Positions 1 through 64,000 of a DNA stretch of 64,000 nucleotides are shown here, in pieces. The position numbers were made by a program, and so were the translations under genes. Source of the stretch: Acidiphilium sp. PA. GTDB lineage: Bacteria; Pseudomonadota; Alphaproteobacteria; Acetobacterales; Acetobacteraceae. Position 1 is the stretch's first letter, and each line of letters begins with the position of its first letter. The notes below the pieces were generated by a model, which had not been told where the DNA came from, did not search any database, and worked only from the letters and a program-made list of their open reading frames with translations. Where the stretch lies: positions 62,001-126,000 of the forward strand of contig NZ_JAIMBY010000002.1 of the NCBI RefSeq assembly GCF_026191915.1. Reading direction: 5' to 3'.

Positions 1-82
1 TTCAATACATGAAGGGTGTGAAACAAAAGGGATGCGCCCGATGCTTCGGGTCCGGCACATCCGCTGCAAAGGAGAAGTTTCT

Positions 83-2014
<1,932 letters not shown>

Positions 2015-2042
2015 TCGCGCGACGCGCATAGACTGAAGGCCC

Positions 2043-2070
2043 GGTCCCGGACCAGCGATGGTCCGGGACC
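2043..2070 (+). terminator. dnaK-dnaJ intergenic hairpin
   Basis: Perfect 11-bp stem (GGTCCCGGACC and its complement) with a 6-base loop, 29 bases after the dnaK stop. No run of T follows, so it is more likely a partial terminator, attenuator or mRNA-stabilising hairpin that lowers dnaJ expression relative to dnaK than a full intrinsic terminator. Confidence 0.6.
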
Positions 2071-2124
2071 GTTCGTGTTCAAACAGGTCGTCGTTCGATC
2101 GAATTTCGGGGTTGAGCCGCTATC

Positions 2125-3267
2125 ATGGCCAAGACGGATTATTATGAGCTTCTCGGTGCGCAGCGTGGCGCGTCCGCCGATGAGCTGAAGAAATGCTATC
2201 GAAAACTCGCAATGCAATATCACCCGGACCGCAACCCGGGCGACAAGGCGGCTGAGCAGAAATTCAAGGACATCAACGAAGCATACGATGTTCTCAAGGA
2301 TGAACAAAAGCGCGCCGCCTATGACCGGTTCGGTCACGCCGCCTTCGAAAACGGCGGCGGTGGCGGCGGCGGATTCGGGGGCGCCGGCTTCGGATTCGAG
2401 GGCGGCATCGGCGATATTTTCGAACAGATGTTCGGTGAAGCAATGGGCGGGCGGCGCGGCGGTGGCCGCTCCGAGCGCGCCGGCGCGGATGTCAGGGCCG
2501 GCGTCGAGATCGACCTGACCCAGGCTTTCGCCGGCACCAAGGTCGATGTCCGGGTTCCCACCCGCGTCGCCTGCGATGCCTGCAACGGGACCGGTTCGGC
2601 CGATAAGCAGGCGAGCGCCGATAATTGCCCCACCTGCGGCGGCGCCGGTCGTGTGCGCGCGCAGCAAGGGTTCTTCGTGGTCGAACGCACCTGTCCCACC
2701 TGCGGCGGTGCCGGCCGCACCATTCGTAACCCCTGCCGCATCTGCGCCGGTGCCGGCACCGTGCCGCGTGAGCGCAACCTGTCGGTCGCCATTCCGGCCG
2801 GCGTCGAGGATGGCACGCGCATTCGCCTGTCCGGTGAAGGCGAGGCGGGCGGCAAGGGCGCGCCAGCGGGCGATCTCTATGTCCATGTCGCGATCCGCGT
2901 CCACCCGATTTTCCAGCGTGACGGCGCGAACGTGTTCTGCCGCGTGCCCCTGCGAATGAGCCAGGCAGCACTCGGCGGCGAAATCGAAGTCCCCGCGATC
3001 GATGGCACCCGGGCCCGCGTCAAAATCCCCGCAGGAACCCAGACCGGCGATCAATTCCGCCTGCGCGGCAAGGGGTTTTCGGTGCTGCGCAGCACCCAGC
3101 GCGGCGACATGTATATTCAGGTCGCGGTCGAAACGCCGCAGAACCTGACCAAGCGCCAGCGTGAACTGCTCGAGGAATTCGAACGCGAATCTGGCGGCAG
3201 CGCATCGGGCAGCCCGGAGCACGAAGGGTTTTTCGCCAAGGTCAAGGAGTTCTTCGAGGGGCTGTGA
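2125..3267 (+). CDS. dnaJ: Co-chaperone DnaJ (Hsp40)
   Basis: 380-residue class A J-protein that stimulates DnaK ATPase activity and delivers substrates. The J domain (residues 1-70) carries the HPD tripeptide in [11 protein letters not shown] Gly/Phe-rich linker follows, then four zinc-binding CxxCxGxG repeats ([16 protein letters not shown] twice, CRICAGAG) at roughly residues 150-215, and the C-terminal substrate-binding domains. The ATG start comes 110 bases after dnaK with a hairpin between them, the usual dnaKJ arrangement. Nothing is missing or unusual. Confidence 0.98.
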
Positions 3268-3375
3268 CCGGAACCGGTTCGGATCATTAAAATAATAGAG
3301 TGTAACAACCCGTTGATTGCGGTCGATCAAGTCGTAATTGAAACCCGTTCGACAAACACGCTCAGGACGCCAGAT

Positions 3376-3900
3376 ATGAAACCCATTCTTGCAGTTTCCG
3401 TGGCCGCCGTCGCCATGATCGGCCTCGCCGGTTGCACCGTCGCCCCGCCGACCGCGCCAACCGTGGTCGCCATGCCCGGACCCGGCGTGACGTTCAATGT
3501 GTTCCAGCAGGACGACAATTACTGCCGCTACTATGCGAGCCAGCGCAGCCAGGCGGGCGGCACTGCCGCCGCCGCCAGCCAGAGTTCGACCAATACGGCG
3601 GTCGGCGGCACGCTGCTCGGTGCCGCGGCCGGCGCGCTGCTCGGCGCTGCCGGCGGCAATGCCGGTGTCGGTGCGGCGATCGGTGCGGGCTCGGGCCTGC
3701 TGCTTGGCAGCGCGGCCGGTGGCGGCAACGCCCAGGGCGCCGCAGACTCCATCCAGGCGCAGTATAACGTGGCCTACGCCCAGTGTATGGTCGGCCATGG
3801 CAACAAGATGGAAGGCTATGCGGGCGGTTCGGGATCCTCTTACGGCTACGGCGCACCCGGCTATGCGCCTCCCGGCTATTACCCGGCACCGGGTTACTGA
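3376..3900 (+). CDS. Glycine-zipper outer-envelope lipoprotein
   Basis: 174 residues. The N-terminus is a lipoprotein signal peptide with the lipobox LAGC (Cys about residue 19), so the mature protein should be lipid-anchored in the envelope. The centre is a glycine-zipper stretch of repeated GAAAGALLGAAGG-like units (about residues 80-120), which in this loose family is thought to insert into or span membranes. The tail is rich in Gly, Tyr and Pro. Only one Cys-Met pair (AQCMVG) lies outside the lipobox region. The ATG at 3376 was chosen because the signal peptide begins there; 21 upstream in-frame codons lack signal features. Function is unknown; a structural envelope role is inference. Confidence 0.8.
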   Translation: MKPILAVSVAAVAMIGLAGCTVAPPTAPTVVAMPGPGVTFNVFQQDDNYCRYYASQRSQAGGTAAAASQSSTNTAVGGTLLGAAAGALLGAAGGNAGVGAAIGAGSGLLLGSAAGGGNAQGAADSIQAQYNVAYAQCMVGHGNKMEGYAGGSGSSYGYGAPGYAPPGYYPAPGY

Positions 3901-3946
3901 CCCGGCACCCGGCTCCGGGCCGGGTATCGGCGTCGCTGACCATGGA

Positions 3947-4771
3947 ATGACGCGGCGGCGGCCGGACCAGGACGGCTGGTTCATCCCGCTGCCGGTGTCC
4001 CTGCTGTTTCATCTGGCTGTCATTCTGTTGCTGCTCTATGCGGTGCACCGGCAGAAACTGATTGCCCCGTCGCCCCAATCGAGCATCGCCGTGGTGTTTC
4101 GTAACACCGGCCTGCCGCACAGTGCCGCCCACAACGCCGCCCCCAAAGCCGTCGTCAAAGCCCCACCCAGCATGACGACGCTGCTGCCCCCGCCACCGCC
4201 CGAGGCCGCGCCACCCACCGCGCAAACCGAGGTCAACCTCAGTTCCCCCAATCCGGTGCCCTTCACGTTGCCGAAGGAAATCGTCCCCGCGCGCCCGCCC
4301 AAACATGCGGCGGTCGCCCATCACGCACCGCCCGCGCCGCGGCAGCATTTTATGGTGCTGAACGGTATGTCGTTCGGTAAACACCCCACCACCATCCTCA
4401 ATCATGCCCCCGGCGCGCTCAACCTCGCACCACCTCAGTCGGACGATGCGCGCAACGCGCCCGCGATCACCTTCCGCGGCAACGCCGGGCCGGATTGGGA
4501 AAGCGCGTTCAACAGATGGGTGAACGAGCACAAATACTACCCGCAATCCGCTGCCGACCAGGGCGAGTCCGGCAGTGTGACGGTGGGCTTCACCGTCCTG
4601 CCGAACGGCAAGGTGATCGATCTGCATCTGATCAAGCGATCCGGCGCGCCATTGCTCGACATGGCGTGGTACGGCCTGTTCCGGGGTGTGAAAGTCCCGC
4701 CGTTTCCCCCGGGCTCGACCGCCAAGCGGGAAGAGGTGATCGCGACGATCCATTATATCCTGATCCACTGA
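3947..4771 (+). CDS. TonB-like energy transducer
   Basis: 274 residues with TonB architecture. A short cytoplasmic segment is followed by one transmembrane helix (about residues 15-36, PVSLLFHLAVILLLLY). Next comes a long Pro-rich periplasmic linker (residues 60-130) and a C-terminal TonB-box-binding fold (about residues 180-274) with WVNEHKYYP, GSVTVGFTVLPNGKV and SGAPLLD. TonB couples the proton-motive force to outer-membrane receptors through ExbB and ExbD. No exbBD genes or receptor are adjacent, so the partner is unknown. The ATG at 3947 is preferred over upstream in-frame starts that read through the preceding lipoprotein gene. Confidence 0.8.
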   Translation: MTRRRPDQDGWFIPLPVSLLFHLAVILLLLYAVHRQKLIAPSPQSSIAVVFRNTGLPHSAAHNAAPKAVVKAPPSMTTLLPPPPPEAAPPTAQTEVNLSSPNPVPFTLPKEIVPARPPKHAAVAHHAPPAPRQHFMVLNGMSFGKHPTTILNHAPGALNLAPPQSDDARNAPAITFRGNAGPDWESAFNRWVNEHKYYPQSAADQGESGSVTVGFTVLPNGKVIDLHLIKRSGAPLLDMAWYGLFRGVKVPPFPPGSTAKREEVIATIHYILIH

Positions 4772-4881
4772 TCCCCATGCTCATCATTGTGAAACCGGCT
4801 CACGCGAATGCGAATGGACAGAAAAGCGTCCTGCGCGAAATCTGATGTCGTTGGTCAACCTCATATCGAAAGGAAAACACC

Positions 4882-5442
4882 ATGCTTGCGGTAAAATCCT
4901 GGCTGATTGCAACAGCGCTCGCCGTATGCCCCGCGATCGCATCGGCGGCCACCACAACCGCACCGGCGACGCCGGTCATCATCCCCACCGTGCTGGTGCC
5001 GGTGCCCGTGGCCCTGCCGGTGATGCCGTCCGCCTTCATCGAACAGATGGCCATGATGCAGCGCCAGATGCTCGCCAGCCTCACGGCCCTGGAAAATCTG
5101 CCGGAAATGGCGGCGTTCCCTGCGGGCGGCGATGGCTTGACGCAGGTCTCGATGGTGTCGTCCACCGCGTCCTCGGGCGGACCCGTCAGCGTGTGCAGTG
5201 AACAGATGCAGTTCGAGCCGGCCCCCAACGGCCAGACGCGCGTCATCATCCATCGCAGCGGCAACGGCTGCGGCCCGATGCCCGCCGCCGTGCCGGCCGG
5301 AATCGGCCAGCGGCCGATCGCCCGGCCAGAGCCCCAGGCTGCGCCGCACCTTCCGCCGGGCGCCTTGCCACCGCCTGCGACCCTGACCTACGCGCGTTAT
5401 CCCATCCCGCCACGTACCGCCCGGCCGGCCCAGCAGGGTTGA
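4882..5442 (+). CDS. Secreted hypothetical protein
   Basis: 186 residues, not recognised. A Sec signal peptide (about residues 1-23, ending ASA|A) predicts export. The mature part has a Pro/Val-rich segment, a Met- and Gln-rich helix (IEQMAMMQRQMLASL, near residues 53-70), and two cysteines near residues 103 and 130 that could form a disulfide. The C-terminus is Pro-rich. An AAAGGA ribosome binding site stands nine bases before the ATG. It lies between the TonB-like gene and guaB on the same strand, with intergenic gaps of about 110 bases on both sides, so it is probably its own transcription unit. Confidence 0.6.
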   Translation: MLAVKSWLIATALAVCPAIASAATTTAPATPVIIPTVLVPVPVALPVMPSAFIEQMAMMQRQMLASLTALENLPEMAAFPAGGDGLTQVSMVSSTASSGGPVSVCSEQMQFEPAPNGQTRVIIHRSGNGCGPMPAAVPAGIGQRPIARPEPQAAPHLPPGALPPPATLTYARYPIPPRTARPAQQG

Positions 5443-5546
5443 GCCGGCGGACGCCTTCGCGGGCAGCGCACCAGAAATGCGCCGTAACCCTTGCCGGAAG
5501 CGGCCGCTGCCGATAGTAGGGATCGCCAAGGTTCGCAAACCGATAA

Positions 5547-7055
<1,509 letters not shown>

Positions 7056-7069
7056 GATTGTGGTAGGAC

Positions 7070-7111
7070 AACAAGAAGACATCTTGTTTTTAAAAAAAAG
7101 AAACGGTTCCT
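7070..7111 (+). terminator. Intrinsic terminator after guaB
   Basis: A 7-bp stem AACAAGA/TCTTGTT (7070-7076 and 7082-7088) with a five-base loop runs straight into T residues, then AAAAAAAAG. It resembles the T-tract/A-tract element at 39278-39301 downstream of the threonine ammonia-lyase gene. Confidence 0.7.
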
Positions 7112-7136
7112 TCCTCCCCACCCAAAGGACCCCAGC

Positions 7137-8429
7137 TTGACCCCCGCCGGACGCCTGCAAGCCGCGATTGAACTGCTCGAGGCGATAGAAACGGATCGTC
7201 GCCCGGCCGATGCGGTTGCCAATGAATTTCTTCGTACCCGCCGCTTCATTGGTGGAGGTGACCGGCGCGATATCAGCGAGACCGTCTGGGGCGTGCTGCG
7301 GGCACGCCGTCGTCTTGGCTGGTGGATCGAGCGGGTTGGTGCTGTGCCGACACCGCGGCTGATGGTGCTGGCGCTGATGGTGCTCGGGGGCATCACGGTG
7401 CACCGCGCCGCCGCCGAATTCGGCGGCTCGCGATTCGCACCGCCGGCGCTCGATGATGATGAACGCCGGGCCTTGGAAAAACTCGACAAGCACACGCTCG
7501 ATCATCCCAATATGAGCGACGGCATTCGCCTTGAAATGCCGGATTTCGTGGTCCCGCTACTGCGGGCGCGGTTCGGTGAGCGGCTTGAGGCGGAATCCGA
7601 TGCGCTGATGCAGCCGGCTCCGCTCGATATGCGGGTCAATTTGTTGAAAACCACCCGCGAGGACGCCATCGGTCTGCTCGCCAAGGCCAGACTCAAGGCC
7701 GAACCGACCAGGCTCAGCCCGTGGGGGCTCCGTCTTGCGGCGCGCCAGAGCGTGACGACGGCGGCACCGTTTCGGGATGGTCTGGTCGAAATCCAGGATG
7801 AGGGAAGTCAGCTGGTCGCCCTGCTCGCGGATGCGAGGCCGGGGATGCGCGTTGCGGATTATTGCGCGGGTGCCGGCGGCAAGACGCTTGCGCTCGCGAT
7901 GACCATGGAAAACAAGGGTCATATCGTCGCGTGCGATGTTTCCGCCCCCCGGCTCGATGGCGCGATCAAGCGCCTGCGCCGCGCCGGGGTGCATAATGCC
8001 GAGCGCCATCTGCTTGAGCCGGGTGATAAATGGACCAAGCGCCAAGCCGGGAAATTCGATGTGGTTCTGGTCGATGCCCCCTGCACCGGCACCGGCACGT
8101 GGCGCCGAAACCCCGATGCGCGGCTGCGTCTGACCGAAACCGATCTGGTGGAGCTGACGGCGAAACAGGCAAAAATCCTCGATGAGGCGCAGCGTCTGGT
8201 CAAACCCGGCGGGGCGCTTATTTACGCGACATGTTCGATGCTCGCCGCCGAAAATGAGGATCAGATCACCGCGTTTCGGCAGCGCCAGCCGGGTTTTCGG
8301 GTGATGCCGGTGGGCGGGACGTTTCCGGAGTATCTGCGCGGGGATTATCTGCGGCTGTCACCGGCGCGGGACGGTACCGATGGATTTTTTGCCTGCCGGA
8401 TGGAGCGTTCCGCCGCGGCTGCGGCATGA
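7137..8429 (+). CDS. RsmB/NOP-family rRNA m5C methyltransferase
   Basis: 430 residues. SAM-dependent cytosine-5 methyltransferase acting on RNA, most probably 16S rRNA. The SAM-binding motif DYCAGAGGKTLAL, the catalytic-cysteine motif DAPCTGTGTWRRNPD and the second Cys motif YATCSM are all present in the C-terminal two thirds. The N-terminal 130 residues form a helical domain only loosely like NusB. Translation appears to begin at a TTG at 7137, since no ATG or GTG stands nearby in frame. The stop overlaps the next start (ATGA), so the downstream acetyltransferase is translationally coupled. It could instead modify another RNA; family membership is firm. Confidence 0.9.
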   Translation: MTPAGRLQAAIELLEAIETDRRPADAVANEFLRTRRFIGGGDRRDISETVWGVLRARRRLGWWIERVGAVPTPRLMVLALMVLGGITVHRAAAEFGGSRFAPPALDDDERRALEKLDKHTLDHPNMSDGIRLEMPDFVVPLLRARFGERLEAESDALMQPAPLDMRVNLLKTTREDAIGLLAKARLKAEPTRLSPWGLRLAARQSVTTAAPFRDGLVEIQDEGSQLVALLADARPGMRVADYCAGAGGKTLALAMTMENKGHIVACDVSAPRLDGAIKRLRRAGVHNAERHLLEPGDKWTKRQAGKFDVVLVDAPCTGTGTWRRNPDARLRLTETDLVELTAKQAKILDEAQRLVKPGGALIYATCSMLAAENEDQITAFRQRQPGFRVMPVGGTFPEYLRGDYLRLSPARDGTDGFFACRMERSAAAAA

Positions 8430-8959
8430 TCACGATCAGGCGGGCGCGGCCGGCGGATTCGGCCGGTATCGGGGCGGTTCATGTCGCGAGCTGGCGGAGT
8501 ACCTATGCCGGTGTGCTGCCCGAGCCGGTGCTGACCGGCCTGTCGGCGCCGCGCCAGGCGGGTTATTATGATCGGGTGATTCGCAGCGGCGGAGTGGTGC
8601 ATGTTGCCGTCGCGTCGGGCTCGGATGCCGGGCCGGATGGCAGCGTGCGGGTGGTTGGATTTGTCACGGCCCGGCGGCGGCGCGCGGCTCTGGCGGATGG
8701 CGAGGTCGAGACGTTGTATGTGCTCGATGATTTTCGCGAGCGTGGGCTGGGGCGGCAGTTGATGCGCACGGCTGCGGCGCATCTGGCCGCGAAATCGTGC
8801 ACTTCGTTGTTCGTCTGGGTGCTTTCGGACAATCCGGCGCGGTGGTTTTATGCCAGGATGGGTGGGAAACACGCCGCCGATGGGATGATCGATGTTGGCG
8901 GCACGCGGGTTGCCCAGACCGCGTACCGGTGGGAGCCGATCGACGCGCTGGTGGATTGA
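8426..8959 (+). CDS. GNAT-family N-acetyltransferase
   Basis: 177 residues with a GNAT fold: an N-terminal IRRARPADSAGIGAVH segment, the core VETLYVLDDFRERGLGRQLM acetyl-CoA pyrophosphate-binding loop (about residues 93-112), and a C-terminal WVLSDNPARWFYARMGG strand-helix. It transfers an acetyl group from acetyl-CoA to an amine; the substrate cannot be told from sequence. It overlaps the methyltransferase stop by four bases, indicating co-translation, but a functional link with rRNA modification is only inference. Confidence 0.85.
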   Translation: MITIRRARPADSAGIGAVHVASWRSTYAGVLPEPVLTGLSAPRQAGYYDRVIRSGGVVHVAVASGSDAGPDGSVRVVGFVTARRRRAALADGEVETLYVLDDFRERGLGRQLMRTAAAHLAAKSCTSLFVWVLSDNPARWFYARMGGKHAADGMIDVGGTRVAQTAYRWEPIDALVD

Positions 8960-9020
8960 CGGGCGGGCCGAGATCAGACCGCGCATAGTTCATTTTGAAC
9001 TTGCAATAAATTGGTCGTGG

Positions 9021-9614
9021 TCAGGCGGCGGCGGCGAGGCTTGATTTTTGCCGGTTCCAGTCCGGGATGGTGACGGGGTCCGGCGGCGGGGCGATTTGTA
9101 TCGTGCCGGTTGGTTGGGGGTGCTCGATGGGGACAGGCCTGGCCTCGGCTGCGGGTTTGGGGATGGCGAGGATGGCGGGGCGTTCGAGGCCGAGGGCTTC
9201 GAAGAGGGGGCGGAGGATGCGGCCGATGGCGGGGTTGGTTTCGATCAGCTGAGCCATGGTGGGGTCGGCGAGCAGATCGCGGAGTTGCTGGGCGGGGTAG
9301 GTGACGGCGGCGGGTATGTCGTGGGTGCCGGGGAAGACGCGGGGGAGCCAGCCGAAGCCTGCAGGCAGGGATGGGCGTTCGGTGCGGCTGGGTTTGGCTG
9401 GGGTGGGGCGCTTGCGGCCTGGGGTGGGGCCGCGCAGGACGGCGCGGGCGAAGCGGGCGGCGATGCCGGTGAGGCGCTGCCAGATGGCGATGATTTTGGT
9501 CCCCGGCAGGTGCTGTGCGTGGCCCTGCCGGACGGCGATTTCGGCGAGCATCGCCATGATGAGGGCGAAGCGGTCGAGGAGTGAGATCGTCAGCGGGGTT
9601 GGTTTGGTGCGCAC
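9021..9614 (-). CDS. Hypothetical protein
   Basis: 197 residues, not recognised. An N-terminal helical half (LLDRFALIMAMLAEIAVRQG) is followed by a very basic Pro/Arg stretch and a helical section (QQLRDLLADPTMAQLIETNPAIGRILRPLFEALG). A Pro-rich tail completes it. There is no signal peptide or catalytic motif. Codon use matches the GC-rich neighbours. GTG at 9614 is the first start; an ATG at codon 22 or so is an alternative. It lies alone between the GNAT gene (convergent) and the glycan region. Confidence 0.5.
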   Translation of the reverse strand: MRTKPTPLTISLLDRFALIMAMLAEIAVRQGHAQHLPGTKIIAIWQRLTGIAARFARAVLRGPTPGRKRPTPAKPSRTERPSLPAGFGWLPRVFPGTHDIPAAVTYPAQQLRDLLADPTMAQLIETNPAIGRILRPLFEALGLERPAILAIPKPAAEARPVPIEHPQPTGTIQIAPPPDPVTIPDWNRQKSSLAAAA

Positions 9615-9744
9615 CCCAGGAGATAAGCACGGCGGGCGGGGGGTGAGAAAGCGCTTTTTCCGGCTGAAGTCGGTGCAGCGCTGGCTGACCGATGGTGCAC
9701 CGATGCCTGCCGCCTACCGTGCGCTGTCAGACCAATGTAAAATC

Positions 9745-10326
9745 CTAGGTCACATCCTGTTTTATGACTTTGGCGGGTTGGCCTGCGACCAAGGTGCAGG
9801 GTGGAACTTTGTTTGTAACGATCGCTCCAAGTGCGACGATCGAACCCGCTCCGATGTGGGCTCCTTTCAGGATCTTCGCCTGATATGCGACCCAGACGTT
9901 GTCATCCACCACGATGTCCCGGGCCGGATTGAGGCGTCTGCGGCTGGTTCTGTCGAGAATCGAGTGCATGTCACTGGTCATGAACAGGGTATCGCTGGCG
10001 ATCAGGCAGTTCGAGCCGATGACAATCCGCGATGGCTCATGGAGGTAGAGGCGGGTGTGCCATGTGAAATTCGTTTCCGCACCGATGATGATCGAGCCGT
10101 TTGCATTCGCGAGCACTTCCAAGGCGGCGAGGCTGCAAGCTGGCCCGATCTCCAAAGTACACGCGTCCCCCATAGTTATCGTCGCCCCGCTGAAGGTACA
10201 GTTCTCACCGATCTGCACGGCTATGTTTGACCCTTTCAGCGTGAGCAGCAGATCGCCCGATTGTTCGACCGAGGGGTGTATCTGCACGGCGTTATTGGAC
10301 CCCTCGTCGACGATTGTGATTGTCAT
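9745..10326 (-). CDS. Hexapeptide-repeat acyltransferase
   Basis: 193 residues. Left-handed beta-helix built from [IV]-G-x4 hexapeptides throughout (for example IVIGSNCLIASDTLFM, AHIGAGSIVALGAIV), ending in the LVAGQPAKVI motif of WbbJ/LpxA-like O- or N-acyltransferases. These enzymes usually acetylate sugars of surface polysaccharides as trimers using acetyl-CoA. A His-containing segment (SDMHSILD) sits where the catalytic His of maltose/galactoside acetyltransferases lies. It overlaps the preceding acyltransferase gene by four bases (ATGA), so the two are co-expressed. Confidence 0.85.
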   Translation of the reverse strand: MTITIVDEGSNNAVQIHPSVEQSGDLLLTLKGSNIAVQIGENCTFSGATITMGDACTLEIGPACSLAALEVLANANGSIIIGAETNFTWHTRLYLHEPSRIVIGSNCLIASDTLFMTSDMHSILDRTSRRRLNPARDIVVDDNVWVAYQAKILKGAHIGAGSIVALGAIVTNKVPPCTLVAGQPAKVIKQDVT

Positions 10327-11072
10327 TCGGTTGGGCCGGCCAAGAGGTCAGCGATGACGACCGGTTCAGGTGCGTAGATCGGCGCGGATTCAGCGACACG
10401 TTTCAATCCTTCGATCGCGGCTGCCGGGTTTGCGAAATCCACCTCCTGCAATTGCCAGGGCGCGTAGTCCCACCAGCGGATAAAAAGCAGTTGCGCGGCG
10501 ATGATGGGATCGTGGCGCATGCGGATGATGCGGGCTGGGTTGCCGCCGACGATCGCGTAGGGCGGCACATTCTTGGTGACGACGGCCATGGCGGCGACAA
10601 CCGCGCCGTCTCCGATCGTGACTCCCGGCATGACCATGGCTCCGTGGCCGATATAGACGTCGTTGCCGATCGAGATTGGTTTGAACTGGGTGGAGACGGC
10701 GTTCTGCCAGTCTGGTGCGCCGTAAGCGTGATAAAGTGGCGCAGATGAGAACCCCTCGCCGACTTCGAATATCTTTTCTCTTAAATAGAAGAAGGGGCTG
10801 GTGCTGACCCAGGTCAAAGGGTGGCTCGCGCGACCCATCTGAACATTTTCGCCAATCGACGTATAGCGGCCAATAGTGACGCCTGAATAAAATCCGCTGA
10901 CGGCGTAGCTGAACGCTCCAATGCGAACACCATCCTCGATATTCATCCATTTGATGCTGCAAGGGGGTTCAAAGACAGTTTGATCGGATAGTCCCGTTTC
11001 ATCTCCCTGAAACGCTTCGACACCCTTGTGTCGCAAAATATCGCGCAATCTGGGCGTCATTTGGATCAGCAA
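10323..11072 (-). CDS. CatB/Vat-like hexapeptide acyltransferase
   Basis: 249 residues of the xenobiotic/sugar acyltransferase branch of hexapeptide proteins. Features are an N-terminal turn with FSYAVSGFYSGVTIGRYTSIG, the catalytic-His segment GRASHPLTW, an inserted loop, the second coil block ISIGNDVYIGHGAMVMPGVTIGDGAVVAAMAVVTKNVPPYAIVGGNPARII, and a helical C-terminus with RWWDYAPW. Relatives acetylate antibiotics, but many sit in polysaccharide clusters and act on sugars, which fits this location. First gene of a two-gene minus-strand unit; the ATG at 11072 has no obvious strong ribosome binding site. Confidence 0.85.
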   Translation of the reverse strand: MLIQMTPRLRDILRHKGVEAFQGDETGLSDQTVFEPPCSIKWMNIEDGVRIGAFSYAVSGFYSGVTIGRYTSIGENVQMGRASHPLTWVSTSPFFYLREKIFEVGEGFSSAPLYHAYGAPDWQNAVSTQFKPISIGNDVYIGHGAMVMPGVTIGDGAVVAAMAVVTKNVPPYAIVGGNPARIIRMRHDPIIAAQLLFIRWWDYAPWQLQEVDFANPAAAIEGLKRVAESAPIYAPEPVVIADLLAGPTE

Positions 11073-11762
11073 ATCTGTTCTCCATTGATTGGACGGCCTT
11101 GGTCGCCTGTCCTTTGGTGGTCGGGCGTATTATGTTCCAGGCGGGCGGTGCAGTCCGTCGCTGCGTGCACGCCTTGTCTGAAGCGCTTACGCCGTCCAAA
11201 ACTTTTGCTTCCATACGCTTTAATAAGAGGGCATTCCGGAATCAAGTTGGAGCTTGTTGCGCAAATTTGGACGACCCCGCCCGGTTTGTTCTCTTCGCGA
11301 TATGTGACGCTTTGCCAAAGATGCCAAGGGGACGGCGAACTGCCGCGGGCATCGTGTCGGGTGAGGTTACATTATGGAAGCGAACTCAGACGCATCGATT
11401 GGTGGATCGCCTCTAAACGTGCTTCCGCCGCGCCAGCGGCGGTGCGGGTGGAAAGCGTAAACGTGAAAACGTGCCAACGTTATCCCAACTAAAGTCGTCA
11501 ACAGCCGAAGATGGCCAGTGCCGGCGTTCTCCACTGAAGCGCGGTGTACCGCAGATATAGGTTCGGCACGTTGACCGACACTACAGCCTATTCGTCCATG
11601 TGAGGTCCTGCGGCCTCCTGCCTCGACCGGCCAAAAATTGGGGGCGCATACGAAATGGACTTCAACGGATCTTGGAATTGCTCCCAAAACTGGACCTGAC
11701 GCGCGATTGAAGGTAAGAAGAACAAGAGGCTACGCAACGTTCTTGTTGAAAGAAAATATTGA
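11073..11762. other. Gene-poor junction of about 690 bases
   Basis: No convincing coding region was found. The short open frames on both strands (the longest about 150 codons) lack recognisable motifs, credible starts or family resemblance. Base composition falls from GC-rich to AT-rich across the stretch, so this looks like a recombination boundary or decayed DNA flanking the AT-rich glycosyltransferase gene. The upstream signals of both flanking genes must lie here. Confidence 0.5.
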
Positions 11763-12911
11763 GTGGATCAGATTACGTATGAGTCCCGTTATCTCGAGCA
11801 AGTGCAAAATCTTCAGGAGTATTCACTAAGAATTTCTTCGACATTCTATGCGGATAGTTTATCGATTACACTTGATTCAAATAAATTTGGCGTCAAATCG
11901 AAAGACTTTGAGCGCATATCCACGAGTGACGATTATGATATTGATGGGTTCGAAATTCTGCAGCCCGTATTTTACACAATAAAAGATTGTCATATTCATA
12001 CGTGCTATGGAATTTTAACTATAGATAAATATGTAATACTTGAGTCTACGTCACACTTCCCTAATTATTATTATGAAGGCCGAATTTTTGTCGATGAACA
12101 TTCTAAACGATGGATATTAGAAAATAAATCGCCCGACTATATGATTGACTATGCGATTTCATGTCATCACGGAATAAATTTAAATTATTATCATTGGTTA
12201 ATCCTTTTTTTGCCAAAACTGCATCCGAAGATGATTGATACAGTTCTAGAACAAAGCCATGGAAAAATGCCGACGATAATTTTTCCACCACTCACTGATA
12301 GTTTTCATATTGAATCTGTCGAAGCTATTACAAAAATACTTGCCATGCCTTATGTGGTACCTGACTTATGCGATCATATTTCTGTAAATACTCTAATTTA
12401 TCCGATCCCGGAACGTTCTATTGGTTTGACGCCGCATCCTCTCGTTCGCGAGATGCTGCTTTTGTTAAGGCATGAGCTTTTAGACCCTTCTTACGACCAT
12501 TTTGAAAAAATATTTATATCCAGACGGGACACAAAAAATAGAATAATTAGTAATGAACATGATATTGCGACAGCGCTGGAATCTCGTGGTTTCCAAGTTG
12601 TTACCCTTACTTCAATGTCTTTACGTGAACAGATTACTATATTTTCGAATGCAAGATTTGTTGTTGGCCAACACGGCGCAGGATTGACGAATATTGGATT
12701 TTGTAATGAAGGAACTAAGATTCTCGAATTACACAATCCCTCTTATCAAAATTGGTGCTACAGACGTCTATCTGCAATATCGAATTTAGACTATGGATTT
12801 ATTTTTGGTATTGAAAGTCCAGCGGAAACATCCACGCACACCAGTAATTTGGTTATGACCATCGATATTGAATTGCTGCTTGCTACTATCGACGAGATGG
12901 AATCATCTTAA
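11763..12911 (+). CDS. GT61 (DUF563) glycosyltransferase, AT-rich
   Basis: 382 residues related to the DUF563/GT61 glycosyltransferases that act on extracellular glycans. The C-terminal domain has the family hallmarks: KIFISRRDTKNRIISNEHDI, FSNARFVVGQHGAGLTNIGFC and ILELHNPS. The N-terminal half carries INLNYYHWLILFLPKL, also typical. Start is a GTG at 11763; an ATG a few codons downstream is possible. The gene is strikingly AT-rich, with AAT, ATT and TTA codons, unlike everything around it, which marks recent horizontal transfer. AT-rich, gene-poor flanks on both sides support this. Donor and acceptor sugars are unknown. Confidence 0.8.
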   Translation: MDQITYESRYLEQVQNLQEYSLRISSTFYADSLSITLDSNKFGVKSKDFERISTSDDYDIDGFEILQPVFYTIKDCHIHTCYGILTIDKYVILESTSHFPNYYYEGRIFVDEHSKRWILENKSPDYMIDYAISCHHGINLNYYHWLILFLPKLHPKMIDTVLEQSHGKMPTIIFPPLTDSFHIESVEAITKILAMPYVVPDLCDHISVNTLIYPIPERSIGLTPHPLVREMLLLLRHELLDPSYDHFEKIFISRRDTKNRIISNEHDIATALESRGFQVVTLTSMSLREQITIFSNARFVVGQHGAGLTNIGFCNEGTKILELHNPSYQNWCYRRLSAISNLDYGFIFGIESPAETSTHTSNLVMTIDIELLLATIDEMESS

Positions 12912-13262
12912 AGCAGCTTCATTGGATGAAAATTAATTTTTATATCTCTTGTATTTATTCGATGGTGGGAATTTTAAAATTGTAAATATTTTTTTCGGAA
13001 ATTTTAATTGGCATGCATTCAATAGAAATTTAGTATTTGGCCTCGTAAAGTTGTTCAGGGTAACTTAAATCTTTTGACGCTCGCTTTGTTCGATAGGTTC
13101 TGCGAGATAGAGGCTTGGCCTATCCTGCGCGCCCGTCCTCATATTAAAAATCTATTGGCACGAGATAAGCATCCTATTATCTCGATTCGGACGCTCAGCA
13201 TTCTTGCAACTGCCGCAGAAAAGTTAGGGAGTGGTTGTGCGACGTGGTCATCGAGGGATGCC
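12912..13262. other. AT-rich spacer after the GT61 gene
   Basis: About 350 bases between the GT61 stop and the stop of the convergent 1007-residue glycosyltransferase. The first 150 bases share the AT-rich composition of GT61; composition returns to the GC-rich background by about 13,250. No gene, inverted repeat of note or T-tract terminator could be supported. Confidence 0.4.
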
Positions 13263-16200
13263 TCAAACGCCGAATTCAGCCTGGAGGAGTGCTATGGATT
13301 CGGTATCCGCGAACCGGGCGCGCGCGTCTTCGGGGTAATTATGGGTTGGGTCGAAACCGTCGATCGCGGCGAGGACGGCGGTGGGGGTGGCGGGGAAGGG
13401 GATGATGATGCCGAAGCCTGCGTTGCGGATGCGTTCGGCGGGGGCGCCGATGTCCGGCACGATGGGGACGAGGCCGGCGTTGACGGCTTCGGAGAGGGTG
13501 TATGAGAAGGTTTCGGGCCAGGCGCTGAGAAACAGGGCGAGCCGGCCGCCGACGCGGTCGATCAGGCCGGGGAGGGTTGCCGCGGTGTAGCGGCCGAGGA
13601 TGGCGACGTTGCCCAGTTGTTTCAGATCGTCATCGATGTCGGTATGGCCGATGATCGTGAAGGTGAGATGGGGGTGGCTGAGGCGCGCGGTTCGGGCGAT
13701 TTCGAGCAGCTGGCGCGAGCCTTTGTGCGGGCCGATGCCGCCGAGCAGGATGATGTTGTCGCTGGCACCCTGGCGGATGGGCGCGGGTGGGGTGTGCGGG
13801 ATGGTGGGGTGGGGGATCGGCTGGATCGGCACGGTGGGGAAGGCGCGCTGGAGGTAGGATTTGGTATCGTGCGAGGGGGTGATGATTTTGGTGATATTGG
13901 CGAAGAGGCGGCCGAACAGGGCGCGGTGATCATCGATGGTGAGGGCGGTGAGGCGTGACGCTTCGTGGCTGCCGCCGATTTTCAGGCAGCGGTCGCAGAC
14001 CGCCTGGGTGCCGCCGCCACAGAATTGACCCGCGGCATCAATGAAGGTGGTGCGGGGGCAGGCGGGGTAGAAATCGTGGCCGTAATAGATGGTTTTGCGG
14101 TGAGCGGCCCATTCGGTGAGCGTTTCGATGGCGGCAGCGGTGAAGCCGAGCAGCTGGTGGATCAGGACCAGGTCGATCTCGGCGGCATCGAGCATGGCGC
14201 GGAGCATGGGCTCGTCACCCGGATTGAAGACGGCGCGGATGAGCGGGGCGTGGCAGGTGAGCACGAGCGTGCCGTTTTCCTGGCATTGCAGGGAGATGGG
14301 GTGGCGGGCGCCGTAGGAGACCAGGGTACCGAGATCGGCCGCGGCTTTGCGGGTGCCGCCGGCGAGCCAGTTTTCGATGATCAGGACATAGCGCCGGCCT
14401 GGCTGCGCGGCGTTGGCGCGGGTGCGGCGGAGGCGGGCGATGTCGAGCTGCCAGCGGCCGGCGCGCAGGGGATCGGCCGCCTCGAAGGCCATGATGACGG
14501 GGGTGTATTCGGGATAGATGCCGCCGAGGATGGCGAGGTTGCGGCTGATGAGATCGGCTTTCTCGCTGCCGAAGGAGACGCTCTCGCGGTGTTCGACCAG
14601 GGCGCCGGTGGCGGCGACGTGGCGGAAGCCGAGATCGGTCGCGCGCATGCAGAGCTCGTTTTCCTCGCCGTAGCCGCGGCCGAAGGCGGTGTTCAACTGC
14701 TGGGCGTGATCGAGGATTTCGCGGCGGACGAGCATGCAGAAGCCGTGACCGGTCGGGACATCGATGATCTGGTCGCGGTTGAGGTCGGCGGCGAGGCGGG
14801 CGAGCTCGGGCCAGGTGATGTCGGGCAGGGCGGTGGTCGCGAGGGTGGGGTGGGGGTAGGAAAAGATGGTGGCGTTGTTGGAGAGGGCGGTGACGGTTGC
14901 GATGTCGTCTGCACTGCGCAGGGCCCGGCGCATCCGATCGAGCGTGCCGGGGAAGACGCAGGTATCGGCGTTGAGGAGCAGGACATCGCCGGTCCTGCAA
15001 TAATCGAGGCCGCGGTTGACGGAGCGGACGAAACCGAGGTTGGCCGGGTTTTCGAGGATGACGACGCGCTCCGCCGTACGGAACTGGTTGAGCATGGGCA
15101 TCATGCCGGGTTCGGGTGGCCCGTCGGCGATGATCAGGAGCGTGTCGTTCGGGCCGAGGTCGGCAAGGGCGTGGCGGATGCAGGTTTCGGTGATGTCGAC
15201 GCCGGCGTAGACCGGGATGAGGACGGTGATCGCATCGCTCGGTTGCGGGCGGGCGGCGATGAGATCGGACCGCCAGAGGTGTTCGGGACCGGTGCGCGCC
15301 TGGACCAGATAGTCGCGGATGATGGTCTGGAAGACGGCGCGATCCATTGGTTCGAGGGCGGGCATTTCGGTGTGGATGCGCCCGGCGATACGCTTGGCGG
15401 CGGCGACGAAGGCGATGCGGTTGCCGATGACGAAGGGGCCGTTGAATAATTCGATCGCGCTGTTTTTGAGGCGGAGCGACAGTTGGGACAGGTCTGCGGG
15501 GTGGTGCCTGGTGCCGGGGAGTTTCAGCCAGAACCCGCGTTGCCAATTGTCGGGGAAGGTGTCGCGCAAATCGTTGCGGGGCAGGGAGCAGACGGCCGAG
15601 CCGACCACGGTGGCATCGATCACGGCTTCGATTTCGAGCATGCGGCCGGGGGCGGTGGGGCAGAGGAGCCAGCCGGCGCAATGATCGGGGGCGATGGTAT
15701 CGAGAAAGCCGGTGAGGGGCAGGCTGGCGGTTGTGGTGGTGCAGACGCGGCCGGCGGCGAGCATTTCGATGTGCAGGTCCGGACGGTTGAAAAACGCGTC
15801 CGGCAGGGGGCTGTCGAACCAGCCTGGTTGAAAGCCGGGGTCTTGATCGTGCACGCCCGGCAGCGCGCGCAGCGTGTGCGATGCGGCGCGGTCGGTGGTG
15901 CGGAAGGTGAGGTCGAGCGGGCCGGTGCGATCGCTGCGGCGGCAGGCCCAGCCGACCACGCGGTCTTCGAGGATTTTGAAATAGCCATCGACGATGTCAT
16001 CGCCGATCTGCAGGGGTGAGCCGGGCAGCTCGACGCCATCGGCGAGGATATGGATCAGCGGACCGTGCCCGAAATCATCGAGGAGGATACGAAAGCCGAA
16101 ATCGATGCGGCCGAGACCCAGCGGCGCGAGATCCGGCCGGTCGCGCCGGGCGCTGCCGGATGCGAGACGCGCGCCGTCGCTTGCGCGGATCTCGATGGTG

Positions 16201-16286
16201 CAGGCGTCGTTGATGGATTGCGGCAGGGCCCAGCCGCTGACGTAGCGACCGATGAAGCCGTCGACGTGACCGTTGGAGACGGTCAA
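13263..16286 (-). CDS. Two-domain GT2-GT4 glycosyltransferase with beta-module N-terminus
   Basis: 1007 residues. Residues 1-330 hold three related modules of about 95 residues, each opening with a G-[YFL]-x7-GWa-like signature (FIGRYVSGWALP, YFKILEDRVVGWACR, FLDTIAPDHCAGWLL), probably beta-sandwich sugar-binding units. Residues about 350-620 are a GT2 domain (ITVLIPVYAGVDITE, DVLLLNADTCVFPGTL, with FGRGYGEENEL). Residues about 640-1007 are a GT4-like domain (IILLGGIGPHKGSRQLLEIA, LFLSAWPETFSYTLSEAVNAGLVPIV). Such multidomain enzymes extend surface polysaccharides. Translation appears to start at TTG 16286 inside the stop of the upstream gene (TTGA overlap). Substrates are unknown. Confidence 0.85.
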   Translation of the reverse strand: MTVSNGHVDGFIGRYVSGWALPQSINDACTIEIRASDGARLASGSARRDRPDLAPLGLGRIDFGFRILLDDFGHGPLIHILADGVELPGSPLQIGDDIVDGYFKILEDRVVGWACRRSDRTGPLDLTFRTTDRAASHTLRALPGVHDQDPGFQPGWFDSPLPDAFFNRPDLHIEMLAAGRVCTTTTASLPLTGFLDTIAPDHCAGWLLCPTAPGRMLEIEAVIDATVVGSAVCSLPRNDLRDTFPDNWQRGFWLKLPGTRHHPADLSQLSLRLKNSAIELFNGPFVIGNRIAFVAAAKRIAGRIHTEMPALEPMDRAVFQTIIRDYLVQARTGPEHLWRSDLIAARPQPSDAITVLIPVYAGVDITETCIRHALADLGPNDTLLIIADGPPEPGMMPMLNQFRTAERVVILENPANLGFVRSVNRGLDYCRTGDVLLLNADTCVFPGTLDRMRRALRSADDIATVTALSNNATIFSYPHPTLATTALPDITWPELARLAADLNRDQIIDVPTGHGFCMLVRREILDHAQQLNTAFGRGYGEENELCMRATDLGFRHVAATGALVEHRESVSFGSEKADLISRNLAILGGIYPEYTPVIMAFEAADPLRAGRWQLDIARLRRTRANAAQPGRRYVLIIENWLAGGTRKAAADLGTLVSYGARHPISLQCQENGTLVLTCHAPLIRAVFNPGDEPMLRAMLDAAEIDLVLIHQLLGFTAAAIETLTEWAAHRKTIYYGHDFYPACPRTTFIDAAGQFCGGGTQAVCDRCLKIGGSHEASRLTALTIDDHRALFGRLFANITKIITPSHDTKSYLQRAFPTVPIQPIPHPTIPHTPPAPIRQGASDNIILLGGIGPHKGSRQLLEIARTARLSHPHLTFTIIGHTDIDDDLKQLGNVAILGRYTAATLPGLIDRVGGRLALFLSAWPETFSYTLSEAVNAGLVPIVPDIGAPAERIRNAGFGIIIPFPATPTAVLAAIDGFDPTHNYPEDARARFADTESIALLQAEFGV

Positions 16287-16744
16287 GCGGGGACGCCCGA
16301 AAGTTTGTCAACTCTGAAGGGGTCGCGCACGGCATTGGGGCGCGGGGGATCGGACGCGAGTGTCCAGCCGGCGGCGGGCAGGCGGCCTTCACGGAATCCT
16401 TCCAGGTTGAAGTGTTGTGTTGCGGATATGAAATATTTGCGCGCTACTGCTTCGGCCACGTCGGGGTATTCGGTCAGATACCAGGTTTCATCGACGATAA
16501 TCGGCCGGGGCAGACGGTCTTCATAGTATCCGGCAAGGGTGTAGTGCGCCTTCGCGGATTTCAGCTCGCCGGCTTTGATCTTTTCATCGACGTCGGGGTT
16601 CATTTTTCTGTAATACTCTTCATTGACATCGACTGTTTCCAGTATCGGGGTCAGGAGCTGTCTCAGTCTTCTTTCGACAACTTCGATGCTGCGTTCCGCG
16701 CCAAATTGCTTCACGCCACGGAGGCATCCGAAGGGAGGGATCAT
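16283..16744 (-). CDS. YPDV-repeat protein coupled to the glycosyltransferase
   Basis: 153 residues with two copies of a roughly 35-residue repeat: YYRKMNPDVDEKI... HYTLAGYYEDRLP and WYLTEYPDVAEAV... HFNLEGFREGRLP. The pattern (Tyr/Trp-Tyr, PDV, His-Tyr/Phe, G-[YF]-x-E-x-R-x-P) recurs in bacterial glycosyltransferases and large surface proteins, where its role is unknown. There is no signal peptide. The gene overlaps the 1007-residue glycosyltransferase by four bases (TTGA), so the two are made together and probably interact. It is the first gene of this minus-strand unit and faces the divergent carrier-protein cluster. Confidence 0.7.
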   Translation of the reverse strand: MIPPFGCLRGVKQFGAERSIEVVERRLRQLLTPILETVDVNEEYYRKMNPDVDEKIKAGELKSAKAHYTLAGYYEDRLPRPIIVDETWYLTEYPDVAEAVARKYFISATQHFNLEGFREGRLPAAGWTLASDPPRPNAVRDPFRVDKLSGVPA

Positions 16745-17153
16745 TGCTGTGCTCCCTGACCTGTGGCGCCTGATGCCATCAGGGTCGTAACAACGGGACC
16801 GTTAGTAAGAAGCGGCGGCATCGATGCAGGGAGCATGGTAGAATTTTTAACTTCAATGTAGGAAAAGATGAAATGGTTGCGTAATGTGGTATGCATTGGA
16901 TTAATCCTTTGATTTAATCCTCCCTTTCACAAAAAATTTAGACAGTTCGTATTGCTGCGTCAAGCGCGGTTTCGCGACGAGCGCTCGGTTTTGCGGAATC
17001 CGGTGTTGCGCGGCGCGGATGCGAAATGGCGCGGTGCGGGACGCGGCCCTTGACCACATGTCAAGCTTGTAACAATGTACAAAAAAGTTTACGACATTGT
17101 GGCTTTATGTATTCGTGGTATTACGTTACACTTTTGAAATATTGGATCGGTTG
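16745..17153. promoter_or_regulatory. Divergent promoter region with GGATTAATCC palindrome
   Basis: About 410 bases, locally AT-rich, between the minus-strand glycosyltransferase pair and the plus-strand carrier-protein cluster, so it should hold both promoters. A 10-bp perfect palindrome GGATTAATCC lies at 16898-16907, followed at once by a second half-like TTTAATCC. No -35/-10 pair could be assigned with confidence, and no gene is seen. Confidence 0.45.
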
Positions 17154-18086
17154 ATGGACCAGTCTGTGCGGCGCGATTTTATCGAGACATTGGCTCGCGC
17201 GGGGATTTTGATCCCCGGTACCGTGGCAGGACTTTATGGTCGCGGAGCTTTGATGGAACGGCTGGCGGAATTCGTCAGCCATTGGGTCCGGGAGGCAGGC
17301 GCTGGCGATGGCGCCGAGTTCCTGAGGTTTCCGCCGTTGATGGCACGCGGATCGTTCGAAGATTCCGGATATTTTCGGAATTTTCCCAACCTTGTCGGCA
17401 CGGTTCATTGTTTTTGCGGCGACGAGGAGGATCATCGGGTGCTGATGCGGACCCATGATGCCGGTGGCGACTGGACGGCCCAGCAACGCGCCAGTGACCT
17501 CGTGATGGTGCCGGCGGCTTGTTACCCGGTCTACCCGGCGGTGGCGGCGCGGGGCGCGGTTGCGGCGGCTGGGCGGGTCTTTGACGTATGCAGCTATTGC
17601 TTCCGGCGTGAGCCGTCGGAGGACCCCAATCGGCAGCAGATGTTTCGCCAGCATGAGCGGGTGTATATCGGTCACGCCGAGGGTGCGCGGGCGTTTCGGG
17701 CGGCGTGGGTGGAGCGCGCGCGGGACCTGGCGTCGCTGCTTGGAATACCGTTCGACGTCGTGCCGGCGAATGATCCGTTCTTTGGCCGTACCGGCCGGAT
17801 CCTGATCCGCGGCCAGATCGAGCAGACGTTGAAACTGGAACTCGTTACACCCTCGGTCGCGGAATCGGGCGAGACGGCGTGCGTCAGTTTCAACCTGCAT
17901 CTCGACAAGATGGCGCAGGCATTCGGTCTTGCGCTCGACGATCAGACGCAGGCACACACCGCCTGCGTCGGGTTTGGTCTGGAGCGGCTGGCGCTCGCGG
18001 TGTTCTGGCATCATGGCGTGCGCGCGCGTGACTGGCCGACGCCGCTGGTTGATGCGCTGGTGTCGCATGGCGGACGGCTGGCGTGA
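17154..18086 (+). CDS. Amino acid:[carrier protein] ligase (SerRS-like)
   Basis: 310 residues. Belongs to the truncated seryl-tRNA-synthetase-like enzymes that activate an amino acid with ATP and load it onto the phosphopantetheine of a carrier protein instead of tRNA. It lacks a tRNA-binding arm. Class II motifs are visible: FPPLMARGSFEDSGYFRNFP near residue 60 and GFGLERLALAVF near 273. Putative zinc ligands C123, E168 and C271 keep exactly the spacing I recall for Bradyrhizobium Bll0957 (C131, E176, C279). A carrier protein gene follows two genes downstream. The ATG at 17154 is chosen; TTG codons at 17142 or 17097 are alternatives. Relatives load Gly or Ala; specificity here is unknown. 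Confidence 0.88.
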   Translation: MDQSVRRDFIETLARAGILIPGTVAGLYGRGALMERLAEFVSHWVREAGAGDGAEFLRFPPLMARGSFEDSGYFRNFPNLVGTVHCFCGDEEDHRVLMRTHDAGGDWTAQQRASDLVMVPAACYPVYPAVAARGAVAAAGRVFDVCSYCFRREPSEDPNRQQMFRQHERVYIGHAEGARAFRAAWVERARDLASLLGIPFDVVPANDPFFGRTGRILIRGQIEQTLKLELVTPSVAESGETACVSFNLHLDKMAQAFGLALDDQTQAHTACVGFGLERLALAVFWHHGVRARDWPTPLVDALVSHGGRLA

Positions 18087-19558
18087 CGGCTACGGGGCAG
18101 CTGGCGGACAGTTTGCGAATTCTGCGCGGCGACCCGCGGGTTGGTGCCGTTTCGGTTCCTCCGGCCAACGGTGCCTCGCCGCCGGCGGTCGTTGTGATCC
18201 CGGATGAAGGCTGGCTGCGTGGCCAGGTTGCCGATGCAGCGACCCTGGCGCGGCGGGCGCTGCGCGGCTGGGAGACGACGTACGATTTGGCCTATCGCAA
18301 ACCCGATGCGGCGCCGCGACCTGACTTCGTGAGTTGGACCAGCAGTTTCACGCGCGAGCCGATCTCCCAGGCCGATATGGAAGATTGGCTGGCCGCGACG
18401 GTGCGGCGGCTTCGGGCGCTCGGGCATCGGCGTGTGCTTGAAATCGGGTGTGGCACCGGGCTGATCGTGGAGGCGATCGCGCCGTTCAGCGAGGCGTATC
18501 GCGCCGCCGATCTTTCGGGGGTCGCGATCCGGCAGCTGAGGGCATGGCTTGGTACCCGCGACGATCTTGCGCATGTCGAGACGGTTCATGCGCCGGCGCA
18601 TGAAGTCGGTGCGGCGTGGTCCGCGGACCTCGTGATCCTGAATTCGGTTGTTCAGTATTTCCCCGATGCGGCTTATTTGCGTCAGGTATTGGACAATGCC
18701 TGGGGCGCGCTGCGGCCGGGGGGCCATATATTTATCGGCGATGTGCGGTTGCTGAGCACCCTGCCGTCGTTCATCACGGCGGTGGCGCTCGCGCGCAGCG
18801 CGGAGGCCTGTGATGTCGCGGCGCTGCGCCGATCGATCCACGCCGCGTGGCTCGCCCAGTCTGAACTCGTCATCGATCCGGGTTTTTTTCACGGCTTTGC
18901 GATGGAGCATCACGCGCGCGTGAGTACGCGCCTGAAATCGGGCCGCAGTGCATCCGAAATGACGCGTTACCGGTACGACGTGGTGATCGGAAAGACCGAA
19001 GAGGATGATATCGAGATCGAAATGGATAAGCCGATCGAAATAGAAACATTGGCGGGACTGAGGGCGTGGTTGGCAGCGCCGGGACCCGTGCCGGTGGTGG
19101 TGCGTGGCATCGCGAATAAACGGATACGGTCCGATGTGATCGCGCAGCACCTGGTCGGTGAGGCAGCGGCAGATACGATTGTTGCGACGCTGCGCGGCAG
19201 GATCGAAGCTGCCGATGGTATCGGCGATGATGTCGCTGATCCGGCCGATCTGGAGGCGATGGCGGCGGCGCGGAACCTTCACTGCGCGATCCTTGCGCCA
19301 CCCGGCGCGATCGACGGGCGGTACGACGCCTGGTTCGGACGGTCGGCGTATCGCGCCGGCGCTGCGATGGGTGGGGGACCGGCCACTGATGCGTCGCAGC
19401 CGCTGTTACTTCAGGTCCTGCGACGCCTGGGTGCGGATCTGCTCGACGGTCTGTCGCGCGCCTTGCCTGCGCCGGCGCTGCCTTCCAGCATTCTACCGGT
19501 TGCGCGCGCCGCGCGGCTGGACGGGCCGCTTTATGAAGTTTTCAACTTTTCATTGTAG
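18083..19558 (+). CDS. Freestanding NRPS-type N-methyltransferase
   Basis: 491 residues. The central part matches the N-methyltransferase domain embedded in nonribosomal peptide synthetases: FVSWTSSFTREPI, RVLEIGCGTGLIVEAIAPF, LNSVVQYFPDAAYLRQVL, GGHIFIGDVR and LKSGRSASEMTRYRYDV. The C-terminal extension (VVVRGIANKRI... DPADLEAMAAARNLH) also matches that domain. The first 60 residues resemble a shrunken C-terminal subdomain of an adenylation domain, as if excised from a synthetase. It should transfer methyl from SAM to the amino group of a carrier-bound amino acid. GTG start overlaps the ligase stop (GTGA). Roles are inferred. Confidence 0.82.
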   Translation: MTATGQLADSLRILRGDPRVGAVSVPPANGASPPAVVVIPDEGWLRGQVADAATLARRALRGWETTYDLAYRKPDAAPRPDFVSWTSSFTREPISQADMEDWLAATVRRLRALGHRRVLEIGCGTGLIVEAIAPFSEAYRAADLSGVAIRQLRAWLGTRDDLAHVETVHAPAHEVGAAWSADLVILNSVVQYFPDAAYLRQVLDNAWGALRPGGHIFIGDVRLLSTLPSFITAVALARSAEACDVAALRRSIHAAWLAQSELVIDPGFFHGFAMEHHARVSTRLKSGRSASEMTRYRYDVVIGKTEEDDIEIEMDKPIEIETLAGLRAWLAAPGPVPVVVRGIANKRIRSDVIAQHLVGEAAADTIVATLRGRIEAADGIGDDVADPADLEAMAAARNLHCAILAPPGAIDGRYDAWFGRSAYRAGAAMGGGPATDASQPLLLQVLRRLGADLLDGLSRALPAPALPSSILPVARAARLDGPLYEVFNFSL

Positions 19559-19580
19559 CAGATCGGAGAGGTAGGCGCTC

Positions 19581-19832
19581 GTGACCGATGAAGAGGCCGT
19601 GCTGGCGGCGATCGCGCGGATTGTGCGGGCCAATCTCAATGACTCGGGTTTGGCGATTACGGTCGGGACCCGGCCGGAGATGGTTCCCGCGTGGAACTCG
19701 CTTAGGATGGTCGATATCATTCTGGACATCGAGGACGCGTTCGCGATGCGCTTCGATGTCAGCGATATCGACAGGTTGCGCACCGTCGGCGACATGGTCG
19801 ATGCCGTCGTTGCGCGGCAGTCTGCCCGATGA
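19581..19832 (+). CDS. Acyl/aminoacyl carrier protein
   Basis: 83 residues, acidic four-helix carrier protein. The phosphopantetheine attachment site is Ser40 in AWNSLRMVDIILDIEDAF, with Asn replacing the usual Asp before Ser. Helix IV is DIDRLRTVGDMVDAVVARQ. It follows the methyltransferase by 22 bases with GTG as start, and is the obvious partner of the amino acid:carrier ligase two genes upstream. A phosphopantetheinyl transferase gene is not in the window. A fatty-acid AcpP role is unlikely because of the divergent site and context. Confidence 0.88.
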   Translation: MTDEEAVLAAIARIVRANLNDSGLAITVGTRPEMVPAWNSLRMVDIILDIEDAFAMRFDVSDIDRLRTVGDMVDAVVARQSAR

Positions 19833-19853
19833 CGATCGTTGCGCCGCCGCGCC

Positions 19854-20996
19854 ATGTTTGAGCAGGATTTTCGCGACGGTGTGCCGGGCGGGGTGTCGTT
19901 GCCAGCGTTCACCGACATTACCGATACGGCGCTGTTGCGCCGATTTGAAAGTCTGGGGCCGGATTGCGAGTTCGGCTTCGTACAGCGGCATGCCGGTGTC
20001 GAGCCGCTGAGCTTGTTCCGGTTTACCTCGGCGCCGGCCGGGACGTTCCTGCGTGCGGCGGCGGAACGCTTCAAAGGGGTCGCTGCACCGGACTCGATCG
20101 AGATTTTCCAGGATTCGAAAACGCCCGAGTGGTTCTGCCGGATCGAGCCGTACGGGTTTGTCTTCCATACCGGTCAGTACGCCGGTGCGTCCGATCCGGA
20201 CGCCGTGAAACTGGAACAGAAGCGTCGGTTGCCGTTCATGCTGAGGCTGTTTCTGCATGAGCTCGAATCGGCCCGTCGCATCTTTGTGCGTGGTGGCAAC
20301 TCGACGTTCGAGGAGGTCACGGCAATTTGCGATGCAATCGGTGCCTATGGGCGGGGTATCGTGTTATGGGTGACGCTTGCGGATGAGCGAAACCGACCGG
20401 GTTCGGTCAGGCGGCATTCGGAACGATTGTACATCGGGTACATCGAGCGGTTCTGGACGATGGCCAGCACCGGTTTCAATGGCTGCCTCGACCAATGGCT
20501 GTCGATCTGCCGCAACGTCAATGCGATGGTGTTCGATGGCGTCACCGATGAGGTGCTGCCGCGTCTCGTTCGTGCGAACCGGCCGAACCTGCTTGCCGGC
20601 CGGCCGGATTGGATACGTCTGTCGGGACAGGCGGGTGCGGCGCCGGCGTCCGATACCCGGTTTTATCTGTTGTCGGCCGATCAACGGTTTCCCCATTCCA
20701 TGACCGCAAGCATCCGGGTGGATGACCTGATGCCGGACACGATCTATATCGCTTCGCTCGAAATCTGGATTACCGAGGCGTTCAGCGGCCATTCGGTGGG
20801 TGTATTGTTTGCCGGCTTGCCATCGGTCAGCTTTCGGAATGCCGATCTTGGCATGCGTGAGGGTTGGCAGACGGTCTGGACCACGGCGAAATGTCCGCCT
20901 TCCGGTTCGCTCGCTGTGGCGATGGCGATCGAGGGTCACAGCGGCGATCTGATCTTTACCCGAAATCCCCGATTGTTCGAGGGCTGCTGCCTTTAG
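19854..20996 (+). CDS. Unknown protein of the carrier-protein cluster
   Basis: 380 residues, not assigned. The N-terminal half starts with LLRRFESLGPDCEFGFVQRHAG, then EPLSLFRFTSAP and YGFVFHTGQ. The LG-x-x-CE-[FL]-G pattern is weakly reminiscent of DUF1796-type putative papain-like peptidases, with the Cys as a possible nucleophile. The C-terminal 120 residues alternate short beta strands (MTASIRVDDLMPDTIYIASLEIW) like a jelly-roll. No membrane segment or signal peptide. Start at ATG 19854 is preferred over TTG 19839. As the last gene of the cluster it is a candidate for releasing or transferring the carrier-bound amino acid, which is inference only. Confidence 0.55.
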   Translation: MFEQDFRDGVPGGVSLPAFTDITDTALLRRFESLGPDCEFGFVQRHAGVEPLSLFRFTSAPAGTFLRAAAERFKGVAAPDSIEIFQDSKTPEWFCRIEPYGFVFHTGQYAGASDPDAVKLEQKRRLPFMLRLFLHELESARRIFVRGGNSTFEEVTAICDAIGAYGRGIVLWVTLADERNRPGSVRRHSERLYIGYIERFWTMASTGFNGCLDQWLSICRNVNAMVFDGVTDEVLPRLVRANRPNLLAGRPDWIRLSGQAGAAPASDTRFYLLSADQRFPHSMTASIRVDDLMPDTIYIASLEIWITEAFSGHSVGVLFAGLPSVSFRNADLGMREGWQTVWTTAKCPPSGSLAVAMAIEGHSGDLIFTRNPRLFEGCCL

Positions 20997-21035
20997 GACG
21001 CGGTGGTGACGCACCATTTGCGCCCGGCCGGCGCG

Positions 21036-21068
21036 GCCGCAACCCGTGGTGGTCACACGGGTTGCGGC
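21036..21068. terminator. Bidirectional hairpin between convergent units
   Basis: Perfect 13-bp stem (GCCGCAACCCGTG with its complement) and a 7-base loop, located between the stop of the plus-strand cluster (20996) and the stop of the minus-strand substrate-binding protein (21080). Position and strength suggest it ends transcription from both sides, though T tracts are absent. Confidence 0.7.
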
Positions 21069-21079
21069 GCTGGGGGTGA

Positions 21080-22087
21080 TTATTCCGCGGTCACGAATTT
21101 GGTATCGAACAAAGAGGGTTCGGCGATTTTCTGGCTGGGTTTGATCTGGCCCTGGGTGATCATGAGCTGGCGGACCATGGTGACGTTGGTTTTGTAGGGG
21201 ATGATTTTGAGATTGCCTTTGCCGGTCATCATGTATTTCATTTCGGCGAGGCTCGGGTTGATAACCTCGGCGTATTGCGCGCGGGCATCGGCCGGCGAGA
21301 TGCCGAGGGCTTTGCCGATGATGGCGTAGGATTGGGCGGGGTGGGATTTGATGTAGGCGGTGCCTTTGAGGAAGCCCTTGATGATGGCGGGTATGGCGCC
21401 GGGGTGGGCTTTCAGGAAACTGGTTTTCACCGCGAAATTATCGGTGATCAGCCCGGGTGCCTGGGCGGAGGTGAAGAGCGCGTGGTATTTCGGGTTGGCG
21501 GTGATCAGCTGGATGTGCGGCGCCCAGGTGACGCCGGCTTCGGCGTGGCCGCCGAGCAGGGCGGCGGGGACGGCGGAGGCGGGCATGTTGGTCGGTCTGA
21601 CATCGGCCAGCGAGAGTTTCGCCTGATGCAGCGCATAGGCGAGCAGAAGCTCGGAATAGGACGTGGTGTCGAGCGGGATGGTCTTGCCCCGCAGGTCCGC
21701 GATCGCGGTGATCGATTTGCTGGCGACGATGGCATCGGCGCCGTTGGAATAGTCGATCGGCATGACGATCTTGATGTCGAAACCCTTGAGGTGGTCGCTG
21801 ATCACCTGGTTCATCGACAGATCGGCGGAATCGGCGGCGCCGGAGATGACGGCGGCGTTGATGCCGCTGTCCATGTGGACGAATTTGAGCGGGTAGGCAC
21901 CGAAGAATTTTTCCTGCGAGGCGACGAACAGCGGGGCGAAGCCGATCCACGCGCTCATCGCGAAGGTGACCGGGGTGGTGGCGGCCCGGGCGGTGCCGAG
22001 GAGCGGGGTGAGGGCGGTGGTCGCCGCGAGCAGAAGGGCGGCGGTCGTGGCGATGGTGCCGCGTTTGCGGGTCAGGATTTGTTTCAA
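21080..22087 (-). CDS. ABC transporter substrate-binding protein (NMT1/SsuA type)
   Basis: 335 residues. A cleavable signal peptide (about residues 1-35, ending TARA) exports it to the periplasm. The mature protein is a type II periplasmic binding protein of the nitrate/sulfonate/taurine/NMT1 group (FAMSAWIGFAPLFVASQEKFFG, MPIDYSNGADAIVASKSI, LRGKTIPLDTTSYSELLL, EAGVTWAPHI). It is the last gene of the guanidine-riboswitch unit, so the ligand is probably guanidine or a guanidine derivative and not a sulfonate. It lies 31 bases after the ATPase gene and just before a strong hairpin. Confidence 0.88.
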   Translation of the reverse strand: MKQILTRKRGTIATTAALLLAATTALTPLLGTARAATTPVTFAMSAWIGFAPLFVASQEKFFGAYPLKFVHMDSGINAAVISGAADSADLSMNQVISDHLKGFDIKIVMPIDYSNGADAIVASKSITAIADLRGKTIPLDTTSYSELLLAYALHQAKLSLADVRPTNMPASAVPAALLGGHAEAGVTWAPHIQLITANPKYHALFTSAQAPGLITDNFAVKTSFLKAHPGAIPAIIKGFLKGTAYIKSHPAQSYAIIGKALGISPADARAQYAEVINPSLAEMKYMMTGKGNLKIIPYKTNVTMVRQLMITQGQIKPSQKIAEPSLFDTKFVTAE

Positions 22088-22118
22088 GCAAGCCTCCGTT
22101 GGGGTTTGAGCATCCGGG

Positions 22119-22940
22119 TCATCCGGCCGGTTCGGTCAGGGATTTCAGGTCATCGAGGTCGCTGGTCATGCCGGCGGTGGCGCGGATCCGGTCGGTGATG
22201 CGGCGTTTCAGCGACAGGAAGGCGGGATCGAGCCGCAGGTCGCGATGGCGCGCGGTGAAGGGGATGTCTTCGATCGAGTCGATCCGGCCGGGGTGCGGGG
22301 CGAGGACGACGACGCGGTCGGCGAGGTAGATGGCTTCCTCGACATCGTGGGTGACGAAGATGATCGTGCGTCTTTCGGCGGATTTCACGTGCAGGATGAG
22401 GTCGTGCATCACCTCGCGGGTCTGGGCGTCGAGCGCGCCGAACGGTTCGTCCATCAGCAGGACGGCGGGCCTGGCCATCAGTGCGCGGGCGATGGCGACG
22501 CGCTGGCGCATGCCGCCGGAGAGTTGTTTGGGGTAGGCGTGTTCGACGCGCGCGAGGCCCATCAGGTTGAGCAGGGCGACGCTGCGGCGGGTGGCGTCGC
22601 CGATCTCGGCATCGGTCGCGCCCCGCGCATGGACGGCGAGGGTGCGGCAGAACCGGATGTTCTGCATCACGGTGAGCCAGGGGTAGAGGCTGTAGTCCTG
22701 AAATACCATGGTGCGGTCGCGGCCGGGGCCTGCGACCGGTTCGCCATCGATCAGGATGCGGCCGGTGCTGCGGGTCTCGAGCCCGGCGATGATGCGCAGC
22801 AGGGTGGATTTGCCGCAGCCCGAGGCGCCGACGATGGCGGTGAAACTGCCCGGCTCCAGGGCGAGATCGATCGGCGCGAGGGCCTCGAAGCCGCCGGGGA
22901 AGGTTTTGGTGATCGATTGCAGGACGACGCTTGCGGTCAT
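22119..22940 (-). CDS. ABC transporter ATP-binding protein
   Basis: 273-residue ATPase of an NMT1/Ssu/Tau-type importer. Walker A GASGCGKST, ABC signature LSGGMRQR, Walker B VLLMDEPFGALD, the D-loop and the H-loop in FVTHDVEEAIYLADR are intact. Translation starts at ATG 22940, overlapping the permease stop by four bases; upstream in-frame codons belong to a different frame of the permease gene. It energises uptake through the adjacent permease. A C-terminal extension after residue 225 (RHRDLRLDPAFLSLKRRI) is typical of this ATPase subgroup. Confidence 0.93.
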   Translation of the reverse strand: MTASVVLQSITKTFPGGFEALAPIDLALEPGSFTAIVGASGCGKSTLLRIIAGLETRSTGRILIDGEPVAGPGRDRTMVFQDYSLYPWLTVMQNIRFCRTLAVHARGATDAEIGDATRRSVALLNLMGLARVEHAYPKQLSGGMRQRVAIARALMARPAVLLMDEPFGALDAQTREVMHDLILHVKSAERRTIIFVTHDVEEAIYLADRVVVLAPHPGRIDSIEDIPFTARHRDLRLDPAFLSLKRRITDRIRATAGMTSDLDDLKSLTEPAG

Positions 22941-23791
22941 GGCAGCCAGGGGAACAGGAGTTTGTGCAGGCGGCGGAGGACCTGATCGGTGATGAGGCCG
23001 ATGATGCCGATCAGCATGATGCCGACGAAGATCTTGTCGGTCTGCAGATAGCGCTGGGCCTGCAGGATGGCGAAGCCGAGGCCGGAATTGGCGGCGATGA
23101 GTTCGGCGACGACCAGATAGGTCCAGGCGAAGCCCAGCGTGATGCGCAGCGTATCGAGCATGGCGGGCATGGCGGAGCGGAACAGGACGAGGCGGATGAT
23201 CTCGGCGTTGCTGGCGCCGAGCGTGCGGGCCGCTTCGATCTGCGCCATCGGCACGCGGGTGGTATCCTCGGAGATCATCAGGACCATCTGAAAGAACGTG
23301 CCGATCCAGATCAGGGCGATCTTGGCGGATTCGCCGAGGCCGAACCACAGCAGCACCAGCGGCACGAAGGCGACGGCCGGCAGGTAGCGCGCGAATTCCA
23401 TGATCGGCTCGAACAGGGCGCGGACCGGCTGGTAGGCGCCGATGTAGAGGCCGAGCGGCACGGCGATGACGGCGGAGAGCGCGAAACCGGCCATGACGCG
23501 CCAGACCGAGATGCCGATATCGGCCCAGAGATCGCCGCTGCGCCACCAGGCGACGAGCGCGCGCACCACGGCGAGCGGGCCGGGCAGGAACAGCGGGTTG
23601 ATGGTGCCGGCGGCGGCGATCAGGGCCCAGACGACCAGGAGGCCGAGGAAACTGGCGAGGGCGAAGCCGATGTAGCGGCCGCGGTCCATCCGCCCGCGCA
23701 CCACCCAGAGCGGCGCGCGGCGGTCCTGTGGTTCGGGGGTCGCGGCGCGCGCGGCGGGTGGCGCGCTGACGGTTTTGGCGCGTTCGGTCAT
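22937..23791 (-). CDS. ABC transporter permease (SsuC/TauC type)
   Basis: 284-residue inner-membrane permease with about six transmembrane helices. The cytoplasmic EAA loop, EAARTLGASNAEIIRLVLFRSAMP, contacts the ATPase. The 40-residue N-terminal cytoplasmic extension is rich in Ala, Pro and Arg. Start at ATG 23791 gives a four-base overlap with the upstream hydrolase gene; 47 upstream in-frame codons are rejected as read-through of that gene. With its neighbours it forms a complete importer controlled by the guanidine riboswitch. Confidence 0.92.
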   Translation of the reverse strand: MTERAKTVSAPPAARAATPEPQDRRAPLWVVRGRMDRGRYIGFALASFLGLLVVWALIAAAGTINPLFLPGPLAVVRALVAWWRSGDLWADIGISVWRVMAGFALSAVIAVPLGLYIGAYQPVRALFEPIMEFARYLPAVAFVPLVLLWFGLGESAKIALIWIGTFFQMVLMISEDTTRVPMAQIEAARTLGASNAEIIRLVLFRSAMPAMLDTLRITLGFAWTYLVVAELIAANSGLGFAILQAQRYLQTDKIFVGIMLIGIIGLITDQVLRRLHKLLFPWLP

Positions 23792-24564
23792 GCGAGGTGC
23801 TGAGGAAAACAGTCGTGCGCGCGGAAGAAATCGATGTCGTGATTGGGCCAGAGTATGGCACCGCAGGCGCAGGCGCGGGATTTCAGCGCGCGGATCGAGG
23901 CGAGGGCGAGGGTTTCGTCGTCGCGGTAGCACAGGCCGGGGGCGATTTCGTGCTCGAGGTTTTCGGTGAGGTCGGCCGCGTCGCCGCAGAGCAGGATGGG
24001 CGCGCCGTGCGGCAGTTCGATCAGCATCGACATATGGCCGGCGGTGTGGCCGGGGGTTTCGATGGCGGTGACGCCGGGGACGAGATCGTAATCGCCGTGT
24101 TGCAGGCGCCAGCGGTAGGCGGCGGAAAAATCATCGGTGAAATAGCCGCGCGCGCCGGGTTCGGCGGCCGCGGCGCGCTCGGCGGCGTGGACGTGGATAT
24201 CGGCATGGGCGAAATCATGCAGGCCGCCGGCATGGTCGAAATGCAGATGGCCGAGGAAGACGAGATCGATGTCGCGCGCATCGAGGCCGAGGGCGCCAAG
24301 GCGGGCGGGCAGGCGGTGGTCCGCCGGCATGGCGGGCGGCGGGAAGGCCAGGGCGCCGTAGCATCGATCGCGCAGAACCGGGTCGTCGATCTTGCGATAG
24401 TCGCAGCCGACGTCGTAGAGGATGCGGCCCTGGGTGGTTTCGATCAGATAGGCGAGGATCGGCGCCTCGATGATGGTGCCGGTGCCGATGTTACGGGTAG
24501 AGATCGATTTATCGTAGTGATAGATGCCGGTCAGCAGCGGCCAGAAGCGGCGCACCGCGGTCAT
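23788..24564 (-). CDS. Metallo-beta-lactamase-fold hydrolase (AHL-lactonase-like)
   Basis: 258 residues with a complete two-metal site: HLHFDHAGG (HxHxDH), GHTAGHMS, LCGDAAD and a final His in WPNHDIDFF. The closest described family is the N-acyl-homoserine-lactonase-like group, but such names say little about substrate. Its neighbours are a cysteine amidohydrolase and a guanidine riboswitch, so it more likely hydrolyses a C-N or cyclic bond in a guanidine or urea derivative. ATG 24564 overlaps the upstream stop by four bases. No signal peptide is seen; a cytoplasmic enzyme. Confidence 0.82.
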   Translation of the reverse strand: MTAVRRFWPLLTGIYHYDKSISTRNIGTGTIIEAPILAYLIETTQGRILYDVGCDYRKIDDPVLRDRCYGALAFPPPAMPADHRLPARLGALGLDARDIDLVFLGHLHFDHAGGLHDFAHADIHVHAAERAAAAEPGARGYFTDDFSAAYRWRLQHGDYDLVPGVTAIETPGHTAGHMSMLIELPHGAPILLCGDAADLTENLEHEIAPGLCYRDDETLALASIRALKSRACACGAILWPNHDIDFFRAHDCFPQHLA

Positions 24565-25202
24565 GCGAGCACCGGTTGGTCGAGCCTGGCGCAGACCGCA
24601 TCCGCCGTGATGACCGCGCCGAAGATGTTGGCTTCGCCTGCGATCAAGCCGAGCATGGCGCGCTGGATGGCGGGGTCGTGGCAGGCGGTGGCGTCGGATA
24701 TCGTGACGCACTCGTAACCGCGATCGATCGCGGATCGCAGGGTCGAGTGGACGCAGACATCGGTGGTGACGCCGGTGAGGACCAGGGTTTCGATGCGGCG
24801 GGCGCGGAGGATGTGGTCGAGGTCGGTCGCGTGGAACGCCGAGTAGCCGGGCTTGTCGATGATGATGTCACCCGGTGCGGGGGATAGTTCATCGACGATG
24901 CCGTGGCCGTATTCGCCGCGGACCAGGGCGCGGCCGAGCGGGCCGGCCGAGCCGATCGGCGCGCCGGCTTCGGTGGAGCGGCGCAGCTTGGCCGGGGTGC
25001 AATCGGCCAGATCGGCGCGGTGACCTTCGCGGGTGTAGATGATGGTGCGGCCGGCCGCGCGGAAGCGGGCGGCGAGGCGGGCGATCGGTGCGATCGGGCG
25101 GGCGAGGGCGGCAATGTCGAGCCCGGCGCGGTCGGCGTAGCCGCCCGTGCAGCAGAAATCACGTTGCATGTCGATGATGACGAGGGCGGCGTGCTGCATC
25201 AT
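24561..25202 (-). CDS. Isochorismatase-like cysteine hydrolase, biuret amidohydrolase-like
   Basis: 213 residues of the isochorismatase-like hydrolase fold with the catalytic triad D11 (VIIDMQRDF), K117 (IIIDKPGYSAF) and C150 (GVTTDVCVHS). The stretches YTREGHRADLAD and RGEYGHGIVDELSP resemble biuret amidohydrolase (BiuH) and its relatives as I remember them. Those enzymes cleave the amide bond of ureido compounds such as biuret, ureidoacrylate or N-carbamoyl amines. In a guanidine-controlled unit a carbamoyl or guanidino product is a reasonable substrate, but this is inference. It overlaps both neighbours by four bases. Confidence 0.85.
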   Translation of the reverse strand: MMQHAALVIIDMQRDFCCTGGYADRAGLDIAALARPIAPIARLAARFRAAGRTIIYTREGHRADLADCTPAKLRRSTEAGAPIGSAGPLGRALVRGEYGHGIVDELSPAPGDIIIDKPGYSAFHATDLDHILRARRIETLVLTGVTTDVCVHSTLRSAIDRGYECVTISDATACHDPAIQRAMLGLIAGEANIFGAVITADAVCARLDQPVLA

Positions 25203-26197
25203 GAGGCGGTGAGGAAGGAGACGCCGACGGCGCCGAGAAAGCCGTGGGCGCGATCGCCATCGGGCGCGACTTCGCCGTAATGCGCGGCCATGACGCGGGT
25301 GACGCGATGGCGGTGGTAGCTCGCGAGCAGGGTGCGGACCGGCAGGACCTGGGTGCGATCGTCGGCGTAGAGTTTGCGGTGCAGCCGGGCGAGGCGATAC
25401 CAGGGTTCGGCCGGGCGCGCGTGATGCGCGTTGTGATAGGCGAAATTGAGGACCAGCAGGTTGAGCCAGGGGTGGTCGGCGCTGACCACATCCGAATAGG
25501 TGTTTTGCTGTTCATAGGCGCGGTCGCGGACCAGTTCGGGCGGGGCGGCGGCGAGATCGGGCGCGTGATAGACATCGAACGTGTGCTGGAATGCGTCCTG
25601 AAAGCGCAGGATGTGCAGGAAGATGGCGTAGGCGATGGCGTAGGCCGGCAGGGCGAGCGGGGCTGCGGCGCCGAGCAGGGCGAAGGCGGCAAGGCGCAGG
25701 GCGAGCACCACGATCAGGGTGACGCGGGCGGTGCCGCCGCGCTGCCAGCGCTGGCGGATGATCAGGCCGCGCATGAGATATTCGACAGCGGGGATGTAGA
25801 GATATTCGAGCGTGAGGATCGTGCGGCGGAACCAGGCGGGGGCAGCGTGCAACGCGCCGCGATAGTCGAAACTGACGACGTCCAGCCGGTCGGCATGGTG
25901 GCGGAGATGTTTTTCCTTGAGCCCGGCATAGGGTGCGATGCAGGCGCCCGACATCCAGGCGAGCGCGCTGCCGAGACGGTCGTTGTCGCGCGTGCGGGTG
26001 AAAATCGTGCCGTGTTCGCATTCATGGATGAGATAGGCGCTGATCGCGAGCGCATGGGCAATCAGCAGAATGCCGCAGAGGAGCGCGAGCGGGTGGGGGC
26101 GCGTGATCAGCACGATGCCGCCGAGCCAGCCGGACAGCGCGTAGGCGAGGGCTGCGAGATTGCGGGCGATGCCGTCGCGGTAGCGGAACGAGATCAT
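25199..26197 (-). CDS. Fatty-acid-desaturase-type membrane di-iron enzyme
   Basis: 332 residues with several transmembrane segments and the histidine boxes of membrane di-iron desaturases and hydroxylases: HECEH (residues 58-62), HLRHH (97-101) and HNAHH (near 253-257). A further conserved-looking HILRFQDAFQHTFD lies between them. Such enzymes use O2 to hydroxylate or desaturate. It is the first long gene after the guanidine-I riboswitch and overlaps the cysteine hydrolase by four bases. This makes a lipid role doubtful and suggests oxidation of a guanidine compound or of its alkyl group. ATG 26197 is the only start available in frame. Confidence 0.82.
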   Translation of the reverse strand: MISFRYRDGIARNLAALAYALSGWLGGIVLITRPHPLALLCGILLIAHALAISAYLIHECEHGTIFTRTRDNDRLGSALAWMSGACIAPYAGLKEKHLRHHADRLDVVSFDYRGALHAAPAWFRRTILTLEYLYIPAVEYLMRGLIIRQRWQRGGTARVTLIVVLALRLAAFALLGAAAPLALPAYAIAYAIFLHILRFQDAFQHTFDVYHAPDLAAAPPELVRDRAYEQQNTYSDVVSADHPWLNLLVLNFAYHNAHHARPAEPWYRLARLHRKLYADDRTQVLPVRTLLASYHRHRVTRVMAAHYGEVAPDGDRAHGFLGAVGVSFLTAS

Positions 26198-26274
26198 GCC
26201 GACCGGCCCCGGCGGGCGGGCGCGGCCGCGCGGTGGTGATGGGTGGGGGTGGTCCTTGACGGTCGAGACATCAT
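26194..26274 (-). CDS. Possible 26-residue leader ORF
   Basis: A 26-codon frame starts at ATG-ATG (26274/26271) after a plausible AGGGTG ribosome binding site and ends in a TGA that overlaps the ATG of the desaturase-like gene (ATGA). It encodes a basic peptide with three consecutive His and many Arg and Ala. It sits between the riboswitch and the first enzyme gene, so it could couple translation to riboswitch state, or be a small metal-binding peptide. It could also be chance in GC-rich DNA. Confidence 0.3.
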   Translation of the reverse strand: MMSRPSRTTPTHHHRAAAPARRGRSA

Positions 26275-26360
26275 GCGCGGTTCACCCTGATCAAATCATC
26301 CGTCCGACATGACGCGGGGGGAACGGAACGGACAGCGAATGCGACCCCTCGCATCAAAAC
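26198..26360 (-). promoter_or_regulatory. Riboswitch expression platform and 5' leader
   Basis: The roughly 160 bases between the aptamer and the desaturase-like start hold a GATGCGA/TCGCAT hairpin just after the aptamer and a possible GTCCG...CGGAC pairing around the GTTCCGTTCC repeat. The 26-codon leader frame is also here. No intrinsic terminator is visible. Confidence 0.4.
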
Positions 26361-26464
26361 GCTCTCCCGGGCTTTTATCCCGCCGTGTACCGGGCGGATG
26401 TCTCCCGCACGGCTGCCGCTCTCGGACCAGCGTCGGGCGTTGACCCGACCGGAACCCTAGCGGC
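26361..26464 (-). ncRNA. Guanidine-I (ykkC-yxkD) riboswitch
   Basis: On the minus strand the element opens with CTAGGGTTCCGG (26460-26449). It continues with a hairpin CGGGT...CCCG and the core CTGGTCCGAGAG, and closes with ACGGCGGGATAAAAGCCC plus GGGAGAG (26386-26362). These are the highly conserved blocks of the ykkC-yxkD aptamer that binds guanidinium. It lies about 165 bases upstream of the desaturase-like gene and in line with the six-gene unit. A 6-bp hairpin with GGGG loop (ATGCGA/TCGCAT, 26339-26354) follows directly. No T-rich terminator is seen, so control may act at translation. Confidence 0.93.
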
Positions 26465-26632
26465 GCAAGATGATGAGCAAGATTTGTGCCACTCTTGATA
26501 CGGCCCTGGACATCGGTCACCGCCTGGGCGCGCCCATCGGAAGTGACTACAAACTAATCAAGGAATGCCGTAATAATATACCGTATGACTTTGTTTGCCA
26601 TCGATGCTGATGCATCCGGCGGCGGTTGCGCA
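26465..26632. other. Short gene-free stretch upstream of the riboswitch
   Basis: About 170 bases between the aptamer and the stop of the GNAT gene. It is relatively AT-rich around 26,555-26,595 and must contain the promoter of the riboswitch unit (minus strand). No gene or inverted repeat is supported. Confidence 0.4.
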
Positions 26633-27226
26633 TCATGCGGCGCCCGGACGCAGATGCGCTGGAATAGTAAAGCCGAGTCTCTGGGGGATGTCCCAGACTT
26701 CGTTGACCTGGCGGGTGATGCGAAATCCGGCGCGGCGATAGTTTGGCAAGGCGCGGGGGTGATCGGCGGTGCAGGTATTGACGGTCATGCCGCGCACCGG
26801 GCCCGCGAAAACGCGGTCGATCGCGGCGCCGAGCAGGGAGAAGCCGAGGCCCTGGCCGATCGCGTCGGGCAGGAGGCCGAAGTAGCTGAGGTTGATGTCG
26901 GGCCAGTAGGTGGCGTCGAGTTCGAAGAAACCGGCGGGTTCGCCGTTGACGGTGAGAACATGGACCGCGATTGCGGGGTCGGCGAGCAGGCGGGCCAGCA
27001 TGTCATCGGGCATCATGCGGCGGAGCCACCACAGCCAGGGCTGGCCGACGCGGTCGTACAGGGCGCGGTAGGTGCCGACATCCAGCCGGCGCGCCGGTTC
27101 GATCAGGGCGCCGGCCGGCAGAGGCTGCCACACGACCGGCGGCTTGCGGTCGAGCCGCATGAACGTCACGGTGACGATCACCCGATCGATCGCTTCGCCG
27201 GGCCGGGCGCGGGCGTAATCCAGCAT
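26633..27226 (-). CDS. GNAT-family N-acetyltransferase
   Basis: 197 residues. The GNAT core is recognisable: VHVLTVNGEPAGFFELDATYWPDINLSYFGLLPDAIGQGLGFSLLGAAIDRVF, with the acetyl-CoA loop at about residues 118-130, and the C-terminal NTCTADHPRALPNYRRAGFRI. An N-terminal extension with MRLDRKPPVVW is typical of a subgroup found in alphaproteobacteria. It stands 7 bases downstream of rpoD on the same strand and so may be co-transcribed with it. Substrate unknown. Confidence 0.85.
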   Translation of the reverse strand: MLDYARARPGEAIDRVIVTVTFMRLDRKPPVVWQPLPAGALIEPARRLDVGTYRALYDRVGQPWLWWLRRMMPDDMLARLLADPAIAVHVLTVNGEPAGFFELDATYWPDINLSYFGLLPDAIGQGLGFSLLGAAIDRVFAGPVRGMTVNTCTADHPRALPNYRRAGFRITRQVNEVWDIPQRLGFTIPAHLRPGAA

Positions 27227-27233
27227 TTTTGCC

Positions 27234-29153
<1,920 letters not shown>

Positions 29154-29199
29154 CAGTCGTTAGTCTCCAAGGCAAGAGAGAGATCGCACATCATTCCGG

Positions 29200-31011
29200 T
29201 CAAAATAGGGCATCACTGTCGGATTCGCCGCGCTCGACCCGCTTGAGGGCCATCACGCATATGCGGTGCCGCTCGAGATTTTCAGGGGTCGGATCAGCTT
29301 CGAAACGGAGTCTCTGCTCTTCGCATTGCACCTGCAGATGCTTCAAATTCATGAGCCCGTAGATCCCGTACCAAGATGATTCCAACTCAGCCATCGCGGC
29401 TGCGTCATTGTCGGGAGCGCGTTGCGGCATGAGCGCGAGCAAGGGCTCGGCCACATCCCGCAGACCCGATTGGGTCAAATGGTTGAGCAGATCGTCCGAG
29501 TCAAGGGCTTTGGCACCGTGAAACCATCGGGCCATTGAATCGCGCAGCCGGGCACAGTCGTCCGGCAGGGTCAGCAGACCAAACGCCTCCTCAAGATCGG
29601 GCAAAAGTGTCGGATGGCAAAGCAGAATTGCGGTCAGCAGCCGTGCGCGGCGCGCAGAGGTCGTTTCGGCATCGATCGCAGGGCGGGGCAGGACGACGTG
29701 CGGCGAGGCGGCGCGGGCGCCGCCGTTGCGCCTCGACTGGGGGCCGGCGGTGAAGGACTGGCGGCGTTCGGCGTAGAGACGGTCGAGCAGGGCGGCGCGA
29801 TATTCGCCGGCGAGGGAGCGATCCTCGATGCTGCGCGCCGCGGCTTCGAGGCGTTTGCGAAAGGCGGCGCGCCCTTCCGGCGTGGTGCGCTGGGCCCCCT
29901 CGGCCAGCATGTCGTAGAGGGTTTCGGCGAGATTGGGGGCGGCGGCGATCAGGGCGGCGAGGGCGGGCGCGCCCTCGCGGCGGACGAAACTGTCCGGATC
30001 GTCACCCTCCTTGAGCCGCAGGATGGCGAGGCCGCGATCCGGCGCGAGGGCTTTCAGGGCAAGCTCGGTCGAGCGCAGTGCGGCGCGGCGGCCGGCGGCA
30101 TCGCCATCGAAGCACAGCAGCGGGCGGGGCGAGACGCGCCATAATTCGGCTAGATGCGCCTCGGTCAGGGCGGTGCCGAGCGGGGCGACCGCGCCGGTGA
30201 AGCCGGCTTCGTGCAGGGCGATGACATCCATATACCCTTCGACGACGATGAGTGCGGCGCCGTTGCGGACGGCGGCGCGGGCGATGTCGAGCCCGTACAG
30301 GGTCTGGCGCTTGGAGAATAAATCGGTCTCCGGGCCGTTGAGATATTTCGGCTGGCCATCGCCCAGCAGGCGGCCGCCGAAGCTGATGATGCGGCCGCGA
30401 CGGTCGCGGATGGGGAACATCACGCGGGCGAAGAAATAATCGACGGGGCCGCGCTCGCCCGCCTTCATCAACCCCGCCTCGATCATTCTGGCGGGCGTGA
30501 TGTCCTGGCGGGCGAGCGCCTCGCGCAAGGTGCCGCGCCCTTCGCCGGACCAGCCGAGGCCGAACCGCTCGATGATGGGATCGCTCAGGCCGCGCCCGCG
30601 CAGATAGGCCAGGGCCGCCGCACCCTGCGGGGTGCGCAGCAGGCGGCGATATTCCGCACCGGCCGCCTCCAGCACATCGGACAGGTCGGCTTCGCGCCGC
30701 GCGGCTTCGGCGGCCTGGGGGGTGGGTTTTGGCACGGCGAGGCCGGCCTCGGCCGCGAGGCGTTCGACCGCTTCCATGAAGGTCGCCCCTTCGTTCTGCA
30801 TGACGAAGCTGATGGCATCGCCATGCGCGCCGCAGCCGAAGCAATGGTAGTGATCGTCATAGACGTAGAACGACGGCGATTTTTCGTTGTGGAACGGGCA
30901 GCAGCCCTTCTGGTCGCGCCCGGCGCGCTCGAGCCGCACCTTGCGTGCGACCAGCGGCGCCAGCGGGGTGCGGGCGCGCAATTCGTCCAGAAAATTGGGC
31001 GGCAGGCTCAT
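29200..31011 (-). CDS. dnaG: DNA primase
   Basis: 603-residue primase that synthesises RNA primers at the replication fork. The N-terminal CHC2 zinc finger is intact (CCPFHNEKSPSFYVYDDHYHCFGCGAHGD; Cys, His, Cys, Cys), followed by the RNA polymerase domain. TOPRIM motifs (LIVVEGYMDVIALHEAG, CFDGDAAGRRAALR) supply acidic metal ligands. The C-terminal helicase-binding region is short and divergent. It overlaps the yqeY-like gene stop/start by four bases and precedes rpoD by 46 bases. Confidence 0.97.
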   Translation of the reverse strand: MSLPPNFLDELRARTPLAPLVARKVRLERAGRDQKGCCPFHNEKSPSFYVYDDHYHCFGCGAHGDAISFVMQNEGATFMEAVERLAAEAGLAVPKPTPQAAEAARREADLSDVLEAAGAEYRRLLRTPQGAAALAYLRGRGLSDPIIERFGLGWSGEGRGTLREALARQDITPARMIEAGLMKAGERGPVDYFFARVMFPIRDRRGRIISFGGRLLGDGQPKYLNGPETDLFSKRQTLYGLDIARAAVRNGAALIVVEGYMDVIALHEAGFTGAVAPLGTALTEAHLAELWRVSPRPLLCFDGDAAGRRAALRSTELALKALAPDRGLAILRLKEGDDPDSFVRREGAPALAALIAAAPNLAETLYDMLAEGAQRTTPEGRAAFRKRLEAAARSIEDRSLAGEYRAALLDRLYAERRQSFTAGPQSRRNGGARAASPHVVLPRPAIDAETTSARRARLLTAILLCHPTLLPDLEEAFGLLTLPDDCARLRDSMARWFHGAKALDSDDLLNHLTQSGLRDVAEPLLALMPQRAPDNDAAAMAELESSWYGIYGLMNLKHLQVQCEEQRLRFEADPTPENLERHRICVMALKRVERGESDSDALF

Positions 31012-31472
31012 GGTGCGGCGAGTTTCGCCTTCACTGCGGCCGAGGCGGCGGCCATGTCGAGCGCAGGACCATGGGCGGCCTTCAGCGCGGCAATGACCTT
31101 GCCCATGTCTTTCGGGCCGGTGGCGCCGCTGGTGGCGATGGCCTGGGCGATCGCGGCATCGAGCGCCTCGCCGTGCAGGGTACGGGGCAGGTAGGCTTCG
31201 AGGATGACGATTTCCGCGGCCTCCTGATCGGCGAGGTCGGGGCGGTTGCCCTGGCGGTACTGCGCTTCGGACTCGCGGCGGGTTTTCACCATGCCGCGCA
31301 GCAAGGCCACGATGTCTTCATCGGAGATCGCCTCGATGCCTTTGGGGCGGGCCGCGATATCCGCATCCTTCAGTTTGGCGGCGGCCATGCGCAGGGTGGA
31401 GACGGCGAGCGGCTGGCGGGCGAGCATCGCCGCTTTCAGGTCGGCCTGGATCTGGGTTCGTAAGGCGCTCAT
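31008..31472 (-). CDS. GatB/YqeY-domain protein
   Basis: 154 residues, a freestanding YqeY-type protein related to the tail domain of GatB (LRTQIQADLKAAMLARQPLAVSTLRMAAAKLKD; EIVILEAYLPRTL; GPKDMGKVIAALKAAH). Its role is not established; relatives are thought to touch tRNA or amidotransferases. The ATG at 31472 with GGAG eight bases before it is preferred over a GTG three codons upstream. It is the first gene of the yqeY-dnaG-rpoD unit and is divergent from carA, with a perfect 21-base palindrome in between. Confidence 0.9.
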   Translation of the reverse strand: MSALRTQIQADLKAAMLARQPLAVSTLRMAAAKLKDADIAARPKGIEAISDEDIVALLRGMVKTRRESEAQYRQGNRPDLADQEAAEIVILEAYLPRTLHGEALDAAIAQAIATSGATGPKDMGKVIAALKAAHGPALDMAAASAAVKAKLAAP

Positions 31473-31499
31473 GCTATTCACTCCATTGTCACCCTGGCG

Positions 31500-31520
31500 T
31501 TGCGGAAACTATTTCCGCAA
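31500..31520. promoter_or_regulatory. 21-base perfect palindrome between yqeY and carA
   Basis: TTGCGGAAA-CTA-TTTCCGCAA: two perfect 9-base arms around a 3-base centre, 28 bases upstream of the yqeY-like start and 62 bases upstream of carA. The symmetry and the divergent-promoter position are those of an operator for a dimeric regulator. The neighbouring CarA carries an HTH-like N-terminus, so autoregulation is possible. Confidence 0.65.
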
Positions 31521-31581
31521 TGACCTTGGGCAGTCTGTTTTTGGTTGATCCCGGATTTAATTTCCTGCATACCGCATCATC

Positions 31582-32931
31582 ATGCCAAAAACCATCGCTG
31601 AACTGATCGATCGTCTGGGTGGTGCCGAAGCGGCCGCCCGGCTTACCATGGTTTCAACCGAAGCGGTTCGCAAATGGCGCAGTGCCGGTGCGATTCCGGC
31701 CCGGCACTGGCCGGCGGTGCTCGCCGCGACCGGGTTTTCGTTGCAGGACCTGCCGGGTGGCAGCGCGCCGGATGGGGTGACGGCGCGGCCGGATGCCGCG
31801 ACGGCGGCGCTGGTGCTGGGCGATGGACAGGTGTTCTGGGGCAAGGGGTTCGGCGCGTTCAGCGCCGGGATGCCGGCCGAGTTGTGTTTTTCGACCGGGA
31901 TGACCGGGTATCAGGAAACGCTGACCGATCCTTCGTTCGCCGGGCAGATCATTACGTTCACGTTTCCGCATATCGGCAATGTCGGGGCGAACGGCGAGGA
32001 TATCGAGGCGGCGACGAGTTTTGCCCGTGGCCTTGTCATCAACCGGGATATCACGGCGCCGTCGAGCTGGCGTGCGGCGGAGGGGCTGGATCGCTGGTGC
32101 CGGCGGATGGGTCTGGCGGGGATTGCCGGGGTCGATACCCGCGCGCTGACCCGCACGATCCGCGATGATGGACCGCCGAATGCGCTGATTGCGTTTCCAC
32201 AGGATGGTCAGTTCGACCTCGATGCGCTGGTTGCGCGTGCGCGGGACTGGCCGGGTCTGGCCGGGATGGACCTGGCACGCGAGGTTTCGTGCACCCAGAC
32301 CCATGAGTGGACCGAGACGCTGTGGGACCGGGTGAGCGGGTTCGGCCGGCAGACGGCGCCGCGCCATACCGTGGTCGCGGTCGATTTCGGCGCCAAGCGC
32401 AATATTTTCCGCAGTCTGGCGAGTGCGGGGTGCCGGGTGATCGTGGTGCCGGCGACGGCTTCGGCGGAGGATATTCTGCGCCACCGGCCGGACGGGGTGT
32501 TTCTGTCGAACGGGCCGGGTGATCCGGCGGCGACGGCGGTGTATGCGGTGCCGGCGATCCGCAGTGTGCTCGATGCCGGGGTGCCGCTGTTCGGAATTTG
32601 CCTCGGGCATCAGTTGCTTGCCCATGCGCTGGGGGGGACGACGTACAAGCTGGTGCGCGGGCATCGGGGGGCCAATCAGCCGGTGCAGGAGATTGCGACC
32701 GGCAAGGTTGAGATCACCAGCCAGAACCACGGGTTTGCGGTGGACGAGGCCTCCTTGCCGGCGGATGTTGTGGTGACGCATCGCAGCCTGTTCGATGGGT
32801 CGAACGAGGGGATTGCCTGCGCCGGGAAGCGTTGTTTTTCGGTGCAATATCATCCTGAGGCGAGCCCGGGGCCATCCGATGCGCATCATTTGTTCGGGCG
32901 GTTCACGGCGATGCTGGCGGAGGGCGTATAG
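31582..32931 (+). CDS. carA: Carbamoyl-phosphate synthase small subunit with HTH-like extension
   Basis: 449 residues, some 60-70 more than usual. From about residue 72 it is a normal glutamine amidotransferase subunit: ALVLGDGQVFWGKGFGA, FSTGMTGYQETLTDPS, the nucleophile motif GICLGHQLLAHALGG and the His-Glu motif QYHPEASPGPSDA. It delivers ammonia to CarB for carbamoyl phosphate used in pyrimidine and arginine synthesis. Residues 1-60 look like a YdaS/Cro-type helix-turn-helix (AEAAARLTMVSTEAVRKWRSAGAIPARHW). A GTG at 31777 could start a standard-length form. Fusion to DNA binding would be unusual. Confidence 0.93.
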   Translation: MPKTIAELIDRLGGAEAAARLTMVSTEAVRKWRSAGAIPARHWPAVLAATGFSLQDLPGGSAPDGVTARPDAATAALVLGDGQVFWGKGFGAFSAGMPAELCFSTGMTGYQETLTDPSFAGQIITFTFPHIGNVGANGEDIEAATSFARGLVINRDITAPSSWRAAEGLDRWCRRMGLAGIAGVDTRALTRTIRDDGPPNALIAFPQDGQFDLDALVARARDWPGLAGMDLAREVSCTQTHEWTETLWDRVSGFGRQTAPRHTVVAVDFGAKRNIFRSLASAGCRVIVVPATASAEDILRHRPDGVFLSNGPGDPAATAVYAVPAIRSVLDAGVPLFGICLGHQLLAHALGGTTYKLVRGHRGANQPVQEIATGKVEITSQNHGFAVDEASLPADVVVTHRSLFDGSNEGIACAGKRCFSVQYHPEASPGPSDAHHLFGRFTAMLAEGV

Positions 32932-32933
32932 GG

Positions 32934-32977
32934 AGTTTACGGGGTTATATGGTGTTTGGTGTATAACCGGGTAAACT
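32934..32977 (+). promoter_or_regulatory. Imperfect inverted repeat after carA
   Basis: Arms AGTTTACGGGGTTATA and TATAACCGGGTAAACT (14 of 16 pairs) around a 12-base spacer, beginning 3 bases after the carA stop, with another TATAAC just beyond. It could be an operator for the following ATPase gene, or a terminator-like hairpin limiting read-through from carA. Confidence 0.45.
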
Positions 32978-32992
32978 TTGTATAACTGAGCG

Positions 32993-34174
32993 ATGAACCC
33001 AGTTCGCAACCCTTTTGCGCCCGGCGCCGGCACCAGGCCTCCCGAGTTGAGCGGGCGGGTCGGGCTGCTGGAAGAAACATCCGTTGCGATCGGGCGGGCG
33101 AAGCTGCGGCGGCCCGCTAAATCGATGATCGTGGTCGGATTGCGTGGCGTGGGCAAGACCGTGCTGCTCAACGAATTCGATCACATGGCAAGAGATGCGG
33201 GGTGTCGAACGATTCTGATCGAGGCGCACGAGATCAAGCCGTTGCCCGATCTGCTGGTACCGCCGTTACGGCATTTGTTGCTGGAGCTCGACCGCCTGGG
33301 AACGCTCTCGGAGGCGGTGAAGCGCGGGTTGCGCGTGTTGAAGAGTTTCATGGGTTCGGTGCGATTGAGATACGGTGAAGCTGAGATCGCGCTGGAGATC
33401 GATCCGGAGGTTGGGGCGGCGGACAGTGGCGATCTTGAGATCGATCTGCCGGCGGTGTTTCAGGCGGTCGGCCAGGCTGCGATCGACCGGGGGCAGACCG
33501 TGGTGCTGCTGATCGATGAACTGCAGTATTTGAAGCAACGCGAGATGAGCGCGCTGATCATGGCGTTGCACCGGATCAATCAGGACCGGTTGCCGATTCT
33601 GATGTTTGGCGCCGGGTTGCCGCAGGTGTTGGCTTTGGCCGGAAAATCAAAATCCTACGCGGAACGGCTGTTCGATTTTCCGCGGGTGGGGTCGCTGTCG
33701 GATGCGGATGCGGCGGACGCAATTCGTAAACCGATCGAGGCCGAGGGTGAGCGGATCACCGCAGCGGCGCTGGCCGCGCTGATCGCGCAGACGCAGGGGT
33801 ATCCGTTTTATCTCCAGGAATGGGGCTATCAGGCCTGGCAGGTGGCGCGGCAGTCGCCGATCGATGTCGCCGATATCGAAGCGGCGACGGTGGTTTCGAT
33901 CCGCCGGCTTGATGAGAGTTTTTTCCGCGTGCGGTTCGATCGTCTGACGCCGCGCGAGAAGGATTATGTGCGGGCGATGGCGAGCCTGCCGGGATCGGGG
34001 CCGTATCGGTCGGGGGATGTGGCAGACGCATTGGGGTTGCCGGTGCGGACGGTGGGACCGGTGCGGAACAATCTGATCGCCAAGGGCATGATCTATGCGC
34101 CGGCGTATGGGGATACGGCTTTTACGGTGCCGTTGTTTGAACTTTTTCTGAGACGGATCATGCCGCCTGACTAA
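32993..34174 (+). CDS. AAA-family ATPase with C-terminal winged helix
   Basis: 393 residues resembling the Orc1/Cdc6-like archaeal-type AAA ATPases found sporadically in bacteria. Walker A GLRGVGKT is near residue 50, Walker B VVLLIDELQYL near 170, and sensor FGAGLPQVL near 205. The C-terminal segment LTPREKDYVRAMASLP... RSGDVADALGLPVRTVGPVRNNLIAKGMI is a winged-helix DNA-binding domain. Function unknown; relatives are found in toxin-antitoxin-like or mobile settings. It splits carA from carB, with a hairpin pair downstream, and looks like an insertion. Confidence 0.75.
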   Translation: MNPVRNPFAPGAGTRPPELSGRVGLLEETSVAIGRAKLRRPAKSMIVVGLRGVGKTVLLNEFDHMARDAGCRTILIEAHEIKPLPDLLVPPLRHLLLELDRLGTLSEAVKRGLRVLKSFMGSVRLRYGEAEIALEIDPEVGAADSGDLEIDLPAVFQAVGQAAIDRGQTVVLLIDELQYLKQREMSALIMALHRINQDRLPILMFGAGLPQVLALAGKSKSYAERLFDFPRVGSLSDADAADAIRKPIEAEGERITAAALAALIAQTQGYPFYLQEWGYQAWQVARQSPIDVADIEAATVVSIRRLDESFFRVRFDRLTPREKDYVRAMASLPGSGPYRSGDVADALGLPVRTVGPVRNNLIAKGMIYAPAYGDTAFTVPLFELFLRRIMPPD

Positions 34175-34180
34175 CGGGGT

Positions 34181-34221
34181 CTGGGGCCTAAGGCCCCAGC
34201 GGGTGCAGGGCAGAGCCCTGC
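34181..34221. repeat. Paired hairpin element (dispersed-repeat-like)
   Basis: Two short hairpins in tandem: CTGGGGCC-TAA-GGCCCCAG (34181-34199) and GCAGGGC-AGA-GCCCTGC (34205-34221). I recall similar double hairpins recurring between genes in Acetobacteraceae genomes, so this may be a dispersed palindromic repeat. It may also act as the terminator of the AAA gene. Confidence 0.55.
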
Positions 34222-34255
34222 TGCTTCCCTTCATCACTTAACGTAAGGACTAATC

Positions 34256-37498
<3,243 letters not shown>

Positions 37499-37582
37499 TC
37501 GGTGCCGTGGCCGGAAACCTCCGGTCACGGTGCGCGCACTCATGCCAACCGCCTGCTGACGTCTCTGACGTAAGGAATCGCC

Positions 37583-38056
37583 GTGCAAAAATTCCCGATG
37601 ACCGGGCCCGGATTGACCAGTCTCGAAACCGAATTGCGCCACCTCAAGGTGGAGGAACGACCTGCGATCATTCGCGCGATCGCCGAGGCGCGCAGCCATG
37701 GCGATTTGTCGGAGAACGCGGAATATCATTCCGCGCGGGAGCGCCAATCGTTTATCGAGGGGCGTATTGCGGAGTTGGAGGAAATTATTTCCGCCGCCGA
37801 AGTGATCGACCCGGCGACGCTGTCGGGCGATACGATCAAATTCGGTGCGCAGGTCGAACTGATCGACGAGGAGACCGAAAAGCAGGTGCGGTATCAGATC
37901 GTCGGTCTGCATGAGGCGGATATCAAGCTTGGCCGGCTTTCGGTGACCTCGCCGCTCGCGAAATCGCTGATCGGCAAGAAGCCGGGCGATACGGTTTCGG
38001 TGCCGGCACCCGGTGGCGATCGCAGCTACGAGATTTTGACCGTCCGGTTCGGCTGA
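37583..38056 (+). CDS. greA: Transcription elongation factor GreA
   Basis: 157 residues. Rescues stalled RNA polymerase by stimulating transcript cleavage through its N-terminal coiled coil. The hallmark acidic tip [22 protein letters not shown] (about residues 41-62, split here only for naming) is present, followed by the FKBP-like domain ([16 protein letters not shown], near 127-142). GTG start at 37583 preceded by TAAGGAA. Lies directly downstream of carB, a common alphaproteobacterial order. Confidence 0.96.
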
Positions 38057-38060
38057 GCCG

Positions 38061-39257
38061 TTGGTCACGATCGAGGATATCGAGGCGGCGGTTCCGCGCA
38101 TCGCCGGCGCGGTGCAGCGCACACCGCTGGTCTATTCGGATGCGCTGTCGCGTGCGACCGGTGCGCGCGTACTGCTGAAGCTCGAAAATCTGCAGGCGAC
38201 CGGTGCGTTCAAGGAACGCGGGGCGGCCAACCGGATCGCGCTGCTCAGTGCGGCCGAGCGTGCGCGCGGCGTGATCGCGATGTCCGCCGGTAATCACGCC
38301 CAGGCGGTGGCACGTCATGCGCAGCTGGCCGGCATCGCCGCGACCATCGTGATGCCGCGCTTCACGCCGACCACCAAGGTGACGCGCACCCGCGCCTGGG
38401 GTGCGCGCGTCGTGCTGCACGGCGAAACCCTGGCCGAGGCGGCGAGCCATGCGCATGAACTGGCGCGGGCGGAATCGCTGGTGTTCGTGCACCCGTATGA
38501 CGATCCCGCGGTGATCGCGGGGCAGGGCACCATGGCGCTCGAAATCATCGAGGATGCGGCCGATCTGGATATCATGGTGGTGCCGACCGGCGGCGGCGGA
38601 TTTTTGTCGGGCTGCGCCATCGCGGCGCGCGCGCGGCGCCCGGCGCTGACGGTGCTGGGCGTCGAGGTGGAGTCTTATGCCGGGTTCGCCCAGGCGCTGG
38701 CCGGCAAGCCGATCGAGGTGGGGGGTGCGACCATCGCTGAAGGCATCGCGGTGCGCGATATCGGGCGCCTGCCGCTGTCGATCCTGCGCGATCTCGGCAC
38801 CGAGGTGGTGGTGGTGCCGGAGGCGGCGGTGGAACAGGCGATCGCGCTGCTGATCGAAGGCAGCAAACTGGTGGCTGAAGGCGCCGGCGCGGCCGGGCTT
38901 GCGGCGGTGCTGAGCTTTCCCGATCGTTTCGCCGGCAAAACCGTGGCGCTGCCGATCTGCGGTGGCAATATCGATACCCGCACCCTCGCCAATACCCTGC
39001 TGCGCAACCTGCTGCGCGACGGCCGCATCCTGAAAATTCTGATGGAAATCCCCGATCGCCCGGGCGTGCTGGCCGATATCGCCGCGCGGATCGGCAATGG
39101 CGGCGGCAATATCATCGAAGTCGTGCACCAGCGGCTGTTCGCCTCGCCGACCGTGCAGGCGGCGCATCTGGAAATCATGATCGAGGCGCGGGATGCGGCG
39201 CATGGGAACGCGATCGTGGCGGCGCTCGAAGAGGTTTATACGGTTCGGCGGATGTGA
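38061..39257 (+). CDS. Threonine ammonia-lyase
   Basis: 398 residues, a fold-type II PLP enzyme that deaminates L-threonine to 2-oxobutyrate. The PLP lysine is K51 in QATGAFKERGA; the phosphate-binding loop is VPTGGGGFLSG. A C-terminal ACT domain (about residues 325-398, MEIPDRPGVLADIAARIGNGGGNIIEV) marks the catabolic/allosteric type found in many alphaproteobacteria, different from IlvA with two ACT-like units. TTG start at 38061, four bases after greA, so the two are probably co-transcribed. It may also act on L-serine. Confidence 0.92.
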   Translation: MVTIEDIEAAVPRIAGAVQRTPLVYSDALSRATGARVLLKLENLQATGAFKERGAANRIALLSAAERARGVIAMSAGNHAQAVARHAQLAGIAATIVMPRFTPTTKVTRTRAWGARVVLHGETLAEAASHAHELARAESLVFVHPYDDPAVIAGQGTMALEIIEDAADLDIMVVPTGGGGFLSGCAIAARARRPALTVLGVEVESYAGFAQALAGKPIEVGGATIAEGIAVRDIGRLPLSILRDLGTEVVVVPEAAVEQAIALLIEGSKLVAEGAGAAGLAAVLSFPDRFAGKTVALPICGGNIDTRTLANTLLRNLLRDGRILKILMEIPDRPGVLADIAARIGNGGGNIIEVVHQRLFASPTVQAAHLEIMIEARDAAHGNAIVAALEEVYTVRRM

Positions 39258-39277
39258 TTGCGGACGTGAAGGAAGCA

Positions 39278-39301
39278 CTTCTTTTTTTGTAAAAAAAGAA
39301 G
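39278..39301 (+). terminator. T-tract/A-tract hairpin after threonine ammonia-lyase
   Basis: CTTCTTTTTTT-GT-AAAAAAAGAAG: 11 perfect pairs at 39278-39288 and 39291-39301. It can act as an intrinsic terminator in either direction, and resembles the element at 7070-7111. Possibly a dispersed repeat. Confidence 0.6.
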
Positions 39302-39386
39302 CAAAAAAACTTTGTTATGCTGGGTTTGCGCGTGTGGAGCGGGTCACGCGCAGGGTTGGGCTGACAGTGGGTGTTGAGGTGATGTC

Positions 39387-40040
39387 GTGCTGCCGGCGAT
39401 TTTGTATCAATCCAATCATCTGCTGATCATCGATAAGCCTTCCGGTCTGGCCTGCCACGCCGGTCCGCGCGGGGGCGCGAGCGTCGAGGATTTTTTTCCG
39501 CAGTGGCGGCGCGGGCATGACGGGCCGTGGCTCGCGCATCGGCTGGATGCCGATACCGCCGGCTGTCTCGCGATCGCGCGGCGCAAGACCACGCTGGTCG
39601 CGCTGCAGGCCGCCTTCGCGGCCCATACCGTGCACAAGACCTATTGGGCGGTGGTGCAGGGGATGCCCCGCGCATCGCACGGCACGATGGCGGCGCCGTT
39701 GCGCAAGCGCACCGCGCCCGCCGGCTGGCGCATCGTGGTCGATCCCAAGGGGCAACCCGCCATCAGCGAGTGGCGCGTGCGCGCGACATCGGACGGGCGC
39801 ACGCTGCTTGAGCTCTCGCCGCGCACCGGGCGGACCCATCAGCTTCGGGTCCATTGCGCCGAGATGGGGCATCCGATTGTCGGTGACGCGTTGTACGGCA
39901 AGGCGGGCAAGGGGCTGTGTCTGCTCGCGCGGCGGCTGGTCCTGCCGTTCGACCCGATGGTCAGCGCGGTGGCTCCGGTGCCGGATACGCTGCGGGCGGC
40001 GCTCTCAGGCGTTGATTTCGATCGCCTTGAGACGTGCTAG
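39387..40040 (+). CDS. RluA-family RNA pseudouridine synthase
   Basis: 217 residues. Isomerises uridine to pseudouridine in rRNA or tRNA. The catalytic Asp lies in HRLDADTAG; downstream are ELSPRTGRTHQLRVHCAEMGHPIVGDALYG and the C-terminal AP...PVPDTL. No S4 domain, so it is the short, single-domain type (RluA/TruC-like). GTG start at 39387. Its last 36 bases overlap the end of otsA on the opposite strand. The exact target nucleotide cannot be told. Confidence 0.9.
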   Translation: MLPAILYQSNHLLIIDKPSGLACHAGPRGGASVEDFFPQWRRGHDGPWLAHRLDADTAGCLAIARRKTTLVALQAAFAAHTVHKTYWAVVQGMPRASHGTMAAPLRKRTAPAGWRIVVDPKGQPAISEWRVRATSDGRTLLELSPRTGRTHQLRVHCAEMGHPIVGDALYGKAGKGLCLLARRLVLPFDPMVSAVAPVPDTLRAALSGVDFDRLETC

Positions 40041-41384
40041 GAAATCCCGGCAGAACGAGGCGGCGGTGGTGCGCTGCACCTTGGTCAACAAGGCGGCGTG
40101 GCGTGCCACGCGCTCCTCGAGCGGCATGACCAGGGCGGCGTGCATGGCGTCGGCCACCGCATCGGCATCGTAGGGGTTGACGATCAGCGCCTCGGTCAAT
40201 TCCTCCGCCGCGCCGGCGAAGCGTGATAAGACCAGAACGCCGGGATCGTTGGCATTCTGCGCGGCGATGAACTCCTTGGCGACCAGGTTCATGCCATCGC
40301 GCAGCGGCGTCACCAGCGCGATGCGGGCGAGGCGGTAAAAACCGGCGATGGTGTTGCGGTTGACCGTGCGGGTCATGTAGCGCAGCGGCGTCCAGTCGAA
40401 ATCGGAATAGGCGCCGTTGATGTCACCGGCCTTGCGGTCGAGCTCGCGGCGCAGGGATTGATAGCGGTCGACATCCTCGCGCGAGCGGGCGGCGATTTGC
40501 AGCAGGCTGATGCGGCGGAGATGTTCGGGGTGGCGGTGCAGCAACTGGCCGAACGCATCGAAGCGTTGCGGCAGACCCTTGGTGTAGTCGAGCCGGTCGA
40601 CGCCGATCGCCAGCGCGCGGCCGACCAGGCTTTCGATCAGGCGTTTGGTCTCCGCCATGCCGGCGGCGCGGCGGGCGGTGCGGGCAAAGCCATCGGCATC
40701 GATGCCGATCGGCGCGACGATGGTTTCGGTGCGATGGCCGTTATGGGTGAAGCCGTGGTTGGCATCGGGGCGGACGTCCATGCAGGACGCGACCGATTCC
40801 AGGAAATTCATCCGATCGCCATGGGTCTGAAACCCGACCAGATCGGCGGCGGCGAGCGCGCGCACCAGCACGGCGGCGGAGGGCAGCACGTGCAGCACGG
40901 CGGGCGGCACGAAGGGGATATGCAGGAAGAACCCGATGCGGTTTTTCACACCGCGGCGGCGCAACGCATCGGCCATGGTGAGGAGCTGGTAGTCGTGAAT
41001 CCAGATCGTGTCGTCCGGCCGGAGCAGGGGAACCAGGCGGTCGGCGAACAGATCGTTGACTGCGAGGTAGCCCTCGTAATCATCGCGTTTGAAATCGAGC
41101 AGACCGGTCCGGTAATGCAGCAGGGGCCAGAGCGAGCCGTTCGAGAATCCCACGTAGAAGCGCCGGTAATCGGATTCGCTCAGATCAAGCGTGGCGTAGG
41201 TCAGGCCGCCGTGAGTGGTGACTGCGGCCTGATCGGACGCGGTCGCACCGCGTTTGCCGGACCAGCCGAACCAGAGCGAGCCCGGGGTCATCGCCTCGGC
41301 CAGCGCCACCGCGAGGCCGCCGGCCCTAGCGCCGCGCTCGGTCGGCATCGACACGCGGTTGGAGACGACGACGAGGCGGCTCAT
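40005..41384 (-). CDS. otsA: Trehalose-6-phosphate synthase
   Basis: 459 residues, GT20 family. Joins UDP-glucose and glucose-6-phosphate to trehalose-6-phosphate. Recognisable blocks: [71 protein letters not shown] and [13 protein letters not shown]. Translationally coupled to otsB (four-base overlap), giving a two-gene trehalose pathway, commonly for osmotic or desiccation stress. The 3' end overlaps the convergent RluA-type gene. Confidence 0.96.
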
Positions 41385-42091
41385 GGCTGCGGCGTCCCCA
41401 CCGCGCGCGCCAACCAGGCGCGGACGGCGTTGGTGGTGCCATCGAAATCGCGATGCACGTGCAGGCCGATGCCGCCCTGCGCCCGGGCTGCCGCGATCGC
41501 CGCTTCATCGGTGGTGTCATCACCGACGAACACCGGCACGCGGCCGGCAAAGGGTGTCTGTTGCATGAACCACTCCAGCGCCCGGCCTTTATCCGCGCCG
41601 ACCGGGCGGATCTCCCACGCCATGTTGGCGGGCAGCACGTCGATATCCGGCACGCCCTCGATCAGGCGATCGATCAGCGTGCGCAGGGCCGGGCCATGCT
41701 CCGGTGCGCGGCGGAAATGGGCGACCAGCGTGTAGCGTTTCTCCTCGATCGCGACGCCGGGCATGGCGGCCGCGGCATCGTGCAGTGCCTGGCGCCAGGC
41801 CGGGCGGTTTGCGGTGGTCGTGATCGGTTGGTGGATCACGCCGGCGCTGTCGCGGCAGACGAAGCCGTGCTCGGCGCCAGCGGGGAAGGCCGTGCCGGTG
41901 ACGCTGTCGATATCGGCCATGGTGCGGCCGGACAGGATCGCGAGCGCGCCATTGCGTGCGGCGGCGAGCGACGTCAGCAGCGCCGGCAGACCGGCGGGCA
42001 CGACGACCTCGGCGGGGGTCGGTGCGAAATCGAGCAAGGTGCCGTCCAGGTCGAGGAACAGCGCGTGGGTGGGCATCAGGTTAGGTAACAT
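41381..42091 (-). CDS. otsB: Trehalose-6-phosphate phosphatase
   Basis: 236 residues, HAD phosphatase that dephosphorylates trehalose-6-phosphate. Motif I FLDLDGTLLDFAPTP gives the nucleophilic Asp; LSGRTMADI is motif II; VFVGDDTTDEAAI is motif IV. Start at ATG 42091; an ATG at 42076 is an alternative. It precedes otsA in the same unit. An imperfect direct repeat (CGATCAAGCGAACG, 42121-42134 and 42137-42150) lies just upstream and might be a regulatory site. Confidence 0.95.
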   Translation of the reverse strand: MLPNLMPTHALFLDLDGTLLDFAPTPAEVVVPAGLPALLTSLAAARNGALAILSGRTMADIDSVTGTAFPAGAEHGFVCRDSAGVIHQPITTTANRPAWRQALHDAAAAMPGVAIEEKRYTLVAHFRRAPEHGPALRTLIDRLIEGVPDIDVLPANMAWEIRPVGADKGRALEWFMQQTPFAGRVPVFVGDDTTDEAAIAAARAQGGIGLHVHRDFDGTTNAVRAWLARAVGTPQP

Positions 42092-42210
42092 TGTGTAATA
42101 GATGGGCAGTCATCAGGCGCCGATCAAGCGAACGCCCGATCAAGCAAACGTTTCCCGCCCTGGGTTGACGGATGCGATACGAACGCGCCCGGAGATCGGG
42201 TGTCCGCAGA

Positions 42211-43731
42211 TCAGGGGCCCGGGGTCGGCCAGGATTGGAGATCGTGCCCCAGCAGCATCGGGATGCGCAGCAGCACGTGGCCGTGGTGGATGATGTCGAT
42301 CGGTTTGGCGATGCTGATCGAGGCGAAGCGCGGTGCGTAGCGCCGCATGATCGCGGTGACGTCGCCAGGCATCGCGGCGATCAGAATATCATCGCCGATC
42401 AGTGATTGCGGCGGCGTGGTGATGCCGAACTCGTGCGGATCGCCTTCGAAGACCGCGACCTTCATGGTCGGGCCGACGGCGTAGGCGATCTTGCCGGCGT
42501 CGTACCAGCGCAGGGCCGCGAGTGCGAGGTTCGGGTGGGACAGATCGCCGCGCGCCGCCAGTGCGGCGCGGAAACTGCGCCAGTCGATCGCCTGCAATTC
42601 GGGGGATTTGCCGGGTGCGAAGCGGGCGTTGAACCCGGGCACGATGCCGAACCGCAATTGCGCGCCGATGAACAGCACGGCCAGCGTCAGCACGGCGGCG
42701 GTGCCCCAGGCGACGCCCGCGGCCCAGCGGCGCGCGGTGGCCCCGAGGCGGGCGAGCCAGTCGCCGAGCAGGGGAAACAGCATCAGATAGCCGGGGGCGG
42801 CCCAATGAAACAGGATTTTGCGCGACGACCAGAACGATATTGCTGAAAACAGCACGATCGGGATGATGCCGAGCAACGCCAGGAACCGCGCCCGCCGGTC
42901 CGCCCCGGGGCGCAGGCCGCCGACCAGCAGACATGCCATGGGGACGAAAATCCATGGTGCGATGAACACACCCTCGCCGGCCCAGACGAGGAATGGGCGC
43001 AGTGGATGAATGCCGAATCCGGTCGCCCGTGCGCCCTGGTAGCCGAACGAGGCCCAATGGTTCAGCGCGTTCCACAACAGCACCGGCGAGAACGCCAGCA
43101 GCGCGATCAGGCAGGCGAGCCAGGGCCCGGCGCTGGCGAGCGCGCGGCGGCCACGCCGGTCGAGGATCAGGAAGGCCAGCGCGCCCAGCAAGTTCAGCGC
43201 GGCATTGTATTTCGAGGTCATGGCGAGCCCGGCGCACAGCCCGGCCAGCGGCCAGAATGCCGGTTCAGGCTCCGCCGCCCATGCAGATTGTGCGACGCCG
43301 ACCGCGCGCGCGAGCGCCCAGGCCGCCGCGAGCAGGAAAAAATCGAGCGGGCCATCCGGCAGCACCCAGGTGCCGAAGGCGAGCGAAAACACCGGCGACA
43401 CGTTCAGCGCCACGACCGCCCAGACCGCCGCGCGCGACCCGAACAGGCGGCGGGTGAAGCCGAACATCAAAGCCCCGGTGCCAGCGAACAGCGCAATGAA
43501 GGGCAGGCGCACGATCAACGGCGTGTGCAGCCCGGTGAGGTGCTGGATGGTCAGTTCCATCCACCAGGAGATCGGCGGATGATCGAAATAGGAGAGCTGA
43601 TAGGTATGCACGGCCGAGACCATGTAGCTCTCGTCGATGCCGAGACCCATGCCGGCGGCGAAGACGAGGCGGATGGCGGTTGCCAGCAGAATGACCAGGG
43701 CGGCCTGAGCGGCGGGGGATCGGTGTCTCAT
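42211..43731 (-). CDS. GT39-type membrane glycosyltransferase
   Basis: 506 residues, about 10 or more transmembrane helices. The first periplasmic loop has GLGIDESYMVSAVHTYQLSYFDHPPISWW, with the acidic residue and FDHPP motif of the PMT/ArnT-like family that transfers sugar from polyprenyl-phosphate donors to lipid A or proteins. The C-terminal soluble part (about residues 370-506) is periplasmic. The gene is 119 bases upstream of otsB on the same strand. Acceptor unknown. Confidence 0.85.
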   Translation of the reverse strand: MRHRSPAAQAALVILLATAIRLVFAAGMGLGIDESYMVSAVHTYQLSYFDHPPISWWMELTIQHLTGLHTPLIVRLPFIALFAGTGALMFGFTRRLFGSRAAVWAVVALNVSPVFSLAFGTWVLPDGPLDFFLLAAAWALARAVGVAQSAWAAEPEPAFWPLAGLCAGLAMTSKYNAALNLLGALAFLILDRRGRRALASAGPWLACLIALLAFSPVLLWNALNHWASFGYQGARATGFGIHPLRPFLVWAGEGVFIAPWIFVPMACLLVGGLRPGADRRARFLALLGIIPIVLFSAISFWSSRKILFHWAAPGYLMLFPLLGDWLARLGATARRWAAGVAWGTAAVLTLAVLFIGAQLRFGIVPGFNARFAPGKSPELQAIDWRSFRAALAARGDLSHPNLALAALRWYDAGKIAYAVGPTMKVAVFEGDPHEFGITTPPQSLIGDDILIAAMPGDVTAIMRRYAPRFASISIAKPIDIIHHGHVLLRIPMLLGHDLQSWPTPGP

Positions 43732-43909
43732 CGCCGTGCGGCATGGGCGAGGTCGTTGCGGCGGTCAAGCCGCCGCGGCGTGAGATCGCGCGATCCTGAT
43801 TTGCAGTGCGGCAGGCGGCGCGGTAGCACGGCGGTGCCTGATATTTTTCGGAACGAACCGGATTTTTCCGCAACCTCCCTGCCTGCCAGCCCTAGAATGG
43901 AGCCCGCAT

Positions 43910-44554
43910 ATGACCAGTCTGACAATCGGCCGCCGGCAATGGCTTGGCGGCGCAGCCGCCGTGATCGGCGCATCGCTGCTCGTGCGGCGGGCGGCGGCCG
44001 ATCCGGCCTTGCCCGCGTTCGTGCCGGTCGGCGGGCACATGAAATCGTTGAAGTTCCGGATGCAGGATGTCGAGACCGGCAAGACCATCACCGAGGCGGC
44101 GTTTCGCGGCCATCCGACCATTTTGTATTTCGGCTTCACGCGCTGCCCGGATACCTGCCCGCTGACGATGCAAAACGCGGCGCATCTGGTGTCGCTGCTT
44201 GGCAATGACGGGCAGCGCCTGCGGATTGCGTTCGTCACGGTGGATCTGGACTACGATACGCCGGCGCGGCTGAAACAATTCATGGCGCAGTTCGGGCCAC
44301 CACCGGTGTTCACCGGTCTGCGTGGCACGCCCAGCGAACTGAAGACGGCGGCCGCGCGGTTCGGCGTGTTCTACCACGCACCGAGCGGGGCAGACTCGCC
44401 TGATCCGGTTTCCGGCATCGGCCATAGTGACGCGACCTATCTGTTCGCGCCGGATGGCCATGCCGTCGCGGTGCTGCCGGCGCTGCCGACCGGCACGCCG
44501 CACTTGCCGCAGGTGGCGGCTCTGGTGCGCAAGACCCTGTCCGGCGCGGCATGA
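43910..44554 (+). CDS. SCO1/SenC-family copper chaperone (Tat-type signal)
   Basis: 214 residues. Thioredoxin-fold protein that delivers copper to the CuA site of cytochrome oxidase. Copper ligands: the CxxxC pair in RCPDTCPLTM and His in ISGIGHSDATYLF. The N-terminus (GRRQWLGGAAAVIGASLLVRRAAA) resembles a twin-arginine signal. It heads a plus-strand set with PCuAC and a small cytochrome c (four-base overlaps), facing a second SCO gene. This set is a copper/respiratory-oxidase assembly cluster. Confidence 0.9.
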   Translation: MTSLTIGRRQWLGGAAAVIGASLLVRRAAADPALPAFVPVGGHMKSLKFRMQDVETGKTITEAAFRGHPTILYFGFTRCPDTCPLTMQNAAHLVSLLGNDGQRLRIAFVTVDLDYDTPARLKQFMAQFGPPPVFTGLRGTPSELKTAAARFGVFYHAPSGADSPDPVSGIGHSDATYLFAPDGHAVAVLPALPTGTPHLPQVAALVRKTLSGAA

Positions 44555-44997
44555 CGCGCTGGCAGCTCGCGGTCATCGCGATGCTCGCGATCGGCACGCG
44601 GGGGGCGATGGCGGCGGCACCGTCACCGATCACGGCGCGGGATGCGTGGTTTCGCTATCTGCTGCCTGAAATCCCCGCCGGTGGTTTCGTGACCTTGCAT
44701 AACGCGGGCGCGTCACCCGCCGTGCTGACCGGCGTGCGATCGGCCGCGTGTGGCATGGCAATGTTGCATCGGACCGTCAATCGAAGCGGTGTGGACCGGA
44801 TGAAGATGGCACCGTCGGTCACGGTGCCGGCGCATGGCGATTTCCGGTTCGCGCCCGGCGGCTATCATATCATGTGCATGCAGCCGCACATGAAACCCGG
44901 CGAGGCCGCCGCGGTGACCCTGCTGTTTGCCGGCCTGCCGCCGATGGTCGTGAAATTTGCGGTCTACGGCGCGGACGGCAGGCCCGCGGCGCCATGA
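44551..44997 (+). CDS. Copper chaperone PCu(A)C
   Basis: 148 residues. Periplasmic copper chaperone of the DUF461/PCuAC family with a signal peptide (about 1-22). Cu(I)-binding residues: Met/His in MAMLHRT, the Met of RMKMAPS, and HIMCMQPH near residue 110. PCuAC delivers Cu(I) to SCO or directly to oxidase subunit II. Overlaps SCO and cytochrome genes by four bases. Confidence 0.88.
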   Translation: MTRWQLAVIAMLAIGTRGAMAAAPSPITARDAWFRYLLPEIPAGGFVTLHNAGASPAVLTGVRSAACGMAMLHRTVNRSGVDRMKMAPSVTVPAHGDFRFAPGGYHIMCMQPHMKPGEAAAVTLLFAGLPPMVVKFAVYGADGRPAAP

Positions 44998-45332
44998 GGC
45001 GGCCGATACGCTTGGGCCTGCTGGCCCTCGTGCTCGGCGCGGCCGGGCAGGCGGGTGATGTGACGGCGGGGGCCCGGATCGTCGCGCATGGCACATCGTC
45101 CGGCGCGCTGCCGTGCATGGCGTGTCACGGCGTCGGCCTGCGGGGCAATGCCGCCATCGGGGCCCCGGCGCTTGCGGGTTTGCCGGTCGCGGCCACGCTG
45201 GCGGCGCTGGACGCGATCGCGGCGGGCCGGATCGGTCATAATTACGTGATGAAGAATAACGCGGCCGCATTGACGCCGGCCGAGCGGCGGGCGGTCGCCG
45301 ATTATCTGGCGACGCGCAGACCAGACAATTAG
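44994..45332 (+). CDS. Small periplasmic c-type cytochrome
   Basis: 112 residues with a signal peptide and a single haem-binding CMACHG (about residues 38-43). A distal Met ligand is probable in HNYVMKNNA. It has the size and layout of class I cytochrome c electron carriers (cytochrome c551/c553-like). Start at ATG 44994 overlaps the PCuAC stop; longer upstream reading frames are rejected. Its 3' end overlaps the converging second SCO gene by four bases. Confidence 0.85.
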   Translation: MRRPIRLGLLALVLGAAGQAGDVTAGARIVAHGTSSGALPCMACHGVGLRGNAAIGAPALAGLPVAATLAALDAIAAGRIGHNYVMKNNAAALTPAERRAVADYLATRRPDN

Positions 45333-45985
45333 CCCAGGCGGGCGAGCCAGGTCAGCAGACCGCGCGGCTGGGTTTTCGATTGCAGTGCTGCGATATCGGC
45401 GACGAGTGCGGCATAGTCGGGGTGCTTGTTCGAGCCGAGGTCGGGGATGATGAACCGTGCGTTGCCGTGCGGACCGAAGCCATAGATCAGCGCCGAATGC
45501 ACCACCTGATAGGCCTGCGGGTTTGGCGAGGGATGCACCGAGGCGACGACGCGGTAGCGCCGCGTCAGCCGATAGATCTGGTTGGCCGAACCGCGCAGCC
45601 CGACGAAATGAGGGTCGAACAGCGCGAGGTACCGGCGCAGAACCGGGATGGTGTCGCGCGCCGGATCGACCGTGACGAACAAAAACACCGTGTTGGCCGC
45701 GGCGGCGCCAAGCTTGAGGTAGAGCTGATGCACTTTGTAGAGCGTGTCGGGGCAGACATCCGGGCAATTGGTGTAGCCGAAATACAGCAGGATTGTCTTG
45801 CCGCGAAACGCGGCGGCGGTGACGCTTTTGCCGGTGCTCGCATCGGTCATGGTAAACGCAAGCGGCGGGACCAGCCCGGTGACCGGCACGACCGGGTTGG
45901 CCCGGGCCGCGACCGGTGCGATGAGGGTGAGCATCATCGCAAGGATCGGGGCAGCCAGCTGCCAGCGCTCCGGCCTGCGCCTCAT
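45329..45985 (-). CDS. SCO1/SenC-family copper chaperone (Sec-type signal)
   Basis: 218 residues, second SCO paralogue of the cluster. Copper ligands are in [10 protein letters not shown] and the His in [24 protein letters not shown] is the usual family strand. The N-terminal hydrophobic segment ([20 protein letters not shown]) is a cleavable signal or anchor. It is downstream of gatB on the minus strand and overlaps its stop (ATGA), while converging with the cytochrome gene. The two SCOs may serve different oxidases. Confidence 0.9.
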
Positions 45986-47445
45986 GCTGCGGGTGCGCCG
46001 ATCTTTTGTTTGAGGGCCTCGTTGACCAGGGCGGGATTGCCCTTGCCGGCCATCGCCTTCATCACCTGACCCACGAAAAAGCCGAACAATTTATCCTTGC
46101 CCGATTTGTACTCGGCGAGCTTGTCGGGATGGGCGGCGATCACCTGATCGATCGCGGCATCGATCGCGCCGGTGTCGGTCACCTGGCGCAGGCCGCGCGC
46201 CTCGACGATGGCGCCCGGCGCCTCGCCGGTTTCGACCATCAGTTCCAGGACTTCCTTGGCGATCTTGCCGTTGATCGTGCCATCCTTGATCAGGTCGAGC
46301 AGCGCGCCGAGATCGGCGGCACTGACCGGGCTGTTCTCGATGCTGCGGCCGGTACGGTTGAGCGCGGCGAAAAAATCACCCAGCATCCAGTTCGCGACCT
46401 GCTTGGCATCACGGCCTTTGGCGACGGTTTCGAAGAAATCGGCGGTGACCTGTTCCATCACGAAAATCGAGGATTCGTAGCGCGAAATTCCGTAATCCTG
46501 CATCAAGCGGGCGCGCTTGGCATCCGGCAGTTCGGGCAGTTCGGTCTTCAGCGTGGCGACCCAGGCTTCATCGAGCACCAGCGGCAGCAGGTCGGGCTCG
46601 GGGAAGTAGCGGTAGTCATGCGCGTCTTCCTTGCTGCGCATCGAGCGGGTTTCGCCGCGCGCGGGGTCGAACAGGCGGGTTTCCTGCGTCACCGCGCCGC
46701 CGGATTCCCAGATCTCGACCTGGCGGCGTGCTTCCGCCTCGATCGCCTGCATCACGAAGCGGATCGAATTGACGTTCTTGATTTCGCAGCGCGTGCGAAA
46801 TGCCTCGCCCGCCTTGCGGACCGAAACATTAACGTCGGCGCGCATCGAGCCTTCGTCCATATTGCCATCGCAGGTTCCAAGATAGCGCAGGATGGTGCGC
46901 AGCTTGCGGATGTAGGCGCCGGCTTCCTCGGGCGTGCGCATGTCGGGTTCGCTCACGATTTCCATCAGCGCGACACCGGACCGGTTGAGATCGATCAGCG
47001 ATTTGCTGGCGTGCTGATCGTGCATGCTCTTGCCGGCATCCTGTTCGAGATGCAGCCGGGTGATGCCGATCGGGCGGGTTTCACCCGATTCGAGCTCGAT
47101 ATCGATCGTGCCCATGCCGACGATCGGGTGTTCGTACTGGCTGATCTGATAGCCTTGCGGCAGATCGGCGTAGAAATAGTTTTTCCGGTCGAAGCGGGAC
47201 ACCAGATTGATCTGCGCGTTCAGCCCGAGACCGGTGCGGACCGCCTGGGCGACGCATTCGCGGTTGATCACCGGCAGCATGCCGGGGAAACCGGCATCGA
47301 CGAAGCTGACCTGGGTGTTGGGCTCGCTGCCGAAATCGGTCGCGGCCCCGCTGAACAGTTTGGATTTCGAGATCACCTGGGCGTGGACCTCAAGCCCGAT
47401 CACCAGTTCCCAGGGGCCGGTGGACCCTTCGATCGTGTAGCTCAT
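45982..47445 (-). CDS. gatB: Glu-tRNA(Gln)/Asp-tRNA(Asn) amidotransferase subunit B
   Basis: 487 residues. Transamidates misacylated Glu-tRNA(Gln) or Asp-tRNA(Asn) using ammonia from GatA. Markers: [67 protein letters not shown]; a YqeY-like tail domain at about residues 350-487. Second-to-third gene of the gatCAB unit; overlaps gatA by four bases. Confidence 0.97.
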
Positions 47446-48923
47446 GAGCCCGCCCCCGCGCGTACCGCCGGCATGGCCGTGAACATGGCCGCGCGTTCGA
47501 GCGCGCCGGCGACGGCAAACACGGTTTCCTCATCGAAATGCCGCCCGATCACCTGCAGGCCGAGCGGCAGGCCGCGCGCATCGAGCCCCGCCGGCACCGA
47601 CATCGCGGGAACGCCGGCGAGGTTGGAGGGGACGGTGAACACGTCGTTCAAATACATCGTCACCGGATCGTCCATTTTTTCGCCGATCGCAAAGGCCGCC
47701 GATGGCGCGGTGGGGGTCAGGATGGCATCGACCTTCGCGAACGCCTGGTTGAAATCGCGCAGCATCAGCGCGCGCACTTTCTGGGCGCGCAGGTAATACG
47801 CATCGTAATACCCGGCCGAGAGAACATAGGTGCCGATCATGATGCGCCGTTTTACCTCGGCACCGAATCCGGCCGCGCGGGTGCGCTCGTACAGATCGAT
47901 CAGATCCGCGCCATCCACCCGCGCGCCGAACCGCACACCATCATAACGCGCGAGATTCGAGGAGGCTTCGGCCGGCGCCACGATGTAATAGACCGGCAAA
48001 CCATATCGGGTGTGCGGCAGGCTGACATCGATGATCTCGGCGCCGGCCCGTTTCAGCCAGTCGATGCCCGATTGCCAGAGGGTTTCGATCTCGGGGGCCA
48101 TGCCATCGACGCGGTATTCGCGCGGGATGCCGATTCGCAGGCCCTGGACGCCGCGCGCGCAGGCGGCCCGGAAATCGGGCACCGGGCGGTCGGCGGAGGT
48201 GCTGTCGCGCTCATCGAACCCGCTCATCGCCCCGAGCAGGATCGCGCAATCCTCGACGGTGCGCGCCATCGGGCCCGCCTGGTCGAGCGAGGAGGCAAAC
48301 GCCACGATGCCGAAGCGCGAGCAACGGCCGTAGGTGGGTTTGATGCCGGCGATGCCGGTGAACGCGGCCGGCTGACGGATCGAGCCGCCGGTGTCGGTGC
48401 CGGTCGCGCCCATGGCCATGCGTGCCGCGACCGCCGCGGCCGAACCGCCGGAGGAGCCGCCGGGGACGAGTTTCGCCCCGTCATCGCGCTGCCAGGGGTT
48501 TTCGACCGCGCCGTAGGCCGAGGTGATGTTCGATGAGCCCATGGCGAATTCATCGAGATTGGCCTTGCCGAGCATCACCGCGCCGGCGGCCTTGAGCCGG
48601 GCGGACACCGTGCTCTCGTAGGGCGGGATGAAGGGTTCGAGAATGTTCGACCCCGCCGTGGTCCGCACGCCTTCGGTGCAGAACAGGTCCTTCATCGCGA
48701 TCGGAATGCCGGACAGGGCAGGGGCGTCGCCCGCGGCCCGCGCCGCATCGGCCGCGCGTGCCTGTGCGCGCGCCTGATCGGCGGTGATGGTGATGAACGC
48801 GTTGAGGCGCGGGTTGAGCGCCTCGACCGCAGTGAGATGCGCATCCGTCAGTTCGACGGCTGAGATTTTTTTCGCCGCCAGCGCCGCGAGCGCTTCGGCG
48901 ATGCTCATGTCCAGCATGGTCAT
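47442..48923 (-). CDS. gatA: Glu-tRNA(Gln)/Asp-tRNA(Asn) amidotransferase subunit A
   Basis: 493 residues, amidase-signature enzyme releasing ammonia from glutamine. Ser-cisSer-Lys triad: Lys in PIAMKDLF, cis-Ser in [12 protein letters not shown] and nucleophilic Ser in [15 protein letters not shown] 48923 overlaps gatC by four bases; a Met four codons in is an alternative. Completes the heterotrimer for Gln-tRNA and Asn-tRNA formation. Confidence 0.97.
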
Positions 48924-49213
48924 TCCACCACCTTCGGCACGGCAAAGAAATTGCCGATCCGGTCCGGTGCGTTGGCGAGGATCTTGTCGGGATAATTGCC
49001 GTCGGTCACCGCATCGTCGCGCAGCCGCATCGCCATCTGCGCGCCGCCGGACAGGGGTTGCACGCCATCGACATCGACCTCGGAGAGTTGCTCGACATAG
49101 CCGAGAATCGCATTGAGTTCGCCTTCGAGGCGCGGCACCTCATCATCGGTGAGGCGGATACGGGCGAGTTTCGCGATACGGCGAACCGTCGCGGGGTCGA
49201 GCGACATGGGCAT
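48920..49213 (-). CDS. gatC: Glu-tRNA(Gln)/Asp-tRNA(Asn) amidotransferase subunit C
   Basis: 97 residues. Small subunit that clamps GatA and GatB ([44 protein letters not shown]). First gene of gatCAB. A Met two codons downstream (49207) is also possible. The ruvX gene diverges about 40 bases away, so the two share a promoter region. Confidence 0.95.
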
Positions 49214-49252
49214 CCCTTGGGTTTCTGTGCGGTCTGGATCATAAACGCGACC

Positions 49253-49720
49253 ATGACACTGTTCAACCTGACCGATCTGGTGGCTGCAATGCCCCGCAAC
49301 GCCCGCTTGATCGGGCTCGATCCGGGATCACGCATCGTCGGCATCGCGCTGTCGGATGTCAGCCGGCGGCTCGCATCACCCTATGGCGCGATGAAGCGTG
49401 GCAAACTGGCCGACATGGCGCGGACGCTCCGCGACATCGCGGCCAAGGAGGGGGCGACGGCGCTGGTGATCGGGCTGCCGCTGTCGATGGACGGCACGTA
49501 CGGCCCCGCGGCGCAGGCGGCGCGCGACTGGGCGCATGCGATCACCTTCGCGACCGATCTGCCCGCCGCGATGATGGATGAGCGCCTGTCCTCGGCCGCG
49601 GTGAACCGGGCGATGATCGAGGCCGATGTATCGCGATCGAGGCGGGCCGCACGGGTCGATGCGGCGGCGGCTTCGTACATGCTGCAAGCGGCCCTCGATA
49701 TCATCACGGGCGCCGGGTGA
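49253..49720 (+). CDS. ruvX: Putative pre-16S rRNA nuclease / Holliday-junction resolvase-like protein
   Basis: 155 residues of the RuvX/YqgF family: RNase H fold with [29 protein letters not shown] and the acidic MMDERLSS. Family members process pre-16S rRNA 5' ends. The ATG at 49253 was chosen; an in-frame open stretch upstream runs through the divergent gatC and is rejected. Overlaps the next membrane gene (GTGA). Confidence 0.93.
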
Positions 49721-50046
49721 AGGGGCTTGGCATCCTGCTGCTGCTGGGCCTTGCCGCCGCGCTCGAGGTGGGGGGCGATGCGCTGATGCGCAACGGCTTG
49801 CACGCGAGCGGGGCGGGGCGGATCTCCTGGCTGATCGGCGGCGCTGTGGTGCTCGCGGCCTATGGTATTTTCGTCAATCTCGGGCCGTGGGATTTCGGCC
49901 GGGTGCTTGGTGTCTATGTGGTGCTGTTTTTCATCGTGGCACAGCTGGTCAACTGGTTCGGCTACGGTGTTCGCCCGGACGGGCCGGTGCTGGTGGCGGG
50001 GGCGCTGATCTGTGCGGGCGGGCTGGTGCTCACGCTGGCGCGGTGA
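49717..50046 (+). CDS. Small four-helix membrane protein (SMR-like)
   Basis: 109 residues with four hydrophobic helices (LGILLLLGLAAALEVGGDALM, ISWLIGGAVVLAAYGIFVN, VLGVYVVLFFIVAQLV, VLVAGALICAGGLVLTLAR). The Glu in AALEVGGDALM of helix 1 and overall size recall small multidrug resistance or YnfA-type proteins, but the family is not certain. GTG start overlaps ruvX. Its 3' end overlaps the end of the converging HAD gene by 17 bases. Confidence 0.65.
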   Translation: MKGLGILLLLGLAAALEVGGDALMRNGLHASGAGRISWLIGGAVVLAAYGIFVNLGPWDFGRVLGVYVVLFFIVAQLVNWFGYGVRPDGPVLVAGALICAGGLVLTLAR

Positions 50047-52018
50047 TGCGGCGGTGCAGGCGGTTGATCAGGCGCACCGCGAACCGTGAACCGGGATCGA
50101 GCCGGGCGAGATATCCGGCCGGCCAGAAGGCGGTGCGGGCCGCGCCGGCGGCGGCGAACAGCGATCGGCCAGAGGGTGGCACGATCGGCCGGTAGGACAA
50201 TGCGCCGAACCCTTCGGCATGGGGGATTGCCGCGAAACGCGCGGCATCGGTGCGGTCGGGTGCGGTAAGCAAGCCAGCGAGGCGGGTACACGCAAGGTCG
50301 CGCAGCATCGCGATATGCTCTTGGCGCAGATAGGGACGCATCGCGTGCGCCACATCGGTCACGGCATCGTGGATCAGCGCGGCAATGGCGAGACGCGGGG
50401 CTTCCTCGGCCTGTTCGAGGCGGACCGGATAGGGCACGCCATCGCGGCAGGCGACATGGCTGATGCCGGATTCCGGTGCCGAGAACAGCAACTCCAGCAC
50501 CTCGTACGATCGCCCGACGGTTGCGGCGACGACCGATTGCGGCGCGCTATCGCTGAACAGAAATCCCTCGGCCTCGATGTCACGGGCGCGTCTGGCGGTG
50601 GTGCCGAGATAGACGCCGGTAATGTCGGGCGCGGTGCCGCGCGCGATCGTGCCCAGGCGGATGAGCGAGCGCTGCAGCGAGCCGTGCCAGCCCAGATCGA
50701 CCACCAGCGCCTTGCCATCGAACAGCCCGATCTGGTCGAGATGCGCCAGCAGATCGCGCCGCTCGATCCCGGCGCGCGCGGTGATCGGGTCCGCGAGATC
50801 GGTGAAAATTGCGCGCAGGGCGGCGCGGGACGGGGCATCGTTCACGGCGGTCTGGCCATGCACGCCGTGTCGATGCATTGCCGCCGCGACCGCGCTTTCA
50901 GCGGGATCGAGCGCGGCGCGTTGCAGGTATTCGGCGATCGTGAGGTCGCTGACCCCTGAACACAGAAAGTCGAGATCGCTGGCATCCAGCGTCGTGATGG
51001 CGGCGAGATTGAGGCACCGGCGCGACGACCAGACGTAGTGGGACGGGGGCGCTGCCTCGGTGCGCCAGGCCGTTTCATAGGCTTTCTGAAACACCAGCCC
51101 GTCGCGCGCCAGAAAGAACGGCCGGCGGCATTCCGCGCGCACGCGGCTGTGGATCAATCCGGCCATGCCGATCGCCGCGGGGGCGACCACCAGATAGGCG
51201 AGGGTCAGCCAGTATGGGTCGCCGGCCTGCCCCACGTGCTGCTGTGCGGCGAGGGCGCGGCGCAGCAGCGCATGGGGCAGGTCGGCGAGCGCGTGGCCGC
51301 TGGGTTGATAGCGGTTTGCCGGCAGCCGGCGTTCAGGCGGCGAGACCAGGGACGGCGTGACCCCGCAGCGGCGCGCGACCGCGCCATCGGCCTCCGGATG
51401 GTCGCCGAGATGGACGATGCGCGCCTCGGCCGTCAGCCCGAAATCGGCGCGGATTTCATCCCACACCGCACCGCTCGCCTTGGTGCGGCCGGTTTCGCTC
51501 GACAGATAGAGCCGCGCGTACCCGTCAATACCGGCCCGTTCGATCATGGTTTCGATCGCGTGGCGTGGCAGGTACATATCCGACACGATGATGACGCGGC
51601 GACCGGCTGCAACCAGGGCGCGAAACGCAGCCGCAATGCCGGGGTCAGCCGCGATCCCTTCGATTTCCAGGGCGATTTCCCGATCCATGATCGAGGTCAG
51701 GTCGAGGCCTTGCGGTGCGGTGCGGGCCAATTCGGCATAGATCGCGGCGAGCGTGATCTCGGTGATACCTGATGCCCGGCGCGCCGCGGCCTCGGCACGA
51801 CCGCGTTCGGCCGCGAACCATGGGCCGGCCTGGTCGGGCAGAGTGGCGGCGAGCAGTGCGAACAGATCGTGCGGCCGCCAGACGGCGCGCTGCACCAGCG
51901 TGTCGAACAGGTCGAAACTGGCGATATCCGCGGTCATCGCCGCCGCCATGAATGAAGCTATGCGCGCGCTATCGTCCAATGCGGATCTTTGCTTTCGCTC
52001 GAGGGGGAAACGGGCCAT
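50030..52018 (-). CDS. HAD-domain protein of surface-glycan type
   Basis: 662 residues. N-terminal HAD hydrolase domain (residues 25-240): SFDLFDTLVQR (nucleophilic Asp), VIIVSDMYLP, GRTKASGAVWDE and HLGDHPEAD. The C-terminal 400 residues match no family I recognise, though FFLARDGLVFQKAYE and VVDLGWHGSLQRSL are the kind of segments seen in large HAD proteins linked to glycosyltransferases. Start may be 52018 or a Met at 51949/51937. Not in an operon with its neighbours; the lysozyme gene is divergent. Substrate unknown. Confidence 0.7.
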   Translation of the reverse strand: MARFPLERKQRSALDDSARIASFMAAAMTADIASFDLFDTLVQRAVWRPHDLFALLAATLPDQAGPWFAAERGRAEAAARRASGITEITLAAIYAELARTAPQGLDLTSIMDREIALEIEGIAADPGIAAAFRALVAAGRRVIIVSDMYLPRHAIETMIERAGIDGYARLYLSSETGRTKASGAVWDEIRADFGLTAEARIVHLGDHPEADGAVARRCGVTPSLVSPPERRLPANRYQPSGHALADLPHALLRRALAAQQHVGQAGDPYWLTLAYLVVAPAAIGMAGLIHSRVRAECRRPFFLARDGLVFQKAYETAWRTEAAPPSHYVWSSRRCLNLAAITTLDASDLDFLCSGVSDLTIAEYLQRAALDPAESAVAAAMHRHGVHGQTAVNDAPSRAALRAIFTDLADPITARAGIERRDLLAHLDQIGLFDGKALVVDLGWHGSLQRSLIRLGTIARGTAPDITGVYLGTTARRARDIEAEGFLFSDSAPQSVVAATVGRSYEVLELLFSAPESGISHVACRDGVPYPVRLEQAEEAPRLAIAALIHDAVTDVAHAMRPYLRQEHIAMLRDLACTRLAGLLTAPDRTDAARFAAIPHAEGFGALSYRPIVPPSGRSLFAAAGAARTAFWPAGYLARLDPGSRFAVRLINRLHRRITAPA

Positions 52019-52101
52019 GCACTTCCAGGTTGTGTTTATGGTTTCTCACCCCCCCGGCCTCATGGCAAATCTTTTGGTGCAATGTCAGGAGCCGATCACC
52101 G

Positions 52102-52596
52102 ATGGATATCTTAGTTACGCCCGACCCGCTTCAGATCGCCGCCACCCGATTGGTGGAACCGTTCGAGGGATTCAGCGCCGAACCCTATCGTGATCCCGGT
52201 GGGGTCTGGTCGATCGGGTATGGTTCGACGATCGATGCCTGGGGTAATCCGGTCACCGCCGATACGCCGGCGATCAGCCAGGCGGACGCGCTCGCGTTGG
52301 TCGAGCGCGATCTGGCGGCAGCACAGAGCGTGGTTTCGGCCGCCGTGTTCGTGCCGCTCGATGCCAATCAGGAGGCGGCATTGATCGATTTCATCTACAA
52401 CGTCGGCGCCGGCAATTTCTATCGCTCCACCTTGCTCGCCCTGCTCAATCAGGGTGACTATCAGGGCGCGGCAGCGCAATTCGTGCGCTGGGATTATGCC
52501 GGCGGGGTTGTGCTGCCCGGCCTGTTACGGCGGCGGGAGGCGGAGCAGGCGCTATTCAACCAGGATCAGGCGAGCCTCACGCCGCAGAACCCGTAG
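52102..52596 (+). CDS. GH24 (T4-type) lysozyme
   Basis: 164 residues, phage-type lysozyme that hydrolyses peptidoglycan. Catalytic Glu22 (FEGFSAEPYRD) and Asp31 keep the E-x8-D spacing of T4 lysozyme, but Ser37 replaces the Thr of the E-D-T triad. NQEAALIDFIYNVGAGNF and RREAEQALF follow the family. No signal peptide, holin or spanin gene is nearby. Start ATG 52102; upstream in-frame extension is rejected. Possibly a domesticated endolysin used in cell-wall remodelling or lysis. Confidence 0.85.
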   Translation: MDILVTPDPLQIAATRLVEPFEGFSAEPYRDPGGVWSIGYGSTIDAWGNPVTADTPAISQADALALVERDLAAAQSVVSAAVFVPLDANQEAALIDFIYNVGAGNFYRSTLLALLNQGDYQGAAAQFVRWDYAGGVVLPGLLRRREAEQALFNQDQASLTPQNP

Positions 52597-52627
52597 ACAT
52601 CGCACCAGCCTGGCCGGCGCGGTTGCG

Positions 52628-55264
52628 CTATTTTGCTTTCGGCTTCGCTTTCGCGTGCGGCTTCGCGCTTGTCTTCGCCGCCGCGCGCGCCGGCGGCTTG
52701 GCGGCTGCCGGTTTGGGCTCTGAAGCGGTTTTCTTCGCGCCCGGTTTGCCGCCCTTTTTGCCTTTCGGCGCCAGCGTCTTGCCCTTTTCGGTCAGCAGCG
52801 CCACCGCCTCATCGAGGGTGATGGTGTCGAGCTCGGTGCCGCGCGGCAGGTTGGCGACCGTCTTGCCGTGCTGTGCGTAGGGGCCGAACCGGCCCTTGCG
52901 GACCATGACGGGGTCGCCGCCCTTCGGGTGCGGGCCGAGCTCGCGGATCCCTTCCTGCTTTTTCGCCAGCACCATCACCGCGCGGTTCAGCCCGACCGCC
53001 AGGACGTCGTCATCGCGGTCGAGCGAGGCGAAGATCGGGCCCATTTTCACATAGGGTCCGAACCGGCCGATGCCGGCCTGGATTTCCGCCTTGGTCTCGG
53101 GGTGCACGCCGACGATGCGCGGCAGCGAGAGCAGCCCGAGGGCCTGTTCCAGCGTCAGATCATCGCCCGTCACGCCTTTGGGCAGGGCGGCGCGGCGCGG
53201 CTTGGCCTTTTTGTCCTCCGGATCGGGTTCGCCCAGCTGGATATAGAGGCCATACGGCCCGCGCCGCAGCGTGACGGGAATGCCATCGGCGTTGGTGCCC
53301 AGCACCTTCATGCCGTCGCGCAGCGTGTCGCCGTCATCATCGGTGCCGTCGATCGCGAGTTTGCGGGTATATTGGCACTCGGGATAGTTCGAGCAGCCGA
53401 TGAACGAACCGTAGCGGCCAAGTTTCAGGCCGAGGCGCCCGGTACCGCAGGCCTGGCACACGCGCGGATCGGAGCCGTCCTCGCGCGCGGGGAAGAAATG
53501 CGGGCCGAGTTCCTCATCGAGCGCGTCGATCACGTCCGATATCTTGAGGTCCTTGGTCTGGTCGATCGCGTTAGAAAAATCGGTCCAGAAATCGCGCATC
53601 ACCTTGCGCCAGTCGAGCTTGCCGTCGGACACTTCGTCGAGTTTTTCCTCGAGCGCGGCGGTGAAGCCGGTCTCGACGTAGCGGGCGAAAAAACTGACCA
53701 GAAACGCCGTCACCAACCGGCCGCGATCTTCGGGAATGAACCGGCGCGCATCCATCCGCACATAATTGCGTTCGCGCAGCACGGTCAGGATCGAGGCATA
53801 GGTGGACGGCCGGCCAATGCCGAGCTCCTCCATTTTCTTGACCAGTGTCGCTTCGGAGTAGCGCGGCGGCGGCTGGGTGAAATGTTGATCGGCGGTGACC
53901 TTGCCGCGATTGAGCGGGTCGGCCTTGGTCATGGGGGGCAGCAGGCGGGAGTCTTCATCCTCGGCGGTGTCGTCGAGTTCTTCGCGATACAGTTTCAAAA
54001 ACCCGTCGAACGCCAGGATCGAGCCGGTCGCGCGCAGCGTGGTGCCGGCTTTGTCCGCGATGTCGACGCTGGTTTGATCAAGCTCGGCCGATTGCATCTG
54101 CGAGGCGAGGGCGCGCTTGTAGATCAGCTCGTACAGGCGGGCCTGCTCCTGGCTGAGGTGGCGGGATGCGCGCTCGGGCGTGAGGGTGAAATCGGTCGGC
54201 CGGATCGCCTCATGCGCTTCCTGCGCGTTCTTGGCCTTGGTCTGGTATTCGCGCGGTGCGGCGGGCAGATAATCGGGGCCGAACGCCGAGCCGATCTGGC
54301 TGCGCACGGCGCCGATCGCCTCCCGCGCCATCTGCACGCCATCGGTTCGCATATAGGTGATCAGCCCGACGGTTTCGCCGCCGATTTCGACCCCTTCATA
54401 CAGTTGCTGGGCGGTGCGCATGATCTGCTGCGCCGTCATGCTCAGCTTGCGCGAGGCGTCCTGTTGCAGGGTCGACGTTGTGAACGGCGGCGGCGGGTTG
54501 CGGCGCGTGCGTTTTTTCTCGACTGAGACGACCGAGAATTCGCCGCGCTCGACCGCGGCCTTCGCACGCTCGGCGGCTGCGGCGTCGGGGATGTCGAACT
54601 GGTCGAGTTTCCTGCCGTCCAGATGGGTCAGCCGGGCATGGAACGGCGCGCCGGCCGGCGTGGTGAACACCGCCTCGATCGTCCAGTATTCCCGGTTGCG
54701 GAAGACCTCGATTTCGGCTTCGCGTTCGCAGATCAGCCGCAACGCGACCGATTGCACGCGCCCGGCCGATTTGCTGCCCGGCAGTTTGCGCCAGAGCACC
54801 GGCGAGAGCGTGAAGCCCACCAGATAATCGAGCGCGCGGCGCGCCAGATAGGCTTCGATCAGCGGTGTATCAAGCTCGCGCGGTGCGCGCATGGCCGCCT
54901 GGACGGCGGATTTGGTGATTTCGTTGAAGGTGATGCGCCGGACGATCTTACCCTTAAGCATGTTGCGCGCTTCGAGCATCGCGCGGACATGCCAGGAAAT
55001 TGCCTCGCCCTCGCGATCAGGGTCGGTTGCGAGATAGAGAGTGTCGGCGCCTTTCAGCGCCTTGGCGATGGCCGCCACCTGCTTGTCGCCCCGCGCGTCC
55101 TCTTCCCAGGACATCGCGAAATCCTCATCCGGGCGCACGCTGCCGTCACGCGCCGGCAAATCGCGCACATGGCCGAACGACGCCAGCACGGTGAACCCCT
55201 CACCAAGGTATTTGTTGATCGTCTTGGCTTTGGCCGGTGACTCGACGACGACGATAGCGTTCAT
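52628..55264 (-). CDS. topA: DNA topoisomerase I
   Basis: 878 residues, type IA topoisomerase relaxing negative supercoils. TOPRIM domain (VVVESPAKAKTINKYLG; DPDREGEAISWH), active-site Tyr in LITYMRTDGV, one four-Cys zinc finger (CQACGTGRLGLKLGRYGSFIGC... YPEC), and repeated C-terminal DNA-binding units (RRGPYGLYIQLGE, GRFGPYVKMG). The tail is Lys/Ala-rich. Adjacent to dprA, the usual alphaproteobacterial order. Confidence 0.97.
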   Translation of the reverse strand: MNAIVVVESPAKAKTINKYLGEGFTVLASFGHVRDLPARDGSVRPDEDFAMSWEEDARGDKQVAAIAKALKGADTLYLATDPDREGEAISWHVRAMLEARNMLKGKIVRRITFNEITKSAVQAAMRAPRELDTPLIEAYLARRALDYLVGFTLSPVLWRKLPGSKSAGRVQSVALRLICEREAEIEVFRNREYWTIEAVFTTPAGAPFHARLTHLDGRKLDQFDIPDAAAAERAKAAVERGEFSVVSVEKKRTRRNPPPPFTTSTLQQDASRKLSMTAQQIMRTAQQLYEGVEIGGETVGLITYMRTDGVQMAREAIGAVRSQIGSAFGPDYLPAAPREYQTKAKNAQEAHEAIRPTDFTLTPERASRHLSQEQARLYELIYKRALASQMQSAELDQTSVDIADKAGTTLRATGSILAFDGFLKLYREELDDTAEDEDSRLLPPMTKADPLNRGKVTADQHFTQPPPRYSEATLVKKMEELGIGRPSTYASILTVLRERNYVRMDARRFIPEDRGRLVTAFLVSFFARYVETGFTAALEEKLDEVSDGKLDWRKVMRDFWTDFSNAIDQTKDLKISDVIDALDEELGPHFFPAREDGSDPRVCQACGTGRLGLKLGRYGSFIGCSNYPECQYTRKLAIDGTDDDGDTLRDGMKVLGTNADGIPVTLRRGPYGLYIQLGEPDPEDKKAKPRRAALPKGVTGDDLTLEQALGLLSLPRIVGVHPETKAEIQAGIGRFGPYVKMGPIFASLDRDDDVLAVGLNRAVMVLAKKQEGIRELGPHPKGGDPVMVRKGRFGPYAQHGKTVANLPRGTELDTITLDEAVALLTEKGKTLAPKGKKGGKPGAKKTASEPKPAAAKPPARAAAKTSAKPHAKAKPKAK

Positions 55265-55303
55265 CTGGGCGATTTTTCCAGTTCGGGGCGCATTCAGAGC
55301 AAG

Positions 55304-56425
55304 CTACGGGTCCAGCAGCAACCCGATTCTATTGCCAGGCAAAGTCTCGATCCGCCCGGCCAATTCCAGTTCCATGAGCACGGCGACCATGACGGAGGCG
55401 GAGAACTGGCAGTGCAATGCCAGTTCGTCAACCGTGATCGGGCTCGCGGACAACAACCTAGGGATGTCGCGCCGCGCCATATCGATGTCCGAACCGACCG
55501 AGTCAAGGGCCGCGACCGGTTCGGCGAGACCCGGCTGAACCGGCGTGATCCGCGCATCGGCGAACAGGGCGCCCGGCTGATCGGGCAGGTTCGCCAGCAC
55601 ATCGCCAGCCGACTCAGTCAGATGCGCGCCCTGGCGGATCAGGTCGTTGGTGCCGCGGGCCCGCGCATCGAGCGGTGAACCGGGCACCGCAAACACCTCC
55701 CGCCCGTAGTCGAGCGCATAGCGCGCGGTGATCAGGCTGCCCGAGCGCAAGGCCGCCTCGATCACGACGACACCGAGCGACAGGCCGGCGATGATGCGGT
55801 TGCGCTTGGGAAAATGCCGCGCGAGCGGCGCCGTGCCGGGTGGTGCCTCGGCGATCAGGACGCCATTTGCGGCGATCTCGGCCTGGAGCGCCCTGTGTTC
55901 GGGCGGATAGACGACATCGAGCCCGCCGGGGATCGCGGCGATCGTGGTGCCGGTCCGCAAGGCTGCGGTGTGCGCCGCCGCATCGATGCCGCGCGCGAGC
56001 CCCGAGGCGATCGGCCGGCCGGATGCCGCGAGTTCCGCCGCGATATCCGCGGCGATCCGCGCGCCGTTGACCGAGGCGTTGCGGGCACCGACCACGGCCA
56101 CGATCGGCCGATGCAGGATCGAGACATCGCCCAGCACCGCGATCATCGGCGGGGCATCCGGCAGCAGGGCGAGCAGCTTCGGATAGTCGGGCTCGCCCAT
56201 GAACAACAGTGTCGCGCCGAGTTTGTCGTGCCGGTCGAGCTCACGCCGCACATCGCCCAGGCTGGGCACGAAGGGTGGCTTCGCCCGGCCGCCGGCGCGG
56301 GCAAGGGCGGGAATTGCGGCCAGGGCTTCTTCCGGCGTATCGAACCGGGCGCGCAGCCGCCGATAGGTCTGCGGCCCGACCCCCTCGGTGCGGATCAGCC
56401 GCAGCAGGGCCACCCGGTCGATCAC
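55304..56425 (-). CDS. dprA: DNA-processing protein DprA
   Basis: 373 residues. Loads RecA onto incoming single-stranded DNA in natural transformation. Rossmann-fold core: [62 protein letters not shown]. The N-terminal SAM-like part lies before residue 80 and a winged helix at the C-terminus. GTG start at 56425 overlaps plsY (GTGA); upstream in-frame codons belong to antisense of plsY and are rejected. Confidence 0.94.
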
Positions 56426-57000
56426 GCGCCGAGCTTGATCCGCGGTTCGGTGCCGGCGCGCAGCCGGGCAATATTGGCGCGATGCTTGTGAAACACGAGG
56501 GTCGCGATCACCACGGCCCCGATCGCGACCCGCCAGTCCCCCAGCAGCAGCGCGACGAGCGGGGCGGTCGCAAACGCCGTCAGCGCGGCGAGCGAGGAAT
56601 ATTTCCGCCAGAACGCCATCCCCAGCCACACCAGGCACGCGATCAGCCCGACCGGGAACGCCTGCGCCAGCAGAACGCCCAGACCGACCGCGACACCCTT
56701 GCCACCCTTGAAGCGCAGCCACACCGGATAGAGATGCCCGATGACCGCGAACAAACCGGCGATCACGACGATCCAGCGCCCTTCATTGTGCATCAGCAGG
56801 ACCGCGATCACGCCCTTGGCCGCATCGAGCAGCAAGGTCAGCGCGGCGAGCCCCTTGCGCCCGGTGCGCAGCACATTGGTGGCACCGATGTTGCCGGAGC
56901 CGATCTTGCGCACATCGCCCAGCCCGGCCGCGCGCGTCAGGATCAGGCCGAATGGCACCGAGCCGAGCAGATAGCCGATCAAGGCTGCGAGCGCGATCAT
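56422..57000 (-). CDS. plsY: Glycerol-3-phosphate acyltransferase PlsY
   Basis: 192 residues, membrane enzyme that acylates glycerol-3-phosphate from acyl-phosphate. Family motifs [40 protein letters not shown] and [14 protein letters not shown] are present, with several transmembrane helices. ATG 57000 overlaps the pyrC-like stop. Part of a pyrB-pyrC'-plsY-dprA(-topA) minus-strand run. Confidence 0.96.
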
Positions 57001-58271
57001 CCGAATACCCTCATGCCGGCCTTCCAGGTGCCAACCACCACGCCTTCGACCGCGCGGCCGTCGAACGGCGTGTTTTGCGCCTTGCCCGGCAGCTTGCCGG
57101 CCTCGATCCGCCAGGATCGCTCGGGCGCGAACAGGCATAGATCGGCGGCCCCGCCCTTGACGATCCGCCCGGCATCGAGCCCGAACCGGCGCGCCGGCCG
57201 ATCGGTCAGCAGGGAAAGTGCGGTGTGCAGGTTCAGCGCGCCGGACTGCACCTGCGCGAGCGTGATGGCCAGCAACGTCGCGAGCCCGGCGCCGCCGGGG
57301 GCGGCTTCGGCGAAGGGGAGGCGCTTGTCATCGGCATCGCGCGGCTGATGGTCCGACACGATCGCATCGATCGTGCCGTCTGCCAGCCCGGCGACCACCG
57401 CGAGGCGGTCGTCCTCGCTGCGCAGTGGCGGCGAGAGCTTGGCGTAGGTGCGGAAATCGCCGATCGCGGTCTCGTTCAGGTCGAAATAGGGCGGCGCGGT
57501 GTCGCAACTCACGGCGAGGCCGCGGGCCTTGGCCGCGCGCATCAGGTCGAGCGCCGCTTCGGTCGAGACATGGGCGAAATGCACCGCACCACCGGTCAGT
57601 TCGACCAGGGTGATGTCGCGCGCCACCATCATCGCCTCGGCGCAGACCGGAATGCCGGGCAGGCCCATCAGGGTTGCCCGCGCACCCGCGGTTGCGGCGC
57701 CCCCTGCCGCGAGACTTGGTTCCTCGGGATGCTGCACGATCATCGCACCGAACCCGCGCGCGTAGGATAGCGCCCGGCGCATCAGACCCGCGGGGCCGAT
57801 CGCGCGCGCGCCATCGGAAAACGCGATGGCACCCGCCGCGCGCAGCAGCCCGTATTCGGCGATGCTCTCGCCCCTGCAACCGCGCGTCGCGCAACCGTAG
57901 GGCGCGATGGTGATGCGCCCGCTGGCCTGGCCGGCGCTCGCCAGGGCGCGCACCAGCGCCGGGTCATCGGTCGGGGGCGCATTGTCGGGCAGCACCGCGA
58001 TCGTCGTGATGCCGCCCGCGTTGGCGGCCTGGGCAGCCGAGGCAATGGTCTCGCGATATTCGAAACCCGGCTCTCCGAGCGAGGCCCGGCCATCGACCAG
58101 GCCAGGGCAAAGAATGCAATCGGCGCCATCGACCACGGCCGCATCGGCGGGCCGGCCCAAGGCGCCGGCGAAATCGGCGATCAGACCATCCCGGATCAGG
58201 CAATCGCCGATCGCGTCGTGGCCGGAGGCGGGGTCGATGATCCGGGCGCCGGTGATCAACGTATCACGCAT
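56997..58271 (-). CDS. Dihydroorotase-like protein PyrC' (probably non-catalytic)
   Basis: 424 residues with the dihydroorotase fold ([44 protein letters not shown]). The HxH metal ligands and the substrate Arg of the HxHxRxPG signature are replaced: R62, S64 and G66. The TDHAPH motif is degenerate (SDHQPR). It therefore should not catalyse, like the PyrC' partner proteins that support aspartate transcarbamoylase in several bacteria. It overlaps pyrB by 8 bases, so stable complex formation with PyrB is likely. An active PyrC must be elsewhere. Confidence 0.9.
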
Positions 58272-59211
58272 TGCGCAGCGCCGTCCGGGCCAGCACGTCC
58301 AGCACCGCCATGCGCACGGCGACGCCCATCTCGACCTGTTCGCGAATGACCGAGCGTGTCGTGTCATCGGCCACCTGGCTGTCGATTTCGACGCCGCGGT
58401 TCATCGGGCCCGGGTGCATCACCAGCGCATCCGGCCTGGCGAAAGCAAGTTTCGCCGCATCCAGCCCGTAGAAGGTGAAAAACTCGCGCGCGCTCGGGAT
58501 CATGCCGCCGCTCATCCGTTCGGTCTGCAGGCGCAGGGCCATCACGATGTCCGCATCGCGCAAACCCTCCCGCATATCGTGGAACACGCTCACCCCGAAT
58601 TGTTCGATGCCGGAGGGGATCAGCGTCGGCGGTCCGACCACGCGCACCTGGCTGCCCATGGCGATCAATAGCAGAATATTCGACCGGGCAACCCGGGAAT
58701 GGGCGATATCGCCGCAGATCGCAATGGTCAGCCCCGCGAGCGTGCCCTTGTGGCGGCGGATCGTCAGCGCATCGAGCAGCGCCTGGGTGGGGTGTTCGTG
58801 CATGCCATCGCCGGCATTGATCACCGCGGCATCGACCTTCTGCGCCAGCAGGGCCGGTGCGCCGGATGCCTTGTGGCGCACCACCAGCAGGTCGCAGTTC
58901 ATGGCGTTCAGCGTGGCGGCGGTGTCCAGCAGCGTCTCGCCTTTGGAGACCGAGGATGTTGAGACCGACATGTTGATGACATCGGCGCCGAGGCGCTTGC
59001 CGGCCAGTTCGAAACTGGTGCGGGTGCGGGTGCTGTCCTCGAAGAACAGGTTGATCAGCGTGCGCCCGCGCAGCACATCCCGCCGGGTTTTGCCCGAGCG
59101 GTTGAGCAGCGCGTAGCTCTCGGCGAGATCCAACAGGGCCGAAATATCGCGGGGATGGAGGTTTTCGATTCCCAGGAGATGGCGTGTCGGCAATCGCATG
59201 CGTGACTGCAT
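58264..59211 (-). CDS. pyrB: Aspartate carbamoyltransferase catalytic subunit
   Basis: 315 residues. Condenses carbamoyl phosphate and aspartate in pyrimidine synthesis. Carbamoyl-phosphate binding motif [13 protein letters not shown], then [35 protein letters not shown] and [13 protein letters not shown]. First gene of the pyrB-pyrC'-plsY-dprA run. ATG 59211; a Met at 59199 is also possible. The non-catalytic PyrC' gene follows with an 8-base overlap. Confidence 0.97.
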
Positions 59212-59264
59212 ACAGAAACGCGCTGCCGGCGCAAAGTGCTGGTCTGCCGGGTCGCGAGGGCGCG

Positions 59265-59921
59265 CTACTGGCTGGCCCAGACGATGCGGTGGATCGCCGC
59301 GATCTGATTGGCGGGAAAGACCAGCAGCTTATGGTCGGGGTTGAAACTCGCCAGTTCCACCCGCTGCGCGCTGCGCCGCTGCAGCAGCTTTGCCATGACC
59401 TCGCCCGCGCTGGTGCGCACCACCACACGATCACCGGCGCGGACCGGTGCGGCGGGCGAGACCACGATGATGTCGCCCTCACGGTAGACCGGCTCCATCG
59501 AATCACCGTGGATCGTCAGGCCGAACGCATGGGGATCATCGGCGAGCGCCGCCTCGGTGCGGGGTAGAGCCACATGATCCCAACCGCCGCCGGCCGGATA
59601 GCCGGCATCGTCGAAAAAACCGTCCTGGCCGGCTTGCGCCAGGCCGATCACCGGTACGCGGCGGCCGGTGACGCGTGCCGGCGGCAAGGTGCGCGCGCCC
59701 AGCACCAGACCGGCAAAGGCATCGAGCCCCGATCCGGTCGCCATCAGGATTTTGGCGATGCTTTCCGTGGATGGCCAACGCAGTTTGCCATCGGCGCCGC
59801 GCCGTTTCGAGGGGTTGAAGCTGGTCGGGTCGAGCCCGGCGCTGCGCGCGAGGCCTGAGGTCGACAGTCCGCGCTCGGCTGCCAGCGTATCGATTGCGCG
59901 CCAGATATCTTCGTGTCGCAT
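59265..59921 (-). CDS. S24-family phage-repressor-like regulator
   Basis: 218 residues. N-terminal helix-turn-helix ([20 protein letters not shown], about residues 8-28) and a C-terminal S24 peptidase domain with the Ser in [14 protein letters not shown] and the Lys in [11 protein letters not shown], the LexA/CI-type self-cleavage dyad. ATG 59921 was preferred to an upstream start that would give a poor N-terminus. It diverges from a small gene with a LexA-box-like site between. Role may be a host stress regulator or a prophage remnant. Confidence 0.85.
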
Positions 59922-59963
59922 CACATTGTTCTTAACGGATTTTAGCGGGTTGGAAAGAGATAA

Positions 59964-59989
59964 ATAGGAAAAAACTCCGTTTTTCTCTT
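59964..59989. other. A/T-rich hairpin in the divergent spacer
   Basis: GGAAAAAACTCCGTTTTTCTC region: arms GAAAAA and TTTTTC around a short centre lie between the S24 repressor gene and the plus-strand gene. It may be a promoter-proximal hairpin or operator; no more can be said. Confidence 0.35.
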
Positions 59990-60016
59990 GCGAGCGATAC
60001 AACCTCCAGTTAGTAT

Positions 60017-60031
60017 GTTCTTGTTATGTTC
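60017..60031 (+). promoter_or_regulatory. LexA-box-like direct repeat GTTC-N7-GTTC
   Basis: Exact match to the alphaproteobacterial LexA operator (GTTC, seven bases, GTTC), 16 bases upstream of the ATG of the 155-residue gene and in the spacer shared with the S24 regulator. TGTTCTT occurs again near 59927, so the repeat could also be the regulator's own operator. A chance match to such a short pattern is possible. Confidence 0.5.
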
Positions 60032-60046
60032 ACACCGGAGGCCACG

Positions 60047-60514
60047 ATGACCACCTTGAAAGCAGACCCAGGCCCTGCCCGACCGATCCCCCAGATCAAG
60101 CCCTTCGCCTCCGCCGAGCGCGCCTGGCTCTGGACCGCCGAACGCCTCGCCGCCCGCCGGGCCGGCACGCCACTGCCGCATGACCGCTCGCGCCCCTGCA
60201 CGCCAGAGACGATCCTGACCTGTCTCGATCGGCTGTATCGCGCCCGCCGGATCGACCTCGTGCACGCGCGCGTGCTGCGCGTTTGGGGCGACCGCGGCCG
60301 CGCGCCGGACCGGCGCAGCGGATCCGATCGCAGCGATTGGCGGCAATGGCGTTACGCCCTCGCCGAGCTGGAACAGGCGCTCCGCGCGCGCGGCATCGTC
60401 GCCGGGTTCGATCTTGGCGTGCCGGTGGTTCCCGAAAAAAATTTTCCGAACGATAGGATTACTTTCTTATTTCCGCCCCAGTCATCATCAACACGCGACT
60501 CAAAGGAGATCTGA
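60047..60514 (+). CDS. Small hypothetical protein downstream of LexA-like box
   Basis: 155 residues, not recognised. A basic, helical protein (ERAWLWTAERLAARRAGTPLPHD, PETILTCLDRLYRARRIDLVHARVLRVWGDRGRAPDR, WRQWRYALAELEQALRARGI). Several Trp and many Arg suggest nucleic-acid contact. ATG 60047 with GGAGG ribosome binding site is chosen over ATG 60026, which lies inside the GTTC repeat. Two bases separate it from the next gene. Possible role in DNA damage response is inference from the LexA-like site. Confidence 0.6.
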   Translation: MTTLKADPGPARPIPQIKPFASAERAWLWTAERLAARRAGTPLPHDRSRPCTPETILTCLDRLYRARRIDLVHARVLRVWGDRGRAPDRRSGSDRSDWRQWRYALAELEQALRARGIVAGFDLGVPVVPEKNFPNDRITFLFPPQSSSTRDSKEI

Positions 60515-60516
60515 CC

Positions 60517-60747
60517 ATGGCTTTCACCCTGCGCAACCTGTCCGTCCTCGCCTATGCCAACGGCTTTACCCTCTGGCATTATCGCACCGGCGACGATGCG
60601 CTGTCGGCACTCGATCGCGACGATTTCTTTCATGAAGCAGGCGACCTGATCACGCCGGGCGACATCGTCATGGCGTCCGGCAGCCACGGCGCACGAATGG
60701 GGGCGATCGCCCGGAAAGGCGCGCATCTGGTGCTCAACACATTGTAA
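60517..60747 (+). CDS. Conserved small hypothetical protein
   Basis: 76 residues. Likely cytoplasmic; predicted beta-rich with LWHYRTGDDALSALDRDDFFHEAGDLITPGDIVMASGSHGARMG. I recall similar short proteins in other alphaproteobacteria, but without known function. Directly after the 155-residue gene (2-base gap), so co-transcribed. A strong hairpin follows it. Confidence 0.6.
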   Translation: MAFTLRNLSVLAYANGFTLWHYRTGDDALSALDRDDFFHEAGDLITPGDIVMASGSHGARMGAIARKGAHLVLNTL

Positions 60748-60765
60748 CGGCCCCTGATCCGTCAT

Positions 60766-60797
60766 GTCTCCGGCGGGGCGTTGCCTCCGCCGGAGAC
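60766..60797 (+). terminator. Hairpin after the small hypothetical gene
   Basis: 11-bp perfect stem GTCTCCGGCGG (60766-60776) with its complement (60787-60797) and a 10-base loop, between the 76-residue gene and davA. No T tract; Rho-assisted or partial termination is likely. Confidence 0.6.
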
Positions 60798-60815
60798 GCC
60801 GCCTATTGCCAATCG

Positions 60816-61616
60816 ATGACCCTGACAATCGCGATCTGCCAGACCGAGGGATGTTTCGCCGACCCGGATGCGGCGATTTCCCTGCTCGATGCAACCGCGC
60901 GCGCGGCCAGCCAGCGGGGCGCGGCGCTTTTGGTGCTGCCGGAATTATTCTGCACAGGCTATAATCTCGGCGCGGATCGGGCGCGCAGCCTCGCGATGAG
61001 CCGCGAGGACGCGCGATTTACCAAAATCCGTGCGATCGCCCGCGCGCACGGCATCGCGCTCTGCCTGGGTTTTCCGGAGATCGCGGCGGGCGGAGTGGCC
61101 AACAGTGCCGCGCTGATCGATGCGGCGGGGGAAATCCTGCTGACCTATCGGAAGATCCATCTGTTCGGTGCGCTCGACCGGGCGATGTTCGCGGTGCGGG
61201 GGGGCGGATTTCCGGTGGTCGCCTGGCGTGGCTTCACGGTGGGGCTCGCCATCTGCTACGACATTGAATTCCCCGAAACCGCGCGCGCCCTCGCGCTGGC
61301 CGGCGCCGATCTGATCCTGGTGCCGACCGCGCTGATGCCGCCCTACGATGTCGTGGCCGATCATGTCATCCCGGCCCGCGCCTATGAAAACCAGGTCTTC
61401 ATTGCCTATGCCAATCATTGCGGCAGCGAGGACGGCCTCGCCTATATCGGCAAATCCTCGATCTGCGGGCCGGACGGCGCGATCCTCGCCAAAGCGGCCG
61501 CCGGCCCGGAGTTGATCCTGGCGATGCTCGATCCCGCCCATCAGGCGCGCGTCCGCGCCCGCGATGCGCTCCTGGCCGACCGCCGCCCCGAATTTTATCG
61601 GAGCCTGACCGCATGA
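60816..61616 (+). CDS. davA: 5-aminovaleramide amidase (nitrilase superfamily)
   Basis: 266 residues, carbon-nitrogen hydrolase with the Glu-Lys-Cys triad: E43 (LPELFCTG), K113 (YRKIHLFG) and C147 (ICYDIEFPE). Its partner is the lysine 2-monooxygenase encoded immediately downstream. Together they turn lysine into 5-aminovaleramide and then 5-aminovalerate. Length matches DavA of Pseudomonas. ATG 60816; four-base overlap with davB. Downstream davDT genes are not in the window. Confidence 0.87.
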   Translation: MTLTIAICQTEGCFADPDAAISLLDATARAASQRGAALLVLPELFCTGYNLGADRARSLAMSREDARFTKIRAIARAHGIALCLGFPEIAAGGVANSAALIDAAGEILLTYRKIHLFGALDRAMFAVRGGGFPVVAWRGFTVGLAICYDIEFPETARALALAGADLILVPTALMPPYDVVADHVIPARAYENQVFIAYANHCGSEDGLAYIGKSSICGPDGAILAKAAAGPELILAMLDPAHQARVRARDALLADRRPEFYRSLTA

Positions 61617-63265
61617 CCGCCCCGATCACCATGTTCGGCCCCGATTTCCCCTTCGCCTATGATGATTTCCTGTCCCATCGCGCGGGGCTCGGCGCGGTAC
61701 CCGCCGCCGCGCACGGCACCGAAATCGCGATTGTGGGTGCCGGTATCGCCGGCATCGTGGCCGGCCACGAACTGATGAAGCTCGGCTTCAAGCCGGTCCT
61801 GTTCGAGAGCGACCGGATCGGCGGGCGGCTGCGCTCCGAGCCGTTCAAGGACGGGGCAGGGGCCTATGCCGAACTCGGCGCGATGCGGTTTCCGCCCTCC
61901 TCGCGGGCGTTGTTTCACTATTTCGACAAGGTCGGCATCGAGACGACCGGCTTTCCCAATCCGCTGGCACCCGATACGCCCTCCACCGTGATCGAACTGG
62001 GAGGCGTCAAACATTACGCCCGCACCAAGGATGATCTGCCGCACCGGTTCGCCGAGGTCGAACGCGCCTGGGCCGAGGCGCTGGAGGAAGGCGCGCATTA
62101 CGGCGAATTGACCGCCGCGATCCGGGCGCGCGATGTCGCGGCCATCAGGCGGCTCTGGCATCCGCTGGTCGAAAGCCTCGATGAGGAAAGTTTTTCCGGC
62201 TTCATCGCGAAATCCAAGGCATTCCGCGAACTCGGCTTTCGCGCCCGGGAGATGTTCGGCCAGGTCGGCTTCGGCACGGGCGGGTGGGATACCGATTTTC
62301 CGAATTCGATCCTAGAAATTCTCCGCGTGGTCGCAACCGGCGCGGATGACGATCATCGCCTCGTGGTCGGCGGTGTCGAACAACTGCCGCGCCGCCTCTG
62401 GGCGCTGGTGCCGTCGGTGATGACGCATTGGCCTGCCGGCACGTCCCTGGCCTCGCTGCACAATCATGTGCCGAAACCCGGTGTCGCGAAAATCGCGCCC
62501 GGCCGCACAAAAAAATTTGCGATCACCGATCGCTACGGCACCACCACTGAATACGATGCCGTCATCGTCACCTGCCAGGTCTGGCTGCTCTCGGCGCGGA
62601 TCGACTGCAGTGAATCCCTGTTCCATCACGATCTCTGGATGGGGATGGAACGGACCCATTACATGCAATCCTCCAAAACCTTCGTCATGGTCGATCGCCC
62701 GTTCTGGCGCGACATCGATGCCGCCAGCGGCGAACATGTGCTTAGCATGACCCTGTCTGACCGGCTGACCCGCGGCACCTATCTGCTCGATCATGGCGAG
62801 GACAAGCCCGGTGTCATCTGCCTGTCCTACACCTGGAGCGACGATGCGCTGAAATGGCTCGCCCTGCCGCTCGATGACCGGGTGCGCCTGATGCTGCACA
62901 GCCTGCGCCAGATCTATCCCACGCTCGATATCGCGAAACACATCATCGGCGCGCCGATCACGGTATCCTGGGAATCCGACCCTAATTTCATGGGGGCGTT
63001 CAAGGCCAATCTGCCCGGGCATTACCGCTATCAGCGCCGGCTGTTCAGTCATTTCATCCAGGACGACCTGCCCGCGCCGCACCGTGGCATTTTCCTCGCC
63101 GGCGACGATATTTCCTGGACCGCCGGCTGGGCCGAAGGTGCCGTCACCACGGCGCTCAATGCCGTCGCCGGTGTCATCCGCCACTTCGGCGGCAGCGCCC
63201 ATCCCGAAAACCCCGACCCGATCGATCGCTGGCCCGACCTCGCACCAGTCAGGCTGGTGGAATAG
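61613..63265 (+). CDS. davB: L-lysine 2-monooxygenase (flavin amine oxidase family)
   Basis: 550 residues. FAD-dependent, decarboxylating monooxygenase converting lysine to 5-aminovaleramide. GAGIAGIVAGHELMKLGFKPVLFESDRIGGRL is the ADP-binding Rossmann fold (not longer than named here); FGPDFPFAYDDFLSHRAGLG and GQVGFGTGGWDTDFPNS closely match my memory of Pseudomonas DavB. The C-terminus IFLAGDDISWTAGWAEGAVTTALNA binds FAD. Start at ATG 61613 (ATGA overlap with davA). A different amino-acid substrate, such as tryptophan or phenylalanine, is possible but less likely. Confidence 0.9.
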   Translation: MTAPITMFGPDFPFAYDDFLSHRAGLGAVPAAAHGTEIAIVGAGIAGIVAGHELMKLGFKPVLFESDRIGGRLRSEPFKDGAGAYAELGAMRFPPSSRALFHYFDKVGIETTGFPNPLAPDTPSTVIELGGVKHYARTKDDLPHRFAEVERAWAEALEEGAHYGELTAAIRARDVAAIRRLWHPLVESLDEESFSGFIAKSKAFRELGFRAREMFGQVGFGTGGWDTDFPNSILEILRVVATGADDDHRLVVGGVEQLPRRLWALVPSVMTHWPAGTSLASLHNHVPKPGVAKIAPGRTKKFAITDRYGTTTEYDAVIVTCQVWLLSARIDCSESLFHHDLWMGMERTHYMQSSKTFVMVDRPFWRDIDAASGEHVLSMTLSDRLTRGTYLLDHGEDKPGVICLSYTWSDDALKWLALPLDDRVRLMLHSLRQIYPTLDIAKHIIGAPITVSWESDPNFMGAFKANLPGHYRYQRRLFSHFIQDDLPAPHRGIFLAGDDISWTAGWAEGAVTTALNAVAGVIRHFGGSAHPENPDPIDRWPDLAPVRLVE

Positions 63266-63320
63266 TTGTGGGCGCTGTATCAATCATTCCGAATACTGCC
63301 ATGATAACGATCACGAACGA

Positions 63321-63587
63321 ATGGTGCCCACTGTGAACAGACCGGTCCCGGAAGTCCACACCGACAACCAGGCCGAAACAGTACTCGACCAGGATTTGTC
63401 GGACCTCGATTTCAGCCAGTTTATATCGGCCCATTTCGAATTCGAGCCCAAGGCTGCGCAGATCAACATGCGCCTGCCGCAAGCCCTGCTCGACGCGGCC
63501 AAGGCGCGCTCATCGGCGCGCGGCATTCCCTACACCCGTTATATCCGTGAGGTATTGGAGCAGGCGGTCGCCGCCCCAGGACGCTGA
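63321..63587 (+). CDS. Ribbon-helix-helix protein, BrnA/CopG antitoxin-like
   Basis: 88 residues. The C-terminal half has a ribbon-helix-helix signature (AQINMRLPQALLDAAKARSSARGIPYTRYIREVLEQAV), as in BrnA/CopG antitoxins. The acidic N-terminus would be the toxin-binding part. No toxin gene is present immediately upstream or downstream, so it is an orphan or a stand-alone regulator. ATG 63321; a GTG four codons in is an alternative. Confidence 0.65.
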   Translation: MVPTVNRPVPEVHTDNQAETVLDQDLSDLDFSQFISAHFEFEPKAAQINMRLPQALLDAAKARSSARGIPYTRYIREVLEQAVAAPGR

Positions 63588-63652
63588 CGGGGCGCTTGCC
63601 GCCGGCGGCCTGGCTGACCATGTGGCAGGCTTAACAGTGCAGGACTCGCAGC

Positions 63653-64000
63653 ATGAACCACAAACAACTCGGCACATCCGGCCTCTCCCTGCCGCCCATC
63701 ATGTTCGGCGGCAACGTGTTCGGCTGGACCGCCGATGAAGCCACCTCGTTCGCCCTGCTCGACCGGCTGCGTAACGCGGGTCTGACCGCGATCGACACGG
63801 CCGACATGTATTCGGTTTGGGCACCGGGCCATAAAGGCGGCGAGTCCGAAACCGTGATCGGCAACTGGCTGGCCCGGAGCGGTGCGCGCAGCGAGATGCT
63901 GATCGCCACCAAGGTCGGCATGATGACCGGTGCGGATGGCCGAAAACTCTCCAAACCGACCATCCTCGCCGCCGCCGATGCCTCGCTGCAACGGCTGAAG
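63653..64000 (+). CDS. Aldo/keto reductase, 3' end outside the window
   Basis: First 116 codons of an aldo/keto reductase; the gene continues past the window edge. MNHKQLGTSGLSLPPIMFGGNVFG opens the TIM barrel, and the catalytic Asp and Tyr lie in AIDTADMYS, with GESETVIGNWLA following. NADPH-dependent reduction of carbonyls is the family activity; the substrate is unknown. ATG 63653. Confidence 0.88.
   Translation, partial: MNHKQLGTSGLSLPPIMFGGNVFGWTADEATSFALLDRLRNAGLTAIDTADMYSVWAPGHKGGESETVIGNWLARSGARSEMLIATKVGMMTGADGRKLSKPTILAAADASLQRLK

Follow-up and report, generated by a model that had tools for sequence, protein, structure and literature searches.

In the 64-kb stretch of DNA analysed here (called the window below), which comes from an acid-loving bacterium, a Guanidine-I riboswitch precedes six genes whose make-up inclines us, if only by a modest degree, to regard the unit as a guanidine-induced peripheral cassette, which would free guanidine from a larger guanidino compound. 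As we infer the substrate, the order of steps, the reactions and the response to guanidine from the genes, an ABC importer would take up an N-acyl, N-alkyl or cyclic guanidine; a FADS-type membrane di-iron enzyme would oxygenate the imported compound, probably at a C-H beside a guanidine nitrogen; an MBL enzyme would open or trim the oxidised product; and a guanylurea-type cysteine hydrolase would cut the N-carbamoyl- or N-acyl-guanidine to yield guanidine. The guanidine may then bind the Guanidine-I aptamer and raise expression, and it would be converted to ammonia and CO2 via a carboxylase pathway whose genes lie at another place in the genome. This guanidine carboxylase pathway, which would probably use the freed guanidine as a nitrogen source, is already known. 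Why guanidine sensors are so abundant in bacteria is an open question, since little is known of where guanidine comes from in nature. If the reading is true, riboswitch-linked production of guanidine inside the cell would explain induction by the product and point to the source compound, and a branch of FADS proteins that is automatically annotated as fatty acid desaturase would obtain a function.

The only Rfam match in the whole window (cmscan, gathering cut-offs) is RF00442, at full length (1-107) on the minus strand at 26362-26471, with 88.9 bits against a cut-off of 63 and an E-value of 1.3e-14. It identifies a Guanidine-I (ykkC-yxkD) riboswitch aptamer, which would bind guanidine and change expression. 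An earlier note on this DNA had recognised the aptamer but ended it at 26464 instead of 26471. Downstream on the same strand follow six co-directional genes, one for FADS, two for hydrolases (isochorismatase-like and MBL) and three for importer components; the note had described the same set, and Pfam matches bear it out. At four junctions in a row the stop and start codons overlap as ATGA, and 31 nt separate the ATPase frame from that of the binding protein. The importer consists of a permease of TauC/SsuC type (22937..23791, minus strand; BPD_transp_1, 89.3 bits), an ATPase (22119..22940, minus strand; ABC_tran, 112 bits) and a substrate-binding protein of NMT1/SsuA type (21080..22087, minus strand; NMT1, 61.2 bits). 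The last of these starts with TTG and stays below the cut-offs of both SsuA_fam (90.1 of 163.5 bits) and ABC_peri_uca (82.1 of 333.9 bits). The MBL-fold metallo-hydrolase (23788..24564, minus strand; Lactamase_B, 57.9 bits) belongs to the AiiA / 4-pyridoxolactonase side of its superfamily and keeps its motifs intact (HLHFDH at 106, GHTAGH at 172). Its nearest relatives in PDB are lactonases, and it scores 134.4 of the 375 bits asked by the NCBIfam equivalog for the N-acyl homoserine lactonase AiiA.

The first gene of the unit (25199..26197, minus strand) encodes a FADS-type membrane protein of 332 residues, a putative guanidino-compound hydroxylase. FA_desaturase (PF00487) is the sole Pfam family that it matches, with 116.6 bits against a cut-off of 29.7, and all three di-iron His boxes are intact (HECEH at 58, HLRHH at 97, HNAHH at 255). 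A lipid desaturase equivalog was ruled out, the scores for DesA and DesB being 25.7 and 21.5 of 500 bits (NCBIfam). A phmmer search of PDB gave no match at E 1, and an AlphaFold model built from five sequences (mean pLDDT 56.5) was too poor and left unused. Our literature search listed no paper that links a FADS enzyme to guanidine breakdown. A possible lead is GntB, which may be FADS-like. One report places GntB, a transmembrane arginine hydroxylase, in a cyanobacterial pathway (PMC10367076).

What, then, would the cysteine hydrolase cut? The protein (24561..25202, minus strand; Isochorismatase, 155 bits) shares the fold family and the catalytic triad D36/K142/C175 with the biuret hydrolase BiuH; however, K145 and Q215, which are the biuret-binding residues of BiuH (PMC5806882), are exchanged in the window protein. 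In BiuH, Q215E raises the KM from 79 to 2528 uM and K145 variants are effectively inactive (PMC5806882). The window hydrolase has 253.5 of the 370 bits of the NCBIfam biuret hydrolase equivalog, a cut-off that a biuret-type paralogue of L003 (296.8 bits) also fails to reach. It is 58.5% identical to a hydrolase of plasmid pMET-2 (CP098607), forms one clade with it (support 99/98) and has the exchanges K145Y and Q215E in common with it. The pMET-2 gene compared here is presumably the assayed BB_00025, and the pMET-2 enzyme is described as a guanylurea hydrolase with guanidine as product (PMC9800807). By clade and binding-site exchanges the window hydrolase is of guanylurea-hydrolase type, for which such an activity would be expected, and it is predicted to be poor at cutting biuret. 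Biuret was rejected as its substrate, both binding residues being exchanged (to Y and E) and the protein grouping with that of pMET-2; of the earlier label "biuret-hydrolase-like", the isochorismatase-like hydrolase stands while the biuret type falls. The FADS-linked hydrolases number 13, and those of G465 and G707 are distant, poorly aligned and without a visible Q215E; of the three hydrolases taken as lying outside a FADS cluster, two are found in G011 beyond the aptamer, some 9 kb away from the FADS gene. The likeness to pMET-2 extends to the neighbours of the hydrolase, a permease (55.6% identical) and an ATPase (58.2%), and to a binding protein (33.8% over 272 aligned residues), whereas in place of FADS, MBL and riboswitch pMET-2 carries a nucleoside deaminase and a LysR regulator. 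This suggests that the guanylurea hydrolase known from a wastewater bacterium that degrades metformin is part of a more widespread natural cassette of importer and hydrolase. If guanylurea itself were the substrate, an oxygenase would be unnecessary, which counts against the reading as a peripheral cassette.

The window genome (G000) has a single match to TIGR02712 at E 1e-200, a carboxylase on contig C67 (the window is on C12) with 1642.1 bits over parts in one frame against a cut-off of 1303.85, though this model cannot separate urea carboxylase from guanidine carboxylase. A second Guanidine-I aptamer precedes the complete operon, in which a binding protein, a permease, an ATPase, two DUF1989 proteins, the carboxylase and an allophanate hydrolase (722.5 bits, cut-off 511) follow in this order. 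The DUF1989 proteins are above the cut-offs of UAAP1 and UAAP2, a pair that we take to be CgdA and CgdB. Within the window unit there is no TIGR02712 match. In the sister genome G011 the six cassette genes, 77-87% identical per gene, come directly behind the carboxylase and allophanate hydrolase genes, with the FADS gene overlapping the end of the latter, and in G012 the arrangement is alike until the contig ends inside the permease gene. The guanidine carboxylase pathway (Gca, CgdA/B, AtzF) shares the genome under its own Guanidine-I, and in the sisters one gene run, with the cassette, but it consumes free guanidine and the window unit encodes none of its enzymes. Because this genome has its own carboxylase operon with an aptamer and the sisters carry the cassette behind the carboxylase, the unit more likely produces than consumes guanidine. 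The opposite idea, in which free guanidine is what the unit takes up and breaks down, through one oxidation and two hydrolytic steps and with no need for a carboxylase, fits an aptamer directly before a unit without carboxylase; yet the genome has a complete carboxylase operon equipped with a Guanidine-I and an importer of its own, the sisters have the cassette at the end of that operon, and the hydrolase resembles a guanidine-yielding enzyme. We hold it highly improbable, and such carboxylase-free degradation, which the earlier note had put forward as a distinct route, was rejected on the operons of the own and the sister genomes.

How widely does the FADS gene occur at guanidine loci? Of 395 genomes from the order, 30 have Guanidine-I and seven have the FADS clade, all seven being among the 30 (hypergeometric 7e-9 with kinship ignored, and from two genera only). 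FADS relatives near a carboxylase or an aptamer are found in Acidiphilium, in the Acidocella type and in one Bacillota genome, and nine of ten FADS genomes checked have a carboxylase above the cut-off. The partners differ, being MBL plus hydrolase, an NtaA-type monooxygenase, creatininase plus SDR, ureohydrolases, or a PuuE-like gene. A survey had been proposed to see whether the set recurs; the FADS gene does so at other guanidine loci, but its partners vary. The earlier idea is supported in so far as it has an importer, together with an O2-dependent enzyme and a pair of hydrolases, act on a guanidine compound. The cyanobacterial tally covers 51 of 54 FADS places (G517:C21:32704, G553:C31 and G553:C7 are left out). 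Within 8 kb, 15 of the 51 have a C-N hydrolase or carboxylase match, six more only a permease or binding protein, and 30 none of these from the reference set; at 13 of the 30, one flank offers less than 5 kb of DNA, and near one (L080) there is an importer ATPase, which is not a tally class. The reference set includes proteins of L018, L021, L066, L069, L072 and L076, which match themselves, and the neighbourhoods of the FADS genes of L012, L013 and L033 were read by hand, outside the automatic tally. Labels for the UAAP pair, allophanate hydrolase, type III glutamine synthetase, IS6 transposase, second NtaA-type protein and SDRs were given by eye and then family-checked; for L003:6147-7946, labelled permease, this check found no family. 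The cyanobacterium G639 has, within 13 kb, permease, ATPase, binding protein, FADS, creatininase, hydrolase, SDR, UAAP pair and carboxylase, and the G445 cluster has hydrolase, binding protein, creatininase, SDR, MBL, FADS, ATPase and permease. Besides the 30 places without such neighbours and the varying partners, some further observations count against the peripheral-cassette reading. G428 has FADS with MBL and importer, yet neither aptamer nor carboxylase. The cyanobacterial MBL of L021 is not close to that of the window (no tblastn match at 1e-4). A FADS relative (34%) on a Gloeothece plasmid without Guanidine-I has natural-product-like neighbours.

That the FADS protein is a membrane-lipid desaturase, which chance or a role in stress has brought into the operon, so that only hydrolase and importer serve guanidine metabolism, would agree with its Pfam match and with the many cyanobacterial relatives that have no guanidine genes nearby. 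The DesA and DesB scores, however, are far under the cut-off, and three phyla (Pseudomonadota, Bacillota and Cyanobacteriota) repeat the pairing of FADS with neighbouring guanidine genes, so we regard this explanation as quite improbable. Another possibility, to which we give a small but real chance, is an oxidative pathway for creatinine-type compounds (2-iminoimidazolidinones), in which FADS would hydroxylate a ring or N-methyl carbon, a cyclic-amide hydrolase differing among species (creatininase, MBL or PuuE-like) would open the ring, and the cysteine hydrolase would free guanidine or methylguanidine. Among 291 cyanobacterial genomes, 18 have creatininase (TIGR04448 above cut-off; the weak labels, at 28%, in L108 and for the second one in L097 are excluded), 42 have FADS and 14 both (Fisher 4e-10, kinship ignored), but genome size is a possible confounder, uncorrected, and in ten of the 14 the assembly does not place the two genes near each other (nine on other contigs, one at 41 kb). 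In G639, G707 and G505 FADS and creatininase are neighbours on one strand; in G445 they are less than 3 kb apart, and in G426 and G173 creatininase is inside the FADS cluster. Against this, TIGR04448 has no match in the window genome (E 1e-20), in G012 (83% complete) or in G005. The only precedent from a literature search on creatinine is chemical, its oxidation over carbon materials to creatol and methylguanidine (PMC3775425). A wider proposal, more tentative than the peripheral-cassette reading and rather doubtful at present, is that the FADS di-iron enzyme is a dedicated guanidino oxygenase, probably for creatinine-like cyclic or N-alkyl guanidines, in a three-phylum module with interchangeable ring-opening and guanylurea-type hydrolases, which would yield free guanidine and be wired to the riboswitch in some lineages. 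If this holds, nature would have a further guanidine source and FADS enzymes a further substrate class.

For a guanidine-releasing peripheral cassette there is a precedent in Vreelandella boliviensis, where the methylguanidine hydroxylase MgdH and the lyase MgdL are encoded inside a Guanidine-I carboxylase operon (PMC12508155). Features that the window unit would share are an O2-dependent enzyme with a helper enzyme, control by a guanidine riboswitch, an ABC importer in the operon, and guanidine released from a substituted guanidine for the carboxylase pathway. MgdH, however, belongs to the 2-oxoglutarate/Fe(II) dioxygenases, and the lyase MgdL has been modelled with a beta-barrel (PMC12508155). 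The window unit instead combines a membrane protein of the FADS family with an MBL enzyme and a cysteine hydrolase of guanylurea type; the Pfam family of MgdH is absent from its six proteins.

Between the aptamer and the FADS gene, a script found two short overlapping reading frames (26194..26354, minus strand; 26354-26271 with 27 codons and 26274-26194 with 26 codons), which may be chance in GC-rich DNA and are candidates only. A U-tract terminator was looked for and none was found. A possible expression platform is a hairpin at 26320..26373 (minus strand), in which the aptamer's 3' edge would serve a second time, with GGGAGAGCG and CGCTGTCC paired around an ATGCGA/TCGCAT stem. Ten leaders were read, and a similarly shaped MFE fold is present in all four that were folded, with z-scores (-1.15, -2.46, -1.12 and +0.32) that are weak in three of the four.

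The Guanidine-I aptamer at 26471-26362 on the minus strand is the sole Rfam family over the gathering cut-offs in the window (88.9 bits versus 63, cmscan), and the six genes downstream of it, all on the same strand, are joined by ATGA overlaps at four junctions and end with a gap of 31 nt. There is a sigma-70-like site at 26601-26573 (minus strand), and no U-tract terminator could be found. A hairpin re-using the 3' edge of the aptamer forms in all four leaders folded, ten leaders having been read. Since its z-score falls below -2 in just one of the four folds, the expression platform is left as a candidate.

The unit sits on contig C12 of its genome (G000). A second Guanidine-I (83.3 bits) lies on contig C67, followed by genes for a binding protein (TIGR03427, 503.2 bits versus a cut-off of 333.9), permease, ATPase, UAAP1 and UAAP2 (both DUF1989; 208 versus 205.95 and 305.6 versus 284.7 bits), a carboxylase over the TIGR02712 cut-off (1642.1 bits, its parts in one frame) and an allophanate hydrolase (722.5 versus 511.05 bits). 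We take the UAAP1/UAAP2 pair to be CgdA/B. The carboxylase would act on guanidine, not urea, a reading that rests on the aptamer and the neighbouring genes. Because this operon is complete and has its own Guanidine-I, breakdown of free guanidine in this cell should not depend on the window unit. The earlier note had taken that unit for a carboxylase-free guanidine route; the unit is real and more than chance, and the interpretation is right in part, the carboxylase being encoded on another contig. Divergent from the operon (L003:5692-9687 on C67) are genes for a biuret-type hydrolase, which keeps both Lys145 and Gln215 of biuret hydrolase (BiuH), a long frame resembling a permease but without any family match, and an AtzE-family amidohydrolase (612.5 versus 425.75 bits), perhaps a cluster for biuret or a ureido compound.

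What, then, can be the substrate of the window unit? Its isochorismatase-like cysteine hydrolase reaches 253.5 bits against the BiuH model, under the cut-off of 370. The BiuH residue Lys145 makes contact with biuret, and Gln215 binds the distal amide; in the Q215E variant KM rises from 79 to 2528 uM, and K145 variants are effectively inactive (PMC5806882). All 13 hydrolases encoded in clusters with FADS, the FA_desaturase-family membrane di-iron protein, keep the triad and miss K145, and 11 of them have Glu at 215. Both residues are kept in the three paralogues outside FADS clusters (3/3) and in all four of the other plasmid homologues retrieved, from Rhizobium, Ideonella (two) and Pantoea. 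Tyr and Glu occupy positions 145 and 215 in the hydrolase of the Pseudomonas plasmid pMET-2 and in a Nitrosospira protein, and among plasmid records the window hydrolase has its best matches in the cysteine hydrolases encoded by pMET-2 and by two more Pseudomonas plasmids (58.5% each). BB_00025, an isochorismatase-like protein of pMET-2, is reported to be a guanylurea hydrolase of 11 umol/min per mg (PMC9800807). We infer that the pMET-2 match is BB_00025, because it is the sole place in the record at threshold and the adjoining deaminase fits that report. The order there is LysR, binding protein, nucleoside deaminase, hydrolase, permease and ATPase, the last two being 55.6% and 58.2% identical to those of the window. 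Judged from these residues, a cationic guanidinium substrate would suit the window hydrolase, which has a carboxylate where BiuH has Gln and lacks the Lys.

Guanylurea-type hydrolysis by this enzyme would yield guanidine, and such a product would explain both the guanidine sensor on the unit and a carboxylase nearby or distant. FADS would be the O2-dependent enzyme, and the MBL-fold protein may be a hydrolase that opens a ring or trims the product. The logic is that of the methylguanidine system of Vreelandella boliviensis, although the enzymes are different: MgdH hydroxylates methylguanidine and MgdL splits an unexpectedly stable hemiaminal, the operon contains a carboxylase, and its Guanidine-I riboswitch bound guanidine and not methylguanidine in the tested range (Sinn et al. 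2025, PMC12508155). The window unit appears to be a cassette that releases guanidine, is linked to a riboswitch and contains an unusual oxygenase. None of the open-licence papers listed in literature searches describes a FADS-type enzyme in guanidine catabolism; the desaturase mentioned in two guanidine papers (PMC12186494, PMC11410670) is the arginine desaturase NapI, for which they cite a paper on 2-oxoglutarate oxygenases.

In the sister genome G011 the genes run CgdA, CgdB, carboxylase, allophanate hydrolase, FADS, hydrolase, MBL, permease, ATPase and binding protein, with the FADS start overlapping the 3' end of the allophanate hydrolase gene and Guanidine-I about 8 kb upstream of FADS. 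G012, by kinship label of the same genus as G000, has this order up to the contig end, and in neither is an aptamer directly 5' of FADS. The window may show the same regulon in a split form. In G005, of the same genus by the same label, the FADS match stops near residue 188, adjoining an IS6 transposase gene (203.8 versus 125 bits), and lies behind a carboxylase operon with Guanidine-I.

Of 395 genomes drawn from the order, 7 match FADS (alignment A2, E 1e-20), and all 7 are among the 30 of that draw that have Guanidine-I (hypergeometric 7e-9, a value that overstates independence, the seven being from two genera). On the contig, the distance between FADS and Guanidine-I is 0.2 kb in the window, 7 to 13 kb in G011, G005, G173, G202 and G415, and about 30 kb in G228. 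The FADS clusters of G202, G173 and G415 are convergent with a Guanidine-I carboxylase operon, as is FADS in a Bacillota MAG (L019). That of G202 contains binding protein, FADS, MBL, permease, ATPase and hydrolase; those of G173 and G415 combine FADS and importer genes (the G173 permease without label) with an NtaA/DmoA-type monooxygenase (416.9 and 415.5 bits versus 279.7). In Acidocella (L018), FADS stands among three ureohydrolase-family genes, a creatininase (344.7 versus 235 bits), two SDRs and an importer. The FADS tree groups the window protein with Acidocella-type and Bacillota sequences and one of cyanobacteria (G489), split from the other 30 rows at 100/100, and the guanidine link is found on both sides.

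Several other genes were seen around these loci. A glutamine synthetase of type III (TIGR03105 over cut-off, 3/3) is encoded between Guanidine-I and CgdA in G228 (L034:5973-7340); in G005 (L033:12953-14320) and the cyanobacterial G707 (L096:1106-2467) it has guanidine or creatininase genes nearby. Its role might be the assimilation of ammonia or an amine. In G202 and G415, Rieske-type oxygenases (Pfam) are encoded close to the FADS cluster (L031:17310-18545, L032:1-1260), the L031 protein being nearest to the glycine betaine monooxygenase GbcA at a score far under cut-off. Proteins of 258 and 259 aa adjoin FADS clusters in two Acidocella-type genomes (L030:15469-16245, L018:12955-13734), with no Pfam match and a mutual similarity judged by eye only.

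Among 291 cyanobacterial genomes, 42 have FADS, 46 have TIGR02712 over cut-off (14 shared with FADS, Fisher 0.0018) and 18 a creatininase over cut-off (14 shared, Fisher 4e-10). G639 has everything from importer through carboxylase, including creatininase (369.9 versus 235 bits), inside 13 kb; FADS is just 5' of the UAAP pair and carboxylase in G713; and MBL, hydrolase, creatininase, SDR, FADS and importer are in one place in G445. In other lineages, the FADS/creatininase association points to a substrate like creatinine. As creatininase has no match in G000, this substrate is not simply transferable to the window genome. Against the guanidine link, 30 of the 51 FADS places examined are without a match to permease, binding protein, C-N hydrolase or carboxylase within 8 kb; at 13 of these 30 the DNA ends within 5 kb. 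Guanidine-I was absent from G428 and a Gloeothece plasmid, the two of this set searched for it.

FADS directly adjoins creatininase on the same strand at L097:7081-9081 (G505), L096:7539-9407 (G707) and L076:9160-10943 (G639). In three cyanobacterial genomes it adjoins a polysaccharide-deacetylase-family (PuuE-like) gene (L066:11007-12842, L069:9419-11239, L068:8056-10219), with importer and SDR genes alongside in two. The surroundings of a 34% FADS relative on the Gloeothece plasmid (L016:7749-14060) resemble a natural-product cluster, with neighbouring genes annotated as ectoine synthase, GNAT, tryptophan 7-halogenase and HpaB.
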